Below, one piece after another: positions 1 through 27,887 of a stretch of DNA of 27,887 nt. Where the stretch lies: positions 1-27,887 of IMG/VR virus record IMGVR_UViG_3300043444_000022; one strand, 5' to 3'. Each line of letters begins with the position of its first letter. Positions within the stretch are counted from its first letter, which is position 1. Both the position numbers and the translations under genes were made by a program. Below the pieces are notes generated by a model, which did not search any database, had not been told where the DNA came from, and saw nothing but the letters and a program-made list of their open reading frames with translations. The stretch is from a virus.

Positions 1-24
1 GCATTCAAATACTTTAGTTGTCAT
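1..24 (-). CDS. 5' end of a truncated downstream gene
   Basis: The first eight codons (MTTKVFEC) of a gene that continues beyond the window edge. Its ATG overlaps the TGA stop of nrdB in the ATGA arrangement, which is the usual junction in this operon and implies translational coupling. Genes following nrdB in T4-like phages are often glutaredoxin-like or other nucleotide-metabolism genes, but eight residues are too few to assign a family. Confidence 0.55.
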
Positions 25-1013
25 GCTGCTTTACCCCATACGTCATCCCAGCTACCAGACAACGCACCCTTAGCGTAATCTGTAACACGATTCTCAAAGA
101 AGTTACCGTGTACTGGGGCATTAATCATTTCCTCAACCCATGGTAGTGGATTCTTCTTAACTTTGAAGATACCTTTCATACCAAGAGAAATTAAACGACG
201 ATCAGCAATGTAGCGAATGTATTGTTTAACATCTTCTGATTTAAGATCTCTCATCTCACCTTTGGCGTAGCAAAGGTCAATGAATTTATCTTCAAGTTCT
301 ACCATCTTTTCTGCGATAGAATAGATTTTACTCTTCAAAGAATCGTTCCAGATTTCTGGATTTTCTTTGATGTATTCTTTAAACAACTTAATCATATTTT
401 CAGCATGCATGGTTTCATCAACGATAGACCATGTAACAATCTGACCCATTCCCTTCATCAGACCATGACGAGGAAAATTAAGAAGCATAATAAAAGAACT
501 AAACAACTGCATACCTTCGGTGAAAGCAGAGAATACAGCGATGTGCGTTGCTGTAGACTCGAGCGTACCATTTTTCGAAGAGAGTTCGGTAACATAATCG
601 TGCTTATCTCGCATTTCTTGATATTCTAGAAATTCATTATAAGTTGATTCTGGCATACCCAATGTTTCAATCAGGTGTGAGTAAGCAGCAATGTGTAATG
701 CTTCACGTGCCGCAAATCCCATCAACATCATACGAACTTCTGGTTGTGGAAAATATGGAAGATAGTTCTTAACGTAACCACCAGCCACGTCAATGTCACC
801 CTGTGTGAAGAAACGGAAAATATTAGTTAAGAATTGTTTTTCTTCTTTAGTTAATTTCTTTTTCCAATCCTTTACATCTTCCATCATTGGAACTTCTGTG
901 TGTAACCAATGGGCTTGCTCATGCTTTAACCACGCATCATATGCCCATGGGTAGTTGAACGGCTTAAAGTATGTTCTCTCATCCGTCATTCTTGTTGTTG
1001 TTTTCTTTACCAT
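21..1013 (-). CDS. nrdB: Class Ia ribonucleotide reductase small (beta) subunit NrdB
   Basis: Radical-generating subunit of aerobic ribonucleotide reductase, which converts NDPs to dNDPs together with NrdA for phage DNA synthesis. At 330 residues it is slightly shorter than the 376-residue E. coli protein. The di-iron ligands are visible: D73 or D75 in GDIDVAG, E104 and H107 in REALHIAAY, E166 in FTEGMQ, and E200 and H203 in DETMH. Y111 lies four residues after H107, the position of the stable tyrosyl radical (E. coli Y122), so this is the classical tyrosyl-radical type. The ATG lies one base after the nrdA stop, with a GAGGGA-like ribosome site inside the nrdA tail. Family assignment is firm. 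Confidence 0.96.
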   Translation of the reverse strand: MVKKTTTRMTDERTYFKPFNYPWAYDAWLKHEQAHWLHTEVPMMEDVKDWKKKLTKEEKQFLTNIFRFFTQGDIDVAGGYVKNYLPYFPQPEVRMMLMGFAAREALHIAAYSHLIETLGMPESTYNEFLEYQEMRDKHDYVTELSSKNGTLESTATHIAVFSAFTEGMQLFSSFIMLLNFPRHGLMKGMGQIVTWSIVDETMHAENMIKLFKEYIKENPEIWNDSLKSKIYSIAEKMVELEDKFIDLCYAKGEMRDLKSEDVKQYIRYIADRRLISLGMKGIFKVKKNPLPWVEEMINAPVHGNFFENRVTDYAKGALSGSWDDVWGKAA

Positions 1014-1014
1014 C

Positions 1015-2823
1015 TTATCCCTCGCATGCTAAGCACTCATTGCCTTCGGCAAGATCGTGCAAGTTGATTTCTTTAATTACTTCACGTTCGATACGCTTGG
1101 CTACTTTATCAGCCTTAGCGATCTTATCAGAACGGCAGTAATACATTGTTTTTAAACCTTGTTTCCATGCTTGAAAATGCACAGCATGAATGTATTTGAT
1201 ATGACTGTCTGGTCTAAAGAATACGTTTAACGATTGAGCCTGATCAATGTATTCTTGACGATCAGCAGCATGTTGAACAACCCAACGCTGGTCAATTTCC
1301 ATTGATGTTTTAAATACATCCTTTGTCCAATCATCCATCCAAGTCAAGTGCTGAACGCTACCATCATTGGCGATAATGTTAGACCAGATTTCATTATAAT
1401 CATCAGTATTAACTGCACCACTCTCATCAGCCAAGTGTGCCTCAATAACCTTATCCAGATATCGGTTTTTATTTAGGTGAGAACCCGATAGAGTGTCCTG
1501 GCGATAAGCATTGGCACGATAAGGTTCAATAGAAGGAGAAGTATTCCCCATGAGAATGGAAGAAGAAGCATTGGGAGCGATAGCCATAAGATGACTAAAG
1601 CGATTCCCAGTACCAACCGCATCAGGAGCTTCACCTCTTTCGGCACCAAGTTTTTTGTTTGCAGCATCTAATTTCTCTCTAATTGTTTTAAAGATTTGTT
1701 TGTTCTTACCAACTGCTAGTGATGATTCCCACGGTAGGTTATTTCTTTGCAGGTAGGCATGCCAACCCAACGCACCAATGCCGATGCTTCTCTCTCGCAT
1801 GGCGGAATATTTCGCTCGTTTGATTGCGGAAGGTGCATTATCAATAAAATACTGAAGAACATTGTCAAGCATTTCTGCAATATCAGAAAGGAAAGTAGGA
1901 TGCGATTTCCAGTCGTCATAGTACTCCAAGTTTAGTGACGACAAGCAACACACAGCAGTACGCTTCTCGTTTGTTGGTAAGATGATTTCAGAGCAAAGGT
2001 TTGATTGATGAACTTTCAATCCTTTGTCCTTTAACCATTGTGGTAGTTTACGATTTGACTCATCAATGAAGTGAAGATATGGTTCGCCAGTCATCATACG
2101 CATCTCAAGAATACGTTGCCATAATTCTTTGGCAGAAACAGTTTCACGAACTTCATGTGATGCTGGGTCGACTAACTGCCATGAGTCATCGAACTCTGGG
2201 TCAATCATTGATTGTTCAATGATGTTCATAAATGCATCAGGGATATTAATACCATGGTGCATGTTTAGAGTACGCATGTTTTGGTCGCCTGTCGGCTTAC
2301 GCATCTCTAAAAAGTTAATAATATCTGGATGACTAATGTCGAGATAAGCAGCATAACTACCCCTGCGAGTACGACCCTGACGATATGCCAAAGAACTGGC
2401 ATCATACATTTTGAGGTGAGGCATGACACCAGTAGATTTATCGTCTGCTGAACGAATACCAAAGCCGATACCAACACCACCCCCAAGCATACTAAGCCAA
2501 TTAGTTTCTGAAAGATTATCAACTAGTCCTTCCGCTGTGTCTTCAATGTAGTTAAGAAAGCATGAGATAGGCAGTCCTCTTTTACTTCTCCCGAATGAGA
2601 GAATAGGTGTTGAGTAACTAAGCCAGTGCTTACTGGAATAATCGTAAAGTCTTTGTGCGTGTTCTGGATTGCTACCAAATTTGCTGCTAACGAATGCGAA
2701 TCTTTCTTGTGGTGAAACTTCTTCATCTTTCATGTAACTTTCTTTTAATCTTATTTTACCTAACTCATCGAACAATGAATCACGTGAATAATCAACCCTT
2801 ATGCCATGCACAATATCTTCCAT
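1015..2823 (-). CDS. nrdA: Class Ia ribonucleotide reductase large (alpha) subunit NrdA, without ATP-cone
   Basis: Catalytic subunit of ribonucleotide reductase. The active-site cysteine of the redox pair is in GLPISCFLN. The N-x-C-x-E catalytic triad is in NLCSEI, the second redox cysteine is in AVCCLSSLNL, the paired radical-transfer tyrosines are in TMYYCRS, and the C-terminal shuttle cysteines are in ECLACEG. At 602 residues it is about 150 shorter than E. coli or T4 NrdA. The N-terminus runs straight into the DYSRDSLFDELGK region, so the N-terminal ATP-cone that senses dATP appears absent and the enzyme is probably not feedback-inhibited by dATP. The ATG is preceded by AGGA at good spacing. 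It sits between thyX and nrdB in a deoxynucleotide-supply operon. Confidence 0.96.
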   Translation of the reverse strand: MEDIVHGIRVDYSRDSLFDELGKIRLKESYMKDEEVSPQERFAFVSSKFGSNPEHAQRLYDYSSKHWLSYSTPILSFGRSKRGLPISCFLNYIEDTAEGLVDNLSETNWLSMLGGGVGIGFGIRSADDKSTGVMPHLKMYDASSLAYRQGRTRRGSYAAYLDISHPDIINFLEMRKPTGDQNMRTLNMHHGINIPDAFMNIIEQSMIDPEFDDSWQLVDPASHEVRETVSAKELWQRILEMRMMTGEPYLHFIDESNRKLPQWLKDKGLKVHQSNLCSEIILPTNEKRTAVCCLSSLNLEYYDDWKSHPTFLSDIAEMLDNVLQYFIDNAPSAIKRAKYSAMRERSIGIGALGWHAYLQRNNLPWESSLAVGKNKQIFKTIREKLDAANKKLGAERGEAPDAVGTGNRFSHLMAIAPNASSSILMGNTSPSIEPYRANAYRQDTLSGSHLNKNRYLDKVIEAHLADESGAVNTDDYNEIWSNIIANDGSVQHLTWMDDWTKDVFKTSMEIDQRWVVQHAADRQEYIDQAQSLNVFFRPDSHIKYIHAVHFQAWKQGLKTMYYCRSDKIAKADKVAKRIEREVIKEINLHDLAEGNECLACEG

Positions 2824-2843
2824 AAAAATTCCTATTATATTTC

Positions 2844-3527
2844 TTATTGGTTAATAAAATCAGTAGACATCGGAAATGCTTCAGCAATAACTTTTGCACA
2901 TTCTCTTGCTACTTCTATATGTTCTTTTTGAGTACCATTGGAACTACGTAATTCAATATAATGAATCCAACTACGAAGTGTTCCATTCATATAAAGACGA
3001 GAAACTGTCAATCCTTCTGGAAGAACTGCTCTTGCCTGCTCCTTTGCGATTCCTTTATCGATCGCCCATGTATAAACGTCTTTAGCCTTAGTGATTAAAT
3101 CACGTTGTAGGTTTTCCCACTGATACGCTAATTGCCTATCGGCATCAATAGTTGGATCTAGTTCCACACTATTCTGTCTATTTTTAGTATCTTGTAAACG
3201 TGCTTCTCTGATAACGAAATCCAAATCTTTGGTTGGATCTGCGTATCGTTGGCTAAATTCTTGAAATGAAAAAGAGCGATGACGTAATATCTGCCTTGCG
3301 ATATCACGTGTGGTTTCGATTTCTAAACATGCACTGACCATTTCTAGTGGAGACCAATGCTGGTTTTTAATCAAATACCTAATTAATTTATCTGCTGTAT
3401 CTGTGTTGAACTGGTTGCTTGGATTACTAACACGTGCACAGAACGCAACTAACTCCTGGGCATCCACAAGTCCTTCGTCATACATCTGACGAGAGGGTTT
3501 ACTATAACTGATAAGTTTTACTTTCAT
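2844..3527 (-). CDS. thyX: Flavin-dependent thymidylate synthase ThyX
   Basis: Makes dTMP from dUMP using FAD, NADPH and methylenetetrahydrofolate, and is the alternative to ThyA. The diagnostic motif RHRxxSxxExSxR is present in full as RHRSFSFQEFSQR (residues 82-94), and the product has the usual size of 227 residues. I chose the ATG giving MKVKLISYSK because it overlaps the primase stop in an ATGA junction and matches the usual ThyX N-terminus. An ATG four codons earlier (MEEG) is possible. The gene lies between primase and nrdA. T4 itself uses a ThyA-type enzyme, so this is a non-homologous replacement seen in many aquatic phages. Confidence 0.96.
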   Translation of the reverse strand: MKVKLISYSKPSRQMYDEGLVDAQELVAFCARVSNPSNQFNTDTADKLIRYLIKNQHWSPLEMVSACLEIETTRDIARQILRHRSFSFQEFSQRYADPTKDLDFVIREARLQDTKNRQNSVELDPTIDADRQLAYQWENLQRDLITKAKDVYTWAIDKGIAKEQARAVLPEGLTVSRLYMNGTLRSWIHYIELRSSNGTQKEHIEVARECAKVIAEAFPMSTDFINQ

Positions 3528-4546
3528 ACCTTCTTCCATGAACTAAATTTTAATTTCGCTTCAATTCCCTGATGGGTGTTTGTATTTATCAATTCAAGAA
3601 TTTCATCCTGAGTTTTACCAGATAAAATCATATCATTAATATCTTTTTCTTGAACATAATCAGGGAATATACATACATTATACCCTAAATCAATATATTT
3701 GGCAAGTTGTCTTACAATATCTTTATTGCGAGGTTCATTGTCCATTACGATGGTTGCGTTAGACAACAAAGAACGTATAATTGGGGTGTCAAAACTTGCT
3801 CCTGAAACGGCGATTCCATTTCCAAGGAAAAGTGAGTCAATCGGTCCTTCGACCACATAAATCCTTTTTGAATAATCGACACGATCCAAACCATAAATCT
3901 TTTCTTCCGTCTCATCAACCTTAATTGTATAATACTTAGGTTCTTCTGCACCGTAAGCTCTACCCTGAAACGCAAAACATTTACCAGCTGGAGTGAAGTA
4001 TGGGATAATCATCCTTGGGTGTTCATCAACGATTGGCTCTTGAAATTTTGGAGTAACGCTGTTAGTGAACTTCTTAAACTTAGGTGCAAAATATAACAGG
4101 TGCCACTTGTCTTTAGGAATCTTACGTTTAATCAAGTAAGATACTGCTGGGTGTGTTACATCTAGAGTATCTAGACGAGACAACCCTTCAAGGATGTCGT
4201 CCTCAAGTAACTCTATCGCATCAACTTCGGGGAGTAACGTAGAAACGTCTTTATGGTCATTATGTTTAGAAGCACCAGACTTATAGCGTTCTAAAACATA
4301 TTCATCATATAAAGTTGGATCGACATATTTAATAAAACTGCCGAGATTTGTTCCGTAGTTACAGTTATGACACCTGACAAATAAGTCAGATTGTTTGCGG
4401 TAAATGTAACCACGTGCCTTTAGTTTGTTCTTAGAGCTGTCTCCGCAGACAGGACAAGAATAATTCCAAAGATAATCGTTTTTCTTTTTAAAGTTTCTTA
4501 GACGTGCACCTAAGATACTTGCAAATTTCGCATCAATATATAACAT
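3524..4546 (-). CDS. 61: DNA primase, T4 gp61-like
   Basis: Synthesises the short RNA primers for lagging-strand replication in complex with the gp41 helicase. The 340-residue length matches T4 gp61 (342). An N-terminal zinc ribbon has C31-x2-C34 and C59-x2-C62. The TOPRIM core follows, with the conserved glutamate in VVEGPIDSLF (E233) and the acidic DNE motif at 269-271. The segments CPVCGDS, KARG, EGPIDSLF and DNEPR match gp61 closely. A GGAG site precedes the ATG, and the 52-base gap upstream contains a plausible sigma70 promoter. It heads the primase-thyX-nrdA-nrdB run and its stop overlaps thyX. Confidence 0.95.
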   Translation of the reverse strand: MLYIDAKFASILGARLRNFKKKNDYLWNYSCPVCGDSSKNKLKARGYIYRKQSDLFVRCHNCNYGTNLGSFIKYVDPTLYDEYVLERYKSGASKHNDHKDVSTLLPEVDAIELLEDDILEGLSRLDTLDVTHPAVSYLIKRKIPKDKWHLLYFAPKFKKFTNSVTPKFQEPIVDEHPRMIIPYFTPAGKCFAFQGRAYGAEEPKYYTIKVDETEEKIYGLDRVDYSKRIYVVEGPIDSLFLGNGIAVSGASFDTPIIRSLLSNATIVMDNEPRNKDIVRQLAKYIDLGYNVCIFPDYVQEKDINDMILSGKTQDEILELINTNTHQGIEAKLKFSSWKKV

Positions 4547-4558
4547 AATAACTCCACT

Positions 4559-4577
4559 AGAGTAATAATTTTACTCT
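4559..4577 (-). repeat. AT-rich inverted repeat overlapping the primase promoter
   Basis: A perfect 7-base inverted repeat (AGAGTAA and TTACTCT) with a 5-base loop. It covers the predicted -10 element and the expected transcription start of the primase promoter. It could be an operator for a dimeric regulator or a weak hairpin. The stem is too AT-rich, and lacks a following U-run, to be a convincing terminator. Confidence 0.35.
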
Positions 4578-4596
4578 TAATCATAATAAAAAGCAA
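4568..4596 (-). promoter_or_regulatory. Predicted sigma70-type promoter for primase-thyX-nrdAB
   Basis: Reading the minus strand, TTGCTT is followed after exactly 17 bases by TAAAAT. The expected start is about 15 bases before the primase ATG, leaving room for the GGAG ribosome site. The -10 region (AGAGTAAAAT followed by TTA a base later) is nearly the same as in the thioredoxin promoter, which supports a shared promoter class. The -35 match is only moderate. Confidence 0.55.
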
Positions 4597-4598
4597 AT

Positions 4599-4952
4599 TT
4601 ATTTCAGAAACTTGACAATGTCTCCAAGATGTGCAATCATATAACCTATTACTGCAGATCCACCAATAACATACCACTTCCACTGTTCCAGTGACCCGAT
4701 ACGTTTGTCCATCTTTTCCATATCTTCAACAACATCTTTACGAATAACTTCATGTTGTTGCTGAGAGATTGCAGCATTGGCATTCATCTTATGTTCGATG
4801 CGAGTTTGCATATCGTCAATCTTGTCAACGATTTCTCTATTGGATGTTGTTATTCTTGAGTGAACTTCTTTGATATCATTCTTCACTTCAACAATATCCT
4901 CTTTGATAGATTCTACTTGAGCTTCCAATTTAGCGATTCTTTCAGTTTCCAT
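4599..4952 (-). CDS. XhlA-like coiled-coil protein with C-terminal membrane anchor (lysis-associated)
   Basis: The 117-residue protein begins with a long heptad-rich coiled coil (about residues 1-85, from METERIAKLEAQVES). It ends in one hydrophobic segment (YVIGGSAVIGYMIAHLGDIV) and a short basic tail. This layout is that of the haemolysin XhlA family, small phage membrane proteins usually encoded next to holins or endolysins. Its position directly after the two spanin genes supports a lysis role. No separate holin or endolysin is visible nearby, so it may act as the holin, a holin partner or an endolysin anchor. The assignment rests on architecture and neighbours only. Confidence 0.6.
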   Translation of the reverse strand: METERIAKLEAQVESIKEDIVEVKNDIKEVHSRITTSNREIVDKIDDMQTRIEHKMNANAAISQQQHEVIRKDVVEDMEKMDKRIGSLEQWKWYVIGGSAVIGYMIAHLGDIVKFLK

Positions 4953-4958
4953 GTCTTT

Positions 4959-5213
4959 TTATTTATTGAAAATGTCTCGTTGCGTTGTATACCATTCGAT
5001 CCAAATATCAACTTTGATACGGCACTCATGGTACTCTGAATAATTTTTACTTACTACAGTAATCACATCACTCAACTTTGTTGTAGGTTGAACCTCATTC
5101 AAGTCAGGACATGCGACCATTAGTTCTTTAGGAACTTCTGGAAATTTTTGTTTTACTGGTGTGGCTAAGCAACCAGTTAATAAGATAGCAGGAATTAACG
5201 CAAGAAGTTTCAT
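4959..5213 (-). CDS. Outer-membrane spanin lipoprotein (Rz1-like)
   Basis: The 84-residue protein has a short signal peptide (MKLLALIPAILL) and a clear lipobox, LTGC, with the lipidated cysteine at residue 15. A proline-rich start to the mature part (KQKFPEVPKEL) is followed by a CPDL motif and a C-terminal amphipathic stretch containing YHEC. This is the plan of Rz1-type o-spanins, which join the i-spanin to fuse inner and outer membranes at lysis. The ATG overlaps the stop of the upstream i-spanin gene by four bases, as expected for a spanin pair. It implies a Gram-negative host. Confidence 0.8.
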   Translation of the reverse strand: MKLLALIPAILLTGCLATPVKQKFPEVPKELMVACPDLNEVQPTTKLSDVITVVSKNYSEYHECRIKVDIWIEWYTTQRDIFNK

Positions 5214-5671
5214 TTCTTAACCTCTGGTTTTCTCGCTGCTTGATTTAACAAATCAATTGCTTCTGGAGCAATTTTACATTCAGCATCAACTTTCTGTTCT
5301 ATCAATTTAATTTTTTCCTGAATAACAATTTGAACATCTTTAACAACTTTAACACGATCAACTACTTTAGTTTGTATCTTAGAGTTTGCTTCTTTAGCAG
5401 CAGCTTCAGCTACACGAACCTTTTCTTCAGCCTCAGCGACTCTACCTCTCCATGACATTTCTACACCATAACCACCATGGAGATAAACACCAACTACTAA
5501 AAGAATTATACTAACAACCTGTAAAATTGTTCTATACGGTATAATCCATGGGATAAAGCGAATTACAAATTTAAATAATGTTGCTACTACAGTACCAACC
5601 AATCCAACAATTAGGACGCCATTAATAACATACAGTAAAACACTGTCTGGAATTAAAGATAACATCCACAT
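5210..5671 (-). CDS. Inner-membrane spanin (Rz-like) with coiled-coil periplasmic domain
   Basis: The 153-residue protein has hydrophobic segments at about residues 10-35 and 45-68. An alanine/glutamate/lysine-rich coiled coil follows (about 75-135), with a short hydrophilic tail (RKPEVKK). A membrane anchor plus periplasmic coiled coil, immediately followed by an overlapping lipoprotein gene, is the arrangement of an i-spanin with its o-spanin. Classical Rz has one membrane segment, so the extra hydrophobic segment is somewhat unusual. The start is coupled to the upstream gene through a TAATG overlap, with AGGTG as ribosome site. Confidence 0.7.
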   Translation of the reverse strand: MWMLSLIPDSVLLYVINGVLIVGLVGTVVATLFKFVIRFIPWIIPYRTILQVVSIILLVVGVYLHGGYGVEMSWRGRVAEAEEKVRVAEAAAKEANSKIQTKVVDRVKVVKDVQIVIQEKIKLIEQKVDAECKIAPEAIDLLNQAARKPEVKK

Positions 5672-6198
5672 TAGACACCTACCACTGGTTTCTTACGACG
5701 AACCATTTGCTTGTATTTTGCAACGTCTTTCTTTAATGGAGCTGGTGTATCAGTTGACACTGCAGGTCCAGTAACATTGGCTACGCCATCTTCAAGAATT
5801 GGGTTATCCAAGAATTTCTTAACGAGAATTTCTTCTTCAACTAAAATAACACCAGCATTAACTTTCTCTAGAAGTCTAATGTATTTTTCTTCCATAAGAG
5901 AAGTAGTTCTGTCGCCACTTTCGTAGTACTCTTTAACTAAGAATAATGCAGCAATAATGTTCTTTAGTTTACTATCACCACCAGGAAGTTTGTTGATGAT
6001 TTTCTTCATATTAAAAACTAAACGATGAAGATAAGTATACGCATCTTTTTCTTCAGTAGTTTTTAGTGTGCTGGCTTTCTTAAGGTTTTTACCTTTATCG
6101 TCAATGATACCTAGCTTAAATGCTTTAGTATCAGCAAATGGTGTTACCAACATAGATAGAATTCGATAAGCTATCAGGTTGTCTACTAATCTACTCAT
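5671..6198 (-). CDS. Conserved T4-supergroup phage protein of unknown function
   Basis: The 175-residue soluble protein begins MSRLVDNLIAYRILSMLVTP. It has a central helical region with LHRLVFNMKKIINKLPGGDSK, an acidic stretch (LVEEEIL), and a low-complexity tail ending in basic residues (MVRRKKPVVGV). I recognise the N-terminal and LPGG segments as typical of conserved hypothetical proteins in aquatic T4-like phages, but know no function. No catalytic motif is apparent. It is coupled by overlaps to both neighbours (ATGA upstream, TAATG downstream), so it is co-translated with the lysis genes and may belong to the late programme. Confidence 0.75.
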   Translation of the reverse strand: MSRLVDNLIAYRILSMLVTPFADTKAFKLGIIDDKGKNLKKASTLKTTEEKDAYTYLHRLVFNMKKIINKLPGGDSKLKNIIAALFLVKEYYESGDRTTSLMEEKYIRLLEKVNAGVILVEEEILVKKFLDNPILEDGVANVTGPAVSTDTPAPLKKDVAKYKQMVRRKKPVVGV

Positions 6199-6572
6199 AT
6201 CTTCCTTAAGACTGCAATTATTGATTCGTCTAGTTTTATATCAGAAAGTTTAATTCCATACTCTGGAATTTCTTCTGGCATCCTGTTTAGAAAAACTAAG
6301 AAAGTGACTAACTCTGACCACAGTGGTTGTTCTATTTTATAGAATAACATTTTCGTTGCAGCTTCGCCAAAGATGTTATATAAAACAATAATATGGTTAA
6401 TTATTAATCGCTCTCTTAATTCTCCAGTATTTTTATAACGATATATCAACTTCTTTAAGTAGATGAATTTTTTAATATCATCTTCAAATTCAGCTATATT
6501 ATGACATTGCGGATTGTCATAATGATGCATCGCGAACACTAAAAAATTAGTTTCATTTAAAGTCTCATGCAT
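6195..6572 (-). CDS. Conserved small phage protein of unknown function
   Basis: The 125-residue, mostly helical protein has conserved-looking blocks LNETNFLVFAMHHYDNPQCH and RLIINHIIVLYNIFGEAATK. I associate this pattern with a conserved hypothetical of T4-like aquatic phages, without known function. The ATG is preferred over a TTG one codon earlier. The ribosome site is weak (AAGAG about ten bases upstream). It is the first gene after a GC-rich hairpin that separates it from the MALW genes, and its stop overlaps the next gene in an ATGA junction. Confidence 0.75.
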   Translation of the reverse strand: MHETLNETNFLVFAMHHYDNPQCHNIAEFEDDIKKFIYLKKLIYRYKNTGELRERLIINHIIVLYNIFGEAATKMLFYKIEQPLWSELVTFLVFLNRMPEEIPEYGIKLSDIKLDESIIAVLRKI

Positions 6573-6609
6573 CAATTGTTACTCTTTAACATAATATTCC
6601 ATCGTAAAT

Positions 6610-6629
6610 GAGGGGAAGAATTTCCCCTC
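6610..6629 (-). terminator. GC-rich hairpin, probable terminator after the MALW genes
   Basis: A perfect 8-base stem (GAGGGGAA pairing with TTCCCCTC) closes a 4-base loop about 15 bases after the stop codon of the 89-residue MALW protein. Read on the minus strand it is followed by ATTTA rather than a long U-run, so termination may be partial. Position at the end of a gene block and the high stem GC content in AT-rich surroundings support the call. Confidence 0.6.
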
Positions 6630-6643
6630 TCCAACTTTATTTA

Positions 6644-6913
6644 TTATGCGTCTGCACCGATTGTTGTATCGTCAGTGTTGTCATCGCCAGTGATAGAACC
6701 CATAGCAACTAAAACTTCAGTCTTGTTGCGAGTATTACCCTGTGCGTCAGTGTAAGTGCGAGTAGTAACCCAACCAGCATGAGCAACACCCTTAGCTTTG
6801 TTGGCAGCAACTGCTGCTTCTGCTGCTGAGATACCTTCAACAGCTGCTTTACCAGCAGTGTTTAGATATTTTGGTTTGCTACCTTCAGCGTCTGTATTTG
6901 ACCATAGTGCCAT
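6644..6913 (-). CDS. Small MALW-type putative virion protein
   Basis: The 89-residue protein starts MALWSNTDAEGSKPKYL, continues with an alanine-rich middle and ends with VLVAMGSITGDDNTDD and an acidic tail. The N-terminal block and the VAMGSITGD signature are shared with the upstream 173-residue protein, so the two are paralogues, with this one lacking the Ig-like domain. Similar short proteins occur among structural genes of aquatic T4-like phages, so a minor virion or decoration role is plausible but inferred. AAGGAG lies at good spacing from the ATG. It is followed by a hairpin terminator. Confidence 0.75.
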   Translation of the reverse strand: MALWSNTDAEGSKPKYLNTAGKAAVEGISAAEAAVAANKAKGVAHAGWVTTRTYTDAQGNTRNKTEVLVAMGSITGDDNTDDTTIGADA

Positions 6914-6936
6914 TTTAATTCTCCTTGTTTTATTTT

Positions 6937-7458
6937 TTATGGTGTGACAACAATCACTGTTCCGCTTGATGAAATTTCTGTATCTGCTACGTCTGAAGAG
7001 ACTAAAACACGATAGTTAAAAGTTCCAGCTGTTGGATTATTTGTTGTATATTCGTTTGAAGTTGAATCCCCAGGAGCAGTTGTCCATGTTACACCATCAT
7101 CAGCAGATACTTGCCACTGATAAGTGAATGTGGCAGCTTGTGGAGGATTAACTGTTGCGAATGCAGTAATTGTCCATGATTGGCCAACCAACCTTGTAGC
7201 AGTAGCATTTATTAAACTGATTTGGATTTCTGGTCCAATACTATCGTTGTCGCCAGTGATAGAACCCATAGCTACTAATGGTTCATATGTTACACGACCA
7301 GATCTGTTACCAGTTCCAACTGTTTTTAGATTCCAACCAGCAGTAAGACCATTTGCTGCTGCTTCTCGTGGGCTTATAGCAACCACATTTACTTTAACTG
7401 AAGAAGGTAAGTTTTTTGGCTTACCAGATTCTTCGTCTACTTTTGTCCAAAGTGCCAT
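6937..7458 (-). CDS. MALW-type putative virion protein with C-terminal Ig-like domain
   Basis: The 173-residue protein has an N-terminal MALW domain (about residues 1-75: MALWTKVDEESGKPKNL through VAMGSITGD) and a C-terminal beta-rich domain (about 80-173). The latter carries the Ig-like phage signature YQWQVSADDGVTWT and alternating threonine/serine/valine strands. Ig-like domains on phage structural proteins usually decorate capsids or tail fibres and bind weakly to carbohydrates or surfaces. It is paralogous to the next gene, so the pair probably arose by duplication with gain or loss of the Ig module. The function is inferred from architecture only. Confidence 0.75.
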   Translation of the reverse strand: MALWTKVDEESGKPKNLPSSVKVNVVAISPREAAANGLTAGWNLKTVGTGNRSGRVTYEPLVAMGSITGDNDSIGPEIQISLINATATRLVGQSWTITAFATVNPPQAATFTYQWQVSADDGVTWTTAPGDSTSNEYTTNNPTAGTFNYRVLVSSDVADTEISSSGTVIVVTP

Positions 7459-7472
7459 TTTATTTCCTATGC

Positions 7473-9578
7473 TTACTTGTTAGTGTTTGGCAAGTGTAAT
7501 TTATAACCAGTGTAATCTGCGCCATCAGTTTTTCTTTTAGCTACAGTTCCCTTTTGTCTAGCACCAGAAGCAGCACCTTTTGGTCTTCCACGTCCACGCT
7601 TTTCGCCCTGTGGTTTTGCTTTTGGTTTGTCATCTTCATCGTCATCTTCTGGTTCTTTGTGTGAACCACCGTAAGTACCTTGGTGACGATAAACACCATC
7701 TTGTGATTTATATTCGTTCAATGATTGAACGAAGTCTTTATATGATTTCATACAAGTTTCTACCTCTCCGTTTTCGAATTGTTCTTTACGAAGTTTCTCA
7801 AAATCGTCAGAATCCAATTTGCCATTTTTGTTTTTATCAAGTTTATGTTGATTACCTTTAAGTGCTTCATTGCGTAACTTAGCTAGGTTCTCTTTATCAG
7901 AGATAGTATCTTTACGCTTTAGGTCTTTAAGAGTTAATGGTGCTTCACCTTTTTGTTTGCGTAGATAAGCTGGAACATCAACTTTCTGAGCTGCTTCGAC
8001 TAGACCATCTGCAGTTTCGTCATCGATGTCAACACCGAATTCTTCTTTCATCTGCTTCTTCATAGCCTGACGAGCAAGGTCACGTGCGCGACTCATTGGT
8101 GTATGAGTAGCACCAGACTTGTCTGTTGTATTTGATGGAGTCTTTGTATATGGACCATCAAAAGGAACATCGTTCTTTTTCTTCAAACGATCTGTTTCTT
8201 GAGCATTCGTTGCAATGTCTTTCATACGTCCTTCTTCTAAAGTAGAAGAAACTTTAAATTTGTGCATAGATCCAACTTTCTTCGAGTCATATGAATCATG
8301 AGATTGTTTAACATGAACTTCTTTACCATCGTTCTTAATTACTTTACCATGAACTTTATCACCAGTCTTTGGCTCATAATAATCCATATGAGAACCAACA
8401 GTCATATGTTTAGCCATATCTGGATGCATCTTACCTTGTGAAGCAAACTCACGATGGTTAGCTTCATCAAGTTGAACTTCTTCCTTAAACTTAGCACCTG
8501 GAGGTGGAACTGGCTTTTTGGCTGGTGCAAGTTTTGGGTTGGTAACAGTTGGTCTTGGTGTGTATCCAGTTGGACGTAACTTTCTATCAACTGTGGTATC
8601 AACCTCATAACGATCTCTAGGTTTTCCGATACTATCTTCTTCTATATGTTCAATGTCTTCTTTAGCAAGTTTACGTTCTTTTTGTGCAATCTTTTTCTTC
8701 ATATCCATAGCTCTACCAGAATAATGCTGAGCAGCATATTTGTTATCATCCATATGTGCTTGAAATGCTCGATTGCCTAATTTTTCTTTTGCTGATTTCA
8801 TAGTATCCAATGAAATCTCATCAAGTTTTGTAGTTTCTTCTTTATTGAGTTGTTCTTTTTGTCGTTTTTGCTCAGCTTCTTTTTGTTTTCTTTTTTCAGC
8901 AGCACGTTCGCGTCTAGCTATTGTAGCAGCTGAAGGTTGCTCAAATGGATCGCCCCCATAATAAACAACTGCTTCGTCAACAGGATCAACTTCTTCTTTT
9001 GCCAACTTAGTAGCAGTAGCGTACATAACTGACTTAGCACGATAGCCGTATTTGTCTTTGAAAGATTGAAGGTTTTTCTTCATACCTTTAACTATACGCT
9101 CACGTTCAGCCATCTCATCGTCAGAAAGTTTTTCTTCTTTAAGGTCAGAATGTTTAACCTTTGTAGAGTTACCACCATTGGCACCCTGAAAGTGAACGTC
9201 GCTACCTTTGCGACGAGCAGTCCAGTGGCGACCAGTTTCATCTTTGAAGTGATGTTCTTGTTCGTCTTTCAACTTAGCAATAGCTTGATGGTGTTCTGGG
9301 TGTAGAGGAATAGAGAAGTCAGCACCATGGTGAACTGTCTTCATAGTTCCCCATGAATATTTTTTAGTTTCAACTGTTGCTTCTACTAAAGTTTCTTCTT
9401 TCATATCTTCCTTATCGTCTTTTTTATCATCATCTTGATTGTGGAAGATGATATGCTTAGCTCTAACTTTTTTACCAGAAGCTGATAGCTTATAGTCAGA
9501 TGATTGAATTTCATCTGCTTCTTGAATACTCTTGTCTTTTGTAACTTCAGACATTAATTCTTTGAATTTCTTAACCAT
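7473..9578 (-). CDS. Large modular charged protein with AT-hook and EF-hand-like loop; putative internal head protein
   Basis: The 701-residue, very lysine/glutamate-rich protein is built of short modules. A leader MVKKFKELMSEV runs to IQE|A at residue 20. A domain follows LVE|A (66) and contains WGTMKTVHHGADFSIPLHP. A coiled KRKQKEAEQK segment follows, then a domain after LDE|A (372) with GDKVHGKVIKNDGKEVHV. Further sites are LEE|G (449) and LVE|A (528). DKNKNGKLDSDD (581-592) is an EF-hand-like calcium loop, and KRGRGRPKG (660-668) is an AT-hook for the DNA minor groove. The sites fit the T4 prohead-protease rule ([LI]-x-E before A/G/S). I infer a protein packaged with DNA in the head. There is no recognised enzyme domain. 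Confidence 0.7.
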   Translation of the reverse strand: MVKKFKELMSEVTKDKSIQEADEIQSSDYKLSASGKKVRAKHIIFHNQDDDKKDDKEDMKEETLVEATVETKKYSWGTMKTVHHGADFSIPLHPEHHQAIAKLKDEQEHHFKDETGRHWTARRKGSDVHFQGANGGNSTKVKHSDLKEEKLSDDEMAERERIVKGMKKNLQSFKDKYGYRAKSVMYATATKLAKEEVDPVDEAVVYYGGDPFEQPSAATIARRERAAEKRKQKEAEQKRQKEQLNKEETTKLDEISLDTMKSAKEKLGNRAFQAHMDDNKYAAQHYSGRAMDMKKKIAQKERKLAKEDIEHIEEDSIGKPRDRYEVDTTVDRKLRPTGYTPRPTVTNPKLAPAKKPVPPPGAKFKEEVQLDEANHREFASQGKMHPDMAKHMTVGSHMDYYEPKTGDKVHGKVIKNDGKEVHVKQSHDSYDSKKVGSMHKFKVSSTLEEGRMKDIATNAQETDRLKKKNDVPFDGPYTKTPSNTTDKSGATHTPMSRARDLARQAMKKQMKEEFGVDIDDETADGLVEAAQKVDVPAYLRKQKGEAPLTLKDLKRKDTISDKENLAKLRNEALKGNQHKLDKNKNGKLDSDDFEKLRKEQFENGEVETCMKSYKDFVQSLNEYKSQDGVYRHQGTYGGSHKEPEDDDEDDKPKAKPQGEKRGRGRPKGAASGARQKGTVAKRKTDGADYTGYKLHLPNTNK

Positions 9579-9590
9579 CTTATTTTCCTA

Positions 9591-10028
9591 TTACTTTAAA
9601 CTAGAACGAATCATCCAAGCATGCTTCTTATGGGCGTCTAATCTAGCAGCTGCTAAGTCAGCTAACCCTTGCTCGTTCTGTTCGTTAGATTTCGTGAACA
9701 AATTATTTAGGCTGTCAATAACTTCTTGATTTGCAACCTGTAATGATGAAAGCATATCAACGACTGAAGTTGGTAGTGTCTCATCTTCTTGAACTGTTTT
9801 ATATGTATAAAGATCCATCAAACTATGCGGAGCAAATTCGTTTAATGCTCGTAGTTCTTCTGCCATTGCATCGACAGATCCATAAACTTCTTGATATATG
9901 TCACCGAAGAAGTCATGGTATTGAGAGAAGTTAATTCCTTCTACATTCCAATGGTAAGATTGTGCTTTGTAATACATAACAAATGTATTCGCCAAAGCAA
10001 TCTTAAGAGATAATTTTAATTCTTCCAT
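9591..10028 (-). CDS. Dps-like ferritin (mini-ferritin)
   Basis: The 145-residue protein is of the ferritin-like Dps type, which forms 12-subunit cages that oxidise and store iron and can protect DNA. The Dps signature is visible: YHWNVEGINFSQYHDFFGDIY supplies the ferroxidase histidines and the aromatic core, and VDAMAEELRAL matches the D-x3-E ligand segment of Dps (DxIAER). The C-terminal DAHKKHAWMIRSSL matches the usual helix-4 end. It is slightly short, with no obvious lysine-rich DNA-binding tail. A GGAAG site precedes the ATG. It is embedded among probable virion genes rather than metabolic ones, so protection of DNA or packaging into the particle are both conceivable. Confidence 0.85.
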   Translation of the reverse strand: MEELKLSLKIALANTFVMYYKAQSYHWNVEGINFSQYHDFFGDIYQEVYGSVDAMAEELRALNEFAPHSLMDLYTYKTVQEDETLPTSVVDMLSSLQVANQEVIDSLNNLFTKSNEQNEQGLADLAAARLDAHKKHAWMIRSSLK

Positions 10029-10029
10029 A

Positions 10030-10515
10030 TTAACTTCCCACTACGCTAGTATTATCATAAACTGAGAATTGTGCAGTTTCTACTTTAGAATTCCATCCCA
10101 TTTTACGTAGTTTGATTATGCAATGTCCAGGACCATCAAAAATAAAACGCATATCTTTATCGGCATAAGTTCTATCAGCAAACCCATGATGATCAAATTC
10201 GTACTGTCCTGCATTTAACAGGTAGTAGTGACTGTGAACTAAACCAGTACCACCATTAATGATACGAGTGATATCAAGTTGTTTATCTTTCTTAAGACCC
10301 CACCAGATACCAGTGATATAAACATGCGATCCAGTGTATTGCGCAAAGTGTCCATCAGTTTCTGGCGCATCACCTGCACCAGCAACATATACCTGAGTCT
10401 GTGTTGTTAACCAAGTACTTAAACTTAAATCTACTGACTGCCCAGCAGATTCAGTAGTATAAATCTTAACGACAGCTTCAGTTTCAGTGTTCTTTAAAAT
10501 ATGTATGTTTGCCAT
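10030..10515 (-). CDS. Putative virion protein of unknown function
   Basis: The 161-residue, beta-rich, histidine/tyrosine-containing protein has blocks such as HVYITGIWWGLKKDKQLDI, HSHYYLLNAGQYEFDHHGF and FDGPGHCIIKLRKMGWNS. The start MANIHILKN is chosen because its ATG overlaps the preceding stop (TAATG). An in-frame GTG four codons earlier has no better ribosome site. The composition and neighbourhood suggest a structural protein of a T4-like phage. I recognise no catalytic motif. Confidence 0.7.
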   Translation of the reverse strand: MANIHILKNTETEAVVKIYTTESAGQSVDLSLSTWLTTQTQVYVAGAGDAPETDGHFAQYTGSHVYITGIWWGLKKDKQLDITRIINGGTGLVHSHYYLLNAGQYEFDHHGFADRTYADKDMRFIFDGPGHCIIKLRKMGWNSKVETAQFSVYDNTSVVGS

Positions 10516-11378
10516 TAGCAGTTCCACTTTCTAAGAGCAAGAGCCTTACGAGTTGGGCGACCCTTTTCGTCTTTCATTGGACCATCTACTCCACTCATAC
10601 GAGCACAGAAAGACTTGCGACGATTAGCAGCTTTACTTCCTGGTTTTAATTTAGATGGTTTAGTAGTAACTGGTGCTTTAAGGTTGCTACCATATTTGTT
10701 GTTGTAGTAGTCGCGACCTTTTTGTGTCAAACCACCAGTAGAACTTTTATGTCCTTTAGCATCAACAGCTGCTTCATCTAATTCAGAATCTTCTTTAACG
10801 CAGTTAGGCACCATCTTGTCGCCTTTCTTTTTGATTCCTACTTGCTTATAACCAACCCAGCATGCTTCGAATAATTCTTCGTCAAACTCTTCACCGAATA
10901 GTTCTCTATACTTTTTAGTATGCTTTGATTCTTTAGTCTTAGCGTTTGCGTCTCCAGGTGCTGGCTCATAAGCACGTGGGTCGCTATCGCTTAACTTATC
11001 TTTTTCTTTCCAGTGTGCTGCTCTTGCCTTTGCTGTTGAAGCAGAAAGACCAGCAACATACTTCTTTGGTAGACCAGATTCTTTATCTTTAGAAACACGT
11101 GGTAGATTGCTAGTATCACCCTCTAGGATTTCTTCTTCACGCAGATCTTTATCGGCACCATGGTAGGTTCCCTTACCTTTAGTGATATAAGAATTTACAC
11201 GAGCCATACCCCATTGTTGTGGAGTAGTACCTGGACGATGACCAGAGTTCCATGCTGCAACACCACGACGATATACCTTACGTAGTGTTCCAATAGAGAT
11301 ACCAGACTTCTTAGCTTTAGCAGCTAAACCAGTATCTGCACTTTCTTGTATTGAAAGGTATTCTTTAAAATGCAACAT
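10515..11378 (-). CDS. Modular protein with DUF5824-like N-terminus; putative internal head protein
   Basis: The 287-residue protein is a chain of small modules. A leader MLHFKEYLSIQE ends at a prohead-protease-like site before S13. Next is a domain with SGISIGTLRKVYRRGVAAWN and GMARVNSYITKG, which resembles DUF5824 from memory. Then come ILE|G (86), a segment with GLSASTAKARAAHWKEKDKL, and LFE|A (171) opening ACWVGYKQVGIKKKGDKMVP. After LDE|A (202) a basic cysteine-containing tail follows (RRKSFCARMSG, ALRKWNC). The start is the ATG overlapping the end of the 1,191-residue gene, with AAGGGA upstream. A longer in-frame reading lacks a good start. Role inferred, not demonstrated. Confidence 0.7.
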   Translation of the reverse strand: MLHFKEYLSIQESADTGLAAKAKKSGISIGTLRKVYRRGVAAWNSGHRPGTTPQQWGMARVNSYITKGKGTYHGADKDLREEEILEGDTSNLPRVSKDKESGLPKKYVAGLSASTAKARAAHWKEKDKLSDSDPRAYEPAPGDANAKTKESKHTKKYRELFGEEFDEELFEACWVGYKQVGIKKKGDKMVPNCVKEDSELDEAAVDAKGHKSSTGGLTQKGRDYYNNKYGSNLKAPVTTKPSKLKPGSKAANRRKSFCARMSGVDGPMKDEKGRPTRKALALRKWNC

Positions 11379-14300
11379 TAGGTGTTCCCTTTGTAAATTT
11401 TGTATGGGATAAACGAGCTTTCTCAATGGCACGAACTCTTGGTGCTAACTTCATAGCAACACGTCCGATAACCTGTTTACGCTTTTGAAGAACACGCTCA
11501 ATTCTTTCCTTTTCACCAACTGAAAGACTATTAACATTACGACCACGCAATAGACGTTTCTTCATTAGTTTGATTGCCAATCTACGAGCTCTCTTATTTA
11601 CTACAGCTGTAGAGGCATGAGTTCTTGCTGCGATTTGAGCACGACGTTCACGCTTAGATTTAGTTTTAGCAAAACGAACCTTAGCACGCATACGCTCTGA
11701 ACGAGAGAGAACTTCCATTAGCTTCTCTTCATGCATACAACCGCATTCTTCTTCTGGGATTTCTTCGCCAGTTTCATCATCGATAACTGCCAACTCTTCA
11801 TCGTCATATTCCTCGATGAAGTCATCTTCTTGTGCAGAATCAACAATATGATCAATTTGCTCATCAGTTAATTCTAACTCAGCCATTAACTGATCTTCTA
11901 GATTCTTTTCTGTTTGATCCATCTCAACTTCTTCATTAACTTTCTTCGTGAAGTCGTTCGCGATTTGTTTTAAATCTTCATCAGAAGCATGCTTGACCAT
12001 ATGATGGTAATCGTCATGATGTTTATTAGCTAATTTTGCAAATGTTGGAGATATGTGACTTAATGTATGGTGTAAGGCACCACCACTAAGATGACCTTCA
12101 GGATGATCACCTTCAATGCGAATATTTTTAGTATGATGCAATATAATTTTTGCATGTTCAGCACGACTCTCATCGAGTACTTCTTCTTTAACTGAAGAGA
12201 AGTGAGTTTTCTTTAACTGAATTGAACCACCCTCATGGTCAATGGTATATGTCTTAGAAGCACCTTTAAATGCACCATGACGGATTTCTGCGATAGTGCC
12301 AGTTTTACCAGACTCAGAACCCTTGGTGATTTTAACTTTATCGCCTAGCTTATGAGCTTCTTCTAATTCTTCATCTTCATGAATGTGTTTTAAAGAAGCC
12401 ATTTGGTTCTTAACATACTTTTCTCTGTCAGCAGATGTTTGCGTTTTATACAAACCAGTTTCTTTTTTCTCTGCTTCTTTTTTCTTTTTAATTCTCTCAA
12501 CAGCTGCTGCTGATGGACGACCATATGCACGCTTAGTTGTGTATTCTGGATCTGAACCAACAGCACCCCATGTGTCAGAATGATATGCTTCAGCTAAACC
12601 TTTACCACTAGCCTGTAAAGATTTTTCATGGTGTTCTTCTGCTTTATCTGCAGCTTTATCTGCTGCACTATGTTGACCAATGTCGCTATGATAACGATGC
12701 ATTGCGTCATAGTGATTAGACATATGGTAGTGATGTTGTTCACTACCAACCTTATGTTTCTTGGCTTCTTCTTTATGCTTTTCTGCTTCGTCGTAATACT
12801 TATCTGCCTGATTACGAGATTCAGCCAACTCAACACGTGTTCCGTGTTTAGATTTCATTGCAGATTTAAAAGAGTCTGCTTTATGAGAAGGAACTTTAAC
12901 GTATGTAGCTTTATCTGTCATATCAGATACTTTAGCTTCATGGTCAGCGAATGTTGATTTAGTATCACCAGTTGGTTTATCGCGATGGTCAATACGGAAT
13001 TCTACATGAGATTCTTTAACTACTTCTTTACCATCTTTGCCGAATTTTTTAACACCAGATAATTGTTGTTTATGTTTGCCAGTATAAGCATCCATATAAT
13101 CTTTATGCTCTTGAGAACCAGAAGCATAACCAGAGTTTGGTTTACGATGATACCAACGATCTCTGTGACCAGCGTCATGAGCAGCTGATTCTTTTAGTTT
13201 GTCACCATGAACTTCTTTTTGCCACTTCTTAAATTCTACTTCGAAGTTAGCTTTCTTTTTCTTATGCTCAGCTTCCATCTCGTCTTGTTTCTTTAGACGC
13301 TGATCAGCTGCTGCTCTCCACTTCTCAAGAGCAGTTTTACCTTCTCCGAGGTGTTGGTTAATTTTCATCTTGCGTATTGTGTCAGACTGATTAGGTGCAA
13401 TAGTATGCCCATGTTTCTTAGTCATGTCAGTTAGTTTCTTCATGTCTTCATCAGACATAATAGAACCAGCAATGTTATTGTCTTTAGTAGTATCTACTTT
13501 AACAACTGATGCTTCTTTTAGTTTAGCAGGTTTTAGAGTAACATCATAATTAATACCAACTTCAGTTGCCAATGTTAGCATCTTATCAAGAATATTATAA
13601 CCCTCTGGGTTCAATGCCTTCGTCTTAATTTTACGTAAAGCAGTGTTAACTAACATCTCTGGGTTAGATGTTCCTTCGACTTTATCAACACCAAGCATAG
13701 TAGCGATGATGCGTGCTACCTTAATCTTATCTGTTGGTCTTAGTGTCTTATCGGTAAGTTGTTCGTTCATTTCGCCTTGTCCGCTTGTTTCGTAATTTGT
13801 TAGTAATCCTTCTAACTCATGCTCATGAGTATGCCAGTAATCTCTGTGGTGTTCAAACTCACCAACTCTTTGTAGAGATTCTTTTGCTTTTTCTCTTGCT
13901 GACTTCCAATCAGAAATCTCAGCATCAGTTAATTCTTCGCCAGAGATATGTCGGTCGTTAATACCCATATATGTATCTGTGGCTTTTAATGCATTAAGAA
14001 CTGCAACTGGATCTTTCTCTGACGCACGAGAGATAGTATCTTGAAATGCCTTAGCAGCATCGGCAGTCTTATTAAAATTCTTTGTCGTGTAACCTTTAAA
14101 TGTAATTTCAGATGGAGCATATCCAGCTGATACATCTTCTTTAACTTGGTTATCAGATAAGGTTACGTCTTGAATCCACTTACGTGAAGTATTTCCAGTT
14201 GAATCAACTAGAACCAAATAGTTTGAACCACGATCTAGAATTTCATATCGCTGCTCATTAACTTCTACGAACTCACCAACATGGTAGATTTCACCTTTGT

Positions 14301-14940
14301 GATATTTATCGCGAACTTCATCAACAGTGAATTTAATTTCTTCTTTAACAATTTCTAAACCCATTCCCTGACGAATGTCATTCATCAGACGACGACCATC
14401 GATGTCACGAATAGAAGATGGAAGCCCAGTTTTGAATTGTTTATAGTCACCCTTAACTGCTAGGGCACGCATTTTTGTAGCTGACATACCAGCTGCATCA
14501 TCGGCATCTGGGTCACGTTCACCAGCAGAAACTACTTGAATGGTATCAAAGTGAAAATCCTTACCATTATATTTGGTAAGGAGTTCTTGATATGCTGGAA
14601 CACGATCGCTACCAGCGACCATAATTAAGTTTTTATATTTTTTGTTTAGTTGCTTAACAGCTTCAATGAATGTTCTTATTTCATTATTGGCAGCTACAAA
14701 GCGAGTATTCGGAAACATAAGGTTCAAATAGTGAACCTTCTTTTCTACAGATAGTGGATTCTTTTTAGAGTCTTGGGTCTTTGATGCGTATATTGCGTGG
14801 TCAGCGTTATGAGTTGCAGCCAGCTTTTTAACGACTTTGATTAGTAACTCGTGTCCAGTCGTTGGGGGATTGAATCGCCCAAAAGCAAATACGACTTTCT
14901 TGGATGGAAGTTCTTTTATTAGTTGTTTGTAATTCTTCAT
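11365..14940 (-). CDS. Giant modular protein: N-terminal HxGH nucleotidyltransferase plus repeated small domains; putative polyprotein
   Basis: The 1,191-residue protein has an N-terminal nucleotidyltransferase domain (about 1-195) with GRFNPPTTGH (21-30), GSDR (110-113) and SATKMR (153-158), as in NMNAT- or cytidylyltransferase-type enzymes. Histidine/lysine-rich modules follow, with [LI]-x-E before A/S/G after residues 476, 533, 584, 707, 784, 861 and 924 and a V variant at 643. One module (about 862-917) is KOW/SH3-like (KLGDKVKITKGSESGKTG). An acidic stretch (1002-1074) leads to a strongly basic tail (1075-1191). The start MKNYKQLIKE resembles the T4 capsid-targeting peptide; an ATG three codons earlier is also possible. 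No ORF break is seen. Processing and injection are inferred. Confidence 0.8.
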   Translation of the reverse strand: MKNYKQLIKELPSKKVVFAFGRFNPPTTGHELLIKVVKKLAATHNADHAIYASKTQDSKKNPLSVEKKVHYLNLMFPNTRFVAANNEIRTFIEAVKQLNKKYKNLIMVAGSDRVPAYQELLTKYNGKDFHFDTIQVVSAGERDPDADDAAGMSATKMRALAVKGDYKQFKTGLPSSIRDIDGRRLMNDIRQGMGLEIVKEEIKFTVDEVRDKYHKGEIYHVGEFVEVNEQRYEILDRGSNYLVLVDSTGNTSRKWIQDVTLSDNQVKEDVSAGYAPSEITFKGYTTKNFNKTADAAKAFQDTISRASEKDPVAVLNALKATDTYMGINDRHISGEELTDAEISDWKSAREKAKESLQRVGEFEHHRDYWHTHEHELEGLLTNYETSGQGEMNEQLTDKTLRPTDKIKVARIIATMLGVDKVEGTSNPEMLVNTALRKIKTKALNPEGYNILDKMLTLATEVGINYDVTLKPAKLKEASVVKVDTTKDNNIAGSIMSDEDMKKLTDMTKKHGHTIAPNQSDTIRKMKINQHLGEGKTALEKWRAAADQRLKKQDEMEAEHKKKKANFEVEFKKWQKEVHGDKLKESAAHDAGHRDRWYHRKPNSGYASGSQEHKDYMDAYTGKHKQQLSGVKKFGKDGKEVVKESHVEFRIDHRDKPTGDTKSTFADHEAKVSDMTDKATYVKVPSHKADSFKSAMKSKHGTRVELAESRNQADKYYDEAEKHKEEAKKHKVGSEQHHYHMSNHYDAMHRYHSDIGQHSAADKAADKAEEHHEKSLQASGKGLAEAYHSDTWGAVGSDPEYTTKRAYGRPSAAAVERIKKKKEAEKKETGLYKTQTSADREKYVKNQMASLKHIHEDEELEEAHKLGDKVKITKGSESGKTGTIAEIRHGAFKGASKTYTIDHEGGSIQLKKTHFSSVKEEVLDESRAEHAKIILHHTKNIRIEGDHPEGHLSGGALHHTLSHISPTFAKLANKHHDDYHHMVKHASDEDLKQIANDFTKKVNEEVEMDQTEKNLEDQLMAELELTDEQIDHIVDSAQEDDFIEEYDDEELAVIDDETGEEIPEEECGCMHEEKLMEVLSRSERMRAKVRFAKTKSKRERRAQIAARTHASTAVVNKRARRLAIKLMKKRLLRGRNVNSLSVGEKERIERVLQKRKQVIGRVAMKLAPRVRAIEKARLSHTKFTKGTPNVAF

Positions 14941-14950
14941 TGGACCCATC

Positions 14951-14962
14951 TATAAATTTATA
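14951..14962 (-). promoter_or_regulatory. Palindrome containing a T4-late-promoter-like TATAAAT
   Basis: The 12-base perfect palindrome TATAAATTTATA lies in the 37-base gap before the giant modular gene. On the minus strand TATAAATT differs at one base from the T4 late promoter core TATAAATA. It is very close to the ATG, leaving almost no leader. In AT-rich DNA such matches can be chance, so the call is tentative. Confidence 0.35.
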
Positions 14963-14986
14963 TTTTCAACCTTTTATTTAGCTATT

Positions 14987-16216
14987 TTATCTTTGCCACC
15001 CTTTGATAATGTCAGCCGAGAAGTTAGAACGACTAAACTCCATACGATTAATAACCTTAACCGCACCACCCTTTAAGTGGTCGATCGCAACAAAACCCTC
15101 AACTCCAGTGGTTTTAAATCCATTGGTTGTTTTAAGGAATGTAGAGATATGACCAGCCTGATTCATCTTTGCAACAATCATATCTTTGGCTTCTGTCATC
15201 AGATTAACTAGGTCGAAAATAGCCTGAATGTCTTGAGGATTATGCTCAGAGAAATAACGCAATACAGCTTTACGCTTTTCTTCCCCTGCAGCTTTACCTT
15301 TTTCTGTCTTTTGTTTTGGTTCTAGTTTGGTATGGATGTAATCAAACAATCCCTTAACATGGGATTTGGTATCAACGAAACCTTCTCCAGAACGAATCTT
15401 TGTATTGTTGTATGTTTTAATTTGAAGAAGAAGTTCTTCATTTTCACTAATAGCGTCAATTGCTTCAGCTTTGATATTATTAAACTTAGCCTGAATTTTA
15501 GTGATAAGACCATTAAGAACTGTAGTTTCTGCAGCAGTGAATGTCGCAGTTCCAGAGTAATCTTTATAGTTGGCGTCGTCCATCCAAACGCTGGAAACTG
15601 GAGTAAGATGTTGAACGATTGATTTACCGAAAGACGCTTTCATCGTTTCGAAAGAATCTCCAGTATAAGTGGTATGCCAAACAACACCAATCTTAGCCTG
15701 TTTGATTTTGTTGGCTAGGTCGCTGTTTTCTGGAACAGCATAAACGATTGTATTTGGATGGAAAGTTATGTAGTTCTGACCTTCGATTGTTTCTTTCTTA
15801 AGATCAGATTTGGTGAACATTAAGTCACCCTGATATACACCAGATTTGATACCGAGTTTCTTTAACTCAGCTAGGGCTACTTTAAACTTGACTGCTAGAT
15901 CGCCAGTTGTATCTGCATCAATTTCTTTATTGGTTTTATAGATCTTTGGTTCTTTATTGAACACACCCTTTTTAGCAATAAAGAATTTACCATCACGTGG
16001 GTCAATACCAGCGAAAATTGCTGGAGCACCATCCCACTTTACTGTTGCTGTAATTTTAGAAGTCGAGTGACCAGCCAACATATCACGAAGATCTTTTATA
16101 AAGTTGATGGCTTTTTTAGTTCCAGCAGAACCCTCGTTAAAGATTAAATCTTCGAGGTGTTCCATGTGAGTATTCTTTTCCTCGACTATGTAACCTTTTA
16201 GACTTTTCAACTTCAT
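14987..16216 (-). CDS. Ligase-like covalent nucleotidyltransferase (KxDG protein)
   Basis: The 409-residue protein resembles DNA/RNA ligases and capping enzymes. Motif I is VKWDG (K60-x-D62-G63), the site of lysine-AMP formation. GVYQGDLMF may be motif III, VEGFVAI (around E373) fits motif IV and KVINRMEF (around K387) motif V. HLEDLIFNEG near the start is typical of a conserved family in aquatic T4-like phages. I chose the ATG giving MKLKSLKGYIVEE; a consensus promoter lies immediately upstream, so the message may be leaderless. A GTG 13 codons earlier would lie inside the promoter -35 region and is rejected, while an internal ATG (MEHLED) remains possible. Ligase activity itself is an inference. 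Confidence 0.75.
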   Translation of the reverse strand: MKLKSLKGYIVEEKNTHMEHLEDLIFNEGSAGTKKAINFIKDLRDMLAGHSTSKITATVKWDGAPAIFAGIDPRDGKFFIAKKGVFNKEPKIYKTNKEIDADTTGDLAVKFKVALAELKKLGIKSGVYQGDLMFTKSDLKKETIEGQNYITFHPNTIVYAVPENSDLANKIKQAKIGVVWHTTYTGDSFETMKASFGKSIVQHLTPVSSVWMDDANYKDYSGTATFTAAETTVLNGLITKIQAKFNNIKAEAIDAISENEELLLQIKTYNNTKIRSGEGFVDTKSHVKGLFDYIHTKLEPKQKTEKGKAAGEEKRKAVLRYFSEHNPQDIQAIFDLVNLMTEAKDMIVAKMNQAGHISTFLKTTNGFKTTGVEGFVAIDHLKGGAVKVINRMEFSRSNFSADIIKGWQR

Positions 16217-16222
16217 ACCTTT

Positions 16223-16251
16223 ATTATACCTTATTATTGAATTATTGTCAA
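16223..16251 (-). promoter_or_regulatory. Consensus sigma70 promoter for the ligase-like gene
   Basis: On the minus strand TTGACA and TATAAT are separated by exactly 17 bases, a perfect match to the bacterial consensus. Only six bases (AAAGGT) lie between the -10 box and the ATG, so the expected start falls on or next to the ATG and the mRNA would be leaderless or nearly so. It lies just after a terminator-like hairpin, making this an independent transcription unit read by unmodified host polymerase, probably early. Confidence 0.88.
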
Positions 16252-16263
16252 GCACTTTCGGAA

Positions 16264-16286
16264 TAACCCTACAGAGTGTAGGGTTA
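16264..16286 (-). terminator. Hairpin terminator after the 357-residue gene
   Basis: A 10-base perfect stem (TAACCCTACA pairing with TGTAGGGTTA) closes a 3-base loop. It lies between the stop of the upstream gene and the next consensus promoter. The sequence after the stem on the minus strand is not a long U-run, so efficiency is uncertain. The strength and position make a terminator the best reading. Confidence 0.65.
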
Positions 16287-16298
16287 ATTTAGTCCGTT

Positions 16299-17372
16299 TT
16301 AGACCTTTGTAGTCGCCTTTGGAGCCTTAATCATGGTAAACCCAACCCTGTTATTGGTCGGGTACGGTGCAGAGCTTGGAGAGCCGAATTGGAACGTTGC
16401 ATCAGAGAAACCCTTAACTGTGTATACCAAGTTCTTTTGCTTTATGTCCAAGTAAATCTGAGTCACTGTAAGGGTGCTTGCAGACATATTTAAGAGCTCT
16501 TTGGCGTGGTTTGAATCAGTGTTCAACCACTTGATTATCTCAGCTGTAATCGGGTAATGTAGAAGTCCATAACGCTTCTTAGCGTAAGACTTATCCATAA
16601 TTCTTTGAGTCACCGCTACGTTCATACTGGTATATCCAGCTGCATCGTAATACTTCTTGGAAATCTTAACGAAGGCATCATAACTGCCAGTGTTAACAAC
16701 TGCCTTTTCTAACTGCTGTTCTGCTGGTAGTCCATTAACATATCCAGTCTGAAGAGACTTTTCCTTAAGCAGTTCTATTAGCTTAACATATCCAGAAGTC
16801 TTTAAATATTCAGCAGCTTTCAATGGTCCCCAATAAAGTCCATTCTTTTCTTCTGTTGCTAGATGATAAAGAACCCATGATGCTGGCTGAAATTTTCTGT
16901 CCAGCTGACCACCTCTAATTAACTTCTCGATGACTGGCATAACAGAAGTAATTGATGGTTTGCCACCTTGACCAGCTTTGGCAGAAAACTTTTCTTCTGC
17001 TCCATTTTTAGTTACTAGAATATAGTCTACCAGTTTCTCATTACCAACTGGAAACTTAACTGCTTTATACTTATCTTTATGTTTGGCCAACATAAACGCA
17101 GCCCCAGTTATCTCACCGAAGTCTTTAAGAATAATATTGTATTCTTGGTCAGTTAATGTTCCCTGATTCATTGGGAAAGATTCTTGACCAGCCAGAGACT
17201 TATCGAAGAGATATTGGCATGCGTTCTTAACTCCTAGAGTTAGGTTCATGCTTTTAGACGCTAGTTTATTATTAACTACTGTCGTTAGATCTCTGAGTGA
17301 GATGTCTTTTCCATCTGCAAGACCAAATGCAGTTGGAATGAGTTGTTTGTCTTTAACCTGTTTATCAGCCAT
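16299..17372 (-). CDS. Orphan 357-residue protein of unknown function with its own promoter and terminator
   Basis: I do not recognise a family with confidence. The protein has a mixed helical N-terminus (SLRDLTTVVNNKLASKSMNL). A central block, LVDYILVTKNGAEEKFSAKAGQGGKPS, has an Asp followed by acidic and Lys residues and a glycine loop, faintly like PD-(D/E)XK nuclease-type folds. The C-terminal half contains a conserved-looking RIMDKSYAKKRYGLLHYP. No signal peptide or membrane segment is seen. It is framed by a near-consensus promoter and a hairpin terminator, so it forms a separate transcription unit between the metallopeptidase and the ligase-like gene. The nuclease idea is weak. Confidence 0.7.
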   Translation of the reverse strand: MADKQVKDKQLIPTAFGLADGKDISLRDLTTVVNNKLASKSMNLTLGVKNACQYLFDKSLAGQESFPMNQGTLTDQEYNIILKDFGEITGAAFMLAKHKDKYKAVKFPVGNEKLVDYILVTKNGAEEKFSAKAGQGGKPSITSVMPVIEKLIRGGQLDRKFQPASWVLYHLATEEKNGLYWGPLKAAEYLKTSGYVKLIELLKEKSLQTGYVNGLPAEQQLEKAVVNTGSYDAFVKISKKYYDAAGYTSMNVAVTQRIMDKSYAKKRYGLLHYPITAEIIKWLNTDSNHAKELLNMSASTLTVTQIYLDIKQKNLVYTVKGFSDATFQFGSPSSAPYPTNNRVGFTMIKAPKATTKV

Positions 17373-17381
17373 AATAACCTA

Positions 17382-17410
17382 ATTATACTTTACTTGTATA
17401 TTTAGGTCAA
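17382..17410 (-). promoter_or_regulatory. Near-consensus sigma70 promoter for the 357-residue gene
   Basis: On the minus strand TTGACC and TATAAT are separated by 17 bases (11 of 12 consensus matches). The -35 box overlaps the stop codon of the metallopeptidase gene. The -10 box ends only nine bases before the ATG, so the predicted start leaves a leader of about three bases and the AGG that could serve as ribosome site would lie upstream of the start. The message is therefore probably leaderless-like. Confidence 0.82.
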
Positions 17411-18090
17411 ATGTATTGCTTGTATTTTCTTTCCCAGGTTAGGATTTTTCTAGCTAATAGGGGTAATGCAGAGTTGTTTCTTGGATCGTTACCGAAAACC
17501 TTTATGATTCCATTGAATGTCACAGAATCCTTTTTGGTTGTAGATCTTCTGATAAGAGAAATTACTGGAATAGTTGGTTTGAAACACTTATATTCCAAAA
17601 AGATACAGTGGGCATATGCTTCTATTTCCCCTCTGTCTGAGTGGTAGTGACGATTGTCATCTACACGTTTGATGCCAGTTCTGTGGAATCTAACTTTACT
17701 AGACTCCCAATATTCATCTCTTCCATCGTATTGTCTTTGGTGTATAAACTCATGCATTACAACCTGCATAAGTTTATATTTTAGTCTGTTCCAACTGTTA
17801 TCTGTGAATTGGAACTTATCGTAGTTAAGAGTGTATACCTCTAAAACGCAACGATCTTCATCTGGATAATACCATCCACCAACGGGAATGTATTTACCCT
17901 CTTTCTTCGGTCTCTTGAATACTACCTTAGTTTTCCACTTTTTAAAGTAGTTCTTTAGTCCAATCGTATCATTGCGATACATGTCTAAATCATCCCAAAC
18001 TTTCGCTGGGATGAATTTAGCTCTAAATGGACGTTCTTCAAAGTCTAACATATCTATAAAATCGAACGTCAAACTGTAGAAGAATTTCAT
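17407..18090 (-). CDS. HExxH zinc metallopeptidase-like protein
   Basis: The 227-residue protein has VVMHEFIHQRQ (H113, E114, H117), the classical HExxH zinc site with catalytic glutamate. A likely third ligand lies about 40 residues on in DRGEIEAYAH (E155 or E157), the gluzincin/SprT-like spacing. The N-terminus is hydrophobic-aromatic but not a clear signal peptide, so a cytoplasmic enzyme is likely. The C-terminal segment is basic. Its start lies five bases after the glycosyltransferase stop, so it may be co-expressed with the DNA-modification cassette. Substrate unknown; SprT-type repair proteases and phage maturation proteases are both possible. Confidence 0.7.
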   Translation of the reverse strand: MKFFYSLTFDFIDMLDFEERPFRAKFIPAKVWDDLDMYRNDTIGLKNYFKKWKTKVVFKRPKKEGKYIPVGGWYYPDEDRCVLEVYTLNYDKFQFTDNSWNRLKYKLMQVVMHEFIHQRQYDGRDEYWESSKVRFHRTGIKRVDDNRHYHSDRGEIEAYAHCIFLEYKCFKPTIPVISLIRRSTTKKDSVTFNGIIKVFGNDPRNNSALPLLARKILTWERKYKQYI

Positions 18091-18095
18091 TTTAA

Positions 18096-19436
18096 TTACC
18101 CAAAAAATGATTCCAAGTCTGAAGATACTTCAAAATGTTCCTCGAACATCTTGTTTGCGTTTTTGATTACAACTGTATCATGATTAGATTTAGTCTTCAA
18201 TTCAGTCAGATAACCAGTCGGTTTTTGCTCAGCCAAGTCGATATAATGTTGAGCAATCACTTTTCTGTCGAATTGTTTAATCAATTCATAATTATTTAGC
18301 TGAATCTGTCTGTAGTCCTGCTCGCTCATATTACAGAATTCTTGGATCTTTTCACCATATTGTTTCGGTGTAGAACCCTTCTTAATCATACAGTAATTGA
18401 TGCCAGCTTTAAGAACTACACCCATACCTTCTTCGTTGTTGGAGACACCATAATTGATGGCAATAGGAACAGTACCAATACGCATAGCATCAATAACAAC
18501 TCGGTTAAAGTGTTCACCGAAAGTGTTAGACCAGCTTGGGTCAACCAAGAACTTGGAAGTAGCCAGAATCTCATCACGCTTTTGACCAGAGATAAAGCCA
18601 AGGTACTCGAAGTTACCAGCTTCTGCGTTTTCCCAAATACGCTTGTTCAAACGATCTTCAGTTGCATCTGGATCGTATTCTTTGGTGCAGTAGTATTCTT
18701 CTTTACACTTATCTTTAGACATCATATAAGCTGCTTCAATACCATAGCCACCAACCAAAGTTTTAACTCCTGGCATATATGGAACTGCGCGAATCAAATC
18801 ATCGACACGTTTCCAACGCTTGAATGTCTGGATTGATAGAATCTTATTCTCACGATTAGCAAATGGTGGAGTTTCAGGAACACCAGCAATATCTTGAGGA
18901 TTCAAAATCAAAGCACGTGGAACATTCATAAAGTCAGCTGACTCATACGCAGCTGGATGCACACAAGCAAGACCAGCGAAGTGTTGCTCGAACTTCTGAA
19001 TCCATGGGTAAAGTTTCTTTAGATTGGCATCGTGAATAATGGCAACCTGTTTAGACTTAACCTTCTCAATCATCGGCAACCAATCAAGATACTTTTCAGT
19101 GTCTTTGTTCTTGAAGCCAAAGATAGATTGCCAAATTACGATATCGTGTTTATTGGCATCTTCAACAAATTGATTGATAGAATCTTTAACGAGATAAGAG
19201 TAATATGGTGCGATCCAACCATCACCCTGATGAACAGGGTAACCAGAACCAACACCAATCTCATAACCCTCTTTCAGAGTAGTTGGAATTTCAACTGGGC
19301 GAACTGTTTTAGTACCCTTCAAATATGCGAAGTTTACTTCGTGACCAAGTTCTTTAAGTCCAGCCATCAAATGCTCACAGTGGTTAATAATACCACCGAA
19401 GTTATTGAATGTATGCATTACCATTAAAATTTTCAT
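18096..19436 (-). CDS. GT4-type glycosyltransferase with C-terminal clamp-binding-like tail
   Basis: The 446-residue GT-B-fold enzyme transfers a sugar or similar group from a nucleotide donor. The N-terminal half has the GT4 loop (FNNFGGIINHCEHLMAGL), and the donor-binding half has SIQTFKRWKRVDDLIRA (201-217) and GEHFNRVVIDAM (around 307-318), the E-x7-E-like element. It ends in SSDLESFFG, nearly the same as the polymerase tail SSLEDFFG, which suggests clamp docking and hence DNA as acceptor. It follows the oxygenase and cytidylyltransferase with a 1-base gap. The start is the ATG with AAGG upstream; an upstream TTG reading is rejected. Hydroxymethylated base in phage DNA is the likely acceptor, though cell-envelope glycosylation cannot be excluded. 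Confidence 0.82.
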   Translation of the reverse strand: MKILMVMHTFNNFGGIINHCEHLMAGLKELGHEVNFAYLKGTKTVRPVEIPTTLKEGYEIGVGSGYPVHQGDGWIAPYYSYLVKDSINQFVEDANKHDIVIWQSIFGFKNKDTEKYLDWLPMIEKVKSKQVAIIHDANLKKLYPWIQKFEQHFAGLACVHPAAYESADFMNVPRALILNPQDIAGVPETPPFANRENKILSIQTFKRWKRVDDLIRAVPYMPGVKTLVGGYGIEAAYMMSKDKCKEEYYCTKEYDPDATEDRLNKRIWENAEAGNFEYLGFISGQKRDEILATSKFLVDPSWSNTFGEHFNRVVIDAMRIGTVPIAINYGVSNNEEGMGVVLKAGINYCMIKKGSTPKQYGEKIQEFCNMSEQDYRQIQLNNYELIKQFDRKVIAQHYIDLAEQKPTGYLTELKTKSNHDTVVIKNANKMFEEHFEVSSDLESFFG

Positions 19437-19437
19437 A

Positions 19438-19863
19438 TTAACCTTTTTGCAATTCAAGTTTATGTATTCTTTGTCTTAATTCAGTAGTAGAGAAAGAATG
19501 TTCACGTTTATTAAAGTATACCTCGATTCCGCGATTTAAGCAAATTTGTTTTCCTGTGAAATCTTTTGTTGCATATTCCTCACCAAGAATACGAACATTG
19601 ACAGGAAGAATCAATAGCAAATCTTCTAAATCTTTTTCAGTTGAATATACAATTATTTCATCAATATACTTAACTGCCTTTAGTTGTAAGTATCGCTCAA
19701 CAACACTTTGAATAGGTGTATTCTTTGTATCTGGGCGATCAATCGTTGGATCTGTTTGCAAGCCAACTATAAGATAGTCACATTGTTTCTTCGCATCTTC
19801 GAGCATGACTATATGACCTGCATGAAGCAGGTCAAATGTTGAACAGGTAAAACCGACTTTCAT
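19438..19863 (-). CDS. TagD/HldE-like cytidylyltransferase
   Basis: The 141-residue enzyme belongs to the HxGH nucleotidylyltransferase superfamily. STFDLLHAGH (8-17) gives the HxGH catalytic site, and SFSTTELRQ near the C-terminus is the counterpart of the ISTT-x-I element. The closest patterns are glycerol-3-phosphate cytidylyltransferase (TagD) and the nucleotidyl domain of HldE. It would activate a phosphorylated polyol or sugar to a CDP or ADP derivative. Lying between the oxygenase and the glycosyltransferase, it probably makes the donor used to decorate the oxidised base. The exact substrate cannot be read from sequence. Confidence 0.85.
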   Translation of the reverse strand: MKVGFTCSTFDLLHAGHIVMLEDAKKQCDYLIVGLQTDPTIDRPDTKNTPIQSVVERYLQLKAVKYIDEIIVYSTEKDLEDLLLILPVNVRILGEEYATKDFTGKQICLNRGIEVYFNKREHSFSTTELRQRIHKLELQKG

Positions 19864-19864
19864 T

Positions 19865-21214
19865 TTAGAAGAATTCCTCTAAAGAAGATTTCTCACCAGC
19901 TTCTGGGTGATACTTAAGTAACTCTTCACGACCAAGTTTCTGTTCGCAATAGTCATACCACTCTTGGCTAAACCACATACCTTCAGATACACCATTCCAG
20001 AGTTTTTTCTGCATTGGATGTTCTTTGTTATTCTTACGATCTTCAACAAACTGGAAACGGCAATCTTCGTATTCTTTGCTACCAAGTTGAAGCATACCTT
20101 CACGCAAGTAGCAAACAAGAGAGATACGCTCAGCTTCATCGTCACCAAGAACGATCGGTGTATTACCGTGAATGACTTCGTGGTTGTTAATCAAAAGTAA
20201 ATCGCCAGGACGAACATTCACTGCAACACGATACTCAGGTGCAATCAAATATCCACCAGTGTAATTACCATTATTCGAGAGAACAAGTAAGTTAGACAAA
20301 CCATCAGAGAAATCCCCAGCGTCTCTATGAGCAGCAGTTCTGAAAGTTTTATTAACAGTGATAGTAGTAAATGGAGTTCCAGGAACTACGAAACGAGGAT
20401 CGATAGTGGAAGCAGCTTCCATTTGATTTTTATATCTTCCTGGTATCATATCTTTGAAACCCTTAGAAAGAGTTTGTAAGAATTCATATGCAAGAGAAAA
20501 CTTTTCTGGAGACTTCGCAGTATATGCAGTGGCACGACCATAAGGGATACGAGGATAACGATCGTACCAGCCAGCGATACCAGAGAATACAGAGTTAGCG
20601 TAAGTAGTTGCGCAGATAAGTCTATCAGCTACCCAGTTCGCTTGTTTGATTTGTTCTTCTTTAGAAGAATTGCGTGTTTTCTCAACCCACTCTTCGAAGT
20701 TAAAGTTTACTTCTTTGGTTCTTTCAATCGACCAAACATTGTTACGATTTGATGGAGTTGGTTTCTTACCAGCATGACGTTTTTTAATTTCTTCAATAGG
20801 ATCTTCGCCGAATAGATTATCAACTGGATCTAGGAAATACTCAACGATATCATATTCGTATTCAGTTACCCATTCGCGATTACCAAGTTTCTCACCACGT
20901 GGACCTGCAGCCATACCACGATTTTGCGTTTCAGTTGCAGCTTCTCTCAAACCAGCATACGCTGCATCTTGTTGCTCTTTACTGAAGTAGTTCTTTCTAA
21001 ACTTAAAGATGATACGAGATTCATCATGACCCTGTTCGCATGAACCACAGTCACTTGGAACATTGCAGGTAGCCTGAGTAGCCAAATCGCAGTTCGGTGG
21101 TGCGTAAACATCGCAGTCTTCTTCAACTAGAACATCGTAATGCGATTCATCTAGGAATTGACCCAACAGATGTTCACTATCATATTTTCTATCGGCAACG
21201 ATAACTTTAACCAT
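19865..21214 (-). CDS. TET/JBP-like 2-oxoglutarate Fe(II) dioxygenase with clamp-binding-like tail
   Basis: The 449-residue protein has a double-stranded beta-helix core at about 265-375. Iron ligands are H296-R-D298 in TAAHRDAGDF and H349 in EVIHGNTPI, and R363 in ERISLVCYLRE fits the 2-oxoglutarate-binding arginine. The surrounding pattern (LSNLLVLSN, GGYLIAPEY, VRPGDLLLINNHE) resembles the TET/JBP group that oxidises 5-methylcytosine or thymine in DNA. An N-terminal cysteine cluster (C34, C42, C50, C56, C59, with H63) may bind zinc. The protein ends KSSLEEFF, like the polymerase tail, suggesting clamp recruitment. AAGGAG precedes the ATG. Substrate base (thymine or 5mC) unknown; no DNA methyltransferase is in the window. 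Confidence 0.85.
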   Translation of the reverse strand: MVKVIVADRKYDSEHLLGQFLDESHYDVLVEEDCDVYAPPNCDLATQATCNVPSDCGSCEQGHDESRIIFKFRKNYFSKEQQDAAYAGLREAATETQNRGMAAGPRGEKLGNREWVTEYEYDIVEYFLDPVDNLFGEDPIEEIKKRHAGKKPTPSNRNNVWSIERTKEVNFNFEEWVEKTRNSSKEEQIKQANWVADRLICATTYANSVFSGIAGWYDRYPRIPYGRATAYTAKSPEKFSLAYEFLQTLSKGFKDMIPGRYKNQMEAASTIDPRFVVPGTPFTTITVNKTFRTAAHRDAGDFSDGLSNLLVLSNNGNYTGGYLIAPEYRVAVNVRPGDLLLINNHEVIHGNTPIVLGDDEAERISLVCYLREGMLQLGSKEYEDCRFQFVEDRKNNKEHPMQKKLWNGVSEGMWFSQEWYDYCEQKLGREELLKYHPEAGEKSSLEEFF

Positions 21215-21225
21215 ATTTTTTCTCC

Positions 21226-22626
21226 TTAAAACTTAAATCCACTAAATTCATCACCATTATGTATTCGTTTGCCAAAATCACTTTTATCGAACATTGGTGT
21301 ATCAACAGACTTCTTTTGCCCAGAATCAGAAAGTCCAGACTGAGCAGATACTTCAACATCATAGAGCTTCATCTTAGCTCTATCAATACCAATAACAAAA
21401 CGCTTATAATATCCTGGGTCATTATAGCGATTCTTTAATTGTTTAACAATAATCTGATTCAACTGCTCTAGTTCCTCATTACTCACAAGGGCGAACATAA
21501 AGTCAGCTGTCGCAGGGAGTCCAAAAGATTCTGAAGTGTCTTCAAGTCCTGGGTCTGAGTTTGTATATCCAGATCGAGTTGTTTGAGTTGCACTAACAAT
21601 AGGTACGTTATATTCAACTGCCAATCCCCTTAGTTCTTCAGCAATAGCCTTAACATATGTATAAGAGTTTACATTTCCACTCATTTTCATACGCTGACTT
21701 GCGCAAATATTCAAGTAGTCAATCATAATAATATCTGGTGCAAAATCACGCTTCATCTTTAGTTCTTCAAGCAAAGCACGGAAGTGACCAGCATGAGCAG
21801 AAGCAGTTGGATATTCCTTGATGATTAACTTACCTTCAGTTTTACTTGCTACTTTATCCAATCTGGAAGTGAAGATATCTTTATCGACAACCTTCAACTC
21901 GTCCATCGTTAGGTTTAGTTTGTTTGCATCAATACGTTCAGCGATTCTTTCCTCAGCCATCTCCATAGTAATATAGAGAACATTATGCCCTTGCGTTAAA
22001 CATGCACCAGCCACATGACACATAAACAAAGATTTACCAACACCAGTACCAGCCAATGCGATGTTCAGAGTTTTCTTTGAGAGTCCACCTTTTGTGATTT
22101 TGTTGAACATATCCAAGTCGAAGGCAACCTTTTCTTCAACTCGATGATAGAACTCATACCTAGAGTCAGCATCTTGTATGTAATCATGACCAACGTGATT
22201 ATCAAAAGAGATGGCAAGAGCATCACTAAGGATAGAAGGAATTGAGTCCTGCGTGTGGACTGGATCTCTACCTTCAATGATTTTGATCGAACCCAGAATC
22301 GCATTATAGACTGCCCTGTCCTTACAGAATTTTTCTGTATTTTGAATTAACCACTCTTCGTTTGGCTCTTTGTTGTCCAAAGAATTAACGAACTCTTGAA
22401 TCTCAGGAACTTCTTTATCAGTTAGTCCCTTTTGATTGGCAACTTCAATTGAGATAACTTCTTTTGAAGCTGGTTTATTATACTGCTCAAAGAACTTAAT
22501 TAGTAAAGAAGCAACCATGGCTTCTTTTCTATCAGCAAAGTATTCTTTCTTTAGATGAGGAACTACCTTTCGGCAGTATTCCTCATTGTGAATCAGGTTC
22601 GATAGGATCGCCTGTTCTATTCTCAT
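21226..22626 (-). CDS. 41: Replicative DNA helicase, T4 gp41-like (DnaB family)
   Basis: Hexameric 5'-3' helicase that unwinds the fork and partners primase gp61. It is 466 residues long (T4: 475). An N-terminal helical domain begins MRIEQAILSNL, and the RecA-type motor carries Walker A AGTGVGKS (192-199) and Walker B DIIMIDYLN (298-306). VSATQTTRSGY matches the H3 region. The C-terminus is hydrophilic and lacks the clamp-binding tail seen on the polymerase. The ATG is preferred over a GTG three codons earlier because AGGTGG lies at proper spacing. It overlaps the upstream small gene by 44 bases and is followed directly by the oxygenase of the modification cassette. Confidence 0.95.
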   Translation of the reverse strand: MRIEQAILSNLIHNEEYCRKVVPHLKKEYFADRKEAMVASLLIKFFEQYNKPASKEVISIEVANQKGLTDKEVPEIQEFVNSLDNKEPNEEWLIQNTEKFCKDRAVYNAILGSIKIIEGRDPVHTQDSIPSILSDALAISFDNHVGHDYIQDADSRYEFYHRVEEKVAFDLDMFNKITKGGLSKKTLNIALAGTGVGKSLFMCHVAGACLTQGHNVLYITMEMAEERIAERIDANKLNLTMDELKVVDKDIFTSRLDKVASKTEGKLIIKEYPTASAHAGHFRALLEELKMKRDFAPDIIMIDYLNICASQRMKMSGNVNSYTYVKAIAEELRGLAVEYNVPIVSATQTTRSGYTNSDPGLEDTSESFGLPATADFMFALVSNEELEQLNQIIVKQLKNRYNDPGYYKRFVIGIDRAKMKLYDVEVSAQSGLSDSGQKKSVDTPMFDKSDFGKRIHNGDEFSGFKF

Positions 22627-22918
22627 CAACACCACCTGTATAAGTTAAATCATTATTTTGTATACCGTAGACAATTAACTCTTGTAAGAAATCACCAAGA
22701 TACTGTTCGAATTCTTGTTTATCATATTCAACATTATTGTTTTGGTGAATCTCATAATCAAACATAATTTTAAGAGAATCATCTACTTCTTCGAAGCCAA
22801 CTCTACCGTATGAAAAAATTATACCTGAGTATGGACTTTCTGTCAATTTTATCGCATTCATACCATTGTGTTTATTTTCTAACACAACATGTGGTCTTAC
22901 AAGATTATTCGTCATCAT
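22583..22918 (-). CDS. Small protein between uvsX and helicase (positional equivalent of T4 gene 40)
   Basis: The protein of about 112 residues has mixed beta and helical character (NAIKLTESPYSGIIFSYGRV, QEFEQYLGDFLQELIVYGI) and a hydrophilic tail. I know no domain for it. It occupies the place of T4 gene 40 in the uvsX-40-41 order, but similarity to gp40 is not established. The start is uncertain: the tandem ATGATG gives MMTNN and overlaps the uvsX end by 14 bases, while an ATG 11 codons earlier (MKISSKN) is also open. Neither has a strong ribosome site, so coupling to uvsX translation is likely. Confidence 0.65.
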   Translation of the reverse strand: MMTNNLVRPHVVLENKHNGMNAIKLTESPYSGIIFSYGRVGFEEVDDSLKIMFDYEIHQNNNVEYDKQEFEQYLGDFLQELIVYGIQNNDLTYTGGVDENRTGDPIEPDSQ

Positions 22919-23972
22919 CAATGTTTGCAAGTTCTTGCTCGATATCTTCATCTTTTAAAATTTCAGAATGAGCAACCTGATACTTGTTTTTAACAAACTC
23001 ATAGAATGATTGTTGTTTTAAAATTGGCAACCAGAACTCTTTGGTATCAGTTTCTTTAACACGATACTTCTTGTCTTGAATTACACCATCTTCATCTACT
23101 TTGGCATACCAACCATTACTAGGTTTGACGACATGTCCAGATTCAAGAGCAATATCGAGTAAGCCAGACCAACGGCTAATACCACCATCAAAAGATACGC
23201 TAACAGGGATTTTTGATTTTTCACGTACATATCTCGATTTCTCTACGTTAATAATAAAGTTGTAACCAACAATTTCAGTGCCTTCTTTTTCTTGTTGACG
23301 ACCAAGAATGAAGATGTTATCAGCAGAGTAGTATGAACCAGTACCACCACCAACGATGTCTTTAGGGAACATACCAATTTCTTTGTATGTATGATTAACA
23401 ACTACACATGGAATATCTTTCATAGTCAGATATGGTGTTACCATACGCCATAGAGATTTCATCTGCTTGGCACGACTCATATCTGCAACTGACTTCGCAT
23501 CCATCGCATCTTCAACTTCTTTCTTTGAAGCCAAGTTACCGATAGAGTCAATAACGATAATCACATGGTCACCACGATCGATACCATTCAACTGTTGCAT
23601 AATATCAAACTTCAACTGCTCAACGTCCATAATTGGAGTATGAATAACACGTTCAGTATCAATACCGAAAGAGTCAAAGTAACTCTGCGGAGTACCGAAC
23701 TCAGAATCATAGAACAGAAGAACAGCGTCTTCATACTTGTCCAAGTAGGACTTAGCCATTAACAAAGAGAACGCTGTCTTAAAGTGTTTTGATGGACCAG
23801 CCCACATTGTCAAACCAGGTGTCAATCCACCATCAAGACGACCAGAAAGAGCTACGTTAATAACTGGAATGGAAGTTGGAATCATGTCCTTCTTGGTGAA
23901 GAACTTTGAACTTGATAGAACAGATGTATCTTTGATAGTACTGTTCTTTTTGATTTTATCTAAAATGCTCAT
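22905..23972 (-). CDS. uvsX: UvsX RecA-like recombinase
   Basis: Strand-exchange recombinase for recombination-dependent replication and repair. It is 355 residues long (T4 UvsX about 390). Walker A is GPSKHFKT (59-66), the distinctive UvsX form of the P-loop, and Walker B is VIIVIDS (137-143). GGGTGSYYSADNIF fits the DNA-binding loop 2 region. A highly acidic C-terminus (EDIEQELANIDDDE) matches the regulatory tail of RecA-type proteins. The ATG follows the thioredoxin stop by one base with AAAGG upstream. It is placed in the replication operon before the small gene and helicase gp41, as in T4. Confidence 0.95.
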   Translation of the reverse strand: MSILDKIKKNSTIKDTSVLSSSKFFTKKDMIPTSIPVINVALSGRLDGGLTPGLTMWAGPSKHFKTAFSLLMAKSYLDKYEDAVLLFYDSEFGTPQSYFDSFGIDTERVIHTPIMDVEQLKFDIMQQLNGIDRGDHVIIVIDSIGNLASKKEVEDAMDAKSVADMSRAKQMKSLWRMVTPYLTMKDIPCVVVNHTYKEIGMFPKDIVGGGTGSYYSADNIFILGRQQEKEGTEIVGYNFIINVEKSRYVREKSKIPVSVSFDGGISRWSGLLDIALESGHVVKPSNGWYAKVDEDGVIQDKKYRVKETDTKEFWLPILKQQSFYEFVKNKYQVAHSEILKDEDIEQELANIDDDE

Positions 23973-23973
23973 A

Positions 23974-24225
23974 TTAACCTTTCAAGAAATCTAGGAGTTG
24001 AGTTTCGTTCATAGCACCAACATTACGTTTTAGTTCTGTTTCGTTCTCATCAATAAGAATCATTGTTGGTACTGAACGAACACCATATTCTACTGAAATC
24101 TTTGGGTCGTGATCAATATCAATTTCCACAATGGGAACTGTAATTTTGTCGCCAGCATTCGCTACGACTTGTGACAACATTTTGCATGGTCCACACCATG
24201 ACGCAGAAAATTTAAGTGCCTTCAT
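23974..24225 (-). CDS. Thioredoxin-like redox protein
   Basis: The 83-residue, minimal thioredoxin fold has active site SWCGPCK (C11 and C14) and the cis-proline loop RSVPTMILID. It is shorter than the 108-residue host thioredoxin, lacking the first strand and helix, as in T4-type phage thioredoxins (NrdC). The likely role is to reduce the phage ribonucleotide reductase, whose C-terminal CxxC tail is present in NrdA. It has its own near-consensus promoter and a strong AGGAG ribosome site, and it may drive the uvsX-helicase-modification run downstream. Confidence 0.92.
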   Translation of the reverse strand: MKALKFSASWCGPCKMLSQVVANAGDKITVPIVEIDIDHDPKISVEYGVRSVPTMILIDENETELKRNVGAMNETQLLDFLKG

Positions 24226-24243
24226 TTAATCTCCTAAAATAAT

Positions 24244-24272
24244 ATTTTACTCTATGTATGTATATTTGTCAA
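24244..24272 (-). promoter_or_regulatory. Near-consensus sigma70 promoter upstream of thioredoxin
   Basis: On the minus strand TTGACA is followed after 17 bases by TAAAAT (11 of 12 consensus matches). The expected start leaves a leader of about 12 bases carrying AGGAG before the ATG, a conventional arrangement. The -10 neighbourhood AGAGTAAAAT recurs at the primase promoter. It probably drives thioredoxin, uvsX, the helicase and possibly the modification cassette from host polymerase. Confidence 0.85.
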
Positions 24273-24274
24273 GT

Positions 24275-24814
24275 TTATTTCTTTTGCGGAATGTCAAATA
24301 CAAAGGTAACTCTTACGCAGTCTCCAATGTTTTTAGCTCCATGTGGTAATTTATTGTTAAACCAAAGAAGTGTTCCTGGCTCAACAGTTACAGATTCACC
24401 ACCAACTGTATATATGTATCTACCCTGTATTGATAGGTGATACCTGTCTCGAGTTTGATAATATGTTCCAATGTCTATGTGTTCACCAACTTCACCACCA
24501 ACTGGTAGTGAGAGAAAGCCACATCTCGACCAACGCTTAAAGTGTCTACGCAAGAATCCTAATACTTCAGTATGGTGTTTGCATGCTGCTGTTGGTATGC
24601 AAATTTCAGTGTCGCCGACATACTCATTCTCATTAGTAACACCACCAACAACTAACTGCAAAACACCTGCAGAAACTTCAGGAAACCCACGATCTAACAT
24701 TGATTGAGCACCATCTACTTTAGTTTGAGCACCCCAATCTTCTGGATGTGCTTCCAACTGTTTCAGTATCTTTGAAACATTTATCCCAGTCTTAATTATT
24801 TTAATGTTAGCCAA
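24275..24814 (-). CDS. Aspartyl/asparaginyl beta-hydroxylase-like 2OG oxygenase
   Basis: The 179-residue protein has the jelly-roll pattern of the AspH family. EHIDIG gives H112-x-D114, RDRYHLSIQG and PGTLLWFNNKLPHGA follow with the distal histidine H158, and R168 in CVRVTFVFDI fits the 2-oxoglutarate-binding arginine. Relatives hydroxylate protein side chains, and phage members are of unknown substrate. I chose a TTG start inside the last codons of the polymerase gene because GGAGGA lies five bases before it. A longer TTG reading has no such site and the first in-frame ATG would remove a quarter of the protein. It is distinct from the TET/JBP-like oxygenase of the modification cassette. Confidence 0.75.
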   Translation of the reverse strand: MANIKIIKTGINVSKILKQLEAHPEDWGAQTKVDGAQSMLDRGFPEVSAGVLQLVVGGVTNENEYVGDTEICIPTAACKHHTEVLGFLRRHFKRWSRCGFLSLPVGGEVGEHIDIGTYYQTRDRYHLSIQGRYIYTVGGESVTVEPGTLLWFNNKLPHGAKNIGDCVRVTFVFDIPQKK

Positions 24815-27299
24815 AGAAATCCTCCAGACTAGATTGTTCCTCGCACTTCCAACCAAGTGGCTCGATTACAGTTTGCATAGCATCAAGGAAAGTCTTTTGA
24901 AATTGTAAATCATAATCAATGAAACTATGTAGTCCAAAATCCTTTGGTAGTTCTTGTGTGAATGCAATAACATCTTCGTTAAATGGGTTTGGTTTGCGAA
25001 CATAAACGAACTTAATCTTCTCACCCTCTTTAATTGGTTGATACTTTTTATCTAGCCCAAGTCGTTTTAGGTGGTGATTGAATAACAAAGAACCACGAAC
25101 ATGGATAGGTGTTCCTTTCGAATAGATCGGAGAACCAGCATACTGTTTCAATCCATTGACGCCACGAGGGAATGCAATATCTTCAACTGGCATCTTGAGA
25201 AACTCTTCACGAAAATCTGTGATATATTTATGTAAGTCTTTCTCAGTTCCATGTAGAATTACTTGCAGGGAGTCCTTTAGTTTATCACGAATCACTGCAG
25301 GTGTAGATGACTTGACCATCTCAAGACCCATCACCTTGACTTTAGGTTTCGCGAACTGAACACCCTCAGAGTTATGTACGTTTAGAACATAGCGTTTCTT
25401 GGCAGTCCAGATACCTTTGTCGGCAAGAACTTCTCGCTTCATTACCATCTTCTGAGAATACGCATTCATATACTCGGCTAATTCTTGATACCCCTGATCG
25501 ATAAATGGTTGGAAAACATCTTCGCAGATCTTGTCCATAAACTTAATCTTTGCAGCAGTATCTTTACCATCACATACTTTCTCAACCAAGTGTTCAAGTG
25601 TAAGATAAATTGAGTCAGTGTCAATAGCAATGACGAAATCTTTACCCTCTGTCTTGAGAGTTTTGTTAAGGAATGCGTTCAACTTATTAGCCATCCAACG
25701 AATGGACAACTGACCAGAAGTAGTAATTCCTTCAGCCATACGAATATCGAAGTATCGGAAATACTGATTACCCATCGCACCGTAAGCAGAGTTCAAAGCA
25801 ATCTTCATAGCCATCTGCAGGTTGTTAAGACGAGAGATATCTTTCAACAAGTGTTTTTGCGACTTGTCGTTTTGATATTCCTGCTCAACCTTGAGCATCT
25901 GCTTCTTGAATTTACTTCTGTCAGAATACATCTTTTCCATCAACTCTGGCATAAACCCTTTGATGTCTCTGCGATAACACCAACCATTTGCTGTTAAAGT
26001 CATATCTCTACGTTTAACATATGTAGTGTCAATCTCTTGGTTCAGCATCTTATCGACAGTTACACCAGAAACCTTTTCTGGAAGTAGAGTTTCTGGACTG
26101 ATGTTATACTGCATAATCAGGTGCGGATAGAGAGAGTTTAAGTCAAAAGAAGCAACCCACTTATGTTGGCCAACAAGTGGATCTTTAACATAAGCACCCT
26201 CAAACGATTCAGACTTAAACGAACTACTCTTTTGCGGAATAACAATGTTCTTTTTACGCAGGTGATTGTAAATGATAGCATCCCACATACGAACCTGAGA
26301 ATAAACATCTTCGTAGTTAATCTTGGCATTATACGCCATGGTCAAACACAATTCGATAAGTTTCATCTTATCTTCAAGTTGATGAACAAGTTCAACGTCA
26401 TGAATGTTATACTCAACGAATTGTTGCCAGTAATTTGTATAAAAGTCTTTGAATGATTCGCCAGGATTTTCCTTCTTCTTATCACCAAGTTCTTGTTCAG
26501 CGATGTAATCCAGACGATAAGATTCTTGTTTAGTATAGGTAAACTTTTTATACAGGTCCAAGTAGTCTAGCTGAGAAATACCATTCCACTCATAGGTAAC
26601 TTCCTCGTTGCCTTTGACGAAAATCTTACGTTCATTAATCAATGCCCATGGTGACAATTTACTTGCTGTGGTTTCACCAAGTTCACGAATAATACGTTTA
26701 GTCAGATAAGGAATATCGAAGAATGTGGTGTTCCAACCAGTGATTACGTCTGGGTAATTCTGTTGCCAGAAAATCATAAACTCTTTTAGTAGATGATGTT
26801 CATCTTGACAATGACGATAGACTACATCATCGCGACCATGAACGAAAGCTCTAGACCCGAATGTGATAATACGCTTACTACTTAAATCTTTAATAGTAAT
26901 TAGAAGGACTTCTTCGTTGGCAGTTTTAATGTCTGGAAAGCCAGAGTCAGTTGCAGTTTCGATGTCAATAGTGAAGACTTTAATCTGTTCCATATCCCAG
27001 CGAATGTCACTCTCATAAGTGTCGCTGATGTACTGTGATGTGTAGTTTGTGTTGCCATAAACATTGAACCCAGAAACATCTTTATACTTGTCAACGAAGT
27101 CACGTGTTTCGCGAAGAGTTCCTGGCTTAACTTCATCTACCACCTCACCATCTAGAGTTCGCCATTGAGACGATTCGTTTTTAGATGTAACGTAAAGTGT
27201 TGGGTAATAGTCTATCTTACGATTAACTCTCTTACCGTTTTCCAAACCTCGGACGTATAGTTTATTTCCGAAGGGAAAAACATTGGTGTAAAAAATCAT
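24807..27299 (-). CDS. 43: Family B DNA polymerase, T4 gp43-like
   Basis: Replicative polymerase with proofreading, 830 residues (T4: 898). Exonuclease motifs are D112-x-E114 (IDIETATD), N190 to D195 (NTTFFD) and Y297 to D301 (YNIHD). Polymerase motif A is DLNSLYP (386-392), motif B is KIALNSAYG (499-507) and motif C is DTDS (560-563). All catalytic residues are present, so polymerase and proofreading should both be active. The C-terminus SSLEDFFG matches the sliding-clamp-binding tail of T4/RB69 gp43. The ATG lies three bases after the exonuclease stop with a weak GGAAAA site. Its last codons hold the ribosome site and TTG start of the next gene. Confidence 0.97.
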   Translation of the reverse strand: MIFYTNVFPFGNKLYVRGLENGKRVNRKIDYYPTLYVTSKNESSQWRTLDGEVVDEVKPGTLRETRDFVDKYKDVSGFNVYGNTNYTSQYISDTYESDIRWDMEQIKVFTIDIETATDSGFPDIKTANEEVLLITIKDLSSKRIITFGSRAFVHGRDDVVYRHCQDEHHLLKEFMIFWQQNYPDVITGWNTTFFDIPYLTKRIIRELGETTASKLSPWALINERKIFVKGNEEVTYEWNGISQLDYLDLYKKFTYTKQESYRLDYIAEQELGDKKKENPGESFKDFYTNYWQQFVEYNIHDVELVHQLEDKMKLIELCLTMAYNAKINYEDVYSQVRMWDAIIYNHLRKKNIVIPQKSSSFKSESFEGAYVKDPLVGQHKWVASFDLNSLYPHLIMQYNISPETLLPEKVSGVTVDKMLNQEIDTTYVKRRDMTLTANGWCYRRDIKGFMPELMEKMYSDRSKFKKQMLKVEQEYQNDKSQKHLLKDISRLNNLQMAMKIALNSAYGAMGNQYFRYFDIRMAEGITTSGQLSIRWMANKLNAFLNKTLKTEGKDFVIAIDTDSIYLTLEHLVEKVCDGKDTAAKIKFMDKICEDVFQPFIDQGYQELAEYMNAYSQKMVMKREVLADKGIWTAKKRYVLNVHNSEGVQFAKPKVKVMGLEMVKSSTPAVIRDKLKDSLQVILHGTEKDLHKYITDFREEFLKMPVEDIAFPRGVNGLKQYAGSPIYSKGTPIHVRGSLLFNHHLKRLGLDKKYQPIKEGEKIKFVYVRKPNPFNEDVIAFTQELPKDFGLHSFIDYDLQFQKTFLDAMQTVIEPLGWKCEEQSSLEDFFG
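24820..24825 (-). promoter_or_regulatory. Ribosome site inside the polymerase tail that sets a TTG start
   Basis: GGAGGA, read on the minus strand, encodes part of the clamp-binding tail of the polymerase and lies five bases before the TTG chosen for the hydroxylase-like gene. It is among the strongest Shine-Dalgarno matches in the window and decides the start of that gene. The overlap makes coupled translation likely. Confidence 0.75.
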
Positions 27300-27302
27300 T
27301 AA

Positions 27303-27869
27303 TTATTTTCCATACATAAGCATCATAGCATCTAATGCGCAATCGTGAACAGGGTGATGTTTGATAACAGAAGCACGTTCGAACCCAGGATAATCTACAT
27401 TACAATATCCATTGGTTGAACCAGTGAAGCAATCAACAGCAGTTCTAACATCTCTATACATATTATACCCTGTTAGTAATTGCATGTCAACTTTTTTACA
27501 CAAAGAATCAATTGACATCTGGTCAAGAGAACCACGTGTCCACATTGTCATCTTATTTGCATTTGGGAATTTATTCATATAATCATGCAACATTCGGATA
27601 CCGTCTTCAGCCAAAACATCATCGCCAGATGGATCTAGAGAAACACGTCTAACATATTCATGCTGATTCTGCCACCATTCTAGTGTGCCTAGATCGACAC
27701 TTCTACCCAGTCGTTTAACTTGATCCTTGGAATTAAACTTAACGAACAATGCTCCATCCAACAAATCTTGATATGATGGGTTTTTAGTAGCATCGAAATG
27801 GACAATGGCAGCGGAGAGAATCACTGTGGTAGATTCTACACCTAAAGTTTCAACATCAAATACAAACAT
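27303..27869 (-). CDS. DEDDh 3'-5' exonuclease (DexA / Rv2179c-like)
   Basis: The 188-residue exonuclease of the DnaQ superfamily has D5-x-E7 in FVFDVETLG (motif I), a GSLDQMSID segment as probable motif II, and VHDCALDA at the C-terminus with H175 and D180 (motif III, DEDDh type). The pattern matches the Rv2179c/T4 DexA group that degrades single-stranded DNA or RNA, for example in host DNA scavenging or end trimming. A GGAG site precedes the ATG. It is three bases upstream of the polymerase gene, so the two are probably co-transcribed. It is separate from the polymerase's own proofreading domain. Confidence 0.85.
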   Translation of the reverse strand: MFVFDVETLGVESTTVILSAAIVHFDATKNPSYQDLLDGALFVKFNSKDQVKRLGRSVDLGTLEWWQNQHEYVRRVSLDPSGDDVLAEDGIRMLHDYMNKFPNANKMTMWTRGSLDQMSIDSLCKKVDMQLLTGYNMYRDVRTAVDCFTGSTNGYCNVDYPGFERASVIKHHPVHDCALDAMMLMYGK

Positions 27870-27887
27870 AAATTATCTCCAAACGTC

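Follow-up and report, generated by a model that had tools for sequence, protein, structure and literature searches.

The closest known counterparts of the tails described here are in bacteriophage T4, in which the C-terminal peptide of the gp43 polymerase (..KASLDFLFG) docks on the gp45 sliding clamp, with the SLDFLF motif lying in a hydrophobic gp45 pocket by cryo-EM (PMC12746103), and in which gp45 is also contacted by gp55 (..SLDFLYEAND) and gp33 (..TLDFLL), by way of an LDFL motif at the C-terminus (PMC9690074). The original prediction for the DNA studied here had drawn on this polymerase contact, which the cryo-EM bears out, and on a second one, between T4 alpha-glucosyltransferase and gp45. 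The latter is real (Sommer 2004; the pull-down was repeated in PMC13216743), but as a precedent it holds only in part. A tail was looked for at the C-terminus of T4 alpha-glucosyltransferase (FKEQFDIITK) and is absent, so that its contact with gp45 is of a different kind, and according to the 2026 T4 study it is mostly expression, not gp45 contact, that sets alpha-glucosylation (PMC13216743). Thymidine hypermodification in phages ViI, phiW-14 and M6 employs a 5-hmdU kinase and ADDT, and families PF18747, PF18723 and PF18724 are common to these pathways and to the relatives or comparators described below; in the lineage considered here, by contrast, hydroxylation is inferred to be by a TET/JBP enzyme acting on DNA. 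No clamp-docking tail on the enzymes of the ViI, phiW-14 or M6 pathways is described in the literature that we found. A JBP-type oxygenase is likewise paired with a glycosyltransferase in the kinetoplastid base J system (JBP1/2 plus a glucosyltransferase), which differs from ours in that the present system is from a phage, has putative clamp-docking tails and uses a different glycosyltransferase. In eukaryotic maintenance methylation, DNMT1 is recruited to PCNA by a PIP box, and this too is a DNA-modifying enzyme brought to a sliding clamp by a short peptide, although peptide, clamp, enzyme and chemistry are all unrelated to those of the phage. T4 alpha-glucosyltransferase was the only such phage enzyme that we found linked to a clamp in the literature, in a search that did not cover most subscription journals and cannot exclude an earlier mention. 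The clamp peptide itself is already known; its presence on TET/JBP enzymes, 5-hmdU kinases, ADDT, TAGT and GNAT proteins appears to be new.

The DNA analysed, referred to here as the window, comes from a phage and is a fragment of 27,887 bases (IMG/VR record IMGVR_UViG_3300043444_000022, positions 1 to 27,887) with T4-like replication genes. Its family B DNA polymerase (830 aa; 24807..27299, minus strand; PF00136, E 2.7e-27) ends in ..EEQSSLEDFFG, i.e. ..CEEQSSLEDFFG, of which SSLEDFFG (24810..24833, minus strand) is a predicted clamp-interacting peptide equivalent to that of T4 gp43 (..EEKASLDFLFG). On the same strand a TET/JBP-family 2-oxoglutarate/Fe(II) oxygenase (449 aa; 19865..21214), assigned by PF12851, fold and invariant residues, ends in SSLEEFF (..GEKSSLEEFF; 19868..19888), and a GT-B glycosyltransferase (18096..19457; PF00534, E 2.3e-10) ends in SSDLESFFG (..EVSSDLESFFG; 18099..18125). 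Between these two genes, also on the minus strand, lies that of a cytidylyltransferase-like protein without a tail (19438..19863; PF01467, E 1.9e-14). The polymerase ORF falls outside the span 18096-21214 to which the original prediction was attached. All three endings are exactly as that prediction gave them, their carriers do have unrelated folds, and it was right that no other protein of the window ends in this way, since none of the other 26 genes matches [LIMV]xxFF. The closest look-alikes within the window are the DnaB helicase (..EFSGFKF) and a thioredoxin (..LLDFLKG), the ending of the latter probably being the final helix of the protein itself. In C-terminal position, flexible attachment and S/D-L-acidic-x-F-F pattern the tails are like the gp43 SLDFLF and gp55/gp33 LDFL peptides of T4/RB69; what distinguishes the window's lineage is that base-modifying enzymes of several unrelated folds carry the peptide as well.

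When the oxygenase was used as query, 80 viral loci were recovered (66-94% identity), and the tail is kept in 79/79 complete oxygenases and 47/47 polymerases from these loci. The glycosyltransferase gave no tblastn match in the phage genome collection and viral contigs were therefore scanned with it, yielding 47 loci, at which all 41 of the complete close relatives end in [LM][DE]x[FL]F[GA]. The oxygenases at these loci (42-94% identical) have the tail or a variant of it (LDEFFA, VLDFL or GDEWFA); the tail is missing from two distant glycosyltransferases (30%) that have no oxygenase close by. Loss of the tail from close homologues, which would have refuted the original prediction, was thus not seen in either enzyme. 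The alignment check proposed at the same time, that the tail should be conserved and the adjoining linker not, was also passed by both: entropy in the oxygenase (55 non-redundant sequences) is 0.31 bit at Leu445 and 0.13 bit at each of Phe448 and Phe449, against 1.9-3.0 bit at linker residues 440-443, and in the glycosyltransferase (21 sequences) it is 0.28 bit at Leu448 and 0 at Phe452, against 1.8-2.8 bit at linker residues 444-447. The motif codons vary synonymously, with Leu encoded by five codons and each Phe by both, and we therefore infer that selection acts on the peptide. Both tails are predicted to be disordered in the AlphaFold2 models: the oxygenase has a mean pLDDT of 81 and falls below 50 at residues 444-449, and the glycosyltransferase, with a mean of 73, does so at residues 433-453. 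The tails therefore have what is expected of a gp45 peptide, namely the motif S/T-L-[DE]-x-F-[FL] placed at or near the extreme C-terminus on a flexible linker.

The strict form [LIMV]..FF.?$ was found in only four of the 942 other gene-like ORFs of the 80 loci, with 1.1 expected from shuffled C-termini, and the four comprise two members of the glycosyltransferase family and two of the ADDT family. The shared tails are not due to chance; a chance or compositional origin was rejected on this comparison and on a genome-wide count in Vibrio phage K469 (see below), both made against shuffles. It could still be argued that they are ordinary C-termini, present as part of a fold or through descent or chance and without any docking function, as a structural, gp26-like baseplate protein in the same phages ends in LEGLQSFF, within a Cys-rich end. 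Since that protein shares the ending, the motif alone is not diagnostic, and with a second structural-looking protein ending in APLDFFLG we rejected the motif by itself as proof of docking. We nevertheless consider the absence of any docking function very improbable: the carriers have unrelated folds, the tail is predicted to be disordered after a variable linker, it appears in no fewer than six enzyme families and varies with the polymerase from lineage to lineage, and such an origin is already disfavoured by the 942-ORF count, the variability of the linker, the absence of the tail from neighbouring families and the permutation result, the last two of which are given below.

The oxygenase domain belongs to PF12851 (Tet_JBP; E 3.6e-26), its predicted fold matches NgTET1, CcTET and TET2, and the HxD..H..R residues are conserved (invariant H296, D298, H345, H349 and R363). 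Its predicted reaction is hydroxylation of the thymine or 5-methylcytosine methyl group in DNA, an activity that is inferred, as is the identity of the modified base; thymine is the more likely substrate because ADDT and a P-loop kinase are encoded downstream in relatives. The glycosyltransferase is predicted to adopt a GT-B fold with a donor-binding domain, and 1y8z (T4 alpha-glucosyltransferase with hmU DNA, E 3e-9) and 1xv5 are among its many GT-B fold matches. It lies outside PF11440, PF09198 and the TAGT family PF20691, its only domain matches being PF00534 and PF13692, and it has no PDB match by sequence; it probably glycosylates the hydroxylated base. The likeness to T4 alpha-glucosyltransferase is that of a DNA-modifying glycosyltransferase contacting the phage clamp, with a GT-B fold near that predicted for the window enzyme; the T4 system differs in having no tail and in involving no oxygenase, kinase or amino-acid transferase. 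The cytidylyltransferase-like protein matches phrog_7878 (heptose-1-phosphate adenylyltransferase-like; E 3e-36) and may, by inference, make the activated donor.

In most relatives the cytidylyltransferase and glycosyltransferase do not follow the oxygenase, and downstream of it are encoded a class II amidotransferase, a GNAT protein, ADDT (the amino acid:DNA transferase, PF18724) and a P-loop kinase (PF18751). This is a thymidine-hypermodification cluster, in which the TET/JBP enzyme is the likely source of 5-hydroxymethyluracil in the DNA. A looser tail, L..F, is present in 41/41 ADDT proteins, which end in GLExF[AFL..], and in 47/49 GNAT proteins (35/37 and 12/12), which end in SLEEFL or VDLNSFL. 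It is absent from the neighbouring GATase (0/63), P-loop kinase (0/34), amidoligase (0/18) and peptidase-like (0/34) families and from DnaB (0/79), UvsX (0/63), a second 2OG oxygenase (0/38) and an exonuclease (0/36). The P-loop kinase of the cluster would be expected to act on DNA, and its lack of a tail counts against a docking function.

No gp45 clamp gene is present in the window, and since this record is only a 27.9 kb fragment the clamp was sought in relatives. A gp45-type clamp is encoded in 8/12 longer relatives and matches T4 and RB69 gp45 by profile over its full length (E 4e-33); Pfam PF02916 was too weak for divergent clamps, and T4 gp45 used with phmmer did better. The gp55 homologues of these relatives carry APLDNFIG, VDLDDFLG, TLDDFIES or SLDDFIGE near the C-terminus, and the motif is thus common to polymerase and late sigma factor in the window's lineage.

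Comparison with more divergent phages, chosen by enzyme homology, indicates at the level of sequence that the tail changes from lineage to lineage and that 5-hmdU kinases, ADDT, TAGT and a Dam methylase shift with their own polymerase. In ViI the polymerase ends in RRVNLLSMMGKKG, ADDT in SVNLMSLLKR, HMUD2 in SVSLLGLMRKA and HMUDK_hel in SVNLLDRLKKPE; in Cygsa01 the corresponding endings are ASVMDFFS, NDLMGFFQ, KNVFDLF and, for an HMUDK_hel-type protein, KSVLDLF. Polymerase and ADDT of phiW-14 end in AKLGAFFV and TTGLGSFFR. The polymerase, TET and TAGT endings are TLDSFFA, TLGDFFV and SDLSSFFN in DLP_6 and ADLSSLFD, ..GATLF and SDLSKLF in Cr30, whose ADDT has none, and C48C1 has TLEDFFG on the polymerase, SLEEFFV on TET and STLDAFFG on Dam. 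In Vibrio phage K469, [KR][KR]LW ends only 5 of 221 genes, those for the polymerase, HMUD2, ADDT, HMUDK_hel and a 107-aa ORF, with a shuffle expectation of 0.0. Over 10 lineages, the mean score of an enzyme tail against its own polymerase tail was 20.8 and against those of others 12.5 (permutation p about 1e-4), and 15/24 enzyme tails were in the top 3% of their own genome for similarity to the polymerase tail, in tests that are not independent. The polymerase comparison for VPALA is void in this set, as the ORF breaks off in an apparent intein. In the small phages M6, Bane2, Montesquieu, HTVC112P and P12024L, with no known gp45 clamp, the tail is missing from ADDT, HMUDK_hel or TET, the absence of a clamp resting on a weak profile and taxonomy without an exhaustive search.

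The exceptions bear on whether the partner is the clamp at all. The Vibrio KRLW form resembles no characterized gp45 peptide and is found on polymerase and enzymes and not on the K469 gp55, and in Aeromonas phage TSW001 the polymerase tail (VNVLKFFKQKEA) is unlike that of the enzymes (KTKKLW), as might be expected if the tails bound another shared partner in the replisome or in late transcription, such as the clamp loader, SSB or an RNA polymerase adaptor. We think this improbable, as in the window's own lineage the motif is on the polymerase and on gp55, whose T4 homologues bind gp45 by exactly that peptide. The gp55-like protein of TSW001 ends in KSVLRFIKTK, resembling the TSW001 polymerase.

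It is highly probable, in our view, that the tails are clamp-interacting peptides by which base-modifying enzymes dock on a gp45-type clamp. The presence of the tails, their conservation, their co-variation with the polymerase, the existence of gp45 and the same motif on gp55 are established, and physical binding, fork timing and the modified base are inferred. In our working model the phage's gp45-type clamp receives the polymerase tail in its pocket, and the oxygenase and glycosyltransferase, because each has this short peptide at the end of a flexible linker, could ride the clamp rings left by replication on new duplex DNA. Once docked, the oxygenase would act on the nascent duplex, hydroxylating thymine or, less probably, 5-methylcytosine, and the glycosyltransferase would then cap the hydroxymethyl group, a base-J-like route in the window phage for which the glycosyl donor is possibly made with the cytidylyltransferase. 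In relatives without a glycosyltransferase of this type ADDT and GNAT would use the same docking, as would 5-hmdU kinases, ADDT, TET-associated glycosyltransferases and some DNA methylases in other phage families. The original proposal that both enzymes ride the clamp directly behind the fork is hence supported as regards docking, by gp45 and gp55 in the lineage, the T4 cryo-EM precedent and the polymerase co-variation, while binding and fork timing remain inference. Docking might instead be real and serve to stabilize the enzymes or to concentrate them locally wherever clamps are loaded, late-transcription clamps included, with no coupling of modification to the fork. We regard this as unlikely but a possibility to be taken seriously, as gp45 tracks DNA away from forks in late transcription (PMC9690074) and the T4 alpha-glucosyltransferase level depends mainly on expression (PMC13216743); against it, the tail bearers identified by family should have polymeric DNA, which is what the fork produces, as their substrate, and the nucleotide-level enzymes of the window, ThyX and ribonucleotide reductase, have no tail.

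More broadly, and with less assurance than for docking itself, we favour the view that phages with a gp45 clamp have repeatedly and independently given post-replicative DNA-modifying enzymes (TET/JBP, 5-hmdU kinases, ADDT, TAGT, GT-B, GNAT and Dam) the clamp peptide of their own polymerase, the clamp being a general hypermodification hub for nascent DNA and the peptide co-evolving with it. How phages achieve so complete a modification of the target base before nucleases or packaging reach the DNA is not well explained, and a clamp peptide that is short, transferable and common to these enzymes and the polymerase offers a simple and testable answer. In this way the single T4 precedent is extended to many enzymes and to many phage families, that of the well-studied ViI among them, and the tail provides a sequence signature for picking out other DNA-modifying enzymes from phage proteins that have no assigned function. 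The tails on modifying enzymes suggest that these phages modify their DNA directly behind the copying machine, a timing that is inferred.

The second and smaller oxygenase of the window, a 2OG/cupin enzyme (PF05118, Asp_Arg_Hydrox; 24275-24856, minus strand), is encoded by a gene that overlaps the end of the polymerase gene, and no clamp-type tail was present on this protein across 38 relatives. The label 'SNF2 DNA repair protein' given to the phage TET/JBP oxygenases of Cr30 (locus L082, 12001-13329), DLP_6 (L083, 12001-13347) and S-CBWM1 (L139, 3729-5165) appears to be wrong, since these are homologues of the window oxygenase.

The window DnaB helicase (21226-22635, minus strand) ends in EFSGFKF, and such FxGFKF-type DnaB C-termini, found repeatedly among relatives, are perhaps docking tails of a different kind. 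The VPALA DNA methyltransferase-family protein (L140, 6336-7112; phrog_757) ends in STAKRLW, and the neighbouring ADDT and HMUDK_hel-like proteins have exactly this C-terminus. The LEGLQSFF end of a gp26-like baseplate protein, lying downstream of a CPVCG motif in several relatives (contigs G001:C1, 64229-64951, and G002:C1, 7960-8691, among others), is a look-alike of the clamp tail.

In phiW-14, the C-termini of a 105-aa protein (L203, 3170-3487; GLGAFFT) and a 286-aa nuclease-like protein (L200, 6996-7856; GLGGFFA) resemble the polymerase end KLGAFFV, making both candidate clamp binders on sequence grounds. The polymerase-type tail was also observed on small Cys-rich proteins of unknown function in K469 (L161, 19205-19528; phrog_4789), TSW001 (L212, 10944-11165), SKML-39 (L181, 562-777) and Cygsa01 (109399-109710), which are possible transcription coactivators resembling gp33.
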